Shown here piece after piece: positions 1-64,000 of a DNA stretch of 64,000 nt; position 1 is the first letter of the stretch; the number at the start of each line of letters is the position of its first letter. The notes under the pieces were generated by a model. That model worked only from the letters and a program-made list of their open reading frames with translations, was not told the DNA's origin and ran no database searches. Location: the NCBI GenBank assembly GCA_030650395.1, contig JAUSDY010000074.1, forward strand, positions 113,926 through 177,925. Reading direction: 5' to 3'. The translations under genes and the position numbers were made by a program. Origin of the DNA: Acidobacteriota bacterium. GTDB taxonomy: Bacteria > Acidobacteriota > Vicinamibacteria > Vicinamibacterales > UBA2999.

Positions 1-212
1 TCGGCGAGGGTGTCTGACACTTCTGCCTGATCGAACCGCGCCGACAGCTCGCGCGTCAGATCAGCCGCCGCGCGCGGACCGGCGCCGAGCTCTTTCATCA
101 CCGCTTCCGAGCAATCGTCGAGCGCGAAGACCGCCGCGCTCGGGACGAGGTACAAGAAGCGGCGGCCCGCCGCTTCGAACGAATGAAACTCGCGAAGGCC
201 AAGCAGGCTCAT
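1..212 (-). CDS. qhpD: QhpD-like radical SAM maturation protein of quinohemoprotein amine dehydrogenase (N-terminal part only, runs off window)
   Basis: Reverse strand reads MSLLGLREFHSFEAAGRRFLYLVPSAAVFALDDCSEAVMKELG...; ATG overlaps the TGA of the upstream amine dehydrogenase gene by 4 bp (ATGA). Identity inferred from N-terminal resemblance and gene order. Confidence 0.6.
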   Translation of the reverse strand, partial: MSLLGLREFHSFEAAGRRFLYLVPSAAVFALDDCSEAVMKELGAGPRAAADLTRELSARFDQAEVSDTLA

Positions 213-1990
213 TGCTTGGCCCCGAGCGAGCGAGGCGAGTCGAGGGGGGCCGACCCCACGGTCGGATCGAAGCGCATGTAGAGCGGCACCGTCACCAGCA
301 GGTGCGCGCGCGCCCGGATCGTCGAGGCGGGCTTGCCTGCGGAATCGGGCGTGTATTTCGCCACGATCCATACGTCGCCGATGTTGTTGCGACTGCCCTT
401 GCGGCTTGGGTTTGGCCCGTCGACATTCGGCGTGAACCGCCCGGTTGCGGCGTCCAGCGTGCCCACGAACCTGGCGTCGTCATCATCGTAGGTGGCGGCG
501 TACTCTTCCATGCTCCACGACGCGTCCACGAGCCCGAGATTGATGTCGTCGGCCGTGTCGGCGCGGCCGTCAACGCCGTTGTGGAACGCCCACGCTTCGA
601 ACTGCGCCAGCATCTTCGGGAAGGTGGCCCCGCCGACGCGGGCCATCGCCCAGTCGGGCTTCACCTTGATGCTGTCGATGCGATCGAACACGGCCAGCGC
701 TTTTGGCCGTGACGCGCCCGCCACGAACAGATCACGGACGCCGACCGCGGCGCCGCTTGCCACATCCACGATAACGGTAGCGAGATCCGGGGTCACCGAC
801 GCAATCCGCGAGACCGTGAGGCCCGGACCCAGATCGATATCCGCTGGACGCAGCGCCGCTGGCAGGTTGGCGCCGTAGATCTTCAGCTCCTGCCCGGTGG
901 AGCCCGCACGGAGCGCGGCGCGATCGGTGCCAAGCAGCCGCGGCTCGGATCCGGCCCGTTCGAGCCGGATGTCGAGACCCACTTCGTCGTAGCCGCCCAT
1001 GAACCAGCGCCCTTCCATCTGGCGCCAGTCGCGATCGACGAACATCACTTCGCGCAGCGCCGTGTCCTGGCTGCCGCCGGCCGTGGAGCGCCCGCGCCAC
1101 TGGTATCCGGTATAGACGACCGAGCGGCCGGTGCGCGTGACGGTTTGCCCCGTGCGCGCGATGCGATAGGTCATGTTGGTCGTGAACTCGTCCGGCGCGC
1201 CTGTCACCGGCGCAATGACGACACTGCCGTAGATGGCGCCTTTGCCAAGGTCCCATCCACTGAGCGTCCACGTGCCTTCGAGCCGGGCGGGACGCATCGT
1301 CGCCGACCACGCCGTCCACTCCGGTGTCTTGAGCGGAAAAGTCCTGGCGAGGTGATCGACCGCCTTCTCAACCGGCTGGCGCAAGTCGGGAGGGCGTCCA
1401 TCAGACGCGGGATCGCGCGGCGGCGGGCCGTTGCGGCGGAACGCCTGATTGTCGACCAGCGGATACCAGCCGCGGTGCATCGCGATCAGCAGGTCCCATT
1501 CACTCTTGGTGCGGCGCTGCGAGATGACGCGGCCCATCGAGTGGCACTTGATGCACACCGCCTCGGTGTCGGCGCTCGCGGTGTACTTGTAGTCGATGCC
1601 GCGCCGTTCCACTTCCCACGCGGCGGGCTTGGCCTCTTCAGGCGCGAGCCCGAGATTGTTGGCCAGGTACTTGACCACTTCGCGCGCGGTCGCCGGATCG
1701 ATCTGCAAGCCGTTCAACGCCGCCATGCGCTGCACGGTCGACTGCCAGCCTTCGGGCGTTTGCCGCTGGAACGAGATCCGCGACATTTGACCTTTGTCGT
1801 CGGCGCGGTGGCACGACCCGCAGGCTTTCTGCACGGTTTGATTGGTGATCGGGATGCCGTCTTCCGGCTTCGCGGTTGGAGCCGCACCCGGGGCGGTCGG
1901 AGTTGCCGCCTGTTGGGTGGACACGGCATTGACGAGCAGTGTGACCAGCAGCAGCGTTATCCCGATGAGCGCACGGGTTGCAGTTATCAC
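209..1990 (-). CDS. qhpA: Quinohemoprotein amine dehydrogenase alpha subunit (diheme)
   Basis: 593 aa with signal peptide, CGSCH and CIKCH heme-binding motifs, and QHNDH alpha-type C-terminal domains. Confidence 0.85.
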   Translation of the reverse strand: MITATRALIGITLLLVTLLVNAVSTQQAATPTAPGAAPTAKPEDGIPITNQTVQKACGSCHRADDKGQMSRISFQRQTPEGWQSTVQRMAALNGLQIDPATAREVVKYLANNLGLAPEEAKPAAWEVERRGIDYKYTASADTEAVCIKCHSMGRVISQRRTKSEWDLLIAMHRGWYPLVDNQAFRRNGPPPRDPASDGRPPDLRQPVEKAVDHLARTFPLKTPEWTAWSATMRPARLEGTWTLSGWDLGKGAIYGSVVIAPVTGAPDEFTTNMTYRIARTGQTVTRTGRSVVYTGYQWRGRSTAGGSQDTALREVMFVDRDWRQMEGRWFMGGYDEVGLDIRLERAGSEPRLLGTDRAALRAGSTGQELKIYGANLPAALRPADIDLGPGLTVSRIASVTPDLATVIVDVASGAAVGVRDLFVAGASRPKALAVFDRIDSIKVKPDWAMARVGGATFPKMLAQFEAWAFHNGVDGRADTADDINLGLVDASWSMEEYAATYDDDDARFVGTLDAATGRFTPNVDGPNPSRKGSRNNIGDVWIVAKYTPDSAGKPASTIRARAHLLVTVPLYMRFDPTVGSAPLDSPRSLGAKQ

Positions 1991-2094
1991 GGCTTCCTCT
2001 CAGGTCAGACCATCACCACATCACCTAGCGGAGCGTATCAACGATTTCGCGCGTACGACCATCGTCGCTCGGCCAACGTTTTGGATGGCGTGGG

Positions 2095-3579
2095 TCATTC
2101 TACGACAAGCCAGCGCCGTGCGACCGCCGTTGCAAGCGCGTACAGAAAGTCCGGTAACGCGACCGGGGACGAGCGCCGCAGATAGGCTTCGAACAGGTCG
2201 GGCACGTGGCTGTGCGACGGCGCCAGCTCCAGTAGCACGAGCAGATCGACGCCGCGCACGTGGCGGACGCCGGCAGACGGATCCGAATCCACGATTCGCT
2301 GTTCCATCACGATTTCCCGGCCGCTGACCGCCGGCCGGGGTTCTATTCGAATCGCCGGATTGGGACGGACGCTCAACGACGGCGCGCGCCGCAACTGCTC
2401 GAACGCCTCGCTCACCTGCGGCGTGTCGTCGGCATCCTTCACGCTCTCGTCGGCGCGCTCGCTCCAGAACGGGTGCGGATGGCTCGGCGCGGCCTCGGTG
2501 AGAAAATGGCGGCTGGTCCTGGCATGCGCAGCTTCGACTTCGGCTTCTCTGGCGGAGAAGAAATCGAGCGCGTGTTGACGCATGGCCGGTCGAACGAGGC
2601 ACGTATGCGTCACGATGGCAGCGAGCCAGCCCGAGGCGAGCGCTTTTTTCACGCCGGCCGACGACAACGGATCGATGAACGAGCCGGCGTCGCCGACCAG
2701 CAGCCAGCCGTCGCCGGCGTACTGATCGGATCGGTAGGTGGACGCGTCCCACCCCCACGGTCCGGCCTCGAACGATGCGGCCGCGATCAGTTCGCTGAAC
2801 ACGGCGGTCTTGGCGATCTCGGCCAGATAGACATCGCCTGCGGAACCGCCGCGTGCGAGATCCGAGCGTTGGGGATCAACCATCACCGCAATGTGACGAT
2901 CGAGGGCTTGAGGGCTCGAGGGCTTCCACCCCAGCGCGGCTACCGCGCTGGGGGCCCGGTCGAGGGCTTGAGCGGCCAGCACGGGGACCGACCATGCCCA
3001 GCCGGTTTCGTACGATTCGACGAGCGTGTGCGTCTCGTCGGGCACCGGCCACGGCTGGTCGCGGCGCCACGACGCCACCAGCGCAATCGTCCGCGGGCCA
3101 TCGTCGTACTTGCGCAGGCCTTTCGCGCGAGCGAGCACACCGGATCGCCCGGTGCAGTCGAGCACGAACGAATGTAGATGCGGGTCTTTCTCGTCCGCCG
3201 AAGCGCCTTGCGCGAAGGCGGAAGACCCGCCTTGACCACCCGCGACGCGTTCGATCGCAACCCCCGCGCGCGCGGCCTCGTCGAGCATGACCGCCTCGAG
3301 CACGTCCGTCTCGACTTGCCAGCCGCGCGCGCCGGAGGCGAACGCCTCGACACGCGGCTCCCGGCTGCCCCACCAGACGGTGTTGCCGGTGGAGCGCACG
3401 AACCCGGCGCGCTCGATCGCCGCGCTGACGCCGATGGCGTCGAACAGTTTGTGGCAACTCGGTGGAAGCGACACGGCGAGGCGCGCGTCTCCCGCGGGGC
3501 GCGTGATGAGGCGCACGGCGTGACCCCACGTCGCCAACAATCGGGCCGCGCTCGATCCGGCGGGTCCGCCGCCGATCAC
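2095..3579 (-). CDS. qhpG: FAD-dependent oxidoreductase, QhpG-like (tryptophan-halogenase-type fold)
   Basis: VIGGGPAGSSAARLLATWGHAVRL N-terminal FAD motif, GDAGSFIDPLSSAGVKKAL motif, adjacent to qhpA. True start may be a few codons upstream (non-ATG). Confidence 0.7.
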   Translation of the reverse strand: MIGGGPAGSSAARLLATWGHAVRLITRPAGDARLAVSLPPSCHKLFDAIGVSAAIERAGFVRSTGNTVWWGSREPRVEAFASGARGWQVETDVLEAVMLDEAARAGVAIERVAGGQGGSSAFAQGASADEKDPHLHSFVLDCTGRSGVLARAKGLRKYDDGPRTIALVASWRRDQPWPVPDETHTLVESYETGWAWSVPVLAAQALDRAPSAVAALGWKPSSPQALDRHIAVMVDPQRSDLARGGSAGDVYLAEIAKTAVFSELIAAASFEAGPWGWDASTYRSDQYAGDGWLLVGDAGSFIDPLSSAGVKKALASGWLAAIVTHTCLVRPAMRQHALDFFSAREAEVEAAHARTSRHFLTEAAPSHPHPFWSERADESVKDADDTPQVSEAFEQLRRAPSLSVRPNPAIRIEPRPAVSGREIVMEQRIVDSDPSAGVRHVRGVDLLVLLELAPSHSHVPDLFEAYLRRSSPVALPDFLYALATAVARRWLVVE

Positions 3580-3715
3580 AAGGACTTCTGCGCTCAGGAT
3601 GGCGAGATTATTTCACGTCGTCCACGACGCCTGACCTTCGGCTTTGTGATCGGCGGCGTCGGCTGGCAGCTTTTGCGCGCCTGCCTGTGGACACACCCGG
3701 TGCTACACTTCCGTT

Positions 3716-3937
3716 GTGCGGAAGCGATCTCCCCGACGGCGATCCCGAGGTACCCCTGGCGTGCCGGCCGCGGCCCCGCGGTCGGCGGCTGCGCGCCTGG
3801 CCGAGGCGGAGCGCCTGTACCAAGACTTCGTTGAGCTGACACCCCACCCGCGCCCAAAACCCTTTGCACGGTCGTTCGTGTCATGGGCCGAGTACGAACG
3901 GTGGCGCGATGCCCAGACGAACCCCTGGCTCCGATAA
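3716..3937 (+). CDS. Small hypothetical protein preceding a nucleotidyltransferase-like gene
   Basis: 73 aa ORF overlapping the start of the next ORF (ATG at 3909). Confidence 0.4.
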   Translation: MRKRSPRRRSRGTPGVPAAAPRSAAARLAEAERLYQDFVELTPHPRPKPFARSFVSWAEYERWRDAQTNPWLR

Positions 3938-4376
3938 CCGTGTCCTGCTCGTCTGCCGGTTGCTGAATCGGCGGAGGGCTCGTTACCTCATCACCGGCGG
4001 CGTGGCGGCCAACCTGCATGGGTCGGTCAGAGCGACCAAAGACGTTGACCTCCTCATACCGAAGGACGCGGCCAACGCTCGGCGAGTGCTGGATGCCCTT
4101 GCAGATTTGCCCCTTGGCATCAGTCGTGAGCTTGATGCGGAGCAAGTCGCGTCCCGTCCATTCACCATCGTCGGGGACATGCCGCGGGTCAATCTCCTGA
4201 CCGTCGCGTGCACGGTCACGTTCGAGAAGGCGTGGCCAAATCGCATCGTCCGTCGCATCAACGGGATTCGCGTGAAGTACCTGGGTCGGGCCGATCTGAT
4301 CCGTTCGAAGCGGACAGGCAGGGCCTCCGATCGTGCCGACATCGAGGTCCTGTTGAGACTCAAGGGCGCCCCATGA
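3909..4376 (+). CDS. Nucleotidyltransferase-fold protein (MNT/AbiEii-like)
   Basis: YLITGGVAANLHGSVRATKDVDLLI: GG...D-x-D nucleotidyltransferase signature. Confidence 0.6.
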   Translation: MPRRTPGSDNRVLLVCRLLNRRRARYLITGGVAANLHGSVRATKDVDLLIPKDAANARRVLDALADLPLGISRELDAEQVASRPFTIVGDMPRVNLLTVACTVTFEKAWPNRIVRRINGIRVKYLGRADLIRSKRTGRASDRADIEVLLRLKGAP

Positions 4377-4393
4377 AGGCGCGCCCGACGGCG

Positions 4394-4498
4394 CTACCGA
4401 GGGGGTTTCCGGTTGTAGTTCGGATACGCAGGCCGCTTTGGCTTCGGCGCCGGGTTCTTCGCAAGCTCCGCCAGCACAACCTCCACGGCCTTCTCGAG
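4394..4498 (-). pseudogene. Possible C-terminal remnant of an unidentified reverse-strand gene
   Basis: Reverse strand reads LEKAVEVVLAELAKNPAPKPKRPAYPNYNRKPPR*; coding-like but without a start. Confidence 0.25.
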
Positions 4499-4499
4499 T

Positions 4500-4875
4500 C
4501 GGCATCACCATCGAAGCGTCCGAGGTCTCCTCGACGATCTGGGCCGACGCCGATCGGATCGTTCAGATCCTCGTCAATCTTCTGTCCAACGCCGTGAAGT
4601 TCTCACAGGCGGCTGGTCTGGTGACGATTGCGGTCCGGCCCGGCGAGAGCTGGGTCGAGTTCAGCGTCACGGACCACGGCCGAGGCGTGCCCGTGGCCTA
4701 CCGTCAGGCTATCTTCGAGCGATTCCGTCAGGTCGAGACGTCCGACGCGCGTGACAAGGGAGGCACCGGCCTGGGGCTCGCGATCTGCCGGTCGATCATC
4801 GATCAGCATGGCGGCACGATCGGCGTCGGGAGTGCGGCGCTGATTCGCGGCGCGGAAACCGTCACGCCATCATGA
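4500..4875 (+). pseudogene. Truncated sensor histidine kinase (HATPase domain only)
   Basis: ADADRIVQILVNLLSNAVKFS...GTGLGLAICRSIIDQHGGTI; no HisKA/sensor region and an aberrant C-terminus. Confidence 0.65.
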
Positions 4876-5249
4876 AGGTCTTGATCATCGACGACGACGC
4901 AGACATCCGGTCGATTGTGCGGCTGAGCCTCAGTCGCCTGGGCGGCATGGCGGTGGTCGAGGCCGCCAGCGGCGCCGAGGGTGTGCGCAAAGCCCGGGAC
5001 GAGAAGCCTGACGTGATCCTGCTCGACATGATGATGCCGGCGATGGACGGCTCTGCAACACTGGCGGCGCTCCGCTCGCAACCGGCCACCGCCACGACGC
5101 CGGTGATCTTCCTCACGGCCAAGGCCATGCGGACCGAGATCGAGCGCCTGATGGCTCTTGGAGCAACGGGCGTCTTGATCAAGCCCTTCGATCCCCGCAC
5201 GTTATCAACGGACGTGCGAGCCCTCATTAAACGGCCGCTCGACTCATGA
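4872..5249 (+). CDS. CheY-like response regulator receiver protein
   Basis: MKVLIIDDDADIRSIV...DVILLDMMMPAMDG...FLTAK...KPFD. Confidence 0.88.
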   Translation: MKVLIIDDDADIRSIVRLSLSRLGGMAVVEAASGAEGVRKARDEKPDVILLDMMMPAMDGSATLAALRSQPATATTPVIFLTAKAMRTEIERLMALGATGVLIKPFDPRTLSTDVRALIKRPLDS

Positions 5250-5433
5250 CGCGACATTGGTACACGACGGCCCTGGCCGCAACCCTGATCCTCGTCCTGA
5301 TTCCGCTCGTCGATTCGAGCTCCGCGATGGCGCCGATGATCAACAACTTCCGCGCGGCGCTGAATACTTTCATCGACACGCTGCCGGCGGAGCACGAGAT
5401 CACGAGCGACAACGGTGATTCGCGGTCAGACCT
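5246..5433 (+). pseudogene. Truncated secreted/membrane protein, N-terminal fragment
   Basis: MTRHWYTTALAATLILVLIPLVDSSSAMAPMINNFRAALNTFIDTLPAEHEI; ATGA overlap with the response regulator; coding-like sequence stops where the vapC stop region begins. The ORF continuing to 6034 is antisense to vapBC. Confidence 0.35.
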
Positions 5434-5437
5434 CACC

Positions 5438-5836
5438 TTAGTAACTCTCGACTTCCAGTCCGGGCACGCGCCGGAAGTGGTCGACGTCCTTCGTCACAAC
5501 CGACATCTGGTAGGCCAGCCCAGTCGCCGCGATCCAGAGGTCGTTCGCGCCGATGAGACGACCGTTGTCCTTGAGGTGGCGATAGGTTCGGCCGTAATGC
5601 CAACTCACCTCCGGCGTCGAAGCCAGCACGTAGAGCGGCGCGAGGAACGCCTCCCATTTGGTTCGCTCTCTCATGGAAGTGCCGGCGGCAAGCTCGCCGG
5701 CGACGACAAAAGGCAGATAGAGACGCGCCTCCTGATTCGCCTCGAGAAAGGCTACTGCCGGTCCAGGAGCGCCACGCTCCTGCTCACGCTCGAGATCGAT
5801 GAGGAAGGTGGTATCGAGAATCAGCTGCGTTCCCAC
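5438..5836 (-). CDS. PIN-domain toxin, VapC family
   Basis: MGTQLILDTTFLIDLERE...GANDLWIAATGL...VVTKDVDHFRRVPGL: PIN acidic motifs. Confidence 0.85.
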   Translation of the reverse strand: MGTQLILDTTFLIDLEREQERGAPGPAVAFLEANQEARLYLPFVVAGELAAGTSMRERTKWEAFLAPLYVLASTPEVSWHYGRTYRHLKDNGRLIGANDLWIAATGLAYQMSVVTKDVDHFRRVPGLEVESY

Positions 5837-6069
5837 TTGTCCTCCGGCGGCAGGTCGCCCTGTGTCACCTCCTCAATTCGATCCAATTCGTGCGGCCGAA
5901 AATGCACTCGGCGTGAAGCGAGCAACGCGAGCAAGCCTCGCCCGGTAATCGTATCTTCCGGCCAGGTGGCGCGCAGAACAACCTCGCTGAATGACTCGTC
6001 CGGATACCGGCGGGCGGCCTTGAGGCGGTTGTAGGCTTCGTCCTTCAAGGAGATGGTCTTAGTGCCCAT
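5821..6069 (-). CDS. VapB-type antitoxin
   Basis: MGTKTISLKDEAYNRLKAARRYPDESFSEVVLR; overlaps the downstream PIN gene. Confidence 0.78.
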   Translation of the reverse strand: MGTKTISLKDEAYNRLKAARRYPDESFSEVVLRATWPEDTITGRGLLALLASRRVHFRPHELDRIEEVTQGDLPPEDKWERS

Positions 6070-6142
6070 GAACGTACTATGCACATTGCACAGATGGACG
6101 TCAAGGTGTTTGAATTCAGTGGCTTAGGACCAAGCGCACAGA

Positions 6143-7612
6143 CTACCTGATGTCGGCGTCGAAGACGGCGGTCTCGACACGACCGGCCCGCTTCACTTGC
6201 ACGAAAATCCGGTACGCACCCGCCTGAGGAAATCCGTACGGGAAAGTGACGGTCGACGGCGGCGCCGCTTCGTGGCTGGCGTGCGACGCGGCTTGGGGCA
6301 TCGCGATGTTCATCGCGGCCATCGGCGCGGAGCCGGACGGATGCACATGCGCGAATACTTTCAGGTCGCGCCGCACGACGATCGCGTGACCCGGCATCCC
6401 CATGTAGAGCTCGAGATCGCGCACCGGTTGCCCGCTCGCATCCTCCACTCGAAACGTCAAGATCGTCAGCCGCTTGGTGACGAGCGGTGTGTCGTCGCGC
6501 ACCCACACGATTTTTCCAACTTCAGCCGCCGCACCTTCGGCCCATGCGCTGTCGTCACCCGACAGCGGAGCGCCCTGAATCGCTGCGGTCTTGAGCTGAC
6601 CGGTGACCGTCTCCGAGACGCCTGTGGCATGCACGAGATCCGCGAACATCTCGTACTGACCCGCAGGCATCTCCGGCAATCGTTGTTCGAACGCCCCGGT
6701 CGCGGTTTCCGCGGGATGCAGATGCCAGAGGCGATCGAGCGCCGGCGATACTACGAACAGATGCATCGGGTGGCCGTGGTCGAGGACGAAGTCATCGAGA
6801 CGACGGCTGCCGATCCATCCGGGATCGCGCAGATCGAGCCTGAGGCGCGCGTCGGCCGTCACCGACGGCGTGGCGATGAGCGGCTTGTAAACGTAGCGCG
6901 CGTAACTCGATGCTTCCACTCCCCACCACATGTTGCCCAGGAACACGATCCCGCCGACAACGAGGGTCGCGACCGCACCGGCGATTCGTCCGCGCCACCG
7001 CGCGCGCCGATCGGTCGGCTCGCCGGCGCCAAGCCGCGCTTCGCGCGCCATTGCTGAAACGATGCCAACGAAGCCGGCAGCAAGGAGCAGCATCAGGGCG
7101 AACAGCGTTGCGCGAAGGCCGGTGCTCATCGCGAGCGTTGATTGCGGCAACGTGGGCACCGGCACAGACAACATGCCTTCGCCGCGATCGCCAGCGATCG
7201 TGACCCGCACCTGCCAGGCGCCCGCGCTCATCAGCCAGAGATGGCCGGTGAACAGCCGCGGATCCTCGGCGGATCGCTCGGCGCGATCCGCCACCGGCGC
7301 AAACTGCGCGCCGGGCCCCGTGAGCGGCAGCGGCACAATCCGCACCTCTCGAATGTCGTCGCTCGTCGTCAACACTTCGACGTCGGCGACGCCGGGAATG
7401 GCATGCGGTGGCCGTACTGTCACGAGCAGGCGATACGGTCCGGCGTGGCTTTCAACGAACACATCCGGGCTGCCGACGTGCGCGCTCGCACGCGGCTGCG
7501 GCGCGATGGCGGCAAGCAGCAGCGCAATCGCGATCCGCGATCGGCAAGACCTCACCGGCGGACCTTTCGCATCGCGCGCCCGGCGTGCAACCCGATCCAC
7601 ATCATGAAGCAC
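6143..7612 (-). CDS. Predicted membrane protein with FixH/YtkA-like segments
   Basis: Long ORF with signal peptide, central TM segments and HPMHLFVV/LWHLHPA/HVHPSG motifs. Confidence 0.55.
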   Translation of the reverse strand: MLHDVDRVARRARDAKGPPVRSCRSRIAIALLLAAIAPQPRASAHVGSPDVFVESHAGPYRLLVTVRPPHAIPGVADVEVLTTSDDIREVRIVPLPLTGPGAQFAPVADRAERSAEDPRLFTGHLWLMSAGAWQVRVTIAGDRGEGMLSVPVPTLPQSTLAMSTGLRATLFALMLLLAAGFVGIVSAMAREARLGAGEPTDRRARWRGRIAGAVATLVVGGIVFLGNMWWGVEASSYARYVYKPLIATPSVTADARLRLDLRDPGWIGSRRLDDFVLDHGHPMHLFVVSPALDRLWHLHPAETATGAFEQRLPEMPAGQYEMFADLVHATGVSETVTGQLKTAAIQGAPLSGDDSAWAEGAAAEVGKIVWVRDDTPLVTKRLTILTFRVEDASGQPVRDLELYMGMPGHAIVVRRDLKVFAHVHPSGSAPMAAMNIAMPQAASHASHEAAPPSTVTFPYGFPQAGAYRIFVQVKRAGRVETAVFDADIR

Positions 7613-8752
7613 GACACTACGGCGGCGATCAGCATGCCGCGCCAGAACTGCGCCGCGTCCGCCTCACGGTACACAAACACGTTGCGGGCCAGCGCTGATC
7701 GGGCCGGCGTGCTGAAGTCGACGTAGCCGGAGCCGAAGAACCAGTTGCGCGCCGAGGGCGTCAGCATGAACGTGGCGAACGGCCATTGCACGGCAACAAA
7801 GACCGCCAAGAAGGCCAACCCGGCCACCAGCGCGCGGACGATCGGCCGCCATCCGCCGGTTCGCTGAAGAATCAAATCCGTCACGAATGCGGGAACGATG
7901 ATCAGCAGTGGGAATTCCCATGGAATGAAGTGGGTCACCTGTTGATGCACCGGACCGAGCTTTGGCGATGCCGGGAACAGCGGCAGGATCCACAGGAACG
8001 CGAGCGCGAACGCGCTATAGATGCCCGCCATGATCGTGCTCGCCCAGCGCCGCTCCGACGCGATGGTCAGCGCCGCCAGGATCGCCGGCGTCCCGATGGC
8101 GACGGCGATGAAGAAGCGCGCGTTGTGTTGATCCGACTTGCTGATGGATTCGAGCTTGATCAGCAGCGACTCGCAGAGCACGGTGCCGCCCACGTACAGA
8201 AACAGGCGTTCGAGCGCCGGTCGCAAGCGTGCCTGGGCGCGGTTCATGAACGCCGCCAGCAGCATCACCGTGCCGAGCTGGATGCCGAAGAACCCCGCGG
8301 TGAGCACCATGTGCGGCGGGCTGATGATCCGGACGTCGAGGCCATACGCGTTGTGCCACCAGTCGTCGAACGGCGCCGACGACAGCATGGCGACGCCGCC
8401 CCAGGCCGCGATGAACGCGCCCAGGGGACCCGACAGCCCCCAGATGCGCACGCTGACGTCTTTCAGCGGGGCCTTCCGGCCAAACGTGGTCGTGAAAATC
8501 AGGTAGCCGGAGGAGATGCCGGCGAGGATGCCGCAGGCATAGATCGCCATGTGCGGCGCCGACCAGAACGAGTCGCGGCCGATCGAGCGGTGCCACGAGA
8601 TGTCCCAGTAGCCGCCCACGTACGCGGAAGTGACGGCGAGGGCGGAGCACCAGAGGTACCACGGAACGCCCGCGCGACTTGTCTCGCCGTAGCCGGCCGG
8701 CGACGGCGGGGGCTCGGTCCCAGGATCAGCAGTCGCGGTGGCGAGGGACATG
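7552..8752 (-). CDS. Conserved multi-pass membrane protein
   Basis: Multiple TM segments (YLWCSALAVTSAYVGGYWDISWHRSIGRDSFWSAPHMAIY...); start chosen near MSLATATADPG. Confidence 0.6.
8677..8710. repeat. Intragenic palindromic element (family C)
   Basis: ACTTGTCTCGCCGTAGCCGGCCGGCGACGGCGGG; encodes PPSPAGYGETSR in the membrane protein on the minus strand. Confidence 0.5.
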
Positions 8753-8807
8753 GGCAAGGCTACCATTGCCCCGGAGCCGATCGTCTTCTGGGTCCCAGGG
8801 GTGGTTG

Positions 8808-10076
8808 ATGTTGAGTATTCCCGAGCTGGTTGTGTTCGTCGTCCTGGCGTTCTTTCTGCTCTTGCCGATCTACTGGGACTGGCGCTTGATCCGCGTCCTC
8901 TGGCACCATTCCGTCCGCCCCATTGTGCTGCCAACGTATCTGCCACGTGCCACGGCTCTGCTCTCCCTCCGCGGCGCCGATCCTTCACTGATTGACTGCC
9001 TCAGCGGGTTGCTGAATCAGGATTATCCGCAGTATGCCGTCTGCATCATCGTCGATAGTGCAGCCGATCCTGCGTGGGAAGAGGTGCAACGCATCCTGGC
9101 GCGGGGACACCCCGCCAACGTGCAGGTTCGTGTCGCCGTGCTGGCCGAGCACCGGGAAACGTGCAGCCTGAAACTGAGCGGTACCCTTCAAGCCATCGCC
9201 GGCCTGGACGAACAGATCGAAGTGCTGGCGCTCATCGACGCCGATGTCATTCCGGCACGCAACTGGTTGCGCAGTCTGGTTGAGCCTCTGCACGATCCTT
9301 GCGTCGGGGCGACGACGAGCTTTCCTTGGTACGCGCCGACGGACACCAGTTGGGGCACCCTGGTGCGCTACGTCTGGATGGCCGCCGCCGTCACGCAAAT
9401 GTTCTCCTTCCGGATTGCCTGGGCCGGTTCGCTGGCGTTCCATGCCAGGGTGTTCCGTCACCCCAGGGCGCTGGAGCGCTGGTCGCACAGCTTTTCCGAG
9501 GATACGGGTACGTTCGGCCTGGTGCGCGAACTGGGTCTGGCGTTGCGTTTTGTGCCGGAGGTCATGGCAGTGAATCCGGAGAGCATCGATCTGCGGAGTT
9601 GTTATACCTTCATTCGCCGGCAATTATTCGTCACCCGCTTTCAGCATGTTTGGTGGACGCCTCTCTGGATGCTCAATGTTGGAATCATCGCTGCCTTCCT
9701 GGGCGCGTGCGGGCTCCTGGCGGCGGGACTGTGGGCCGAAGACTGGACCTGGGTCATTGGCGCCGCAAGCTTGCTGGGGGCATACTCGTTGGCGTGGCTG
9801 CTGGCCTTGTTAGGCGCGGACAAGTGCATTCGCCGGATCGTGCGCCGGCAGCGTGCGGACGTTCCGGCCTTTCCACTGTCCTGGAAGTGCTTGCTGGCAG
9901 GTCCGCTCACGCTGGGCATGCACTTCGGCTGCCTGATCGCGGCGCTACGGTTGAAGGAGATTGCCTGGCGCGGCATCAGGTATGACATCTACGGGCCACA
10001 TCAACTTCGGATGCTGGGATATCAGCCGTACCGGCCTGCTGATTCTGTCAGTCAGACGGGGCAATCCATCTTGTGA
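8808..10076 (+). CDS. Glycosyltransferase family 2, membrane-associated
   Basis: MLSIPELVVFVVLAFFLLLPIYW...; IDADVIPARNWL, SEDTGTFGLVRELGL, C-terminal TM segments. Confidence 0.75.
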   Translation: MLSIPELVVFVVLAFFLLLPIYWDWRLIRVLWHHSVRPIVLPTYLPRATALLSLRGADPSLIDCLSGLLNQDYPQYAVCIIVDSAADPAWEEVQRILARGHPANVQVRVAVLAEHRETCSLKLSGTLQAIAGLDEQIEVLALIDADVIPARNWLRSLVEPLHDPCVGATTSFPWYAPTDTSWGTLVRYVWMAAAVTQMFSFRIAWAGSLAFHARVFRHPRALERWSHSFSEDTGTFGLVRELGLALRFVPEVMAVNPESIDLRSCYTFIRRQLFVTRFQHVWWTPLWMLNVGIIAAFLGACGLLAAGLWAEDWTWVIGAASLLGAYSLAWLLALLGADKCIRRIVRRQRADVPAFPLSWKCLLAGPLTLGMHFGCLIAALRLKEIAWRGIRYDIYGPHQLRMLGYQPYRPADSVSQTGQSIL

Positions 10077-10085
10077 GCCTTCCGC
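10060..10085 (+). repeat. Direct repeat r1, copy A (3' end of the glycosyltransferase gene)
   Basis: GGCAATCCATCTTGTGAGCCTTCCGC, identical to 13125-13150. Confidence 0.85.
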
Positions 10086-10139
10086 CAGATAGGGAACACT
10101 TGTGGTCTACTGAGCTCTCAGGGACAAAGGGAAAGGACC

Positions 10140-11684
10140 ATGCCTGCCAAGAAGCTAAGGGTCGTGCTGATCAAGCCCAGCAAGTACGAGCCCGCTCATC
10201 GAGGGGGGTACGTGCAGCGGTTTCGAAAAGGCTTCATGCCCAACAGCACGCTTCCTTTTATCCGAAGCATGACGCCCGACGAGTTTGACGGAATCCCGCT
10301 CGAGGTATTCGCGATCGACGAGTATGTGCAGACCGACCTTGACTACCTCGAGCTTCTGAAAAAGGCCGACTGTCCTGTGCTCCTGGCCCTGGTGGGCACG
10401 CAGAGCCACCAGTTCCAACGGGCGCTCGATCTCGCGCTCTTTGCGAAGAGCCGCGGCGTGGACCACTGCATCATCGGCGGCCCGCACCCCATGACCTGTG
10501 ACACGACACAGCTGCACGGGCGCGGCGTCAGCTTTGCGCTGGCCGAGGCGGAGCTGATCTGGCCCTCTATTCTCCACGATGCGGTGCAGGGCGAATTGCG
10601 GCCGGTCTATGGCCAGAGCGAGCGCTGGCAACGGGAGCTTGATTCACCGGTCCTGATTCCTCCCAGCCGCAGAGAGTTGCGCCGCCACGTGGTGCCCATG
10701 CTCGGGATCTATCCGGCTCGTGGCTGCCCGTACACCTGCAATTTCTGCTCGGTGATAAAAATTGCGGGGCACAAGGTCCGGAGCCAGACGATCGCGACCA
10801 CCATTGAAAGCCTGCGTGCGGCCAAGCAGGCAGGTGTGAAAATGATCATGTTCACCTCCGATAACTTCAACAAGTATCCGGAGGCGAAGGCGTTGCTTCA
10901 GGCGATGATTGACGAGAAGGTCCAGCTACCCTTCTTCGTACAATGCGACGTACAGATAACGAAAGACGAGGCGTTGGTTGAGCTTCTTGGAAGAGCGGGA
11001 TGCTTTCAGATATTCGTCGGGGTCGAGTCGTTCGATCGCGCGATCCTCAAAGCTGCGAAGAAATTTCAGAACAAGCCTGAAACGTACGGCGAGATCGTCA
11101 GACTCTGTGAGGCGCACGGCATCACGTCGCATTTTTCGAACATCATCGGGTTTCCTGAACAGGACGAAGCCATGATCCTGGAGCATCTCAGCGTCCTCCG
11201 CAAGATGCGGCCGCTGTTTGCCTCCTTCTATATACTCGGGCCGATTCCGGGCTCTGAGCAGTACGATGACTTCTTGCGTGAGGGACTGATCACGGAAAAC
11301 AATCTGGACCGTTTTGATACCGTGTCCTGCGTGTGGCGGCATCCCCGGCTCAGTGAATCAGAGCTGGAGGATCTCTGGCGCCGGTGCTATCGGGAATTCT
11401 TTACCGTGCGGGACATCGCGAGCAAGCACCTCAACCCCGCATGGCGGCATCTATCGTTATTCCTTCACATGATCGATATCGGGGCGAGTATCTTTTCACG
11501 CTTCAGCGCCAGGCGGGGGATCCATCCCATGTCGGGTGGGATCGGCCAAGTGGGTGTCGATGCTGTGTCCGATTACATCGGGTTGCGGAGGGCGTTCTGC
11601 GGCAGTGACCTGCTCCCCCTGCCGGCGAGCCTCTCTCTCTCGCAGGCCGACGAAGCGTTCAATCGGCAAGCCAGAGCACACTGA
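10140..11684 (+). CDS. B12-binding-type radical SAM protein
   Basis: PARGCPYTCNFCSV radical SAM motif with an N-terminal Rossmann-like cobalamin-type region. Confidence 0.85.
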   Translation: MPAKKLRVVLIKPSKYEPAHRGGYVQRFRKGFMPNSTLPFIRSMTPDEFDGIPLEVFAIDEYVQTDLDYLELLKKADCPVLLALVGTQSHQFQRALDLALFAKSRGVDHCIIGGPHPMTCDTTQLHGRGVSFALAEAELIWPSILHDAVQGELRPVYGQSERWQRELDSPVLIPPSRRELRRHVVPMLGIYPARGCPYTCNFCSVIKIAGHKVRSQTIATTIESLRAAKQAGVKMIMFTSDNFNKYPEAKALLQAMIDEKVQLPFFVQCDVQITKDEALVELLGRAGCFQIFVGVESFDRAILKAAKKFQNKPETYGEIVRLCEAHGITSHFSNIIGFPEQDEAMILEHLSVLRKMRPLFASFYILGPIPGSEQYDDFLREGLITENNLDRFDTVSCVWRHPRLSESELEDLWRRCYREFFTVRDIASKHLNPAWRHLSLFLHMIDIGASIFSRFSARRGIHPMSGGIGQVGVDAVSDYIGLRRAFCGSDLLPLPASLSLSQADEAFNRQARAH

Positions 11685-11690
11685 CGTTAG

Positions 11691-11711
11691 GGTTGCAGTC
11701 CCTCTTGCCAG
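11691..11711 (+). repeat. Direct repeat r2, copy A
   Basis: GGTTGCAGTCCCTCTTGCCAG; 20/21 match to 13185-13205. Confidence 0.75.
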
Positions 11712-11761
11712 GCTATTAACCGAGCGGTTCAGGCCCGAATAGCAGGCGCGTCTGGGCATCC

Positions 11762-12379
11762 TTAGGGATGCCAGCCATAGCGAATGTCGCGACGGACGTT
11801 GGACACCGCCTGTTCGGCGTTGAAGGTCCAGTACTTGTCACCATGACGCCGAATCACATCTCGTGCCGCGAGCGCCAGAGGCAGCGCGCGCTTCGGCCGC
11901 CGAAGTTCGCGAAGGACAATCGCCATATTCACCTGCAATCGCGCTGCCCAAAGCGGATCTCCGTTCATCTCGAACGCTCGGCTGGCCTCGCGGTACGCGC
12001 GAAGTGCCAGCGGATTACGGCCCGTCATACCGAGGAGCGAACCGTAGTTCAGCAGAGTCTTTGCTAGGGCAGCAAGGTTGCCCTGTTTGCGCAAAGCCCT
12101 GAGAGCCTTCTCGTAGAGGGGTTCCGCTACCTTGTATCGTCCACGCTTTTGCAAGACGACGGCTCGGTTCATCTGAGCCAGTGCCTCGTTCTCGCGATCG
12201 CCAATGCTCGTTGAGAGCGCCTCCGCGCGCCGTAGTGCATCCTCCGCCTCTTGGCTAAGTCTAGTTGCTCTCTTGCGCAGCAAAGCGGCGTGCAATCGTT
12301 CTATGGTGGCCCGATCTCCTGGCGACAGAGTACGTACTGGTGCCGCGGTACGGACCATTCCTCGATAGAGATGCTCCAT
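11762..12379 (-). CDS. TPR-repeat protein
   Basis: Helical repeats: ALAQMNRAVVLQKRGRYKVAEPLYEKALRALRKQGNLAALAKTLLNYGSLLGMTGRNPLALRAYREA. Confidence 0.6.
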   Translation of the reverse strand: MEHLYRGMVRTAAPVRTLSPGDRATIERLHAALLRKRATRLSQEAEDALRRAEALSTSIGDRENEALAQMNRAVVLQKRGRYKVAEPLYEKALRALRKQGNLAALAKTLLNYGSLLGMTGRNPLALRAYREASRAFEMNGDPLWAARLQVNMAIVLRELRRPKRALPLALAARDVIRRHGDKYWTFNAEQAVSNVRRDIRYGWHP

Positions 12380-13124
12380 TCTCTGGAGTTCCCACTTGTC
12401 GCCAAGCAGCCGAATGCGTCGGCTACCAGACGGTGCTCAAGCGTCAGGAAACCGCGAAGTTCTGGGCGATAGCATCCCGAGTGCAGGCTTTCGTCTCCTC
12501 CAAGGACGACCGTTTGCGCGTCGTCGTTCCCACAAGGAAAGAAGGCGAGCTTCTTCTCGAGCTGCTGTCCCAGGTCGTCGACAAGTTGGACCAGGCGATC
12601 GAGGAAGGCCGGCTGGAGATCGTCACCCGTTCGACGGAAGCAAGACTGGTCGCAGAAGGGCAGGTTGCTCCCACAATTCTTCCCGGCCCAAGAACCAACA
12701 GGGACAGACATCTCGACGTGTTTGCATCGAAACGGATTGACGAGTTTGCGTATCCATACGAGGCTCAGGTCGAGATCGCAGCGCAGGGGCGACTGTATGA
12801 GCGTTGGTCAAGAACCGTCACCGACGACAACCGCGTGAGGTTTCTCGCCCCACTTGGCTTCGCTCCGTCGCCTTCGGCGACCTCGCGGGACTGCGAGACG
12901 CGCCCTCGTATTGCCGTAGAAACAACGGAGGGTCACGCTGTAAAGCTGGTGCGCGAGTCTGAAACGTCGAGCGACCTCGACATTGATTCGCTCGCCGATG
13001 GCGTCGGGGCACGGGACTCTGAGGAGGAATCGTCATTCCGTGAGGCCGGCTCGAACCTGGACATCGGTAGTCGTCAGCGTCTGCAGGCCAACCTGAATAA
13101 TCTCGTGCAACCCCTTCCTGGCGC

Positions 13125-13150
13125 GGCAATCCATCTTGTGAGCCTTCCGC
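13125..13150 (+). repeat. Direct repeat r1, copy B
   Basis: 26-bp exact match to 10060-10085. Confidence 0.85.
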
Positions 13151-13180
13151 ATGATAGAGAAAATTGGCGGCTGCACCGCG

Positions 13181-14119
13181 TCATGGTTGCAGTCCCTCTC
13201 GCCAGCGGCGATCGGGCGGGGTCAGAAGGCCAGCCAGAATGGTGTAAGGTTTGCTCCAGAAGCGTCCGCCCCAAAACACCATGCCAGCACCGCGCAACAT
13301 GGTCTGCCACGGCCAGCGGTTTCGCGTGCGTGCGGCGTCGGGACTGGTTTTCGCCAGCACCAGCGGGTCCCAGCACAGCCGGCCGTCCTCGAGTACGAAC
13401 CCATGCCGTCCGTACAGCCGCTTGATGGCCCCACTGTATTTCTTCCGATTGCTGTTCAGGTGCGTCACAAAGCGGCCCGCGGTCAGGTAAAACGGCGCAT
13501 GCACCACGAGTTTCCCTGCCGGCCGCAAATAGCTGGCGAACTGGGCAACCATCTCCTCCGGGGCATGGACATGCTCCAGAACATCCAGGCAAACCACGGC
13601 ATCGAATTGTCCAGGTGTCAGCTCGCGGGCATCCTGGATCATGCGCACCGGACATTGCAGATGCTCAAAGACGCGCCGGGCAAATGCACAGTTCAGTTCC
13701 GAGACCTCGAAATAGGTGACATCGAAACCGCGCTGCGCCAGGAACACGCTATCGAAGCCGGGGCCGTCTCCGAAGGTCAGAATGGTCCGCGGCCGATCCG
13801 GGCACCGGTCGAGGTAATCGCCCACCCATTGACGCATCGCAAGTTTCTTTGGGTTCCGGTTCCAGACAACTGAATCGTAAAGAAACGAGTCGGTCTGCTC
13901 ATAGAACCGCATCAACGCCTCGTTCCATTCGTTGCGAATGATGCCGGACTGGCGAACCTCCTGGTCCACGTTATGGCCCAGGCGCAGCTCCTCGTGATAG
14001 AGGCGCTGACGTACCTTCTCGACCGGTTGGCGGGTGACCTCGGCAATGAGGTCCACCAACTGGCGGTTGTCTCCGAGCGGATGGACCAGCGGAGATTGAG
14101 GAGACATCCCGTGCGTCAT
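13181..14119 (-). CDS. SAM-dependent methyltransferase (class I)
   Basis: TILTFGDGPGFDSVFLAQRGFDVTYFEVS...FDAVVCLDVLEHVHAPEEMVAQ; starts 14 bp after the thioester reductase stop. Confidence 0.8.
   Translation of the reverse strand: MTHGMSPQSPLVHPLGDNRQLVDLIAEVTRQPVEKVRQRLYHEELRLGHNVDQEVRQSGIIRNEWNEALMRFYEQTDSFLYDSVVWNRNPKKLAMRQWVGDYLDRCPDRPRTILTFGDGPGFDSVFLAQRGFDVTYFEVSELNCAFARRVFEHLQCPVRMIQDARELTPGQFDAVVCLDVLEHVHAPEEMVAQFASYLRPAGKLVVHAPFYLTAGRFVTHLNSNRKKYSGAIKRLYGRHGFVLEDGRLCWDPLVLAKTSPDAARTRNRWPWQTMLRGAGMVFWGGRFWSKPYTILAGLLTPPDRRWREGLQP
13185..13205 (+). repeat. Direct repeat r2, copy B (3' end of the methyltransferase gene)
   Basis: GGTTGCAGTCCCTCTCGCCAG; encodes WREGLQP* end on the minus strand. 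Confidence 0.75.
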
Positions 14120-14133
14120 GGTTTGGAAGCTAG

Positions 14134-15282
14134 CTAGCTCTTCACGATCTCCTGTAGCACGTCGCCGCCGATACTGCCCGTCCTGCCCCAGTTGTCGCGG
14201 ATCGCAAAATCGATGAGCCGGTGCATGCACTCACGGTCGATCGTGGGGCAGGGCAAGTCCGGGACGGCCGCGAGGGTGTTGGTGCAATCGAAGCGTGGCT
14301 CCTCGGCCCAGTAAGGCTGATAGCGCGATACATACGCGTAGAACATCTTTTCCAGCGTGTTCAGTTCGCCTTGCTTGAGAGCATCCGGTCCGGCAAATGT
14401 GGGACCGGAGTAGTTGAGGTAGTCGGAGACGACGTCCTCGATTTCTCGTGCGGTCACGCAGTGTTTGGGGGCGAGATGGTAGGTTCGTCCGTGCAGCTCG
14501 GGGTTAAGGAAAATGCGCGCCATCACTGCGGACACCCAGTCCACGGGGACGAAATTGCGCGGCTCATCACCGGTGAGATTGATGCGCATTGGCTCGTACA
14601 TGCTGCCATCGGGTTGGAGCTTCAGGTGCTGGCGGAACAGCCAGATAAACTGGAGGTAGGTGTACAGTCCGTGATAGCTCACGGTATATCCCGTGCGCGA
14701 ATCGCCGACGATGATCGCCGGCCGGTACACGGTCACGCGGTCGAGAAAGGGCGCCGACCGCACCAGCTTCTCCGCCTCACATTTACTGTGTTCGTAGTCG
14801 TTGCGAAACTCCTGGCCGCGGTCCAGCTCCTGCTCACGGACGAGACCTGCGCGTTGGCCACAGACATAAGCCGTTGACACGTGGTGGAAGTCGCGGAGGC
14901 CGACCGCCTTGCAAAACTCGACGAGGTTGCATGTGCCCGTGAAGTTCGAGAGCCAGGGTTCGCCGGCTCGGTCGGCTCCGACGAAGGTCAAACTGGCCGC
15001 ATTGTGAAGCACGCTGCCGCAGTTCTGCGCCACCCAGTTACGTGCCTCCTCGTTGAGGCCAAGCCCTTCCTGGGTGAGATCGCCTTCAAGACACACGGGA
15101 CGGGCCAGCGGTTGCCCCAGTTCGCGCTCCCAATGTGCGAGGATACGTGCCAGCCGTTGCCGTCCGGATTCTCCGCCGTGAGGACGGATCACGACCACGA
15201 GCCTGGTTCCAGCCTGAAGCAAGTCGCGCACCAGGTACTGCCCGACCAGACCGGTCGCACCGGTTAGCAAAACACGCTTCAA
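14134..15282 (-). CDS. NAD(P)-dependent thioester reductase / extended SDR
   Basis: MKRVLLTGATGLVGQYLVRDLL...VLHNAASLTF...HVSTAYVCG...YEHSKCEAEKLV. Confidence 0.8.
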   Translation of the reverse strand: MKRVLLTGATGLVGQYLVRDLLQAGTRLVVVIRPHGGESGRQRLARILAHWERELGQPLARPVCLEGDLTQEGLGLNEEARNWVAQNCGSVLHNAASLTFVGADRAGEPWLSNFTGTCNLVEFCKAVGLRDFHHVSTAYVCGQRAGLVREQELDRGQEFRNDYEHSKCEAEKLVRSAPFLDRVTVYRPAIIVGDSRTGYTVSYHGLYTYLQFIWLFRQHLKLQPDGSMYEPMRINLTGDEPRNFVPVDWVSAVMARIFLNPELHGRTYHLAPKHCVTAREIEDVVSDYLNYSGPTFAGPDALKQGELNTLEKMFYAYVSRYQPYWAEEPRFDCTNTLAAVPDLPCPTIDRECMHRLIDFAIRDNWGRTGSIGGDVLQEIVKS

Positions 15283-15302
15283 TCCATCACCTCGAGGTTC
15301 TG

Positions 15303-18300
15303 TTACGGCTGTCCCACCGTTTGCGTCGCCAGTTCGCGGCCGACTGCCTCGGCCGGGATGTGCGTCGCGGCGTTTTCCTGCGGCAAGAGCAGATCCAGGA
15401 GCGATGTTGTTAACTGGTCAATGCTTGGCCCACGCATGAAGGTCATCGTTGGTATGTCGATGTGCAGTTCCTTTTTGATGCATATCGCCAGTTCGACCGC
15501 CATCAGCGAGTCCATCCCGAGGTTGGTCAGCGGTCTATCGGTCTCGAGCTTGGAAGGCGTCGTGCCCAGCACCCGAGCGACCACCTCGCAGACCTTCCCC
15601 TGCAGTTTTCCGTGGCGCTGGTCCGGCGGCGTGCTCCGCAGCAGTTTCTGCAGGGACTCGCCTTCGGTCAGCTCGGTGGCGCTGCCCTCCCCGCTGCCAC
15701 GGGATTGCAACAGGCTCAGGCGCGGCGACTCCTTCAGAACGGGGAAGCTCTTGCGGACCAGCGACCAGTCAGCGCGGAGCACCGTACTTTGTACGGTATC
15801 GGTCTGGAGCAGCACACCCAGGGCATCGAGCATTTCGCGTGCGGGCAGGGGCGTCATGCCGATGTTTTCGAGGTGCCGAGCCAGTGCCGTCCGCGCTGCC
15901 ACGACACCGACGTCGCGGACGACGCCCCAATCCACCGCCAGCGCCGGCAGGCCTTGCGCCCGGCGATGGTGGGCCAGCATATCGAGGAACAGATTGGCGG
16001 CCACATAGTTGCCCTGCGCGGGATTGCCGATGACGGCCGCGCACGAAGAGAACATGACGAAGTGCTCCACCGGATCGTTGCGCGTCAGCGTGTGCAAGTT
16101 CCAGGCTCCGGCCACCTTGGGCGCGAGCACGCGCTGGAACCGTTGGGGCGTCAGCTCCAGCAGCGGTGCATCGTCCAGCACCATGGCGGCGTGGAAAACT
16201 CCTCGAATCGGCGGGAGTGTCTGTCGCGCCTCCGCCAGGACGCGAGCCACATCGTCGGTGGCCGCGACGTCTGCCTGTGCCACGGTCACCGTGGCGCCGG
16301 CCTGCTGAAGCTGTGCGACTGCCTCCTGAGCCGCCGCAGACGCTGCCCCGCTTCGCCCCAGCAGCAACAGGTGTTTGACACCGCGCTCGACCAGCCAGTG
16401 CGCCGCCGCCAACCCAAAGCCGCCGAGCCCGCCGGTAATGAGATAGGTTCCATCGGGACCGAGCACGGGTTGCGCCGGCAGTGCGGGTACGACCGCGACG
16501 TGCGCTTCCTGCATCGAGACCACGACCTTGCCGATGTGCCTGGCCTTGAGGAGCGTGCGAAAGGCTTCCCGCACCCGACCGACCGGATACACCACGTGCG
16601 GCAACGGGCCAAACTTGCGCTGTTCGACGAGCTGCATGACCTCGCGGAATAGCTTCGTGGCTAGGTCCGGGCGAGAAGCGACGAGGCGATCGAGATCGAC
16701 GGCGAAGAATGAAAGTTGCTTGAGGAACGGCCTGAGCCCCACCTTGGTGTTGAACTCCAGGTCGCGTTTGCCCAGCTCCACAAATCGGCCGCACTCGCGC
16801 AACAGCGACAGGCTGCGCACCAGCGTTTCGCCGCCGAGCGAGTTGAGGACGACATCGACGCCCTCGCCACCGGTGCGGGCAAGAACTGCATCGACGAAGT
16901 CGAGGGAGCGGGAATCCATGACGTGCTGGACTCCGAGCGATTTCAGGAAGTCGCGCTTCTCCGGGCTGCCCGCCGTGGCGTAAATTTCCGCGCCCAGCAA
17001 CTGGGCGAGCTGAATGGCTGCCAGTCCGACCCCGCCGGACGCCGCATGAATCAGGACGCGTTCACCGGGCTGCAGCCGCGCCAGGTGGTGCAGGCCATAG
17101 TAGACGGTCAAAAATACGACGGGCAGCGTCGCAGCTTCCTCAAAGGTCAGATGCGAGGGCTTGCGTGCCACGGCGCGAACATCGGCAAGCACATGGGAGG
17201 CAAAACTCCTCGGTGCCAGGCAAACCACGTCGTCGCCGATGCACAGCCCTTCCACTCCCGCGCCGATGGACACGATGCGCCCGGCGCATTCGAGGCCCAG
17301 GTGTGATCCCGAAAAAGTGCCCTCGAGACTCGCCTCTCCCAGCAGGTGCATCGCCTTGGCCACATCCTTGAAATTGAGCGGCGTGGCCATGACCTCGATT
17401 TCCACCTGGGGCGGACCCGGAAGGGAACGGGCGAAAACGCGGAGACTCAGATCGTCCACAAGGCCGGAGTGGCTCGCTTCCAGGCGGAAGGGAAGCGCCA
17501 CACGCGACCGACTGCCAGGCGGGGCCATGGCGTTCACCGGCGCCGCAAGGTCGAGCGGCACAAGTCGATGGACGTAGCGGTCCTGGCCGCGGAGCGCCAC
17601 CTCCGCCTCGCGGCCGTCGGCCAACAACTCCCGGGCCAGTGCCTGGATCTCGTCGCGGGCGCAAGCCGGGGTCCCCGGCGCGCGTTTTGTGCGCGCTGGG
17701 GTGGAAGCCGGGCTGAGGTCCAGCAACGCGCACCGCAATTGAGGATGCTCATTCGCCAGGACGCGGCCGATACCCCACATGACCGCTTGGGCGGGAGCCG
17801 CATCCGGGGTCCCCGGCGCGCGTTTTGTGCGCGCTGGGGTGGAATCGCCGGCCACGGCCTGTGCTCCGCGTGTAATGAGCCATAACCGCGGCTCACTCCG
17901 GCCGGATTCCGTGCAAACACGGGCCAGTTCCACCACCGACGCACCGAGCCGCGCTTGTTGCTCGACCAGGTCGGAAAGCTCCGCTGTCTCGATGGCCGGC
18001 AGGTCGAGCGACCAGAACGAGGCGATTCCAGCCAGGGGCGCTGTGCCGGCGAACTCGTCGAGCAGCAGCCGTTCCAGGTCCGCGCCCTGCCAGGCCAACA
18101 CCGTGCGAGCGCCCAATTCCTTGAGTGCCGCGGCGAGTCGTTCGCCTTGCCCCGCGCGGTCGGCGAGGATGAGCCAGTCTCCCGGCGTCCGCGCGGGCAG
18201 GGTGTCTTCGGTTGCTGGAGAGAGCGTTGGTCCCCGAGCCAGGATGACGGCGTGCGCCGACAGCGCTTCTATTGCCGCGAAGCCGCCGTCCCGCAGCATT

Positions 18301-21300
18301 TCCGTCCAGCGCGGCACCGGCAGCATGAAATCGTCGTAAGGCTCCACGGCAATCAGCAGACCATCCGAGGCAAGCAGCTTCTTCACCGAAGCGATCGTGC
18401 CGGCGCTCGTCGCCGCCCCGTGCGGCGCATGGCCGGCGATGATGATGTCAAAGGAGTTCGCCTCGAATCCCTGAGCGAGAGGGTCCTCGTCCAGGTCGAG
18501 CACCTGGGACTTGAGGAAGGCATGACCGGCGAAGCGCTCCTGGGCCTTGGCGGTGTTTTCCTCATTCGGATCGGTGAACACATAGCTGGTTCGCTGGCGC
18601 GGCAGCAACGGCAGCACCTGGGAAGTCAGGCTGCCCATCGTGCCGTCGATTTCCAGAATGCGAAGCTGCCTTTCAGCGGGTGCATGATCGACAATCGCCA
18701 TGAGAAGTTGCTGAACCAGGGTGTTGCACATGCGCAGGGCGGGATCGCTCTGATAGAGGTTAGTCAGGGTCGTCTGCGAGCTTGGCGTGGACCGCAGGTG
18801 TCGTGGATCGACCTCGCCGCGCAGGATCTCCGCGAGATTGGAGCCGAACGCTTGCAGCAGCTGAAGCCGGGGCAGATAGGCCGGCAATTCGCGCAGGCAT
18901 GTCCGCCACAACTCGGTGACGTTGCTGCCCTCGGAGTTGCGAATGACCTCCCACCGCCCTGCCACCTCGCGAATGATGCCGGCTTCCTGAAACAGGTCCA
19001 GAATGCGATGGAACAGGCGTTGTTGAGCGACGGCAATGTGCAATTGCTCCGTCAGCGAATTGCTGGTTTGCCTCGTCGTGCTACTGATGTCCCAGCCCAG
19101 ACGCCGACAGGCATCGATGCAGAACGCGATCGACAGGTTCTTGAGTTGTGCTTCAGCCTTCTTCTGCCGTTGGGGCAGGTCCGTCTCGTTCGCCAGGGTG
19201 GCGATCGACAATCGGATTGAATGTGCCAGGTCTCGAGGATGCGGCAGGGCCCACGCCGCGGTACCCGGATGATCCTGACCGGGTAGTGTTTGCAACAGCC
19301 AGATTTCATGGTGCAGGCAATCCTCGAGTTGAAGACCGTTGTCGGCCCGCTGAGCGAGCGCCCGGCAGAGCAGAGCCTGCACCTCGACAAGGACATTGCC
19401 CTGGTCATCCAGGATGGTGATATCGCCTTCCAGCCGTGCATCATCCTGGTGGACCAGACGGGCATGACTCCAGAAGCTTCGTGTTGACCCTTCAGCCTGG
19501 TCAAGCCGGCGATGCACGCGGATCGCCCCGATGCGCGCGGGCAGGTACAAGCGCGGCCGGGCTGAGGCCATCGTGCCCAGCAGCGACTGGAATGCCGCGT
19601 CCAGCACGCCCGGGAACACCACGAAATCCCCGACCTGTCCGCTCACGGCCTCGGCCACGGTAATGCGTGCCACTGCCTCGCGGTCGCCGGTCCAGAGTTG
19701 CTCGATCCCCGCAAAGACCGGTCCGTATTCCAGACCGACGCTCTTGAACATTTCGTAGCAGGCCGGTTTCGCGATGATGTGCGGACACCGTGCCACCACT
19801 TGCTGCACGTCCACCCGCGGAGGAGTACGCCCGGCGGCAAGCTTGTCGAGCTTGCCGGACGAATAGCGAACCCAGGGACCGTCACTCTGCTTGCCGTGGA
19901 GTGTGAAGGTCTTCTGCGAGCGATCGATCAGAAGTTGAACGGGCTGCGGCGTTGTGCTGTTGAGAAACAGCGGTCGATCCAACTCGAGTGCCGCCAGAGC
20001 GGCGTGTTCCGCGCCGAACAGTTGCGTCGCCGCCGCCAGCGCCATTTCGACGTGTCCGGCCGCCGGGAACACGATGGTGCCCTGGACCTTGTGGTCGGCC
20101 AGCCAGCCGTGATGGCGCTGGACTTCCAGCTCGGTGTCCCATGCGGCCTCGGTATGGGCCGTGACAAGGGCATGGCCGAGCAGCGGATGGACGGTCGGAC
20201 CGAAATGCCCAAGGGCGCTCCAGCCGGCGTCGCCGGTGCGGAGATCGCGGCTCAGATCAGATTCACGCCAGAAGCGTTCGCGTTGCCAGGGATAGGTGGG
20301 CAGCGACACCAGCCGGCCGGCGTGCGGATGGAAGCGTTGCCAGTCGATGTCGAGGCCTGTCGTGTACATCCGGCCCAGTGCCGCCAGCATGGTTGCGCGC
20401 TCCGGCTCCTTGCGGCGCAGGGTGGCCAGTACCTGTACCGGCGTGTTGGTCGCCAAGGCGCACTCCTGGATGGAAGCCGACAGCACGGGATGAGGGCCGA
20501 CTTCCAGGAACAATCCATGTCCTGTTTCGAGCAACCTGTCGACGACACTCGCGAACTGCACCGGTTCGCGGACGTTGCGCCACCAGTACTCCGCGTTCAT
20601 GCCGGTCTCGTCGAGGAACGCGCCTGTCACCGTCGAGTACAGCGGGATTTCCGGACAGCGCGGCGACAGAGATGACAAAACCTCCAACAATTCCTCGCGC
20701 AGCGGGTCCATCTTTGGGCTGTGATAGGGAACGTCCACCTGCAGAATGCGGGAAAACGTACCTTCCACGCTGAGTTCCTCGTGGATGCCCGCGAGAGCGT
20801 CGGCGTCGCCCGAAAGCGTCACGGCCTGCGGCCCGTTGATCGCGGCAATGGACACCTGGCCATCGTGTGGCAGCAGAAGACGCCGGGCTTCTTGCAGCGA
20901 GAGACCGACGGCGAGCACCTTACCCTCGCCGCGCGTGCGGTGCTGCAAGCGGCTGCGGTGGTAGCTGACGTGGACCGCATCCTCCAGACTCAGGGCCCCC
21001 GACACGTAGGCCGCCGCCACCTCACCGGCACTGTGGCCGATGATCATGTCCGGCTTGATGCCCCACGCTTCCCACAGTGCCGCCAGGCCGACCTGCAGAG
21101 TGAAGATGCCCATCTGGGCAAAGCGATCGTCGTCAATGCGCGAACGGTCCTCGGGTGCCGACATTTCTTTCAGAATGGAATCGCGCATGTGGCCGCGGAA
21201 AAGGCGATCGCACCGCTCTACCGCCTTGCGGAATACCGGCTCGTCGTGCAGCAACTGCTGCCCCATCGCCCACCACTGCGGTCCCATGCCGGTAAAGACG

Positions 21301-22973
21301 AACACCAGCGGCGGCCTGCTCCCCGACACGGTCTTGCCGGCCGACAGTCCGGCAACCTTGTCGCCTGCCAGGAGCGCATCGAGCTGCTTGGTCAGTGCTG
21401 TCGTCGAGTCGGCCACCAGCGCGAGGCGATGGGCGTGATGCGTGCGCCGCACCCCGGCCGAATAGACCAGGTCCACCAGCGCGGCATCTGCTCCGGCTCC
21501 GCTGGTGAGGAAGTCGCGGTAGGACAATGCCATGGCCTCGATCGCTTCCTTGCTGCGCGCCGACAGCGGCAGCAACCAGGCTTTGCCGGAGGCCGGGACG
21601 CTGCCGTTGCGAACGGTGGACCTGTCCCTGGGCGTTTCCCCCAGCAGGACATGGGCGTTGGTGCCGCCGAACCCGAAAGAGTTGACGCCGGCCAGCCTGG
21701 TCGCGCCGTTGGTTTCCGGCCAGGGCTCGAGCTCGGTCGGCACGCGCAGGCACAGCCTGTCCATGTCGATCTGCGGATTGGGCGACTGGAAATGGAGATT
21801 GGGCGGGATGGCACGGTGGAACAGGGACAGGGCCACTTTCATGACGCCCGCAATTCCAGCGCCTGCTTCGAGGTGGCCGATGTTCGATTTCACCGAGCCC
21901 AGGATGCAGGGCGCGTTCGCGGGCCGGCCCTCGCCCACAACGCCGCCCAGAGCGGTTGCTTCGATGGGGTCGCCCACGGGAGTGCCGGTGCCGTGCGCCT
22001 CTATGAATTGTACGTCGCGCGGCCGGATGCCAGCTTTGGCGCAGGCCTCGCGCACCAGGGCCGCCTGGGATTCGCCGTTGGGTACGCTGATGCCGGGGGT
22101 CTGTCCGTCTTGATTGATGGCCGTGGCGAGGATGACCGAGTAAATGCGGTCGCCGTCCCGCCGAGCGGCGGCAAGAGGCTTCAGCAGGAGCATGCCCGCG
22201 CCCTCGGCGCGGACGTAGCCGTTGGCCCGGGCGTCGAAGCTCTTGCAGCGGCCGTCCGGCGAGAGCATGTTGGCACTGCTGAATCCCAGTGTCATCTCCG
22301 GCTTGAGAATGGCATTGGAACCGCCGACCAGCGCCGTGGCCGATTCGCCATTCCAGATGCTTTCGGACGCCAGGTGCAGCGCGACCAGAGACGAGGAGCA
22401 GGCAGTATCCACAGCGAAACTGGGCCCGCGTAGATCGAAACAGTAGGAGATGCGATTGGCAGCGATGCACAATGCCGAGCCGAGTGCCAGATACGGATTC
22501 AAACCGACCTTACGTTCGGTCACCACCGACATCAAGTCGCCGTAATCGTGTGTGGAGATGCCGATAAACACGCCGGTCCGGGAACCCGCCAGTTGCGCGG
22601 GAACCTGTCCCGCGTCTTCGAGCGCTTCCCAAGCCGTTTCCAGCAACAGGCGCTGCTGTGGATCCATCGCCTGAGCTTCTCGGGGCGAGATGCCGAAGAA
22701 GTGCGGATCGAACTGGTCGATTCTGTTAATCAGCCCAGCGTGGCGAGTGTAGGTTTTGCCGGACTTCCCCGGTTCGGGATCGTGAATCGCGCGCAAGGAC
22801 CAGCGGTCCGGCGTGATTTCTCGAATGCAGTCGCGTCCTTCGCAGAGCATCTGCCAGAAGGCCGTCGGAGTATCGGCGTCGCCTGGATACCGGCAGCCCA
22901 TGCCGACGATCGCGATCGGCTCACGCGGCTGGTCGCGCCATCCCTGCGCTGGTAGAGAGCTGGCTCTGACCAT
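15303..22973 (-). CDS. Type I modular polyketide synthase, single module KS-AT-DH-(MT)-ER-KR-ACP
   Basis: KS DTACSSSLVALH (about 22376-22412), AT GHSAGEVAAAY (about 21007-21045), DH HKVQGTIVFPAAG, ER LIHAASGGVGLAAIQLAQ, KR YLITGGLGGFGLAAA, ACP LGMDSLMAVEL. Start chosen at MVRASSLPAQGW. Confidence 0.93.
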   Translation of the reverse strand: MVRASSLPAQGWRDQPREPIAIVGMGCRYPGDADTPTAFWQMLCEGRDCIREITPDRWSLRAIHDPEPGKSGKTYTRHAGLINRIDQFDPHFFGISPREAQAMDPQQRLLLETAWEALEDAGQVPAQLAGSRTGVFIGISTHDYGDLMSVVTERKVGLNPYLALGSALCIAANRISYCFDLRGPSFAVDTACSSSLVALHLASESIWNGESATALVGGSNAILKPEMTLGFSSANMLSPDGRCKSFDARANGYVRAEGAGMLLLKPLAAARRDGDRIYSVILATAINQDGQTPGISVPNGESQAALVREACAKAGIRPRDVQFIEAHGTGTPVGDPIEATALGGVVGEGRPANAPCILGSVKSNIGHLEAGAGIAGVMKVALSLFHRAIPPNLHFQSPNPQIDMDRLCLRVPTELEPWPETNGATRLAGVNSFGFGGTNAHVLLGETPRDRSTVRNGSVPASGKAWLLPLSARSKEAIEAMALSYRDFLTSGAGADAALVDLVYSAGVRRTHHAHRLALVADSTTALTKQLDALLAGDKVAGLSAGKTVSGSRPPLVFVFTGMGPQWWAMGQQLLHDEPVFRKAVERCDRLFRGHMRDSILKEMSAPEDRSRIDDDRFAQMGIFTLQVGLAALWEAWGIKPDMIIGHSAGEVAAAYVSGALSLEDAVHVSYHRSRLQHRTRGEGKVLAVGLSLQEARRLLLPHDGQVSIAAINGPQAVTLSGDADALAGIHEELSVEGTFSRILQVDVPYHSPKMDPLREELLEVLSSLSPRCPEIPLYSTVTGAFLDETGMNAEYWWRNVREPVQFASVVDRLLETGHGLFLEVGPHPVLSASIQECALATNTPVQVLATLRRKEPERATMLAALGRMYTTGLDIDWQRFHPHAGRLVSLPTYPWQRERFWRESDLSRDLRTGDAGWSALGHFGPTVHPLLGHALVTAHTEAAWDTELEVQRHHGWLADHKVQGTIVFPAAGHVEMALAAATQLFGAEHAALAALELDRPLFLNSTTPQPVQLLIDRSQKTFTLHGKQSDGPWVRYSSGKLDKLAAGRTPPRVDVQQVVARCPHIIAKPACYEMFKSVGLEYGPVFAGIEQLWTGDREAVARITVAEAVSGQVGDFVVFPGVLDAAFQSLLGTMASARPRLYLPARIGAIRVHRRLDQAEGSTRSFWSHARLVHQDDARLEGDITILDDQGNVLVEVQALLCRALAQRADNGLQLEDCLHHEIWLLQTLPGQDHPGTAAWALPHPRDLAHSIRLSIATLANETDLPQRQKKAEAQLKNLSIAFCIDACRRLGWDISSTTRQTSNSLTEQLHIAVAQQRLFHRILDLFQEAGIIREVAGRWEVIRNSEGSNVTELWRTCLRELPAYLPRLQLLQAFGSNLAEILRGEVDPRHLRSTPSSQTTLTNLYQSDPALRMCNTLVQQLLMAIVDHAPAERQLRILEIDGTMGSLTSQVLPLLPRQRTSYVFTDPNEENTAKAQERFAGHAFLKSQVLDLDEDPLAQGFEANSFDIIIAGHAPHGAATSAGTIASVKKLLASDGLLIAVEPYDDFMLPVPRWTEMLRDGGFAAIEALSAHAVILARGPTLSPATEDTLPARTPGDWLILADRAGQGERLAAALKELGARTVLAWQGADLERLLLDEFAGTAPLAGIASFWSLDLPAIETAELSDLVEQQARLGASVVELARVCTESGRSEPRLWLITRGAQAVAGDSTPARTKRAPGTPDAAPAQAVMWGIGRVLANEHPQLRCALLDLSPASTPARTKRAPGTPACARDEIQALARELLADGREAEVALRGQDRYVHRLVPLDLAAPVNAMAPPGSRSRVALPFRLEASHSGLVDDLSLRVFARSLPGPPQVEIEVMATPLNFKDVAKAMHLLGEASLEGTFSGSHLGLECAGRIVSIGAGVEGLCIGDDVVCLAPRSFASHVLADVRAVARKPSHLTFEEAATLPVVFLTVYYGLHHLARLQPGERVLIHAASGGVGLAAIQLAQLLGAEIYATAGSPEKRDFLKSLGVQHVMDSRSLDFVDAVLARTGGEGVDVVLNSLGGETLVRSLSLLRECGRFVELGKRDLEFNTKVGLRPFLKQLSFFAVDLDRLVASRPDLATKLFREVMQLVEQRKFGPLPHVVYPVGRVREAFRTLLKARHIGKVVVSMQEAHVAVVPALPAQPVLGPDGTYLITGGLGGFGLAAAHWLVERGVKHLLLLGRSGAASAAAQEAVAQLQQAGATVTVAQADVAATDDVARVLAEARQTLPPIRGVFHAAMVLDDAPLLELTPQRFQRVLAPKVAGAWNLHTLTRNDPVEHFVMFSSCAAVIGNPAQGNYVAANLFLDMLAHHRRAQGLPALAVDWGVVRDVGVVAARTALARHLENIGMTPLPAREMLDALGVLLQTDTVQSTVLRADWSLVRKSFPVLKESPRLSLLQSRGSGEGSATELTEGESLQKLLRSTPPDQRHGKLQGKVCEVVARVLGTTPSKLETDRPLTNLGMDSLMAVELAICIKKELHIDIPTMTFMRGPSIDQLTTSLLDLLLPQENAATHIPAEAVGRELATQTVGQP
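17666..17706. repeat. Intragenic palindromic element (family A), PKS copy 1
   Basis: CCGGGGTCCCCGGCGCGCGTTTTGTGCGCGCTGGGGTGGAA; flanked by AAGCCGGG direct repeats. Confidence 0.75.
17804..17844. repeat. Intragenic palindromic element (family A), PKS copy 2
   Basis: 41 bp identical to 17666-17706, offset 138 bp, same reading frame (STPARTKRAPGTP). Confidence 0.75.
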
Positions 22974-23022
22974 TGTCGCGAGAATACCAGATGGGAGGGC
23001 CCCTAAGCGCACACCCTTGCTC

Positions 23023-23047
23023 GGCCCGCGCCGGGGAGGCGCGGGCC
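23023..23047 (-). terminator. Possible transcription terminator hairpin after the quinoprotein dehydrogenase gene
   Basis: GGCCCGCGCC-GGGGA-GGCGCGGGCC, 10-bp perfect stem between 23067 stop and PKS start; no clear U-tract. Confidence 0.35.
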
Positions 23048-23066
23048 CATTCGTTCGCGACGAAGC

Positions 23067-25145
23067 TCAGGGCAGCGCGAGCGTCGTGTAGCCGCCGTTG
23101 CCCGGCAACACGATGTACTGCTTGCCCTGGTGCAGGTAGGTCATCAAACCGTACTGTCCCTGCCGGCGCGTCGCCACCTGGCCCACGCGCTTGCCGGTCT
23201 TCTTGTCGATGGCGAAGATGTGGGGCCTGTTGTCGGCCGTCTGGCCCGCGGACAGCAGCAGCGTTGACGTCGCCGCGAGTGCGGCGGTGCCTCTGCGGCC
23301 CCAGTTGGTGTCGACGTTCACACCTTTCAGAAGCGGGTTGTTCCGGAACGCTTCCTGCTGCGCGGTCGGCGAGTCGCCGTGCGGGATCATCCACAGATGC
23401 TCGCCCGTGTTCATGTCGATGGCCGTGATACGGCCGAGCGGGCCCTTGAACAGATCCGGGAAGCCGGCCAGGGGGTCGTTCGGGATGGGTTTCGACGGCG
23501 GCGGCTTCTCGCCCCGGGCCACGGCCCACGGCGACAGGGTCGTCCCGGTCATCTTGTCGTTGTCGCGCTCTTTAGCGGGAGCCAGCAGCGTCGGCGAGCA
23601 CCCGCTGGTGGACGCGACGAAGATAATGCCTGACGCGGGATCGGCGGCTGGCGGTCCGGTGATATTCGCGCCGCCACCACCGCCCGGGCAGATGTTCGCG
23701 GGGCCCTTGCCTTCAGGGTTGCCGCGATGCGTCGGCGGGGCGAAGAGCGGCGCGAGCAAATCGCGCTCGCGGGCGCGCTCGAGCGCCAGCTTCTTGATCT
23801 CCGGCGTGTAGTCGATCAGATGCGCTTCGGTGCGCCCCTGCAAGTCGTACGCGGCCGGCTTGGTCACGTGCGGCTGCGTCGCAGCCAGCTTTTCGCCGGG
23901 CACTTTCGATTGCGGCGCGGGACGATCGACCATCGGCCAGATCGGCGCCCCGGTATGGCGATTGTAGGAATACACCCACGATTGCTTCGTGATCTGAAAC
24001 ACGCCGGGGATGCGGCTGCCGTTGACGTTGACGTCCAATAAGACCGGCGCTGTCGGCGTGTCGTAGTTCCAGATGTCGTGTTTCACGAGCTGCTGATGCC
24101 AAACGCGTTTTCCTGTTTTCACGTCGAGCGCAATCAGGCTCGTACTAAACAGGTTGTCGCCTGGACGGAATCCACCGTAGTAGTCGATGGTCGCGCCGTT
24201 GGTCGGAATATAGACGAGTCCGCGTGACGGGTCCGCCGACATCGGCGCCCACGACGACACGTCGCCCGTCCACTTCCACGCGTCGTTCTCCCACGTGTCG
24301 TGGCCGAACTCACCGGGCCGCGGAATGATGTGGAATTTCCACATGAACTTTCCGGTCTTGGCATCGTAGGCGAGGATGTCGCCGGGCACATTTTCGACGC
24401 GGGTCTGGTTGTAGCCCTGCTCGGCCGAGTTGCCCACGATCAGCACGTCGTTGACGACGATGGGCGGCGATGAGGTGGTGATGTAGCCGAGCGAGAGGGG
24501 AAGGCCCTGCGCCGCGTCGTAGGGCAGCTTGGCGTCGAGCCACGGACCCCAGTCGGCGATAAGGTCCTTGAGCATGTCCACGGTTCCGGTCTTCGGGAAG
24601 CCGCGCACCGGCACGGCCCCGCCCCAGCCTTCGAGCGGCTGCCCGGTCTTGGCGTCGAGCGCATGCAGGAAGAAGCCCGGGCTCGTCATGAACACGATGC
24701 CGCGGCCGTTGATCCTCGAGTACGCGACACCTTTGCCGTGGTTCGACCGCATCGAGTAGGCGTGACGCGGTGTTTCAGGTTCCTGGAACGTCCACAGAGT
24801 CTTGCCCGTGGCCGGATCCAGCGAGATCACGGTTCGTCGTGGACCCGAGGTGGTGAGGAGCATGCCGTCCACATAGATCGGCAGCGACCGGCCGTTGATG
24901 TCGCCGATGTCGACACCGGGAGCCGATTCAGGGCCCCACTCCCAGGCCACCTTGAGCGAATTGAAATTCGACGCGTTGATCTGGTCGAGCGGTGAGTATC
25001 GGGTCGAGGTATCACCCCCCGTGATGCCCGGCCACTCGCCCTTCTGTTGCGCGTCTCCCGCCAGGCCGGAGGCAACGAAGGCTATGACCACAACCAGCCC
25101 ACCGATCAATGTGTGGGGCATCCAGCGTCGAGCAGATCCATTCAT
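23067..25145 (-). CDS. PQQ-dependent quinoprotein dehydrogenase (glucose dehydrogenase-like)
   Basis: Beta-propeller repeats: [57 protein letters not shown]; signal peptide. Confidence 0.85.
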
Positions 25146-25291
25146 CATGGCCCTTGGGCTCCTTAAACGCGCGGCGAACACACGGCTTCGAACCGCGCCA
25201 AGGATGCTGCGGGGGACGGTGCGCTGTCAACTGGCCAATTCGCGGCGGTTGCGGGGAGGGTCCCGGTGGTGTACAAGACTCTGGTTCCGCT

Positions 25292-26884
25292 TTGAGTCCC
25301 TCAAAACCACCGGCACGGCAGCAGCAGCGCCGCCAAGAGAAACCGCCAGGATTGAAAGTCTTCGCCGCGCCCGTGGCGCTGACCGCGGGTCTGCTGGCGA
25401 TCAGCCTGTTGCCACGCGTGCAGGGGAATGTGGCGCTAACCAGGTCGTTCTGGGGCGCCGCGGCGCTGCTGTTGGCTTGGACGGTGGTGCTCGCCGTCAG
25501 TGCCCGAAAGTGGAACTGGAAGCCGTCGCTGGTCCTGGCGCCGCCACGGGCCCAGCACTACATCCAGAGCCTCTGCCACCTCACCATTTACGCGTACTGG
25601 GGCTGGTACTGGCGCCCGGTATACGACTTCGCTCCGCTGATCGTGGCCCAGCTCCTGTTCGCGTATGCGTTCGACATGCTGTTGTCGTGGTCGCGTCGCG
25701 AGGCCTATGTGCTCGGCTTCGGTCCGTTCCCGATCATCTTCAGCACCAACCTGTTCCTGTGGTTCAAGGACGACTGGTTCAGCCTCCAGTTCCTGCTCGT
25801 CGCCGTAGGGTTCGCCGGCAAGGCCTTCGTGCGCTGGGAGCGTGACGGGAAGCGCGTGCACATCTTCAACCCGTCCGCGTTCACGCTCGCGCTGTTCGCG
25901 CTGGTGCTGCTCGCGACCGGCACCACCAGCATCACGTGGGGCCAGGAGATTGCCACCACCTTCGGCCTTGGCCCGAGAATTTATGCGGTGCTGTTTCTCA
26001 CCGGCCTGGTGGTGATGTACTTCTTCGCGATCACGCCAGTCACGGTGGCGGCCGCCGCGACGCTGTTCGGCGCGAGCGCGCTTTACGCCGCCGTCACGGG
26101 CGTGCCGTATTTCGTCGATTCGGAAATTCCGTCAGCGGTGTTCCTCGGCCTTCATCTGCTGGTGACCGATCCGTCGACCTCGCCGCGCACGCCCTTCGGG
26201 CGCGCGATCTTCGGCGTGCTGTACGGCCTCGGCGTCTTCGCGCTCTACGCGATCCTCGGCGCGCTCGGGCTGCCAACCTTCTACGACAAGCTGCTGTGCG
26301 TACCGCTGCTCAACCTCGCGGTCCCCGGCATCGACCGTTGGGTGCGGGCGATCGGCGATCGGCCTATCCTGAAGCGCCTGGCGCTCAACGGCCCGCTTGG
26401 CCGCGGCAACCTCGCGCACATGACAGCCTGGGTCATCCTGTTCGGCGCCATGACCACGCTCGGCGCCACCGATGGCCGGCATCGGGGCGACGCGCTGCCG
26501 TTTTGGGAAGAAGCCTGCGCCGCCAACCGTCCGCGCGCATGCGAGCGCCTGCTCAGAATCGAAGCCTCGTACTGCGCCGACAACGCCGGGTGGGCGTGCA
26601 ACGAGCTCGGACGGCACTACGTCGAAGGCCGACTCGTGCCCGCGGACGAGGCGCGCGCGTTCGGCTACTTCGCGCGAGCGTGCGAGGGACGATTCCAGGC
26701 CGGCTGCGTCAACCTGCTCGATTCGGCCACGCCGAGCGTGGCCAATCCGCGGGCGATCGATCTCCGGTTGCTGGTGCGTGAAGGAGGGCCCAACCTCCTC
26801 GAGATGCCCGAGCCGGAGTTGTACGCCCGCGCGTGCAGCCATGGATGGAGCTTCGCATGTGGGAAGGCATCGGCCTCCCGGTGA
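25292..26884 (+). CDS. Membrane protein with RnfD/NqrB-like TM domain and C-terminal Sel1-like repeats
   Basis: Multi-TM region with VHIFNPSAFTLALFALVLL and later ACNELGRHYVEGRLVPADEARAFGYFARACEGRFQAGCVNL. Start uncertain (TTG at 25292 possible). Confidence 0.6.
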   Translation: MSPSKPPARQQQRRQEKPPGLKVFAAPVALTAGLLAISLLPRVQGNVALTRSFWGAAALLLAWTVVLAVSARKWNWKPSLVLAPPRAQHYIQSLCHLTIYAYWGWYWRPVYDFAPLIVAQLLFAYAFDMLLSWSRREAYVLGFGPFPIIFSTNLFLWFKDDWFSLQFLLVAVGFAGKAFVRWERDGKRVHIFNPSAFTLALFALVLLATGTTSITWGQEIATTFGLGPRIYAVLFLTGLVVMYFFAITPVTVAAAATLFGASALYAAVTGVPYFVDSEIPSAVFLGLHLLVTDPSTSPRTPFGRAIFGVLYGLGVFALYAILGALGLPTFYDKLLCVPLLNLAVPGIDRWVRAIGDRPILKRLALNGPLGRGNLAHMTAWVILFGAMTTLGATDGRHRGDALPFWEEACAANRPRACERLLRIEASYCADNAGWACNELGRHYVEGRLVPADEARAFGYFARACEGRFQAGCVNLLDSATPSVANPRAIDLRLLVREGGPNLLEMPEPELYARACSHGWSFACGKASASR

Positions 26885-27732
26885 GAGCCCTGACGTGGAT
26901 CGGGACGGCGATGGTCGTGGTATCGCTCACCGCGTGGCCGGCGATCGGACAGGGCGGGGCAGGCTCGCTGCCGGATCTGGTCGAGATTCCCGGCGGGCCA
27001 TTCGTGATGGGCGCGGATGCGGCTCGCGATCCTCTGGCTTACGACAACGAGCGGTGGTCGCGCGCCGCGGGTGAAGCAGCGGTCGACGTGCCGCTCTTCT
27101 ACATCGCGCGGCACGAAGTCACGGTCGCACAGTTTTCTGCGTTCGTTCGCGCCACCAGCTGGAAGGCCGATCCGCAAGCGGCCGCCGGACCGCCCAGCCA
27201 CCCGGTAACCTTCGTCACCTGGCCCGATGCCCTTGCGTATTGTCGTTGGCTCGAAGCGATGCTCAACGGCTCTCCGGACACGCCGCCCCAGCTACGCCAA
27301 CGCCTGAAGGAAGGCTGGCGTGTCAGCCTGCCGACGGAGGCCGAGTGGGAGAAGGCCGCGCGCGGAACGGATCGACGGACCTATCCCTGGGGTAACGAGC
27401 CCAGACGCGACCGGGCGAACTACGAAAATACCGCCACGACGCCAGTGGGACAGTTCGCGTGCCCGGAATGTCCCTATGGGCTCGCCGACATGAGCGGCAA
27501 CGTGTGGGAGTGGACCAGCAGCCCTTCTCAACCCTACCCGTACGATCTGAGTGATGACCGCGCAAACCTGGACGCCGATGCGCTCTGGGTGATGCGTGGT
27601 GGCCACTACGGCGACGGCCCCCGCAACGTGCGCACCACGACGCGAGGGGCCGCGGACCCGGGTGCGCGCCGGGCGTTCATCGGCTTTCGCGTCGCCGTGC
27701 ACCTTACGGCGTCGCCGGCTTCCAGTCGGTGA
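26857..27732 (+). CDS. Formylglycine-generating enzyme (SUMF1) family protein
   Basis: EIPGGPFVMGADA...VSLPTEAEWEKAARG...YPWGNEP...MSGNVWEWTSSP...VMRGGHY. Confidence 0.88.
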   Translation: MWEGIGLPVRALTWIGTAMVVVSLTAWPAIGQGGAGSLPDLVEIPGGPFVMGADAARDPLAYDNERWSRAAGEAAVDVPLFYIARHEVTVAQFSAFVRATSWKADPQAAAGPPSHPVTFVTWPDALAYCRWLEAMLNGSPDTPPQLRQRLKEGWRVSLPTEAEWEKAARGTDRRTYPWGNEPRRDRANYENTATTPVGQFACPECPYGLADMSGNVWEWTSSPSQPYPYDLSDDRANLDADALWVMRGGHYGDGPRNVRTTTRGAADPGARRAFIGFRVAVHLTASPASSR

Positions 27733-28633
27733 TCGCCTTGGTGATGGCGTCGGCGGAAATCTTGGCTCGGTAGTCGAGCAGCTTCTTTCCGTTTTCCAGC
27801 ATCTTGGCCACCGAGCCAATCTCGACGTTGTTGATGCTGAACTTCTTCGCCTTGATGCGTTGCTCGGCGCGAATCAGTTTGGGATCGGTCAGCGCCACCA
27901 GCGATTCGTAATGGTAATCGTCGTGGATGTCCCAGCGCGTTGCCGATCGCACGTCGGGCAGCTGCAGGATGCCAAGCGTCTTCAGATAGTCGTAACTCCA
28001 GATGTCCTGCGTGTAGTACTCGGTGACGTAATAGGCGCGCGCCGGGTTGCCGTTCCACTTCGCATTGAGCTCTTTCGCGACGTCCGTCATGCCGGTCACG
28101 TTGCCGCCGCTGTCGGCGATCATGACGATGTCCTTGAAGCCCATGGTCTTCAGGCTGGTGCTCATGTCGCGCAGAACGGCCCTGAACGTGTCTTGCGTAA
28201 TGAAGACTGCGCCAGGCGTGATGTTGGGGTTCTCCGGGTTGCCCGGCTCCATCGTGACGATCGGCGCGCACAGCGCATTACCGAGCTTCCGCGCTATCGC
28301 GGGGCACGTCGAACGCAGCACGTAGTTGTGCTTGCCGTTCGCATTGTAGGGGCCGTTCTTTTCGAGCCCGCCGCTGCCGATGATCGCCGTGGTCTTGCCG
28401 GCCTTGATGGCGTCGCGCGTTTCCATCCACGTTTGTTCTTCGATCCAGACGGTATCGAGCGCCTCGATCGGCCGCACGCCGTCGGCCACTGCCTGCGCGG
28501 CGCGCTGTTTCTCGCGCTGGGCGAGTTGTTCCGGCGTGAGGTTGGCGTCGCCGCGTCCGCCAGGCTGCTGCGCGGCCACCGTCACGGCGCAAGCGAGTAC
28601 CAGGAAAGCCACCAACACTCTTGTACGGTTCAT
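27704..28633 (-). CDS. Creatininase family protein
   Basis: AIIGSGGLEKNGPYNANGKHNYV, IVMIADSGGNVTGMTDVA; signal peptide start MNRTRVLVAFLV. Confidence 0.7.
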   Translation of the reverse strand: MNRTRVLVAFLVLACAVTVAAQQPGGRGDANLTPEQLAQREKQRAAQAVADGVRPIEALDTVWIEEQTWMETRDAIKAGKTTAIIGSGGLEKNGPYNANGKHNYVLRSTCPAIARKLGNALCAPIVTMEPGNPENPNITPGAVFITQDTFRAVLRDMSTSLKTMGFKDIVMIADSGGNVTGMTDVAKELNAKWNGNPARAYYVTEYYTQDIWSYDYLKTLGILQLPDVRSATRWDIHDDYHYESLVALTDPKLIRAEQRIKAKKFSINNVEIGSVAKMLENGKKLLDYRAKISADAITKAITDWKPATP

Positions 28634-28682
28634 ACGGTCCTCCGAGATCATGGCGAGTGCCGCCATTCTAGCCCGTGCGGGG

Positions 28683-30356
28683 CTAGAGCGCCGGATGCTT
28701 CAGATGGTGATCGGTCCTGGACTGGAACGCATGCGCCAGGAGCAGCAATTCAGGCTCGCCAAACAGCTTTCCAGTGAGCTGCAGCCCTGTGGGGGATCCC
28801 TCGAAGAATCCGCTCGGCAGGCTGATCACGGGATGGCCGGTGCGATTGGTGAGAAGCAGGTTCGCGCCGATGAAGAGGTCGAGTCCAGACATGGCCTCGT
28901 CCATCTGCTCCATGACCCGCATGCGATACCGGTTTGCCTGGATGTACTCGACGGCTGGAATGAAGCGGGCCGGCCGAATCTCGGCGGGACGGGCGCTCTG
29001 CTCGGGACCGCGTTCCACTTCGCGGAGCCTGCCGCTGCGAGTAAGGTCGTCGAACGCGGCGGCCATTTCCGCGTACCTGATGAAGTCGATGGCCTCGATC
29101 GCGACGTCAGGAAGATCGAATGGGACCACTTGAACACCGAGGCTGCGGATCACACTCAGGGCGTCCTCGTGGTTGCGGCCTGCAGCACCCTCAAACGCGG
29201 AACGCAAGTAGCCCACGCGCAGTTTCGCGACATCCGCGCTTGCGTCCCAACCGAACGGCACATCAAGGACGCTGTTGTCTTTCCCGTCGGGTCCGCAGAT
29301 GGCATTGAAGACAAGCGCACAATCCTCGGCTGAACGGCACATCGGGCCGACTGTGTCCTGGGTCCACGCCAGCGTCATCGCCCCATAGCGGCTGACTCGC
29401 CCGAACGTGGGCCGCATGCCGGTAAGCCCGTTTCGCGCCGACGGCTGAATGATCGATCCGCCCGTGTCGCTGCCGATGGAAAAGCCCACGAGTCCCGCCG
29501 CTGTGGCGGAGCCGGGGCCCGCAGACGAGCCGGAGGCATCCTGCCGGGTGTTCCATGGGTTGCGCGTCAGGCCGCCGAACCATTGCGCCGACAACGCCAG
29601 CGCGCCCGTCGAGAGCTTCGCCACCAAAATGGCGCCCGCTTCCCTCAGCTTCGTGTACACCGTGGCATCGGTATCGATGACTTGATCTTTGTAGGGAGAG
29701 GCGCCCCAGGTCGTCTTCGTCCCTCGGACCGCGAACAGGTCTTTCAATCCAAAGGGGATGCCGTGCAACGGGCCTCGGTACTTGCCGGCGGCGATCTCGG
29801 CATCTGCCTGCTTCGCCTGGGCCCGCGCCAGCTCCGGCGTGAGGCTGACCACGCAGTGGAGCATGGGATCGTATCTGGTCAATCGCGAGAGATAGAGCTC
29901 GGTCAGCTCGGAAGGCGTGACCTGCCGTGTCTCGACCAGCCTGGCTAGGTGCGTCACGGGAAGAAACGCGAGAGCTTCGTCGGTCGATGGCCGCGACACC
30001 ACCGGCACTCGGCGCCTAAGAAAGCGGGGCCCAACGGGCAACGACTTGCCCGGGGGGACGGGGTTGAACACGATGGCGGGCTGCGTGCTGTTGCCGAGGC
30101 CGGCTGTGCGAAGAAACTCGAACCCCGCCATGTAGCCGCGAGGAGCGTTCAACCGGGTCACGATCGAGTCCTGTTCCTCACGGGTGAAGGAGACGCCCGC
30201 GATCTTCTGCGCCGTCTCGATCATCTGGACCGTGACGATCGCGGAATCCTGAGCCGCGATCGTGAGCGCATCGGGCATGAGGGTCGATCCGAGACCCAGG
30301 GCTGTGAGGCACTCGAAGAACCGCCGGCGGTTGAATGCGAGTTGTTCTTCATTCAT
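28683..30356 (-). CDS. Amidase (amidase-signature family), exported
   Basis: GIPFGLKDLFAVRGTKTTWGA...QDASGSSAGPGSATAAGLVGFSIGSDTGGSIIQPSA. Confidence 0.9.
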   Translation of the reverse strand: MNEEQLAFNRRRFFECLTALGLGSTLMPDALTIAAQDSAIVTVQMIETAQKIAGVSFTREEQDSIVTRLNAPRGYMAGFEFLRTAGLGNSTQPAIVFNPVPPGKSLPVGPRFLRRRVPVVSRPSTDEALAFLPVTHLARLVETRQVTPSELTELYLSRLTRYDPMLHCVVSLTPELARAQAKQADAEIAAGKYRGPLHGIPFGLKDLFAVRGTKTTWGASPYKDQVIDTDATVYTKLREAGAILVAKLSTGALALSAQWFGGLTRNPWNTRQDASGSSAGPGSATAAGLVGFSIGSDTGGSIIQPSARNGLTGMRPTFGRVSRYGAMTLAWTQDTVGPMCRSAEDCALVFNAICGPDGKDNSVLDVPFGWDASADVAKLRVGYLRSAFEGAAGRNHEDALSVIRSLGVQVVPFDLPDVAIEAIDFIRYAEMAAAFDDLTRSGRLREVERGPEQSARPAEIRPARFIPAVEYIQANRYRMRVMEQMDEAMSGLDLFIGANLLLTNRTGHPVISLPSGFFEGSPTGLQLTGKLFGEPELLLLAHAFQSRTDHHLKHPAL

Positions 30357-30398
30357 GGGCCAAAGACTACCAAAGGTTCCAGCGTTTGCTGAGGTACG

Positions 30399-31799
30399 AT
30401 GAACGGGATGTCGCTCGTGTCGCGGCGCGCCATCCTGAAGGGCCTGACAGGCACCGTGCTCGGCGCGCGTTCGGCCGTTGCGCAAACCCGCCGATTCTCA
30501 AGACCAAAACCGCTGGCCAAGGACGCCGTCACCCATGACTGGACGGCCTATCTCGGGCCGACGCACAACGCGGTTTCGACCGAGACGAGGCTGAGCCGGA
30601 AACCGCAGCCGCCCCTGGTTTGGGAGTTCACCAAGGGCACAGGCTACGCGTCGCCGGCGATCGCCGGCGAGCGGCTCGTGTTTCTCCATCGATTGCGCGA
30701 CGAAGAGATCGTCGAGTGCCTGAACTCGGAGACAGGCTCGACGAATTGGCAATTCCGGTACCCGACCGATTTCGAAGATCGGTATGGATACAACGACGGC
30801 CCGCGATCGAGTCCGGTCATCGACGCCGCGCGAGCGTACACGGTGGGCGCGCAGGGGCAACTGCATTGCCTCGACCTGGAAACTGGCCGAATGATCTGGA
30901 AGCGCGACCTGGACAAGGAGTACCGCGTCCCTCAGGATTTCTTCGGGCGATCGTCGACGCCCCTGATTGAAGGCCCACACCTGATCGTGAATGTCGGCGC
31001 GCCTGGCGGTCCGTGCGTCGTCGGATTCGACAAGATCACGGGACGCGAAGTCTGGCGGGCCGGTACGCAGTGGGGGGCCAGCTACGCGTCGCCGGTTCCG
31101 GCAGTGGTCCACGGGCAGCGGCGCGTCTTCGTGTTTGCCGGAGGCGAGTCCCAACCGCCAACCGGCGGGCTGATGTCCATCAATCCGACAAACGGTCGGG
31201 TCGATTTTTCATTTGCATTTCGAAGCCGGGTGTACGAGTCGGTCAACGCCTCGTGTCCGGTCGTCTTCGACAACAAGGTGTTCGTTTCGGCGAGCTATCG
31301 GGCAGGAGGCGCGCTGATCGAGATTCGACCGGATTTCACTCACAGGCTGGTGTGGACCACGCAGGAGTTTGGGCTGCATTTCAACACGCCCATTCACAAG
31401 AATGGCTACTTATACGGATTCGATGGACGCAACGAGTCCGACGCGTCGCTCGCGTGCGTTGATGTGTCGAGCGGCAAAGTCGTGTGGCGCAACGCGCCCG
31501 AATGGGCTGAACTGATCCAGGTCGGTGGTCAGCCCCAACGGCAGCTGGTCGGGACTTATCGGGGATCGTTACTGGCCGTCGATGGGCAGTTCCTGTGCCT
31601 GGGCGAGCTCGGGCATTTGTTATGGATGGACCTCACGCCGAAGGGATACCAGGAGGTCTCGCGCACGCGGCTGTTCGTGGCGCGCGAGTCGTGGACGCTG
31701 CCAGTGCTGAGCCGCGGGCTGCTCTACGTCGTGCAGAACACGCGGGATTTCATGTCGGGCGCCCGCCCGCGGCTGCTCTGTTACGACCTCCGGGCGTGA
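30399..31799 (+). CDS. PQQ-like beta-propeller repeat protein
   Basis: Repeats such as HCLDLETGRMIWKRDLDKEYRV, GFDKITGREVWRAG. Confidence 0.75.
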   Translation: MNGMSLVSRRAILKGLTGTVLGARSAVAQTRRFSRPKPLAKDAVTHDWTAYLGPTHNAVSTETRLSRKPQPPLVWEFTKGTGYASPAIAGERLVFLHRLRDEEIVECLNSETGSTNWQFRYPTDFEDRYGYNDGPRSSPVIDAARAYTVGAQGQLHCLDLETGRMIWKRDLDKEYRVPQDFFGRSSTPLIEGPHLIVNVGAPGGPCVVGFDKITGREVWRAGTQWGASYASPVPAVVHGQRRVFVFAGGESQPPTGGLMSINPTNGRVDFSFAFRSRVYESVNASCPVVFDNKVFVSASYRAGGALIEIRPDFTHRLVWTTQEFGLHFNTPIHKNGYLYGFDGRNESDASLACVDVSSGKVVWRNAPEWAELIQVGGQPQRQLVGTYRGSLLAVDGQFLCLGELGHLLWMDLTPKGYQEVSRTRLFVARESWTLPVLSRGLLYVVQNTRDFMSGARPRLLCYDLRA

Positions 31800-31854
31800 G
31801 GCCCGCTACTTCTTTTGCTCCACTTCCGAGGTGATGCGTCCGTGGCGCGCGCGA

Positions 31855-32922
31855 TTACCGCGGCGTCAGCGGAATCGCCCGCGGCGGCGGCTGGTCCACG
31901 CACAACTCGCAGACGCGCTGGAACACGCGGAACCCGACGATCGTGACGTCTGGCGAAAGATAGCCTTCACGAACCGGCTCCGGGCGCAGCAGGTCCGTGC
32001 TCAAGTACTTCTTGTTGCTGTCGGCGAAGACGGTCACCACGACCGACGTGGGGCCGAGGGCGTTCTGGACGTGCAGCGCGCCGAGGAAGTTGGCTCCCGA
32101 CGAAATGCCCACCGCCAGCCCGCAGTGCGCGAGCTGCTGGGCCAGGAGAATCGCGTCGCCGTCGTGAACGGCCACCACCGAATCGAGTTCCTCGAGCTTG
32201 AGGATGGGCGGGATGAATTCGTCCGAGATGCCCTGAATGCGATGCTGGCCGACCTTGCGCCCGGTCGACAGGGTGGGCGACTCCGCCGGCTCGAGCGGGT
32301 GCACCCGCACCGACGGCTGGCGCGTGCGCAAATAGCGGCCGGCACCCATCACGGTGCCGCCCGTGCCCACGCCGGCGACGAAGGCGTCCACGCCCAGTCC
32401 CGCCTGCTGCAGCTGCAGCCAAATCTCGGGGCCGGTGGTGTCGAAGTGCGCCTGCACGTTGGCCTCGTTCGAGAACTGACACGGCAGGAACACGCGCGGG
32501 TCTCTGGCGGCGAACGCTTCGGAGAGGCGGATGCTCCCGAGAAAACCGCCCTCCGCCCGGCTCACCGGCACGATCGACGCCCCGAAGCTGGCAATCAGCG
32601 ACATGCGCTCGGGGCTCATCCAGTCCGGCATGAAGACCGTCACCGGGTGGCCGAGCGCGCGCCCGATGGCCGAGAACGAGATGCCGGTATTGCCGCTGGT
32701 GGCCTCGGCGATCGGATCGCCGGGCCGGATCCGGCCGTCCCGATAGCCGTGCTCCAGGATGTGCAGGGCCATCCGGTCCTTGATGCTGCCGGTGAGATTC
32801 AACGACTCCTGTTTCGCGTAGATCACCCGCGGCTCGCCGCGCCAGGCGAAGTCGACGGCGAGGAGCGGTGTATTGCCCACCAGCCGGTGAAGCGAGCGGA
32901 ATCGCTCGGCGGCACTAGTCAT
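31855..32922 (-). CDS. PLP-dependent cysteine synthase family protein
   Basis: [11 protein letters not shown]...[16 protein letters not shown]...[10 protein letters not shown]...[15 protein letters not shown]. Confidence 0.85.
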
Positions 32923-33068
32923 GGCCGGCCTTCCGGTATCGAATTGGCCGGTACGGGCTCTTCGCGCTCGGCCAGCGTGAACGGCTCGCGGAGCACCGCC
33001 TCGCCGCGCATGTCGACCGCGATGTACTCCTCGCCTGTGACGCTGTCGTGTTCCGTCGACCACTCCAT
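32919..33068 (-). CDS. Small hypothetical protein, coupled to the cysteine-synthase-like gene
   Basis: [53 protein letters not shown] overlap with 32922. Confidence 0.4.
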
Positions 33069-33219
33069 GATCCCCGTCCGATTCGGCTAAAGATCGCGCC
33101 GTCTCGAGCACGGTCTCCCGCGGTCGTGGACGACATCGAGCGTCGTTTGCACATTGAGTCTATCGCGATACCCGCGGCATCTTCCCCGGGGTACACGGGG
33201 AAATCCGCGAATCCCACCC

Positions 33220-33719
33220 TTAACCTGCTCTACGCGTTCGATCGCATCACGGGCGAGCCGATCTGGCCGATGCCGGAGAAGGCGGTCCCGCAGTCCGACG
33301 TGCCGGGGGAGAAGACCTCGCCGACACAGCCCTTCCCGTCCAAGCCGCCGGTCTATTCGCGCAACCACCTGGCGGCCGACGACGTGATCGATTTCACGCC
33401 GGAGTTACGCGCCCAGGCGCTGTTGAACCTGAAGAAGTTCCGGTGGGAGCAGACGCCGTTTGTCCCCTATTCGGTGCCGAACGACACGGTACTCGGCAGC
33501 GTCCAGGTCGGCAACACGATGGGCGGCGTCAACTGGCCGGGCTCGTCGTTCAACCCCGAAACGGGCATCTTCTTTACCCAGGCGGAGATGCCGAGCCAGA
33601 GTATGGCGCTCAAGATGATCAAGTACGTCGCGGACAAGCCATCGGCCGAGGGGCCGCCGCAGGGCGACACTCGCGCGGGTTTTCAAGCAACGCTGCGCAT
33701 TTTCCCCCACCTCGAATGA
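33220..33719 (+). pseudogene. Internal fragment of a quinoprotein (PQQ) dehydrogenase
   Basis: LLYAFDRITGEPIWPMPEKAVPQSDVPGEKTSPTQPFPSKPP...GGVNWPGSSFNPETGIFFTQ; lacks N-terminal half and C-terminal end. Confidence 0.65.
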
Positions 33720-33834
33720 GGAACCACGTGTCCCACGCCGGTATTCCGGCGCAAGCGGCGCCTCTACCCGGTTCTTGGCTTGGCGCCAACTGGTGCGCAA
33801 CTTGCACCGCCCAGCCTCAAAAGCGGGTGCTGCC

Positions 33835-34032
33835 ATGGACGAACGTTCCAGCGTGGAATCGTGCCGGTGGGCGAGACTGACCGTCCGCCTGCCATACCCT
33901 TTGTGGCTGGAATGCGAAGACAAGCCTTGGTCGTGCCTTCGCGATCCCGAGCCGCGTCCTCTTGAAAGCACTGACGTCTGCCACGGGTGCCTTCGGTGGC
34001 AACCGCGCCGCCTCCACGTGAGCGCGAACTGA
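33835..34032 (+). CDS. Small Cys-rich hypothetical protein
   Basis: MDERSSVESCRWARLTVRLPYPLWLECEDKPWSCLRDPEPRPLESTDVCHGCLRWQPRRLHVSAN; immediately upstream of oxidoreductase operon. Confidence 0.5.
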   Translation: MDERSSVESCRWARLTVRLPYPLWLECEDKPWSCLRDPEPRPLESTDVCHGCLRWQPRRLHVSAN

Positions 34033-34043
34033 AAGGACCCGCT

Positions 34044-35027
34044 GTGTCCTTACCCACCGAAGGCTTCTTCGAGTTGCGATTCGAGTCGATTGGCGGCCTG
34101 GGCGCTCATGGCGCGGGCCAGATCCTCGCCACCGCCGCCGTGCTGCACATGGGTCTCAACGGCGCGCAGTTCTCGTCGTATGGATCGGAAAAGAAGGGCT
34201 CGCTCGTGCGAACGTTCGTGCGCCTGGGGCCGGCCGGACGCCCCGTCCGCACCAGTGCCCCGGTCGAGGCGCCCAACGCCATCGTCGTCTTCCACGCCGC
34301 GCTGCTGCGCAACCCCGCGACCTTTGGCGGCCTCAGGAACGACGGCTTGCTGATCTACAACTCGCCGCCGGGCCCCGTGCCCGAAGCCCTGGCGGCGCTG
34401 CCCCGTACCGCCCTGGCGATTCGCGTGGACGCGCTTGGGATTGCCGTCGCGGAGAAGTCGCGGCCGAACGCAGTGCTGCTCGGCACGCTGTGCGCGGTGG
34501 TCCCGTTCCTCGACTCCGCTCACGTGCGCGGGGCGCTCGCGGAAGAGTTCGCCGGCAAGCACCCCGAGGCGGTGGCGTCGAACGATCGGGCGTTCCGACG
34601 GGGCGCGACCGAGTTCGAGGTGCACGAGGGCGTGGGCCTGGCCGAGGGCGATCTGCCCATCGTCCGGCCCGAGCCGGTCTGGGGCTACGAGACGCAGCCC
34701 GTGGGCGGGATCATCGCGGAGCCCGGTAACACAGCCTGGAACGACCTCTCGCTGTCGCGGACCGGGTGGATGCCGGTGTTGCATCACGACAAGTGCATTC
34801 ACTGCGGCACCTGCGATCTCGTGTGCCCGGATCTCTGCCTCGTCTGGCGCGACGGCGGCCCGGACAGCACCTTCGAGCGCGAGCTCATGGGCGTCGACTA
34901 TCGCTACTGCAAGGGCTGCATGCGCTGCGTGGAGTCGTGTCCGACGTCTGCCCTCGTGCGCGAGGCCGAGACACCCGGGTTGGCCGACCAGCTGCGGGTG
35001 CCGCAGTTTCCAGGTTTCATCAGCTAG
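34044..35027 (+). CDS. 2-oxoacid:ferredoxin oxidoreductase, fused gamma-delta subunit
   Basis: FESIGGLGAHGAGQILATAAV; two 4Fe-4S motifs CIHCGTCDLVCPDLC and CKGCMRCVESCP. GTG start likely. Confidence 0.85.
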   Translation: MSLPTEGFFELRFESIGGLGAHGAGQILATAAVLHMGLNGAQFSSYGSEKKGSLVRTFVRLGPAGRPVRTSAPVEAPNAIVVFHAALLRNPATFGGLRNDGLLIYNSPPGPVPEALAALPRTALAIRVDALGIAVAEKSRPNAVLLGTLCAVVPFLDSAHVRGALAEEFAGKHPEAVASNDRAFRRGATEFEVHEGVGLAEGDLPIVRPEPVWGYETQPVGGIIAEPGNTAWNDLSLSRTGWMPVLHHDKCIHCGTCDLVCPDLCLVWRDGGPDSTFERELMGVDYRYCKGCMRCVESCPTSALVREAETPGLADQLRVPQFPGFIS

Positions 35028-37343
35028 GTGAGTGAACGCATGGCGACCGAGATCCTGACGCCGCCGTTGACCGGCACCCGCGCTGCCGGCACCGCGCAAC
35101 AGAAGGTGGACTTCAAGAGTGGCAACGAAGCCGCCGCCCTGGCCGCGCGTGACATCGGGTTTCACGTGATGGGGTACTTCCCGATCACGCCGTCCACCGA
35201 GGTCGCCGAGAACCTGTCGAAGATGCAGGCCGACGGCGAGCACGAGATCGTGATGATCGCCGGCGACGGCGAGCACGGGGCCGCGGGCATCTGCTACGGC
35301 GCGGCCCTCGGCGGCGGCCGCGTGCTGAATGCCACGAGCGCCAATGGACTGCTCTTCTCGCTCGAGCAGCTGCCGGTGCAGGCGGGCACGCGCGTGCCGA
35401 TGGTGCTCAACGTGGCGGCGCGGGCGGTGTCGGGACCGCTCGACATCCGCGGCGATCATTCCGACATCTACTTCGCGCTCAACACTGGTTGGATCATGCT
35501 GTGCGCGCGGGACCCCCAGGCCGTCTACGACCTGAACTTCGCGGCCGTGCGGATCGGCGAGCATCCCGACGTCCGGCTGCCGGTGATCGTGTGCTACGAC
35601 GGCTTCGTCACGAGCCACCAGAAGCGCCGCATCGAGGTGTTCGACGACGCGGACGCCGTGCGCGGGTTCCTCGGCACGCGGCCGGAGTATCCGACGCCGC
35701 TCGACCTCGAGCATCCGAAGACCTTCGGGCCGTACATGAACGACCCGGACCTGATCAACAACAAGGTCCAGCTCTCGCGGGCGATGGACGCCGCGCGCAC
35801 CCTGATTCCCGCCGTGTTCGCGGAACTCGAAGCTCTGACCGGCCGCGCCTATCCGGTGCTCGATGCCTATCGCATGCGCGATGCGGATGCGGCCGTCGTG
35901 CTGCTGAATTCGGCGGCCGAGACGGCGAAGGAAACCGCCGACGAACGGCGGGCGCTCGGCGAGCGCGTCGGCGTGCTCTCGCCGAACGTCTTGCGGCCGT
36001 TCCCGACGGAGGCGTTCCGCCAGGCGCTGGCGTCGGTGGACGCGGTGACCATCGGCGACCGCGCCGACTCGTACGGCGCCGACGGCGGCAACCTGTCGCT
36101 CGAGGTGCGGGCGGCGCTGCAAGTCGATCGCCATAACGACACGCTGGTCGTCTCACGAATCTACGGCCTGGGCGGCAAAGACTTCGACGCCGCCGATGCG
36201 CGCACGTTCTTCGCCGAGGCGGTGGCCGCGGGGCGCAGCCGGACCGTCGACACGCCGTTTGCCTATCACGGCGCCACGCCCGGACGGCCCGATCGCGCTC
36301 CGCGTCCAGGCCTGCCGCCAATCCCGCTCGACGCGACGCGCGGCATGGCGCACGTGCAGCGTGACAAGAGCACCGGCAAGCTGCGCGTGGAACTCGAGCC
36401 GATCTGGAAGATGACCTCGGTGCCCAGCCGCATCGCACCGGGCCACGGCGCCTGCCCGGGCTGCGGGTACTTCCCGACCTTCCATCAGATCAGCCGCGTC
36501 CTCGAGGGCGACATCGTCGTCCTCTACCAGACCGGCTGCGCGATGGTGGTGACGACGGGGTACCCGTCGACGGCGCACCGCGTCAACTACGTCCACAACC
36601 TGTTCCAGAACGGCGCCGCGACGCTCTCGGGGCTCGTGGAGATGTATCACGAGCGCGTGCGCCGCAAGGAGCTTCCAGAGGGGAAGGACGTCACCTTCGT
36701 GATGATCTCGGGCGACGGCGGCATGGACATCGGCATGGGGCCGGCGCTCGGCGCTGCGCACCGCAACCACCGGATGATGATTCTCGAATACGACAACCAG
36801 GGCTACATGAACACGGGCGCGCAGTTGTCGTACTCGACGCCGTTCGGCCACCGCACGTCGACGAGCGAGGTGGGGACGGCGGCGGCGGGCAAGCGCTACC
36901 ACCACAAGGACACCGCCCAGATCTTCGCCGCGTGCCACCTGCCGTATGTGTTCACCGCGAGTGAAGGCTACCCCGAGGACTTGATGCGCAAGGTCGCCAA
37001 GGCACAGTGGTACGCGAAGCACGAGGGTCTCGTCTACGGCAAGATCCTGTCGTTCTGCCCGCTCAACTGGAAGACCACGGACGACGCCGCTGAACCGGTG
37101 CTGCAGGCCGCCATCGACACCTGCTTCTTCCCGCTATACGAGGTCGAGCACGGGCACACCGCGCTGACCTACGACCCCGAGGCCGCCGGCCGCCGCCAGG
37201 CAGTCACCGAGTGGTTGAAGCTCATGGGCAAGACCCGGCACCTGCTGAAGTCCGACCACGCGGAGGCGGTCACCGGCATCCAGGCCGAAGTGGACCGCCG
37301 ATGGCGCCGGCTCAAGGCGATGCACGAGCACCCGGAGTTGTAG
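35028..37343 (+). CDS. 2-oxoacid:ferredoxin oxidoreductase, fused alpha-beta subunit
   Basis: GNEAAALAARDIGFHVMGYFPITPSTEVAE and GHGACPGCGYFPTFHQI...MISGDGGMDIGMGPALGAAHRN (TPP-binding). Confidence 0.9.
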   Translation: MSERMATEILTPPLTGTRAAGTAQQKVDFKSGNEAAALAARDIGFHVMGYFPITPSTEVAENLSKMQADGEHEIVMIAGDGEHGAAGICYGAALGGGRVLNATSANGLLFSLEQLPVQAGTRVPMVLNVAARAVSGPLDIRGDHSDIYFALNTGWIMLCARDPQAVYDLNFAAVRIGEHPDVRLPVIVCYDGFVTSHQKRRIEVFDDADAVRGFLGTRPEYPTPLDLEHPKTFGPYMNDPDLINNKVQLSRAMDAARTLIPAVFAELEALTGRAYPVLDAYRMRDADAAVVLLNSAAETAKETADERRALGERVGVLSPNVLRPFPTEAFRQALASVDAVTIGDRADSYGADGGNLSLEVRAALQVDRHNDTLVVSRIYGLGGKDFDAADARTFFAEAVAAGRSRTVDTPFAYHGATPGRPDRAPRPGLPPIPLDATRGMAHVQRDKSTGKLRVELEPIWKMTSVPSRIAPGHGACPGCGYFPTFHQISRVLEGDIVVLYQTGCAMVVTTGYPSTAHRVNYVHNLFQNGAATLSGLVEMYHERVRRKELPEGKDVTFVMISGDGGMDIGMGPALGAAHRNHRMMILEYDNQGYMNTGAQLSYSTPFGHRTSTSEVGTAAAGKRYHHKDTAQIFAACHLPYVFTASEGYPEDLMRKVAKAQWYAKHEGLVYGKILSFCPLNWKTTDDAAEPVLQAAIDTCFFPLYEVEHGHTALTYDPEAAGRRQAVTEWLKLMGKTRHLLKSDHAEAVTGIQAEVDRRWRRLKAMHEHPEL

Positions 37344-37356
37344 GAGAGGGAGCCGC

Positions 37357-38223
37357 ATGACACGCATCCTCGACGCTCGCCAGCTGACGCCGGTCACGAA
37401 GCTCTTCCGGCTCGAGGCGCCGCTGATTGCCGCGTCGGCCCGGCCGGGTCAGTTCGTGATGCTGCGCGTCCGCGAGGGCGGCGAGCGGATCCCGATCACC
37501 ATCGCCGACTACGATCGCGCGGCCGGCACGATCACGATCGTCGTGCAGGAGGCCGGCGCGACCACGCGGCGCGTCTGCGCGCTCGAGTCCGGCGATTCGC
37601 TGCTCGACGTCGCCGGCCCGCTCGGCAGCGAGATCGACCTTCCGCCGGTCGGTCACATTTGCGGCGTCGGCGGGGGGTTTGGATCCGCGGCGCTGCTGTG
37701 CTTCATGCGCGAGCGCAGCGCCCTCGGCGACAAGACGACGACCATTCTCGGCGCCCGCACCAGGGAGCTGATTATTCTCGCCGACGAACTGGCGCGCGTG
37801 TCGGGGGCGGTCGAGATTTGCACGGACGACGGATCCGCCGGTTTCCGCGGGCTGGTCACCGGGCGGCTGGCCCGGTTGATTGCCGGCGAGGGCTCCGGCC
37901 GGCCGGACGCGGTCGTGGCGATTGGGCCGATGGCGATGATGCGGGCGGTCGCCGAGACCACCCGCCCTCATGGCATCAGGACGCTCGTCTCGATGGATCC
38001 GCTGATGGTCGACGGCACCGGCATGTGCGGCGGGTGCCGCGTCACGGTGGGAGGGCAGGCGCGGTTTGCCTGCGTGGACGGCCCGTGCTTCGACGCCCAC
38101 GAGGTGGACTTCGACACGGCGATGCGACGCAGCAAGGCCTACGTGCGCGAGGAGAAGATCGCCTCCGACCGCGCCGGCTGCGCTTCGGGAAGGAGCGGGG
38201 GTCATGCCAGTCAGGCGCACTGA
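37357..38223 (+). CDS. NfnA-like FAD/NAD-binding ferredoxin-NADP reductase subunit (sulfide dehydrogenase subunit SudB type)
   Basis: RPGQFVMLRVREGGERIPITIADYD...GVGGGFGSAALLCFMRER...MCGGCRVTVGGQARFACVDGPCFDAHEVDF. Confidence 0.88.
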   Translation: MTRILDARQLTPVTKLFRLEAPLIAASARPGQFVMLRVREGGERIPITIADYDRAAGTITIVVQEAGATTRRVCALESGDSLLDVAGPLGSEIDLPPVGHICGVGGGFGSAALLCFMRERSALGDKTTTILGARTRELIILADELARVSGAVEICTDDGSAGFRGLVTGRLARLIAGEGSGRPDAVVAIGPMAMMRAVAETTRPHGIRTLVSMDPLMVDGTGMCGGCRVTVGGQARFACVDGPCFDAHEVDFDTAMRRSKAYVREEKIASDRAGCASGRSGGHASQAH

Positions 38224-39628
38224 CAAGACACCGATGCCCGTGCAGGGCGCGCAGGCGCGCGCCCATAACTTCCTCGAAGTGAACGACGGCTATTCGATCG
38301 CGCACGCCGCATTCGAGGCCGAGCGCTGCCTGCGCTGCCAGCATCCCGTGTGCGTCGACGGCTGTCCGGTCCACATTCCCATTCGCGACTTCATTCACGA
38401 GGTGGCGGCCGGCCACATGGCCGGCGCCGCGCGGATCCTGCGATCGGCGAACCCGCTCCCCGCGATCTGCGGACGCGTCTGCCCGCAGGAGTCGCAGTGC
38501 GAAGCCGAGTGCAGCATGGGCGGGCGTTTCGATCCGGTGGCCATCGGCCATCTCGAGCGTTACGTCGCCGACTGGGAGCGCACCCAGCCGCTGGCGATTG
38601 AGTCCGCAATCACAGAGACGCAGAAGATCGCGATCATCGGCGCCGGACCATCCGGACTCGTGTGCGCGGGCGAGCTGGCGCGGCTCGGCTATCCGGTGAC
38701 GATCTACGAGGCGCTGCACGCGCCCGGCGGCGTGCTCCGCTACGGTATCCCGGAGTTCCGGCTGCCCAAGGCGATCCTGGATTGGGAGATCGACATCCTC
38801 AAGGCCAAGGGAGTCGAGATCGTCTGTAACGTGATCATCGGCAAGACGCTCACGCTCGACGATCTCACCGGGAAGCTGGGCTACGCCGCGGTCTTCATCG
38901 GTACCGGCGCGGGGCTCCCGCAGTTCCTCGGTATTCCCGGGGAGAACCTGAACGGCGTGTATTCGGCCAATGAGTTCCTCACGCGCATCAACCTGATGCG
39001 GGCCTACGACTTTCCCAACACCGACACGCCCGTGCGAGTCGGCAAGCGCGTCGCCGTGATCGGCGCGGGCAACACCGCCATGGATGCCGTGCGGACCGCA
39101 CTCCGCATGGGCGCAGACGAGGCGATGATCGTCTACCGCCGCAGCGACGAAGAGATGAGCGCGCGCGTCGAGGAATACCACCACGCCATCGAGGAAGGCG
39201 TCACGTTCCATTGGCTCACCAGCCCGCTCGAAGTGATCGACGACGGCGGCGGATGGGCAGCGGGGCTGAGGTGCCAGCGGATGCAGCTCGGCGAGCCGGA
39301 CGCCTCCGGCCGGCGGCGGCCGGTCCCGATTCCGGACTCGGAGTTCGTGCTGCCCGTGGACAACGTCGTGCTCGCGATCGGCACCACCCCGAACCCGCTC
39401 CTCACGCGCACAACCTCTGGCCTTGCCACCACCGCGAAGGGGTGCCTGCTGGCGGACGACGCCACCGGCCTCACGTCGAAGACCATGGTCTTCGCGGGCG
39501 GCGACGCAGTCACGGGCGCCGCAACGGTGATCCTCGCGGCGGGCGCAGGCAAGCGAGCCGCGCATGCGATCGACGCGGCGCTGAGAGCGAACGGCCGGGA
39601 TTATTCCACGACTGAGGCCTCGTTCTGA
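38204..39628 (+). CDS. NfnB-like / glutamate synthase small-subunit-like NAD(P)-binding FeS flavoprotein
   Basis: ERCLRCQHPVCVDGCPVHIPI, ICGRVCPQESQCEAECS, IGAGPSGLVCAGELARLGYPVTIYEA; overlaps upstream gene by 20 bp. Confidence 0.9.
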   Translation: MPVRRTDKTPMPVQGAQARAHNFLEVNDGYSIAHAAFEAERCLRCQHPVCVDGCPVHIPIRDFIHEVAAGHMAGAARILRSANPLPAICGRVCPQESQCEAECSMGGRFDPVAIGHLERYVADWERTQPLAIESAITETQKIAIIGAGPSGLVCAGELARLGYPVTIYEALHAPGGVLRYGIPEFRLPKAILDWEIDILKAKGVEIVCNVIIGKTLTLDDLTGKLGYAAVFIGTGAGLPQFLGIPGENLNGVYSANEFLTRINLMRAYDFPNTDTPVRVGKRVAVIGAGNTAMDAVRTALRMGADEAMIVYRRSDEEMSARVEEYHHAIEEGVTFHWLTSPLEVIDDGGGWAAGLRCQRMQLGEPDASGRRRPVPIPDSEFVLPVDNVVLAIGTTPNPLLTRTTSGLATTAKGCLLADDATGLTSKTMVFAGGDAVTGAATVILAAGAGKRAAHAIDAALRANGRDYSTTEASF

Positions 39629-41781
39629 CGTGCGGCCAACGCGGCCAGATAACAGATCGCAATCACGATGAGCAGCGCGCGGAAGCCGGTGACGAGCGAC
39701 AGGTACTCACCCACACCACCGACCATCGCCCCGAGCAGGTTCGTGCCGTAGTCGCGCGCGACGGACGTGGACCGCTTGATCGCCGATCCGAACAGTAGTC
39801 CGGCGCACAGGATCGGGCTGAACATCAAGGCCGCATAGAACAGCGACTCGGCGGTCCGGCTGTCGAACGCGATGCGTCCAACTGGGATTAGAAAATTCAC
39901 CACCAGCAACGCCACCAGCGCCCCGCCGACGAGCCACGGCTTTGTGATCTCAACCCGCGACACCACGTAATTGGCGGCCAGCGCCATCGTCAGCACCGAG
40001 GCGATGGCGAGCGACGCGACGACCCACGTTGATCCCCACAGTAGCGCGAACTGCGTGATCGATCGCGTCTCGAGCAGCATGAATCCCGCGCCCAGGAGAA
40101 AGAACTGCCAGGCCGGGGAATTCAGGGCCTGCCCTGCCCGCCCTGAGCGAGGCGACGAAGACGCGTCCTCGTCGCCGAGTCGAAGGGAGCGAGGCGGCGG
40201 CGACGTGTCGTCGCCGCCGAGTCGAAGGGCCACAGCAACCGAGACGACCGACACGAATAGAACCAGCGCGAGCGCCGCGAGATAGTGGTTCGGAATGTGA
40301 CGATCGCGCAAATAGAGAAACGGCCAGTCATCGGTCGCCGGTTCGATCGACGGGTCACGCTTGTGCCAGCGCGCAGGAGCAGGCTCGTGCGATTGGCCGA
40401 ACGCCGTGACGCGCTCGGGCACGACAGGGTCGCCGCCGAGCGTCGCCAGACGCGGCCCGGCCATCAGCACTCCGAGAAAGGCGCGCGCCTCATGCACGTG
40501 CACGCGTGGTTCCTGGCCAAACGCAGCCGCAGCCGTATTGGCGAGGCGATCGACCAGCCATGGCTCGCGGAAATAGTTGTAGACCACGAGCAGGCCGTCC
40601 GGCTTCAGCCGATCGCGCACCGCGCGGAATGATTCCTCGGTGAACATGTAGCTTTCGAGCCGCACGCCGGAAAAACTCGACTGCATAGTGAGCGAATCGA
40701 TCAGCGCGAACACCACCAGGTCGTACTTCTTCTCCGTCGTCCGCAAGAAATGCCGCGCATCGTCGTTGATCATCGTGACGCGCGGATCCAAATAAGGCTT
40801 ATCGGGATGAAGCTGGCGTCCCAGCCGCTGGATCGCCGGATCGATCTCCACCGCATCGACATGGCGCACGCCGTGCGCAAGCGCCGCGGCCACGTCGGTG
40901 CCCGATCCCGCTCCCAGAATCAGCACATCCTGAAACGGTCCGCCGCCTGCCCTGAGCGAAGTCGAGTCCGCTTGCGGACTCGGCTGAGTCGAAGGGAAGG
41001 TCGAGTACGGCCACTCGTAGAAGTACTCCTTGTGCGCGAGCGGCGCCATCGACTGGTGAAAGATGTTGTTGACGTCAACGACCGTGTCGTTGCCTTCCTG
41101 GCGCACGTCGATCCGGTAGTACGGCGACCACAACGTTCCGCGCGCCATCACGTGGATCATCCCGAGCGACACCGCAAGCAGCACGACATTCGCGACGAAA
41201 TGGCTTGGCCGGGACTGAAGTCCCGGCCCTACGGCCGAAGGCGCCAGCAGCGGAATGGCCGTGGCACAGGCGAGAGCGAACCACACCACCGGCGGCCACT
41301 CCATCCACGACATCAGCGCGAATGCCGCGACGCCCGCGAGGCTGCCGGCCAGGTTGATCGTGTAAGCCCGTAACGGTGGCAGCGCGGCCATCTCGCGCGC
41401 CATCCGCTGCGCGAGCGCCGCAAAGAGCGCCGCCACGATCACGAACACGATCGGCAGCAACATGGTGCTTTCGACCGTGACTTTCGGGTCGACGGATCCG
41501 CTCGTGAAGTAGATGCTGCCCGATTCCGGAACTGCGATCTCGAGCCTGACGAAGTACACCGCCGCGACGACGGCGGTCAGCACCAGCGGGAACCAGGCGA
41601 AGAGCGAGCGGCGTACCGGCGCCAGCAGGCAGCCGATGCCAATCCCGAGAAAGCTCGCCAGCAGGATGAAATTCGAGAAGTACGCGAGCAGCCGGACGTA
41701 CGCCGGCATCCAGCGGATCAGGGCGACTTCGAGGAAGAGAACGAGGAACGATGCGAGAAAGGTGCGGACGCCTGGTGTCAT
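39601..41781 (-). CDS. Spermidine-synthase-like multi-TM protein (SpeE-type methyltransferase-fold core)
   Basis: DVLILGAGSGTDVAAALAHGVRHVDAVEIDPAIQRLGRQLHPDKPYLDPRVTMINDDARHFL plus TM segments; paralog of 52951-55203. Confidence 0.78.
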   Translation of the reverse strand: MTPGVRTFLASFLVLFLEVALIRWMPAYVRLLAYFSNFILLASFLGIGIGCLLAPVRRSLFAWFPLVLTAVVAAVYFVRLEIAVPESGSIYFTSGSVDPKVTVESTMLLPIVFVIVAALFAALAQRMAREMAALPPLRAYTINLAGSLAGVAAFALMSWMEWPPVVWFALACATAIPLLAPSAVGPGLQSRPSHFVANVVLLAVSLGMIHVMARGTLWSPYYRIDVRQEGNDTVVDVNNIFHQSMAPLAHKEYFYEWPYSTFPSTQPSPQADSTSLRAGGGPFQDVLILGAGSGTDVAAALAHGVRHVDAVEIDPAIQRLGRQLHPDKPYLDPRVTMINDDARHFLRTTEKKYDLVVFALIDSLTMQSSFSGVRLESYMFTEESFRAVRDRLKPDGLLVVYNYFREPWLVDRLANTAAAAFGQEPRVHVHEARAFLGVLMAGPRLATLGGDPVVPERVTAFGQSHEPAPARWHKRDPSIEPATDDWPFLYLRDRHIPNHYLAALALVLFVSVVSVAVALRLGGDDTSPPPRSLRLGDEDASSSPRSGRAGQALNSPAWQFFLLGAGFMLLETRSITQFALLWGSTWVVASLAIASVLTMALAANYVVSRVEITKPWLVGGALVALLVVNFLIPVGRIAFDSRTAESLFYAALMFSPILCAGLLFGSAIKRSTSVARDYGTNLLGAMVGGVGEYLSLVTGFRALLIVIAICYLAALAARQNEASVVE
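40141..40229. repeat. Intragenic palindromic elements (family B), two adjacent units
   Basis: (CCCT)GAGCGAGGCGACGA-...-TCGTCGCCGAGTCGAAGGG followed by AGCGAGGCGGCGGCGACG-TGT-CGTCGCCGCCGAGTCGAAGGG. Confidence 0.75.
40950..40996. repeat. Intragenic palindromic element (family B)
   Basis: CCCTGAGCGAAGTCGAGTCCGCTTGCGGACTCGGCTGAGTCGAAGGG. Confidence 0.75.
41207..41228. repeat. Intragenic perfect palindrome (family D)
   Basis: GGCCGGGACT-GA-AGTCCCGGCC. Confidence 0.6.
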
Positions 41782-42500
41782 TCGCGCCCGTAGCTCACGC
41801 CGAGCTTCTTGAGCGCTTCATCCGGGCAGCCGCGCCACTGCGCCACCGAGCGGTTGCCCAGGTACCGCAGGTCATCAATCCCCATCCGCGTGGTCCAGAA
41901 TCCGCTGGCGGTGAGGTCGCGGAAGCTGCTGAAGAACGCGACACCATGCGCCAAACCTCCAGGCACCTGCCCTGAGCCTGTCGCCCCTCGACTGGGCTCG
42001 GGGCGACCCTGAGGCTCTCGAAGGGTCGAAGGGCGTGACGGCCACGCGATGTCGTCGAGCACCGTCGTCCGCTCGGCCGGCACGCAGTTGAGGAAGGTCT
42101 TGTCGAACCGCTTCTGGCATTCGACATCCAGCCAGGCCAGCCCGCCGCGCATCGCGACCTGGCGCGCCGGCTGGTCGATCATCATGAAGTCCATGAACTC
42201 GGGCACGCCCGCATCGGTGGCGCTGCCCGATCGTTCGTCTTTCGGAATGACGATGTCGGCGAGAACGTTGACCAGGCGGAACTCCGAGGCCGTGAAGAAC
42301 TTCGGCACGAAGGGATTGGCGGTTGCGGCCGCGCGCGCGGTCTGCGCCGCCGTCGCGGCCTGCATCGCCTCGGCGTCGGTCCAGGCAAAGCCCGCCGCCG
42401 GCGCCGCGAGCAACAGCTTCAGGACGTCGCGGCGACTTGTCCGCCGACTTGTCCACCGTAGCCTTGGCGAAGGTGGAAGCTTCAGCGAAGGCGGATTCAT
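41778..42500 (-). CDS. Gluconate 2-dehydrogenase subunit 3 family protein, Tat-type signal
   Basis: TSRRDVLKLLLAAPAAGFAW leader; FFTASEFRLVNVLADIVIPKDERSGSATDAGVPEFMDFMMID; ATGA overlaps on both sides. Confidence 0.78.
   Translation of the reverse strand: MNPPSLKLPPSPRLRWTSRRTSRRDVLKLLLAAPAAGFAWTDAEAMQAATAAQTARAAATANPFVPKFFTASEFRLVNVLADIVIPKDERSGSATDAGVPEFMDFMMIDQPARQVAMRGGLAWLDVECQKRFDKTFLNCVPAERTTVLDDIAWPSRPSTLREPQGRPEPSRGATGSGQVPGGLAHGVAFFSSFRDLTASGFWTTRMGIDDLRYLGNRSVAQWRGCPDEALKKLGVSYGRE
41970..42031. repeat. Intragenic palindromic element (family B variant)
   Basis: CCCTGAGCCT-GTCGCCCC...GGGGCGAC-CCTGAGGCTCTCGAAGGGTCGAAGGG. Confidence 0.6.
42435..42495. repeat. Nested intragenic palindromic elements (family C)
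   Basis: Reverse strand TCCGCCTTCGCTGAAGCTTC[CACCTTCGCCAAGGCTACGGTGGACAAGTC]GGCGGACAAGT. Confidence 0.6.
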
Positions 42501-44218
42501 ATGCTGCCCGCCTTTCGCTGATCGGCGATGTATTCGCTCGTGCGCATCGCCAGCGCCAGGATGGTCCACGTGACGTTCTTGTCCGGGTTGGTCACAAACG
42601 GCCCGCCGTCGGTCACGAACAGGTTCTTGCAGTCGTGCGCCTGGCAGTTGCTGTTCAGCACTGCCTTCTTCGGATCGTGGCCCATGCGGACGCAGCCCAC
42701 TTCGTGGATGATGCGGCCGCCTGGCTCAATGCCGTAGTCCTGCTGCGCCGTCGGCATCGGTGACAGCGGCGTGCCGCCCATCTCGTGAATGATGGAGCGG
42801 AAGGTCTCCTGCATGTGCTTGACCTGTTTGAGCTCGTAGTCACTCCAATTCCAGTGGAACCGCAGTACGGGGATGCCCCAGCGGTCCACCACCGTCGGGT
42901 CAATCTCGCAGAAGGAGTTCTCGTTCGGGATCATTTCGCCGCGGCCGGCAAAGCCCACGGTGGCGCCGTAGAAGCGGCGGTAGTCGTCTTTCAACTGCTT
43001 CCCGTAACCGCCGCCCGAAATCAGCCCACCGCCCACCTCGGTGCCATTGAAGCGATGGACGCCGCTCAGCGTGCCGAAGCCGGGCATGCGCCGCCCGCCG
43101 CCGAGCTCGATGTGGTAGCCGCGGGGAAAATCGAGTTTCTTGTTGTCGCCCCACCACGGCATGAAGAGATGCGAGCCGCTGGCGCCGTCTTCGTTGTGCG
43201 GCACGCTGTTCATCATCTTCGGGATGAAGCCGCTGACGCTGGTGCCGGTGGTGTCGGTGAGGTATTTGCCCACCACGCCGCTCGAGTTGCCGAGACCCTG
43301 CGGAAAGCGCGGCGACTTCGAGTTGAGCAACAGCCGCGCGGTTTCGCACGCGCTTGCCGCCATCACGACAATCCGGGCGCGCGCGTGGTTCTCGCGGCCG
43401 GTGGTCTTATCGATGTAGCTCACCCCCGTCGCCAGCCCGTCGTCGCCGACCGTGACCTCGCGCGCCATCGCATTGGCGACGATCGTGAGACGGTTGGTGG
43501 CAAGCGCCGGCGGCAGCAGCACCGAGGGCGACGAGAAGTTGGCGTGGGCCGCGCACCCCCGCCCGCACTGGCCGCAGTAATGGCACGCCGGGCGGCCGTT
43601 CAAAGGCTGCGTGAGAATCGAAAGCCGAATCGGAATGCACCGAATATTCAGCTTCTCCGAGGCCTGCTTGATGAGCAGCTCATAACATCGTGGCCGCGGC
43701 GGCGGTTGGAAGATGCCGTCCGGATCGTTCGGCAGCCCTTCCTTCGACCCGAACAGGCCGATGAACGTGTCGATGCGATCGTAGTACGGCTTCAGGTCGT
43801 CGTAGCTGATCGGCCAGTCGTCGCCGAGGCCGTCGAGGCTCTTGCGGCGGAAGTCGTCGGGGCCAAACCTCAGCGAGATGCGGCCCCAGTGATTCGTCCG
43901 TCCACCCAGCATGCGGGTGCGAAACCAGTCAAATCGATCGCCCGGGGCGGAAGTGTAGGGCTCGCCCTCGAGCGTCCAACCACCCCAGCCCGCGTCGAAC
44001 TCGCCGAACTGACGCTCCGGAATCGGCAAGCCCCGCCTGGGGGACTGATAGGGCCACGCCATCATCTTCGAATCGCGACGCGTGTCGAACATCGGCCCCG
44101 CTTCGAGCATCAGGACGTTCGCGCCCGCCTCGGTCAGGACCTTGGCGGCCATGCCGCCGCCGGCCCCGGAGCCGATAATTACCACGTCGTGGATGGTCCG
44201 GTTGCGTATGATCTGCAA
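42497..44218 (-). CDS. GMC family oxidoreductase (glucose-methanol-choline)
   Basis: VVIIGSGAGGGMAAKVLTEAGANVLMLEAGP...GGRTNHWGRISLRFGP...DCKNLFVTDGGPFVTNPDKNVTWTILALAMRTSEYI. TTG start at 44218 preferred; the longer ORF reads into a heptamer repeat. Confidence 0.88.
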   Translation of the reverse strand: MQIIRNRTIHDVVIIGSGAGGGMAAKVLTEAGANVLMLEAGPMFDTRRDSKMMAWPYQSPRRGLPIPERQFGEFDAGWGGWTLEGEPYTSAPGDRFDWFRTRMLGGRTNHWGRISLRFGPDDFRRKSLDGLGDDWPISYDDLKPYYDRIDTFIGLFGSKEGLPNDPDGIFQPPPRPRCYELLIKQASEKLNIRCIPIRLSILTQPLNGRPACHYCGQCGRGCAAHANFSSPSVLLPPALATNRLTIVANAMAREVTVGDDGLATGVSYIDKTTGRENHARARIVVMAASACETARLLLNSKSPRFPQGLGNSSGVVGKYLTDTTGTSVSGFIPKMMNSVPHNEDGASGSHLFMPWWGDNKKLDFPRGYHIELGGGRRMPGFGTLSGVHRFNGTEVGGGLISGGGYGKQLKDDYRRFYGATVGFAGRGEMIPNENSFCEIDPTVVDRWGIPVLRFHWNWSDYELKQVKHMQETFRSIIHEMGGTPLSPMPTAQQDYGIEPGGRIIHEVGCVRMGHDPKKAVLNSNCQAHDCKNLFVTDGGPFVTNPDKNVTWTILALAMRTSEYIADQRKAGSI

Positions 44219-44253
44219 GCGGCGATTGTAGTAGCATCCGGGCCATCGGGCCA

Positions 44254-44288
44254 AGGCGGAAGGCAGAAGGCAAAAGGCAAAAGGCAAA
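44254..44288. repeat. Heptanucleotide tandem repeat (AGGCAAA)n
   Basis: AGGCGGA AGGCAGA AGGCAAA AGGCAAA AGGCAAA. Confidence 0.85.
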
Positions 44289-44301
44289 AAGGACGGAGAC
44301 G

Positions 44302-45816
<1,515 letters not shown>

Positions 45817-45819
45817 AAA

Positions 45820-45905
45820 GGAAGCCACGAAGACCACGAAGAACGCGAAGGATTTAGATCACATTCTTCGTGGTTTTCTTCGTGAACTTCGTGGTTTCTT
45901 TTCTC
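45820..45905. repeat. Imperfect inverted repeat of CCACGAAG units, possible terminator
   Basis: AAGGAAGCCACGAAGACCACGAAGAA...TTCTTCGTGGTTTTCTTCGTGAACTTCGTGGTTTCTTTT directly after stop at 45816. Confidence 0.7.
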
Positions 45906-45930
45906 AGAGGCACAAGAGGCGACGGATATA

Positions 45931-46275
45931 ATGGGGGGGGGAGGGATCAAGGTGAACCGGGCCGATACCACCGAGCGAGTCCCAGTCCATACCGACGCCG
46001 ACGGTGTCATCCGCGTAGGCGGCACTCGTGTCAGCCTGGACACGCTGGTCGCCGCTTTTGACGTTGGCGCGACAGCGGAAAAAATTGTCCAGCAGTATCC
46101 GTCGGTTGCCTTGGCCGATGCCTACTCGGTGATTGCTTACTACCTGCGTCACCAGTCCGAGATCCGGGCGTACATCACGCGACGCCAGCAGCAAGCCGCG
46201 GGGGTCCGCGAGGAGAACGAGCGGCGCTTCGATCCCTCCGGCGTACGCGACCGCCTCATGGCCCGCCGTCGATAA
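45931..46275 (+). CDS. DUF433 domain protein (antitoxin-like)
   Basis: VIRVGGTRVSLDTLVAAFDVGATAEKIVQQYPSVALADAYSVIAYYLRH. Confidence 0.8.
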   Translation: MGGGGIKVNRADTTERVPVHTDADGVIRVGGTRVSLDTLVAAFDVGATAEKIVQQYPSVALADAYSVIAYYLRHQSEIRAYITRRQQQAAGVREENERRFDPSGVRDRLMARRR

Positions 46276-46287
46276 CCGCGAGTGCGT

Positions 46288-46520
46288 TGTGCTGCGACTG
46301 GCGGCGGACGAAAACTTCACCAACGACATCGGCGGCGGAGTGATCCGGGAGGGCTGCCGCGACGCCTCTCGGCGTTCCGTTGTCGAAGAGGATCCGCATC
46401 AGCGCCCGGATTCCGGCGTTCTCGGACGACCATCCGATCTTCCGTCTCGTCGGCGCGGGGCGCGGTGGCGGACAGGCGCCCGGCGCACGCGACAAGCACG
46501 CGATTCTCGACACGTGACCC
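46288..46520 (+). pseudogene. Degenerate DUF5615 (PIN-like toxin) remnant
   Basis: LRLAADENFTNDI start motif directly after the DUF433 gene, then loss of recognisable family sequence in all frames. Confidence 0.45.
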
Positions 46521-46528
46521 GGCGCAGC

Positions 46529-47986
46529 TCACGGAATCTCTTTCGTGAGCGCCAACGCCTTCCGGATCGTCGCGAGGTGTGCCGACAAGCCCTCACGTCC
46601 GTCCACTGCGTCGCGATCGAAATCGGCGAGTAGGGCCTCCAGCCGCTCGCGGCCCCGGGCCGTGCGAGCGGCCTGGCGCGGCGTCTTGTTTCCCAGCGCC
46701 GGGACACGAGTGTCGAGCCACGCTTCCCAGTGCTTGCGATTCATCTCCGCTTGAATCGCCTCGAGTTCGGGGGATGACTCTGGCGTTGCCTCATCGATCG
46801 GCTCTCCCGCCGCGCGCCGGCGAGCGCGTTCCTCGATCGCGTCCGACGGATCGACCACCTTGGTATCAATGAGCACGGCGGTCCGGCCCAGGCGTTTGGC
46901 GATCTCGCGCTTCAGCCGATCAGCGCGACGGGCCGAGTTCACGTCGGCCACCAAGCTGCCCGCCATGAGCCGGATGTTTCCCAGGACGGTATTGGTCCAA
47001 TCCTTGTGCTGCCGGTTTCCGGCCTTGACCCAGCTCAGCGTGGCGCTCGACACCGCACCGGACGCGTCGCGAACGACCTCGTCACTATGGTCTTCGTCGT
47101 GCACCATCGCGAGCGAAGCCAGCTTCTCGAACGCAGCACCGACCGGCGTCTTCAGCCCGTAGGTCAACGTCGTCAACGCGACCGGATCGCCGTCGGTGTT
47201 GCACAACTGCGGCGGCGTCGGATCGAGCAATTCGGCGGCAATGTCGAAATACAGCTCGCGGATCTCGATGTCGAAGTCAGCGAGATCGTGCCGGGTCAAC
47301 AACCGCCTTCGGAACACGCGCTCGCGCCAGTCGATGATGCGCGTGTGCCAGCGCGGCGGCACAACGAAGGGCGCCGCACCAAACATGAGGCTGACGCCGT
47401 CCATGGTCACGACCCGCGTGAAGATCAGATCGGCCAGTCGCAAGTTTCGCGATGCGCCCTGCTCGAGAACGTGGAACCGCCGCCCGGTCAGCACGTCCTT
47501 GAGGTCGAGGCTCCGGCCCGGAATCACCCGCTCGACCGCGAAGACGCTCATCGGACTCCGGCACGCAGTTTCGATGTAGGCGCGGTCAAGGTCCGGCACC
47601 TCGGCATCGGTCGTCGCCAGCCAGGCAAGGCCGATCGGCTCGGTAGGCCAGGTGGCGTCGGCCTCGTCAGCCTCCTGGTCTGGCACGAAGCCCAACACGA
47701 GCCACGGCACGAACATCGGATCGAACTCGGGCGTCGTCACCATGTCTTCGGGAACGTCGTCGTAGATCCAGAAGTCTTCCCACGCATGAACGATGAACGG
47801 CTCGCCCCATGTGGCGTCGATGACCCGGAGAAGTCCGTCCACGACGCGCCCTTCGGCGGTCCGAAGCCGCAGGCGCGCGGCGTCCTCCGCACTCCTCGCC
47901 GGCAGGCAGCAATGTTTGAACTTGCGACCACTGCCGCACGGGCAAGGATCGTTGCGACCGGCAGCTTGGTAACTGTTAACTGGCAA
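46529..47986 (-). CDS. SEC-C motif-containing protein
   Basis: GRNDPCPCGSGRKFKHCC SEC-C zinc motif at N-terminus; C-terminal PALGNKTPRQAARTARGRERLEALLADFD. Confidence 0.75.
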   Translation of the reverse strand: MPVNSYQAAGRNDPCPCGSGRKFKHCCLPARSAEDAARLRLRTAEGRVVDGLLRVIDATWGEPFIVHAWEDFWIYDDVPEDMVTTPEFDPMFVPWLVLGFVPDQEADEADATWPTEPIGLAWLATTDAEVPDLDRAYIETACRSPMSVFAVERVIPGRSLDLKDVLTGRRFHVLEQGASRNLRLADLIFTRVVTMDGVSLMFGAAPFVVPPRWHTRIIDWRERVFRRRLLTRHDLADFDIEIRELYFDIAAELLDPTPPQLCNTDGDPVALTTLTYGLKTPVGAAFEKLASLAMVHDEDHSDEVVRDASGAVSSATLSWVKAGNRQHKDWTNTVLGNIRLMAGSLVADVNSARRADRLKREIAKRLGRTAVLIDTKVVDPSDAIEERARRRAAGEPIDEATPESSPELEAIQAEMNRKHWEAWLDTRVPALGNKTPRQAARTARGRERLEALLADFDRDAVDGREGLSAHLATIRKALALTKEIP

Positions 47987-48006
47987 CTGTTAACTGTTAA
48001 CTGTTA
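47969..48006. repeat. Heptamer tandem repeat (AACTGTT)n
   Basis: GTAACTGTTAACTGGCAACTGTTAACTGTTAACTGTTA. Confidence 0.8.
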
Positions 48007-48687
48007 CAGCGTCTTGATCTTGACGTTCCGGTAGGTGACCAGGTTGCCGTGGTCCTGCAGGGCGATGTGTCCTCGCATGATGCGGCCGTAGCCGGGCATC
48101 TTGCCGAACTTGCTGGCCTTGACGCGCGCTTCCCAGTCGGGGCTGAAGAACTCGTACTCGAGCAGCTTCTCTCCGTTCATCCAATGTTCGACGTGGGTGC
48201 CCTTCACGATCAGGCGGATGTCGTTCCACTCGCCGACCGGCTTGGTGACGTCCTTCACCGGCGGATGCATCGCGTAGTTCGAACCGGCTGACGTGATCGC
48301 GTTTGCGCCGTCCTTGTGACCGGCGTTGTGCAGCACCTGGAACTCCGGACCGGTCGAATAGGGAAACTCACCGTCCTTGCCGACGTGGAACATGATCCCG
48401 CTGTTGCCGTTCTGCGAGATCTTCCATTCGAGTCGCAGCTCGAAATCGCTGTACTCCTCCACCGTCATCAGGTCGCCGCCGTCGGCATCGCGGACCAGCT
48501 CGCCGTTCACCGCTTTCCATCCGGCCGGCGGTGTCATCGCCTTGTAAGCGCGCCACCCCGACAACGACTGGCCATCGAACAACAGCTTCCAGCCGTCAGC
48601 TTGTTCCGCCGCGGTCAGCGCACCGGAATGCTGTTCGAGTGGGCTCATGGCCAAGGCGAGGCTGCAGACGAGAAGCATTCGAAACAT
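48004..48687 (-). CDS. DUF1080 / 3-keto-disaccharide hydrolase-like protein
   Basis: GWKLLFDGQSLSGWRAYK...DFELRLEWKISQNGNSGIMFHV...GPEFQVLHNAGH. Confidence 0.85.
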   Translation of the reverse strand: MFRMLLVCSLALAMSPLEQHSGALTAAEQADGWKLLFDGQSLSGWRAYKAMTPPAGWKAVNGELVRDADGGDLMTVEEYSDFELRLEWKISQNGNSGIMFHVGKDGEFPYSTGPEFQVLHNAGHKDGANAITSAGSNYAMHPPVKDVTKPVGEWNDIRLIVKGTHVEHWMNGEKLLEYEFFSPDWEARVKASKFGKMPGYGRIMRGHIALQDHGNLVTYRNVKIKTL

Positions 48688-48701
48688 GGTTAGCCGATTA
48701 T

Positions 48702-48762
48702 AGAAGGCAAAAGGCGACCCGGAAAGGCAAAAGGCACAAGGCAGAAGGCAGAAGGCAGAAAC
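48702..48762. repeat. Heptanucleotide tandem repeat (GGCAGAA/GGCAAAA)n
   Basis: AGAAGGCAAAAGGCGACCCGGAAAGGCAAAAGGCACAAGGCAGAAGGCAGAAGGCAGAAA. Confidence 0.8.
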
Positions 48763-48765
48763 GCA

Positions 48766-49600
48766 TCACGCCTCCAGCGCGCGGCGGCAGTAGTCGAGGC
48801 ACTTGCCGACTTCTTCCACCGAGTCGCCGCCTTCATATTCGTATTCGATGTTCGCCGGAATGCCCCAGTCGTTCGCTTGCAACAGCTTCAAGACCGGAAT
48901 AATCGGCGTATCACCCTCACCGAACGGTACGTTGGGACCTTGATCGCGCTTGCGGTCCTTGAGGTGCAGCGTGACGATGCGGTCGTGATGTTGCCGGAGA
49001 AACGCGACGGCATCTTCGTTGGCCGCGGTGAAATGGCCGATGTCGAGATTGATCGCGATGAACGGGCCCTGGCGGAGCGCCTCGGTCAGGCTTTGCGCCG
49101 AGGCGAATTCATTCGGATCGATCTGCGAATGGTTGTGCATGCCGACCAGCATCTTCTGCCGAGCGGCAACCGGCGCGATTCGCGTCACGGTCTTCACGTT
49201 TGAGGACGACGTGATCACGGGGGCGCCGAGCGCTTTCGCCATCTCGAAGCCGCGCTCGATCTCGATGTCGGAATAGTCATCCTTGAAGCTGATGTTGTAG
49301 GCCGACAAGGCGATCGAGGCCCTGGCGAACTTCTCGCGGACGCGATGAAACATGTCGAGCTCGATGGTTTCGCGCCAGCGCCGCATCTTGTCGCGCGGGA
49401 TGTTTCTCGGCTCGATGTGCGATTGCCACAGCTCGCAGCTCTTCAGGCCGACCTTCTGCATGCCGGCAATCGCATCGTCCAGCGGGCGATCGCGAAAGCT
49501 GTAGCTTTGAACGCCAAATGTGACACCAGGGGCCTTGCTGCACGCAGCGAAAATGCCGGCCGCGGCTGTCACGACGAAGGTGCGGCGGGTCAGCGCCGCG
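48766..49600 (-). CDS. Sugar phosphate isomerase/epimerase family (xylose isomerase-like TIM barrel)
   Basis: TRRTFVVTAAAGIFAACSKAPGVTFGVQSYSFRDRPLDDAIAGMQKVGLKSCEL...AINLDIGHFTAANED...LHLKDRKRD. Exact start uncertain. Confidence 0.8.
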
Positions 49601-50816
49601 CCGGCACCGGCACGTAAGTCTGGAGGTTGTCCGGTTTCCATTCGATCACCCGTTCCTGTTCTGCGCTCATGTAGCACGTCATCAGCAGGTCGGTGACGTC
49701 CCGGCCCGCGTGAAAGCCCAACTCGGGCTGAACGCCGTCGAGAAAGGCGCGCACGAACGCGCGGTTCTCGTTCTCGTAGCCGTACTCGGCCGCTTCGTTG
49801 CCCACGATCGGCATCAGTCCCTGCTCGGCGTTCTGCTTCTCGATCAGGTCCTCGCCGGCCTGCTGTTCCTGGAGACGCCGCGAGAAGAAGACCTTGGTGC
49901 CGCCGTCGAGCGTGTTGACCGACATCGAGTATTCGGGGCCGAGCAGCTCCATCGACAACTTGAGTCCGGCGCCCACGTAACTCCACGACGTCGTCGCCTC
50001 GACAATCAGCGGCGTGCCGGCGTCATCGGCGTAGGTGACACTGGCGCGCGCGAAATCTTCGGCCGGCTGCTTCGCATAGTCGACCTTATCGGTCATGGTA
50101 CCGCGCAGCAGCTTCACGTATTCAGGACGCGACCATTTGAGCGAGGCAATCTGGGCCGACACTTTGAGGGGGCGGATGCTCGTGCGCGGGGCCCCGGGCG
50201 CGGTCAGCAGGTAGCGCCCAACTTCGAGGCTGTGGCACATCATGTCGTTGAGCACGCCGCCGCCCTGGAGATCGCCCTGCCAGAACCAGGGCATGTGCGG
50301 GCCGCCGTGCTCTTCCGCCGCCCGCGCCAGGTACGGGCGGCCTGCGGCCGCGGCGCCGCGCGCCCACACGATCTGCTTGGCGCGCTCGAGATTGGGCTGG
50401 AACAGCTGGTTCTCCAGGTAGCCGTGCAGCACGCCAGTCTGCTCGATCAGTTCCACCATGCGCTGGGCCTCGGCGGAGTTGCGGCCGAGCGGCTTTTCGC
50501 AGGCGATGCCGCGGAGCTTCGCGCCTTTGGCGATCGCGCCGGCGATCGCCTCCATGTTCGGGACGCGGGCGAAGTTCGGACCGCAAATCCAGATGCAGTC
50601 GATCGCCTCGTCGGCGACCATCGCGTCGATCGAGTCGAAGGCGCGGGCGTCGCCGACGCGAAGCGATCGGGCCAGCGCCGCGGCGTCTTCCGCATTGGCG
50701 CGGCTGGGACTCCAGATGCCGCGGATGTCGGCGTCGCGCACCGCTTCCCACGACCGAATATGGAAGCGGGTCATGAAACCGCTGCCGATGAACCCCACGC
50801 CCAGCCTGCTCGCCAT
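49590..50816 (-). CDS. Gfo/Idh/MocA family oxidoreductase
   Basis: MASRLGVGFIGSGFMTRFHIRSWEAV...ACEKPLGRNSAEAQRMVELIEQTG. Confidence 0.87.
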   Translation of the reverse strand: MASRLGVGFIGSGFMTRFHIRSWEAVRDADIRGIWSPSRANAEDAAALARSLRVGDARAFDSIDAMVADEAIDCIWICGPNFARVPNMEAIAGAIAKGAKLRGIACEKPLGRNSAEAQRMVELIEQTGVLHGYLENQLFQPNLERAKQIVWARGAAAAGRPYLARAAEEHGGPHMPWFWQGDLQGGGVLNDMMCHSLEVGRYLLTAPGAPRTSIRPLKVSAQIASLKWSRPEYVKLLRGTMTDKVDYAKQPAEDFARASVTYADDAGTPLIVEATTSWSYVGAGLKLSMELLGPEYSMSVNTLDGGTKVFFSRRLQEQQAGEDLIEKQNAEQGLMPIVGNEAAEYGYENENRAFVRAFLDGVQPELGFHAGRDVTDLLMTCYMSAEQERVIEWKPDNLQTYVPVPARR

Positions 50817-50871
50817 CCGTCACTCCTCCGCTGTTATTCGTGCGCGGGTCACACTATAGTTCAGCTCGATC

Positions 50872-52071
50872 ATGACCGCTGCCTCCACCCGCCTCGCCGT
50901 GATGATGTTCCTCGAGTACCTGATCTGGGGATCCTGGCTGCCGCTGCTGGCGCTTTACCTGAGCGACGTGCTCGGCTTCACCGGTGGGCAGATCGGCTGG
51001 ATCTTCGCCACGCAGGCCATCGCCTGCATCGCCGGACTCTACTTCGGCGGGCAGCTCGCCGATCGCATGCTGTCGACCGAAAAGCTGCTCGCGGTTCTGC
51101 ACCTCGTTGGCGGCGCCGCGATGTTCGCGCTCGCCTATCAGACAACGTTCTGGTCGTTCTTCGCCGTGATGCTGGTCTACCAGCTCGCCTACATGCCGAC
51201 GATGTCGCTGACCAATGCGATTTGTTTTCATCACGTCGCCGACGCGCAGCGCGATTTCGGGCGGGTGCGCCTGTGGGGCACGATCGGCTGGATTGCCGCA
51301 AGCTGGCCGTTCGTGTTCATTCTTGCCGGCAAGACCGGCCCCGACCTGCACGCGGCGCTGTCGAGCATCTTCACGGTGGCCGGCGTGGCCTCGATCGCCC
51401 TCGCCGCCTTCTCGCTGACACTGCCGGCCACGCCGCCGGCGAAGGGCACCGGCGGGCTCAGCGCGCCGATGCAGGCGATTCAACTGCTGCGCGATCCGAT
51501 CATGTTCGTGCTGTTTGTCGCCACGCTGATGGACGCGCTGGTGCACCAGGCGTACTTCCAGTGGACCAGCCCGTTCCTTCAGGCGGCCGGGTTGGCGGAG
51601 AACTGGATCATGCCGGCGATGAGCGTCGGCCAGATCGCCGAGATCGCCTCGATGGCGGTGCTCGGCGCCGCGCTGGCGAAAATGGGATGGCGATGGACGA
51701 TGACGCTCGGCGTGCTCGCGCATGCCGTCCGCTTCCTCGTGTTCGCGATCGGCGACCCGCTGTGGCTGATGGTCGCGATCAACGCCGTCCACGGCATGTG
51801 CTACGCGTTCTTCTTCGCGGCGGTCTATATCTTCGTCGACGAGCGCTGCCCGCGCGATGCCCGCGCCAGCGCGCAAGGCCTGTTCAACCTGGTGATCCTC
51901 GGCGTCGGCCCGTTCGCGGGAAGCCTGCTGTGGGGATGGCTGGGCGACGTCTTCCGCACGCCAGAGGGAATGGTCGATTTCTCACGGCTGTTCCTGGCGC
52001 CGGCGAGCCTGGCCTTAGCGGCAGCGTTGCTACTCGTCGTTGCATTCCGGCCGCAAGCGAGGCCTGCATAG
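50872..52071 (+). CDS. MFS transporter, nucleoside:H+ symporter-like
   Basis: 12-TM pattern; RLAVMMFLEYLIWGSWLPLLALYL...GRVRLWGTIGWIAASWPF. Confidence 0.82.
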   Translation: MTAASTRLAVMMFLEYLIWGSWLPLLALYLSDVLGFTGGQIGWIFATQAIACIAGLYFGGQLADRMLSTEKLLAVLHLVGGAAMFALAYQTTFWSFFAVMLVYQLAYMPTMSLTNAICFHHVADAQRDFGRVRLWGTIGWIAASWPFVFILAGKTGPDLHAALSSIFTVAGVASIALAAFSLTLPATPPAKGTGGLSAPMQAIQLLRDPIMFVLFVATLMDALVHQAYFQWTSPFLQAAGLAENWIMPAMSVGQIAEIASMAVLGAALAKMGWRWTMTLGVLAHAVRFLVFAIGDPLWLMVAINAVHGMCYAFFFAAVYIFVDERCPRDARASAQGLFNLVILGVGPFAGSLLWGWLGDVFRTPEGMVDFSRLFLAPASLALAAALLLVVAFRPQARPA

Positions 52072-52127
52072 GCTTCAGCGTTCAGAGCTTCAGCCGGCCG
52101 AATACCCAGCGCTCTGCGGGCGGTGCC

Positions 52128-53027
52128 CTACGGACGGCGCGGACGGCAGGCGCCGCGCAACGGACATTGCGAGTCACCAGACTTCTTGCCGAACCCGCAA
52201 GCGTTCATCATGCCGAGATGGCAGATCGAAAAATCGAACTTCACAGGATCAAGCGGATCCAGCTTCCGTAACGATGCCGTAATGTCGGCGGCCATCTTCC
52301 AGCCGGGGCTCTTGTAACGCGTCAGCCGCAGGCACTGCCCTACCCGGATCACGTGTGTATCGAGCGGCACGATCAATTGACCGGGTCGCACCCGGCTCCA
52401 CACCCCGAGGTCGACGCGGTCGTGGCGGACCATCCATCGCAGGAACAGGTTGAGACGTTTGCACGCGCCGCCCGAGGATGGCCGCGAAAAGAAGTACGCG
52501 ACCCCCGGCTTCGGCTTCGTCCGCCCATAGACAGCCTTTTGATCGAGGGCGAGTGCGCGGGTCGACAACGACTGCAGCGCGTCCGACACATCGACGGCAT
52601 CGGGTGACAGACCCTCGGCGAAGAAGCCCTCGATCGAGCCGCTCGTCGCCATCATCTGGTGGAGCACCCACACGAGCGCGGCCATGTCGGCGCCGCGCGT
52701 CCAGCGGTGCACCAGGTGATCGAAGGCGCGCCGATCGCGCGCGGGATCGAACGCGCGCACGAACGCCGCCGGCGACGGCCCCATCACGGCCAGCATGCCC
52801 TCGATCGAATTCAGCACGCTCTGCACCCGGCCGAAGGCGAGCGCCGCCGCGATGAAGCCGGCGACTTCACGATCGGCGGGCCGCTCGTAGCGCCGGACGA
52901 TCCAGATCGGATCGGCGGCCGAGTGCTCGACGTTGAAATCAGCGTAAAGTGTGTCGAGCGCCGAGCGAAGGATGAAAGACTTATTCGTAATCAGTTTGCT
53001 GACCCTGTTCCTCGAGCTGGCCTGCAT
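52128..53027 (-). CDS. TIGR02757/DUF2400 family protein
   Basis: DPIWIVRRYERPADREVAGFIAAALAFGRVQSVLNSIE...LDTHVIRVGQCLRLTRYKSPGWKMAADITASLRKLDPLDPVKFDFSICHLGM. Confidence 0.82.
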   Translation of the reverse strand: MQASSRNRVSKLITNKSFILRSALDTLYADFNVEHSAADPIWIVRRYERPADREVAGFIAAALAFGRVQSVLNSIEGMLAVMGPSPAAFVRAFDPARDRRAFDHLVHRWTRGADMAALVWVLHQMMATSGSIEGFFAEGLSPDAVDVSDALQSLSTRALALDQKAVYGRTKPKPGVAYFFSRPSSGGACKRLNLFLRWMVRHDRVDLGVWSRVRPGQLIVPLDTHVIRVGQCLRLTRYKSPGWKMAADITASLRKLDPLDPVKFDFSICHLGMMNACGFGKKSGDSQCPLRGACRPRRP

Positions 53028-55203
53028 TCGCTGGTTTCCCAGTCACGTCCTCTTTCTCACATTCTTTACCAATACCGTCTTGCTGGCGTGCATGTTAGGC
53101 ATCTCGGTGGGTTGCCTGGCCGCCAACCGTAAACAGAACTTTCTCGCGTGGACGCCGTTCGTGCTGATCGCCGGCCTGGGCAGCGCTCATCTCGTGGAGT
53201 GGCAGCGGCGGCTCTCGAACAGCGTGATCGACGTCGGCAACCAGGCCTCGCCCCAGATGGTGTTCTTCGGCGTCGAGTACCAGGCGCGCGACATCTCGAG
53301 CTTCGTCATCCCGATCGAAGTGCTGTGCGGATACTTCTTCCTGATGATCGCGCTCGTCATGGTCGGGCCCGGGCAACAACTTGGCCGCTCATTGGCACGA
53401 ATACCCAATCGGCTCGAAGGCTACACCATCGACATTCTCGGCAGCCTGACCGGTGTCGCCCTGTTTGCCGCGTGCTCGTTCTTCGAGCTGTCGCCGCTCT
53501 GGTGGTTCGGCTTCGTGACCGCCGGCTTTGCGTACTTCCTGCTCCGCGCGAATCTCGCCCGCCGGCTCGCCTTCGCCGCAGCGTCAGCCGTCGTCCTCGT
53601 GCTGTCGATCCTGCCGCTGCTCATACCGTCGGGCAACGCGCGCGAGATCTGGTCGCCGTACTATCGGATCGACTACCAGCCCGACCCGAAGCTGATCACC
53701 GTCAACTTGATTGGCCACCAGCAGATGCAGTCGCACCAGTCGCCGTTTCCGGCCTACGCGCTGCCGCACTTGATCAACCGGGACGCCGGCCAGAAACCCT
53801 TCGAAGACGTGCTGATCATCGGCGCCGGCTCGGGCAACGACGTCAGCCGCGCGCTGGCGTGGGGCGCCAGACATGTCGATGCGGTGGAAATCGATCCGGT
53901 CATTCAGCGCCTCGGCAAGCAGGACCACCCCGACCACCCCTACGATGACCCGCGCGTGTCGGTGCATCTCAACGACGGCCGCAACTTTCTCAGGAAGAGC
54001 ACCAGGCAATACGACCTGATCGTCTACGCGCTGGTCGATTCGCTCGTGCTGCACAGCAGCCACAGCAACATCCGGCTCGAAAGCTATCTCTTCACCAGGC
54101 AGGCCATGGACGACGTGCGGATGCGGTTGAAGCCGAACGGCGTGTTCGTCATGTACAACTACTTCCGCCAGGGCTGGATCGTGTCGCGCCTGCAGAACGC
54201 CGTGCGGGCCGCCTTCGGCGCAGACGCGCTGGTGCTGAACCTGCCGAGCCGCAACACGCTCGGACCCGACGAGAGCCTCGGCGGCGATTTCACGATGCTG
54301 ATTGCCGGCGCCAACGGAGCGATTCGCGAAGCCTTCGATCAAGAACCCGAGTACTGGCTGCGCGGCGGGCGGCAGCTCGATTCGCAAACCTTGAACGGTT
54401 TTCGCTATCCGTTGCCCGAAGAACGAGCGGCGTGGCGCGCCATACCTCCCGAACAGCGACCGGCCGGTGAGTGGCAACAGTTCCGCCCGACGAGGGTGAC
54501 CGTCGGGAGAGAGACGCTGCGGCTGGCCACGGATGACTGGCCGATGCTGTACCTGCGCGAGCCCTCTATCCCGGGCCTGAGCCTGCGAGGCGGCGGGGTC
54601 ATGGCCGCGATCGCGCTGTTCCTACTCCTGCCGTTCTTGCGTCGAAGCGCAGCGGCGGTCGGCGCCAGCGACAGCACCGGTGCGCTGGTGCAAATGTTCT
54701 TCCTCGGCGCGGGCTTCATGCTGGTCGAAACCAAGGCCGTGGTGCACATGGCGCTGCTCTTCGGCGGCACGTGGATCGTGAACTCGGTGGTGATCTTCGC
54801 GGTGCTGGTGATGATCCTCATCGCCAACCTGTTCGTGTTCGCGGTGACACCAGTGCGGCTCGGGCCGTATTACGCGGGACTTTTCCTCTCGCTGACGATC
54901 AGCGCGCTGGTACCGATGGAGTACTTCCTCGGCATGGAGCGAGCGGTGCAGATCGCAGGGGCATCGGCGCTGGCGTTTGTGCCGATCCTGTTCGCCGGGG
55001 TGATCTTCGCGGTGTCGTTCTCGCGGGTGGCAGAAGCGGACCGCGCGTTCGGGTTCAACATCGCCGGCGCGATGGTCGGCGGGCTGGCCGAGTACAGCTC
55101 GATGGTGTTGGGATTCAGATACTTGCTGTTCGTGGCGATCGGACTCTATGCGGCTTCGCTCGTCGGAATGCTGTACGCGGAAACACGTCGAGAACTGCTG
55201 TAA
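52951..55203 (+). CDS. Spermidine-synthase-like multi-TM protein, paralog of 39601-41781
   Basis: DVLIIGAGSGNDVSRALAWGARHVDAVEIDPVIQRLGKQDHPDHPYDDPRVSVHLNDGRNFLRK; start may be 52972. Confidence 0.78.
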   Translation: MSSAERRMKDLFVISLLTLFLELACIRWFPSHVLFLTFFTNTVLLACMLGISVGCLAANRKQNFLAWTPFVLIAGLGSAHLVEWQRRLSNSVIDVGNQASPQMVFFGVEYQARDISSFVIPIEVLCGYFFLMIALVMVGPGQQLGRSLARIPNRLEGYTIDILGSLTGVALFAACSFFELSPLWWFGFVTAGFAYFLLRANLARRLAFAAASAVVLVLSILPLLIPSGNAREIWSPYYRIDYQPDPKLITVNLIGHQQMQSHQSPFPAYALPHLINRDAGQKPFEDVLIIGAGSGNDVSRALAWGARHVDAVEIDPVIQRLGKQDHPDHPYDDPRVSVHLNDGRNFLRKSTRQYDLIVYALVDSLVLHSSHSNIRLESYLFTRQAMDDVRMRLKPNGVFVMYNYFRQGWIVSRLQNAVRAAFGADALVLNLPSRNTLGPDESLGGDFTMLIAGANGAIREAFDQEPEYWLRGGRQLDSQTLNGFRYPLPEERAAWRAIPPEQRPAGEWQQFRPTRVTVGRETLRLATDDWPMLYLREPSIPGLSLRGGGVMAAIALFLLLPFLRRSAAAVGASDSTGALVQMFFLGAGFMLVETKAVVHMALLFGGTWIVNSVVIFAVLVMILIANLFVFAVTPVRLGPYYAGLFLSLTISALVPMEYFLGMERAVQIAGASALAFVPILFAGVIFAVSFSRVAEADRAFGFNIAGAMVGGLAEYSSMVLGFRYLLFVAIGLYAASLVGMLYAETRRELL

Positions 55204-55252
55204 CCCGCGGCCACTGCTCCGGCGACACCGCCATGACTGTTTAGGCCTAATC

Positions 55253-55893
55253 TTAGAACCACAGTTCGACCGGTGTCGTGCGGCCGCTGCCTTGTGTGAG
55301 CACGGTTTCGCGCGCCACAATCGATCCGGCCTGCGGGTTGCTGCGTTTGATCACCTGAATGTGGTGCAGTCCCATGGGCACGACATCGAACACGAACGGC
55401 GAGACCGCATCACTGAGCGAGGTCTCGGTGCCGCCATTCGAGTAGTAGAGCGTCACGTCGTAGCCGGCCGGGTCGACGACCGTCTTGTTCGACACGATCG
55501 TCTTCACCGTGACAATCACGCGGCCGGTGATGAGCGGCGGCGATGGCGGATACACCACGTCGTCGGCTGTGCCGGCGGCGCCATCCGGCCCGGCGCTGCG
55601 GACCTGTCCCGTCGACGCGCCCGTATACGCCCGTCCAAATTCATCGGACAGGTAATCGGTCTGGGATCGGCCGACGTTGACATACGGGCCTCTCCACCCC
55701 ATGCCCACCTGGCCCTGCGTATTGGTGGTGTAGAGGGGCAGACCTCCGGGTTGGACCAGAGCGGCAAAGGTATCTGGGAGGCGCCCCATGCCGGCGCCAG
55801 AGCGGTGGCCAGCACGGCGAGGACCGCAATGATGATGATCAGTTCGATCAGCGTGAAACCGCCGCGCGAGTTGCGTTGTTGCCGCTTGATCAT
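55253..55893 (-). pseudogene. Type II/IV pseudopilin with internal deletion and frameshift
   Basis: MIKRQQRNSRGGFTLIELIIIIAVLAVLATALAP in one frame, then MGRLPDTFAALVQPGG...GWRGPYVNV...GPDGAAGTADDV in another. Confidence 0.75.
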
Positions 55894-56745
55894 CGGATCC
55901 CCCTCAGCAGACCGAACATCGGCAGGTAGAAGGCGAGCGCCATCACGACAAAGACACCGGCGAGCACGACCAGCATGATCGGCCCGAACAGCGTCAACGC
56001 CTGCTTGATCGTCCGATCGACCTCGCGATCGAAATAGCGGCTCACGTTCGCGAGCGACTGGCTCATGCGGCCGGTCCGTTCGCCGAGCGCAATCATGTTG
56101 ATCACCACGGGCGGGAACTCGCCGACGCGCTGAAGCGCGCTCGACAGCGAGTCGCCGGCCATCACGCGGTCGACCGCGCGGCGGAACTGTTGCGACAAAT
56201 ACGCGTTGCCGAACAGCCGTTCCATCAGCGCGAGCGACGGCGCCACCTCGAGGCCCGCCTCGTGCAGCGTGCCGAAAAAATGCGCGAACCGCGAGAATGC
56301 CACCTTCCGCAGCAGCTCTCCGACCACCGGCAGGTGCAACAGCCATCGGTCGCTGCGAATCGCACCGGCGGGCTTCTGCCGGTACAACCGGACACCAACG
56401 ACGGTCGTGATCAGTGCGGCGATCCCGACGTCCCAATAGTTGCGAATGACGCTCGACACGACCATCAGGGCACGCGTCGGCAGCGGCAACACGACGGTAC
56501 TGCCGAGACGCTCGTAGATCTGCAGGAATTTCGGAATCGTGAAGCCGACCAGGACCACCGCGAGCGCACTCAGCACGAGCACCACGAGGATTGGATACGT
56601 CGCCGCGTCGCGGATGCGGCTGGCGAGCTCCTCCTGCCACTCGAGTTGTCGGGCCAGATCCTCGAGCGTGGCGTCGAGTTTGCCGCTGGCTTCGCCCGCC
56701 TTGACGATGTTGACGTACAGGTCGTTGAACGCCTTGGGGTGGCGC
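55890..56745 (-). pseudogene. Type II secretion system F-family protein, N-terminally truncated
   Basis: HPKAFNDLYVNIVKAGEASGKLDATLEDLARQLEWQEELASRIRDAATYPILVVLVLSALAVV... to LALAFYLPMFGLLRGIR; joined out of frame to a GspE fragment. Confidence 0.7.
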
Positions 56746-56754
56746 AGAGAGCGG

Positions 56755-57735
56755 CGCGCAGGGCCAGCTGCGCCGTTTCCGCATCGCGGATCTCGCCCAC
56801 CATGATCACGTCGGGATCCTGGCGCAGCAACGAGCGAATCGCGGCGGCGAAGGTGAACCCGGCCTTGGGCCTGATCTGCGTCTGGCGAATCGACGGCAGA
56901 TGGTATTCGACCGGATCCTCGACCGTCAGAATGTTCTTCTCGCGGGTCGCCAGATAGGCGAGCGCCGAATAGAGCGTGGTCGTTTTGCCGGCGCCGGTCG
57001 GGCCGGTCACCAGGATGATGCCGCGTGATTTCGCCAGCAGATCACGGAACGTGGCGTAGTGCGCCGGGTTGAACCCGAGCTCTTCCAGGCCGCGAATCAG
57101 CGTGTCGATGGCCAGCACGCGGATCGCCACCTTCTCACCGAACGTGGTGGGGAAGGTCGCGATTCGCAGATCGACCCGCCGTTCGCCGATCTCCTGCGTG
57201 ATGCGGCCATCCTGCGGCATGCGCTGCTCCGAGATGTCGAGGCCCGCCATCACTTTCAGACGGCTGATCAGCGCCGCGTGCAGTTCCTTGGGAAAGGTCT
57301 CCCCCGCAGTCAGCACGCCGTCGATGCGGTAGCGCAGCCGCACCAGCCGCTCCTCGGGTTCGATGTGCAGGTCGGTGGCGCCGCGCGCGATCGCGTCGTT
57401 CAGCAGCAGCTCGATCAACTTCACCACCGGCGATTCGGCGACGGCGCCGTCGGTCAGCGGCTGATCGAGTGACGCGAGGCCGGCCTGCACCAGCGCGTCG
57501 ACCTCGCCGCGATCGAGGTAGGAGCGTTTGAGCAGATTCAGGACGTCCGACCGCGTCGCGCACTCCACCTCGATGTCGCGGCCGGTGAGGCGCTGCAGCT
57601 CGTCGATCGCGATGACGTCGAAGGGGTTCGACTGGATGATGCGCAGCGCCGAGTCGGTCAGCGCCACGGGCGCGATCAGATGCTGGCGCGCAAACGCCTC
57701 CGGCACCAGCGCGATGGCATGCGGACGCGTTGGTG
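56755..57735 (-). pseudogene. GspE/PilB-type ATPase, truncated at both ends
   Basis: LVTGPTGAGKTTTLYSALAYL, DPVEYHLPSIRQTQIRPKAGFTFAAAIRSLLRQDPDVIMVGEIRDAETAQLALRAAL, ends abruptly before the expected TGHLVLSTLHTN-type region. Confidence 0.75.
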
Positions 57736-57739
57736 TGTG

Positions 57740-58070
57740 GCTGAGGTGCGGGGAGCACGAGGGTGAATGTGGTACCCGTCGCCGGGTCGCTCGCGACCTC
57801 GATCTGCCCGCCCTGCGCGTTGATGATGTGTCTGGCAATCGCGAGCCCCAGGCCGGTGCCCCCGGCCTTGGTCGTGTAGAACGGCACAAACAGCTGTTCC
57901 CGCTGTTCAGGGGGAATATAGGAACCGGCTGGCGGACGAAGGAGACCGTCTCGGCCGCAAGGACGGCGAGATCGACGTCCTCGAGAACCGACGCCGCGGG
58001 CGATGACAAGAGCAGCAGATCCTCGACCAGTCGATTCAGCCGATCGATGGCGGTGAGCATGGCACAGTCG
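57740..58070 (-). pseudogene. Sensor histidine kinase remnant (HisKA piece plus HATPase piece in different frames)
   Basis: LTAIDRLNRLVEDLLLLSSP...LAAETVSFVRQP then IPPEQREQLFVPFYTTKAGGTGLGLAIARHIINAQGGQIEVASDPATGTTFTLVLP in the shifted frame. Confidence 0.7.
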
Positions 58071-58071
58071 G

Positions 58072-59610
58072 CGTCCCACGCGAACGGCACGCGCGCCGTC
58101 ATCTCGTCGGCCGCCTGCCACGGGTGCAACTCGAGCTTCTGGCCGTTGCCGAACAGCACGAGACCGTAGCGTTCGTTGATGAGGCCCACGTCACCACGCT
58201 GGCGGCGCTGCTCGCGGCCGCGGACATCGGCTTCGACGGTGTAGCCCGACAGGTTCGGCGCGCCAAAAAACACCTTGGCGCGGCGGCCCACGGTTTCGTC
58301 GCGGGGACGCACCAGGACCTTGCCGACGCCTTCGACGGTTCGCTGAAAGACCTTACCGGGTGCGCCGGTCCACCACGTCGGGGGCGCCTCCGCGGCGGCC
58401 GACTCGAAGTCCCACGCCCACGGCAGCGCTTCAATCACGCGGACGCGCGCCGTGCCGCTGAGCGCGCCGACGGTGGCCTTGACCATGCCGGCCGAGGAGC
58501 CGGCCTTGGCGGCGCTGTAGGTCCCTTTGGTATCGACGGCGCCCGTCAACTGCTCGACGGTCCACTGTGCTGCGGGTTCTTCGCGAATGAAGTTGCCCTT
58601 CGCATCGAACAGGCGCGCCGTGAGCGCCACCGTCTGCCCCGGAGAAATCAGCGATTCATACGGGAACACCTGCACAAACGCAGGTGCGTCCGCCTCCGCT
58701 CGCGCAGATTCCGGCGAGCTACGGCGAGACCTCGCCGAAGCGGCCTCCGGCCGCGAAGGCGGGGCGGGTCTCCGCTTGCCGATCGCATACAGCGCCTCCA
58801 TGCTCGTCACGTAGATCCGGCCGTCGGCCACGATCGGCGATGCGACAATCGGCTCCGGCGCCTGCGCCGTGCCGAGCAGATCCTCATCCAGCACCTCCGC
58901 GCCGGTCGCCGTCGGACGCAGGATGAAAAACTTGCCGTTCTCCGTACCGACATAGAGCTTGCCGTCGGCCAGCACCGGCGAGCCCTTCTGCAACGTACCC
59001 AGCGTCTTCTCCCACAGCCGCGCGCCGGTCTTGAGGTCGAACGCGCCGACGATGGCGCTGTTGTCGAGGGTGTAGAGGCGCTCGGCGTCCGCCACCGGCG
59101 ATGCATAACTGGGGAGGAAACCGCGCGTCCGCCACTTGAAGGCATCCGGCGTGAGCACGCCGGTCCTGGTGGCGTCGACCGCCGCGATCATCCCCATTTC
59201 GGTGGTGTCCATGTTCTCTTCGCCGTGGGTGATGTAGGCCACGTTGTCGCGAAAGAGCGGGCTGTTGAGGATGGCGCGCTTGCTCACCTCGATCGACCAC
59301 AGGCGCTCGCCGGTATTCAGCTTCATCGCATGATAGGCGCCGTCGGTGCCGCCGACGATCAGGGCGCGCGTGCCGTCGATGGTGCTGACGATCGGCGTCG
59401 AGTAGTTGGTGTCGTAGTGGCGCGTCTGCGGCGATGCGATCCAGATGGTCTGCCCGGTCTTCTTGTCGAAGGCGAAGTAGCGGTTGCCCGTGCGGTTGAG
59501 ATCGCCCCAGGCCAGAATCAACGCGTTCAGGATGACCTTGTCGCCCTCGATGATCGGCGAGGTGGTGCGGCCGCCATGCCGGCCCGGCGCAGAATTGATG
59601 GTCATGGCGG
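58072..59610 (-). pseudogene. PQQ-like beta-propeller protein, N- and C-terminally truncated
   Basis: YFAFDKKTGQTIWIASPQTRHYDTNYSTPIV...GAFDLKTGARLWEKTLGTLQKGSPVLADGKLYVGTENGKFFIL...VPFAWDA, then joins kinase sequence. Confidence 0.65.
58688..58768. repeat. Intragenic palindromic element(s), family C-like
   Basis: Reverse strand CCGCCTTCGCGGCCGGAGGCCGCTTCGGCGAGG-TCTCGCCGTAGCTCGCCGG; encodes the low-complexity segment PAPPSRPEAASARSRRSSPESARAEADAP. Confidence 0.5.
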
Positions 59611-60026
59611 AATTGGAGTCGAACGCGAACGGAGAATATTCGTTTCTGGAGGTGGAGCCTGGCACCTACGTCGTGGAAATGTTCATTGACGGCCGCTACA
59701 TCGTCGCCTTGAGTAACGCGGGGGCCGTCAGCCGGAACGAAACGTTGCAGACTTCGGTTCAGTTGCAGGGACGCTGGGATCTTGCCACGCAGACCGTGGT
59801 CGTCCCTCAGAATGCCTTTGACTTCGTCGGCCTGAGCGCGGCCACCACGATGGCTGGGGCCACCATGACCGCGGCAACGACCGAGAGCATTACCCCGACC
59901 GCGCCGGGTGTCCAATTGTCGCCTTCGCAGACCTCCGTAAAGCGAGCCACAACGACAGACGGCGGTCTGCACCCCGAGATCCCCAAAACCGTTAGGCACC
60001 CTTCGCGTACGGCGTTGCGTTGTTGA
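59610..60026 (+). pseudogene. Carboxypeptidase-regulatory-like domain protein, C-terminal fragment
   Basis: NANGEYSFLEVEPGTYVVEMFIDGRYIVALSNAGAVSRNETLQTSVQL; 5' part missing. Confidence 0.55.
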
Positions 60027-60052
60027 CCATTAAGAGGTCTTTATGGTATTGT
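60023..60052 (+). promoter_or_regulatory. Candidate sigma70-type promoter upstream of pseudopilin operon
   Basis: TTGACC-N18-TATTGT in a local AT-rich patch, about 46 bp before ATG at 60098. Confidence 0.4.
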
Positions 60053-60097
60053 AGCTCGTTTATCAAAATCGGACAAAAAGTTGCCCTTCGTCTGGGT

Positions 60098-60790
60098 ATG
60101 ATCAGCCGGAGCCCTAAAGTGTTCTCACACAAGAACGCGCAACAGCGCCGACAACGCGGCTTCACGCTGATGGAAGTCGTCATCGTGCTCGCGGTGATCG
60201 GGGCCTTGTCGGCCGCCCTCGCGCCGATGGCCTTCAGCTATCTGGCGGACGCGAAGAAAACGCAGGCGCAGAACGACGCGAACCGCATCGCCGAAGCGAT
60301 CGGCAAGTTTCTCCAGGACGTCGCGCTCCCGCCCTACAAGAACAACACGAGCAGCACGAAAAGTCAGGTCAAACAGTCAGGCGACTTCGACTGCCTCTAC
60401 AGTCTGCTCGGGAACGACTACACGATCGCCACCGACGCGACGACGGGCGCCTCGTGGACAACCAGCGCGGGAGTCCAATGCCAGGCGGGAAGCGCGACGC
60501 GCGACACGCTCGAAAACCATCTGATCAACAATACGCCAGCCGGCGCGTCCGCCAACGCGTATGTCACCACGGGCAAGATCGCGTGGAAGGGGCCCTACCT
60601 GCCCTCGCTCCCCGCCGACCCGTGGGGCAACAAGTACGTCGTCAACATCGGCAAGTCGGACCCCGGCGCAAGCAAGGCGGTCTGGGTGATCTCCGCCGGC
60701 TCTAACGGCAACATCGAGACCGCCGCGGACGCAAGCGCCAGGTCTTCGATCGACCCAAGCGGCGACGACATCATCGCGCGTGTAAAATAG
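60098..60790 (+). CDS. Type II secretion/type IV pilus pseudopilin (GspG-like)
   Basis: QRGFTLMEVVIVLAVIGALSAALAPMAFSYLADAKKTQAQNDANRIAEAI...GPYLPSLPADPWGNKYVVN. Confidence 0.85.
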   Translation: MISRSPKVFSHKNAQQRRQRGFTLMEVVIVLAVIGALSAALAPMAFSYLADAKKTQAQNDANRIAEAIGKFLQDVALPPYKNNTSSTKSQVKQSGDFDCLYSLLGNDYTIATDATTGASWTTSAGVQCQAGSATRDTLENHLINNTPAGASANAYVTTGKIAWKGPYLPSLPADPWGNKYVVNIGKSDPGASKAVWVISAGSNGNIETAADASARSSIDPSGDDIIARVK

Positions 60791-60805
60791 CGGGAGCCAC
60801 ATCGC

Positions 60806-61684
60806 ATGGAGTCCACGGGCCGCCGCGGCGCTCACGTTGCCTCGAGTGACGGTTTTGCGTTGATCGCGCTCGTCATGGTGCTCGGCGCGCTCATCGCGAT
60901 CGTCCTCGTCGTGAGCCCGCAAATCCTTCTCGGCATCACGGTGTCCAAGGAGGACGAGACACGCCGGCAGCTCGCGCTGCTCGTGCGGGCCATCGCCGGC
61001 ATTCCCGGCAACCCGGGCGGGTTCGTCAGCGACCTGGGCCGGCTGCCGAAGAGTCTCGAGGAGGTGAACAGCACGTCGGGTACGCAGACGCTCTGCGATG
61101 CCGCGTTCAATCCGAGCGCCGTCAACTACCACCGCGTCGATGGCGCGACCGAGCATCGCGGCTACGTGTCGATGGGGTGGAACGGGCCATACCTCAAGGA
61201 GATCTTCGCCGCCGGCGATTTCCTCCTTGACGCGTGGGGACAGAAGCTCCAGTACACTTGTCCGCAGACGACGAAGCCCGCGACAGACCCGACCACGAAC
61301 GGCCGGGCGCTCACGCTCCGCACCGGCCTGATCACGAGCGCGGGCGCCGACGGCGCCTTTGGCACCCAGGACGACATCCTGTCGGACACGTTCAACGACA
61401 ACGGACACATCTTCCTCACCGTGACAATCGGCCAGAGTCAGGCAACGCCGATTAGCGTCACGGTGTCGCTGTTCTATCCGCTCAACGGCGAGCAGACCAG
61501 CCTGTCGAGCGCTCCAACTACGCTCGATACCGCCGAGGGTAGCCAACAGCTCGTGGTCTTCCAATCGGTTCCTGCCGGAATTCGCTTCATCGAAATCTAC
61601 ATGGGTAACTTTAGCGAGTCGGTTCACCTTGGGTACAATGCGAACGTCGCGAACGCGGCGTCGTACATCCTGCCGATCCGTTGA
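60806..61684 (+). CDS. Pseudopilin-like protein with extended C-terminal domain
   Basis: DGFALIALVMVLGALIAIVLVVSPQ...LGRLPKSLEEV...GWNGPYLKEI...SAGADGAFGTQDDI. Confidence 0.7.
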   Translation: MESTGRRGAHVASSDGFALIALVMVLGALIAIVLVVSPQILLGITVSKEDETRRQLALLVRAIAGIPGNPGGFVSDLGRLPKSLEEVNSTSGTQTLCDAAFNPSAVNYHRVDGATEHRGYVSMGWNGPYLKEIFAAGDFLLDAWGQKLQYTCPQTTKPATDPTTNGRALTLRTGLITSAGADGAFGTQDDILSDTFNDNGHIFLTVTIGQSQATPISVTVSLFYPLNGEQTSLSSAPTTLDTAEGSQQLVVFQSVPAGIRFIEIYMGNFSESVHLGYNANVANAASYILPIR

Positions 61685-61687
61685 GTC

Positions 61688-62575
61688 ATGAGTCACGTGT
61701 TGATGCAGAACGGTCGTGACCGCGAGCGATCGGGAAGCGGCCGGGGATTCGGCCTCCTCGAAACGGTGGTGGCTCTCGCCATCGTCGCCGCTGCCGTGGC
61801 GCTCGTCGCGCCGGCTCTCGCGGGGATGACGCGGCGGAGCACCGAGACGTCGACGCAACAGCAGGAGCAAGATCTCAACACCGCGATCTTCGGCGCTCCG
61901 TGGGGCGGGACCTTCGGCTTCACCGGCGACGTGGGCCGGCTCCCGACGAGTCTCACCGAGCTGGTGAGCCAGGAGAGCCTCCCGGCGTTCCACACCGCCG
62001 ACGGCGCGACCGCTCACATCGGGAACGTCGGCTACGGCTGGAACGGCCCGTACCTCGGCGGGCTCTTTTCGAACGCGAATCTGGTCACCGACCCGTGGGG
62101 TCAGGCGTTTTCGTACGCCGGGACTGGCGCCAGCGCGGGTCGAGTCATCAGCGGAGGCGCCGACGGTACCGTTGGGACAACCGACGACGTCGCGTTTCCG
62201 TTTTATGCGCCCGCCACGACGGGGACGCTCTTCGTCGTCGTGGTCGTTAACGGCATCGCCAACCCGCTCGGAGTCGCGGCGAAGGTGTACTACCCGGTCA
62301 ACGGTGAGCAGGCGGTCACGGCGACGCAAAAGTTCGACCCCAACGCTCCCAATTCCACGTTCGACGGCTTCGCGTTCACCAGCGTGGTGCCCGGCGTCCG
62401 TGTTGTCGTCGCCACGCATACGGACGTCGGTGGTGGTGGCGGCAGTTGCTCCACGACTTCGCGGACCGTGCCCATTTCGATCATCCCAGGCCAGACCAAT
62501 ATCGTCCAGATCGCGATCACCACGATGGCCCAGGCGAGAGTGCTTGGGGCCTACCAGTGCACGATCCCGGATTGA
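61688..62575 (+). CDS. Pseudopilin-like protein with extended C-terminal domain
   Basis: GFGLLETVVALAIVAAAVALVAPALAGM...GRLPTSLTELV...GYGWNGPYLGGL...SGGADGTVGTTDDV. Confidence 0.75.
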   Translation: MSHVLMQNGRDRERSGSGRGFGLLETVVALAIVAAAVALVAPALAGMTRRSTETSTQQQEQDLNTAIFGAPWGGTFGFTGDVGRLPTSLTELVSQESLPAFHTADGATAHIGNVGYGWNGPYLGGLFSNANLVTDPWGQAFSYAGTGASAGRVISGGADGTVGTTDDVAFPFYAPATTGTLFVVVVVNGIANPLGVAAKVYYPVNGEQAVTATQKFDPNAPNSTFDGFAFTSVVPGVRVVVATHTDVGGGGGSCSTTSRTVPISIIPGQTNIVQIAITTMAQARVLGAYQCTIPD

Positions 62576-62585
62576 GTCAATTCCT

Positions 62586-63398
62586 ATGAGCCCTCGGCTG
62601 GCGGCGCGGTACGAACATGGATTCACCCTCATCGAGATCGTGATCTCGCTCGGCGTCGCCGCGGCGCTGGCCGCGCTCCTCGGCGTCGCCGTCTCGCGGG
62701 CGCTGCAGTCGGTGAAGGAAACGCAGACGCAGCAACAGGTGCAGCAGACCTTCAACGCGATCGTCGGCAGCAATCCGGCGCAGGGCAACTTCGGCTTCCT
62801 CGGCGACATGGGCCGGCTGCCGGCCACTCTGACAGAGCTGGTGACGCAGGGGGCGCAGGTGGCCTATCACACCACCGGCAACATCGGTAACGTGGGAACG
62901 GGCTGGCGGGGCCCCTATCTGACTGCGCCGTACGCCACGATCGACATCTTCAAGGACTCCTGGGGCCAGTCGCTTACGTATACCAACACCGGCATCAGCG
63001 CTGGCCAGATTGTGAGTGGCGGTGCCGACGGTGCCGACGGCGTGGTCGGCAACGCGGACGACGCGGACAACATCATCTTTCCGGTTCAGCTTCCGGTCAA
63101 GACCACCGGGACGCTCAACGTCACGGTCGTCGTCAACACGATCGCCCAACCGACGGGACTCAGCGTCAGCGTCTACTCCACCAGCGACGGTAATCAGGGC
63201 ACCGCCGTGACGCAGACGAGGGCGGCGGCGGGCCCGGTGCCGTTCATGTTCACCGTGCCCCACGGCGTCACCGTCATCGTGGCCACGCACACAGCGGGCA
63301 CCATCACGGTCACGCGGACGGTCACGGTCCAAGTGGCGGCTGGCACTCAGATCGCGACCACGATTCAGATGTCGACCAGCGCGACGGTGACGATGTGA
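62586..63398 (+). CDS. Pseudopilin-like protein with extended C-terminal domain
   Basis: GFTLIEIVISLGVAAALAALLGVAVSRAL...MGRLPATLTELV...GWRGPYLTAP...SGGADGADGVVGNADD. Confidence 0.8.
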   Translation: MSPRLAARYEHGFTLIEIVISLGVAAALAALLGVAVSRALQSVKETQTQQQVQQTFNAIVGSNPAQGNFGFLGDMGRLPATLTELVTQGAQVAYHTTGNIGNVGTGWRGPYLTAPYATIDIFKDSWGQSLTYTNTGISAGQIVSGGADGADGVVGNADDADNIIFPVQLPVKTTGTLNVTVVVNTIAQPTGLSVSVYSTSDGNQGTAVTQTRAAAGPVPFMFTVPHGVTVIVATHTAGTITVTRTVTVQVAAGTQIATTIQMSTSATVTM

Positions 63399-63696
63399 TC
63401 GGCGCCAACCGCGCGACGGTCTGACCGCCCTCCACGCACCTCGAGTCGTCCGGCGACCTCCGGGCCTGAAATCCCACCGATTTTGGCCGGTTTCGATTAC
63501 AATATACTGAATCGCATCAACGACTTAGCCAGACATCTTCTAAGGCCGGCATTGTGGCAGATGAAGCAAGTTTCTGTGGGTGGGCCTTAGATTAGAAGCT
63601 GTCTGTGAAATTCTGGCCTCGGCCCTACTGCCGGGCGCACGAAATGACGAAATAGTGTCCGTGCAAGGTTGTGAAGGAAGAAAAAGGGTCTGACCC

Positions 63697-64000
63697 ATGT
63701 CGGTAATGGTCGGTCGGCTCCTGGGCGAGTGTCTCGTCGCCGGAGGTGTCTTCACCCAGGATCAGCTCGAGCGCGCGTTGCGCGAGGCCAAAACGTCCGG
63801 CGAGCTGCTCGGCCAGACGTTGATCAGGCTCAAGTTGGCGACCTCTGACGACATCCTGTACGCCCTCTCCCGGCAGGCCGGCGTCGAGGTCGTGGACCTC
63901 GACACGATTCAAGTGGACCCCGCGGTGGCTCGCAGTTTTCCGGAGGCGTTTCTTCGCAAGGAGCGGCTGCTCCCGCTCAAGCGTGACGGCGGCTCGCTCA
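63697..64000 (+). CDS. GspE/PilB-type ATPase N-terminal region (runs off window)
   Basis: MSVMVGRLLGECLVAGGVFTQDQLERALREAKTSGELLGQTLIRLKLATSDDILYALSRQAGVEVVDLDTIQVDPAVARSFPEAFLRKERLLPLKRDGG (MshEN-like). Confidence 0.8.
   Translation, partial: MSVMVGRLLGECLVAGGVFTQDQLERALREAKTSGELLGQTLIRLKLATSDDILYALSRQAGVEVVDLDTIQVDPAVARSFPEAFLRKERLLPLKRDGGSL

Follow-up and report, generated by a model that had tools for sequence, protein, structure and literature searches.

We find that a gene of a soil Acidobacteriota bacterium carries, in frame, a palindromic sequence that recurs throughout its genome. This palindrome is probably a mobile element of the Rickettsia palindromic element (RPE) type, ~34 bp long, non-coding and non-autonomous, which belongs to an Acidobacteriota family and whose insertions preserve the reading frame. 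The analysis concerns a 64,000-nucleotide stretch of one contig (positions 113,926-177,925; the window) from a host genome of 5.41 Mb in 180 contigs; the features found there are collected in Table 1.

Table 1. Coordinates of the host genes, palindromes and array arms in the window
Feature	Position	Strand	Basis or remark
FAD-dependent monooxygenase/halogenase-like host gene, nearest NCBIfam model QhpG	2095..3579	-	profile score
69-bp (23-codon) insertion, palindrome plus 33 bp of octamer array	2899..2967	-	missing from homologs
Left arm of octamer array (TCGAGGGC TTGAGGGC TCGAGGGC TT), holding the first 13-bp repeat	2900..2925	+	octamer same as in genome-wide arrays
Palindromic element CCACCCCAGCGCGGCTACCGCGCTGGGGGCCCGG, 34 bp	2926..2959	+	genome-wide family; predicted hairpin, z -5.2
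Right arm of octamer array, the second 13-bp repeat	2960..2972	+	register same as in other array-embedded copies
Type I polyketide synthase (PKS) host gene (KS-AT-DH-MT-ER-KR-ACP)	15303..23012	-	Pfam
41-bp palindrome variant with a different loop side, CGCGCACAAAACGCGCG	17666..17706	-	in PKS gene
Second copy of the 41-bp variant	17804..17844	-	in PKS gene, 138 bp from the first

The insertion in the QhpG-like gene

The host protein scored 181.8 bits over two stretches against the NCBIfam QhpG model, its best equivalog match; since the cut-off is 240, we refer to the gene as QhpG-like. The protein contains 23 extra residues that are absent from 28 of 28 comparable homologs among its relatives (protein alignment), and the corresponding 69 bp are also missing from seven same-genus DNA sequences. 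When the protein was used as a tblastn query, the alignment split at residues ~200/227 in most relatives. Ortholog alignments at both the protein and the DNA level confirmed that the insertion preserves the frame, and the open frame runs through it to give QALDRAPSAVAALGWKPSSPQALDR, just as an earlier note on this DNA had read it.

That note had described a 20-codon insertion flanked by 13-bp direct repeats. The letters are exactly as it gave them, with TCGAGGGCTTGAG at 2900-2912 and 2960-2972 bracketing CTTCCACCCCAGCGCGGCTACCGCGCTGGGGGCCCGG, and its expectation that orthologs would lack the extra residues was borne out, except that the gain is 23 codons (69 bp) and not 20. In every close homolog SVP(V/T) and R(H) are separated by four residues; in the window protein this interval is occupied by LAAQ followed by ALDRAPSAVAALGWKPSSPQALD. 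With four residues in orthologs against LAAQ plus 23 in the window, neither 13-bp copy was part of the uninterrupted gene: both are repeat units of an array of octamers, (TTGAGGGC)n, and do not represent a target-site duplication. The net gain of 69 bp is thus made up of 36 bp and 33 bp of array, although its placement is ambiguous across the repeated bases and may slide as far as 2904-2972. The search for arms and flanks that the note had proposed showed the family to be real but revealed no 13-bp repeat outside arrays. A single insertion of the 60-bp unit with a 13-bp target-site duplication, to which the identical, in-frame 13-mers would point, is scarcely credible in view of the 23 residues lacking in orthologs, the genome-wide occurrence of the 13-mers as array units and the copies outside arrays that have no such repeat.

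Palindrome family and octamer arrays

The element in the QhpG-like gene has an 11-bp stem (2929-2939 pairing with 2943-2953) and a 3-nt loop, with unpaired ends, CCA on the 5′ side of the stem and GCCCGG on the 3′ side. The family consensus is CCACCCCAGCGCGG-NTG-CCGCGCTGGGG-GCCCGG, of 34 bp, or 35 bp when it ends in GCCCCGG; a rarer form reads CCACCCACGCGCGG...CCGCGCGTGGGGCCCGG. Folding of family copies as single-stranded DNA gave an 11-bp stem with a 3-nt loop (z ~ -3 to -5). Searches of the whole genome returned 34 exact matches to the 14-mer CCACCCCAGCGCGG, against 0 for the reversed control, and 41 matches at up to two mismatches to a 22-mer spanning most of the hairpin, again against 0, which rules out chance as the origin of the family.

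Within the window the arm TTCCACCCCAGCGCG is matched exactly at three places (2924-2938 on the plus strand, 17692-17706 and 17830-17844 on the minus strand); the expectation at up to two mismatches is 0.33, and no shuffle reached three. The arm is thus common to the QhpG-like and PKS genes, and with ~41 copies genome-wide the proposal that the two genes are linked by a mobile-looking palindromic family holds. The two PKS 41-mers are identical to each other, with a centre that is longer than and different from that of the 34-bp element. When the protein is aligned to mycocerosic acid synthase, the residues encoded by both copies fall opposite gaps.

Among the frequent variants the stem is preserved through paired changes: AGCGCGG/CCGCGCT, AACGCGG/CCGCGTT, GGCGCGG/CCGCGCC and CACGCGCGG/CCGCGCGTG are altered on both sides. 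Overall stem pairing across 53 distinct sequences was 0.789 (shuffle mean 0.756, maximum 0.782), a weak statistic because this loose collection takes in chance sequences.

The distribution of the palindrome is patchy. It was present in 18 of 60 genomes searched, with 1 to ~23 copies per relative, and the genome collection holds at least 107 stretches that contain it, gp4-type MAGs among them. Element-bearing database matches are nearly all from Acidobacteriota, mainly of the gp6 / Luteitalea type, and as far as seen the family is confined to this phylum. One exact copy lies on a contig labelled as a Hyphomicrobiales MAG (L219), by binning error or transfer. In several gp6 MAGs (L152, L157, L163, L183, L205 and others) the palindrome is nested inside longer repeats, with ...CGATGCATCCCCGCT on the left, GCTGGCTGCGTTGCTCC... 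on the right and 0-2 variable bases at the right junction. Carriage by phages was considered and rejected, as an exact-match search of IMG/VR for the palindrome pattern found none.

The octamer arrays are a feature independent of the palindrome. In this genome (TTGAGGGC)n gave 233 overlapping 18-mer matches against 1 in the control, and most array loci inspected are without a palindrome. By hand count, ~17 of ~43 palindromes are embedded in such arrays, although array sequence amounts to at most 233 x 18 bp (also by hand), below 0.1% of the genome; the palindrome therefore has a strong preference for arrays as landing sites. Sister species (G001, G006 and G007) carry species-specific octamers of their own, TTGAGGTC, GGGTGCCT and GGGTGCTT, likewise scattered over their genomes, and we know of no mechanism by which such arrays spread.

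At one position of an M20-type peptidase gene, a comparison of this genome (L004) with same-genus G001, G006, G004 and G005 (L315, L303, L310 and L311) revealed a different tandem unit per species: TTGAGGGC, GGGTGCTT, GGTGCCAG and GGTGCTGA. Each species seems to have filled this site anew with its own type of array. The window also contains heptamer arrays of AAGGCAA, TAACTGT and AAGGCAG (44260-44289, 47970-48006 and 48724-48760, respectively).

Insertions in other genes and their junctions

Insertions were measured against uninterrupted orthologs. At the DNA level the net gain was 36 bp in the genes for citrate synthase, an acyl-CoA ligase, a DUF2911 protein and an NHL-type protein and in the L029 and L008 hosts. 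A ROK kinase gained 39 bp within its conserved GHNPLP region, and a Rieske oxygenase gained 75 bp, a tandem pair of copies (39 + 36). Pfam supports the citrate synthase, DUF2911, Rieske, ROK and AMP-binding assignments. In all nine genes with a measured gain a whole number of codons was added, usually 12. This tally leaves out the M20-type peptidase gene, which bears two palindromes linked by octamer units and whose relatives have their own arrays there. The bare 36-bp unit in six of the nine genes suggests a fixed insertion product.

In-frame copies were also found in other species, in HypB, an FKBP-type isomerase, an NqrB/RnfD-like protein, an IS91-type transposase and a DUF1592 protein, the last with three copies in tandem. 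Alignment of HypB with a solved HypB structure placed 25 query residues against 10 at the insert site. The copy in the IS91-type transposase gene (L204) lies between PVRQ and WVLSLP. Judging from the alignments, the host proteins appear to acquire a small extra loop rather than being destroyed, and the inserts probably lie at surface loops. An artefact of assembly or binning would be favoured by the fragmentation of this genome and of many relatives; we give it practically no weight, as coding sequence is intact on both sides of single insertions in at least nine genes and the same family occurs in many independently assembled Acidobacteriota genomes.

The canonical 36-mer has stop codons in 0 of 6 frames and so, given its length, neither shifts nor ends a reading frame. 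Among random 36-mers from the window 30% are likewise stop-free, and among shuffled versions of the element 67%, which speaks for permissiveness and not design. Of the 12 intragenic palindromes verified against orthologs, ten are read in one of two alanine-rich frames (NRAPSAAAALGW or HPSAAAALGA), while the PRWG frames are never used; if the six frames were equal, this would have p ~5e-4 (hand tally, counted post hoc). Such a bias would be expected of functional modules (linkers or helices) whose peptide is kept by selection, but it may also stem from a preference for certain targets or from selection against the worst peptides. The enzymes that carry the inserts are unrelated, copies between genes or embedded in repeats are frequent, and DNA-level comparison showed that insertions are not shared even inside the genus, all of which makes selected modules a highly improbable explanation.

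Clean empty sites in same-genus sister genomes allow the insertion product (the 36 bp, the junction bases and the choice of target) to be read directly. In the DUF2911 gene the uninterrupted sequence CCA-GTT-GCC corresponds to CCA-GTT-[element]-GTT-GCC in the filled site, and in the NHL-type gene GCT occurs once in the empty site and twice in the filled one, so that outside arrays the junction repeat is only ~2-3 bp. Both junctions can be parsed as a 33-bp element that duplicated 3 bp or as a 34-bp element that duplicated 2 bp; the array-embedded copies, which read GGGCTT-[34]-TTGAGGGC, agree better with the latter.

The duplicated bases in the clearest cases are mostly 2-bp pyrimidines (TT/CT/TC). 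For own-genome copies outside arrays the flanks matched more often than in permutations (p 0.005-0.01), at about twice the permuted frequency (9 against 4.5, p 0.01), and flank matches of at least three bases exceeded permutation in other genomes (p < 0.001). Some copies are 35 bp long with no clear duplication (citrate synthase, L029), and many have a TT or CTT at the left end that is not matched at the right; the ends of the element are therefore approximate. MITEs of DDE transposons share terminal inverted repeats with an autonomous IS and have a target duplication of constant length; the junction repeats observed here are mostly 2 bp, sometimes 4-5 bp or none.

Mobility and relation to known systems

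The main competing explanation holds that these are ordinary REPs mobilised by a REP-associated tyrosine transposase (RAYT, Y1 HUH) and that some copies are genic by chance. REPs are known to include hairpins of ~34 bp that occur in tandem and within genes (PMC3733652), and the host genome has one Y1 transposase gene, located ~11 kb upstream of the window. Yet none of 161 listed copies has a GTAG or CGTC tag at either end, and no copy of the palindrome was found at 31 Y1 loci (the one in this genome and 30 in 12 relatives, with ~1-1.5 kb of flank each). Moreover, G051 and G057, which bear 10 and 6 copies, gave no Y1 match (the G057 genome is 74% complete). Single-strand insertion of the IS200/IS605 type produces no target duplication, whereas many copies of the palindrome have a short one. 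We therefore regard movement by a RAYT as unlikely.

When all ORFs lying up to 1.5 kb from the 161 copies were compared with one another, no recurrent transposase or neighbour gene emerged, and no parent IS was found among these neighbours; representatives of the two largest ORF clusters looked, by eye, like longer repeats containing the palindrome. From the lack of a tag, of palindromes at Y1 loci and of a recurrent neighbour, together with carriers that have no Y1 match, we infer that an enzyme acts in trans.

On the reading as a mobile element of the RPE type, the palindrome inserts precisely at many unrelated sites, six single genic insertions each adding 36 bp (34 plus mostly 2), and is borne as a loop of 12-13 residues in enzymes with intact reading frames. 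It favours (TTGAGGGC)n arrays, the qhpG insertion being such a case, and may move as a hairpin by means of the enzyme supplied in trans. Frame-preserving insertions in surface loops would persist because they are nearly neutral, and frame-breaking ones would be purged by selection. A bolder version, which we put forward tentatively, is that of a selfish family specialised in genes, with a unit that together with its junction duplication makes exactly 36 bp and is stop-free in six frames, and with a RAYT-independent spread across Acidobacteriota that seeds 12-residue loops in core enzymes.

Mobile palindromes inserted in frame have so far been described mainly from Rickettsia and a few REP-rich genomes. 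The present case bears on the movement of short repeats without a visible transposase and on the origin of new protein loops. It also matters for annotation, since profile searches can split or down-score such genes, as with the QhpG-like protein that falls under the NCBIfam cut-off.

The short tandemly repeated repetitive (STRR) arrays of cyanobacteria consist of heptamers. The (TTGAGGGC)n arrays resemble them in being short, species-specific, tandem and scattered over the genome, but they consist of octamers and are the landing site of the palindrome, not the palindrome itself. REPs of the GTAG type, associated with RAYTs, are hairpins of 20-40 bp that occur grouped and in high copy number, sometimes within genes, as in Opitutus terrae (PMC3733652); the Acidobacteriota palindrome differs from them in having neither GTAG nor a Y1 gene beside the copies examined. 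CGTC-tagged REPs, which include RPE-4, RPE-6 and dRS3, are short hairpins, some of them intragenic, that are unlinked to transposase genes (PMC3733652). They have a stem of 8-9 bp, a loop of 4-5 nt and a CGTC end (Table 1 in PMC3733652), in contrast to the 11-bp stem and 3-nt loop without CGTC found here.

The closest likeness is to RPEs, palindromic repeats that lie in frame in many unrelated protein genes, where they add peptide, as well as in intergenic DNA (PMC10969869, PMC3733652). The Acidobacteriota palindrome likewise occurs in frame in unrelated genes and is absent from orthologs, which places it in the same functional class. RPEs are described as ~150 bp long, RPE-4 and RPE-6 corresponding to CGTC-tagged REPs; compared with these published descriptions, the present unit is much shorter at 34 bp (net 36), has the ends CCA / GCCCGG, lacks CGTC and comes from another phylum. 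Our literature search, in which subscription journals were thinly covered, found no description of this family. The palindrome thus seems to represent a separate, as yet undescribed family that is RPE-like in behaviour, apparently reported here for the first time and from a large, free-living soil phylum.
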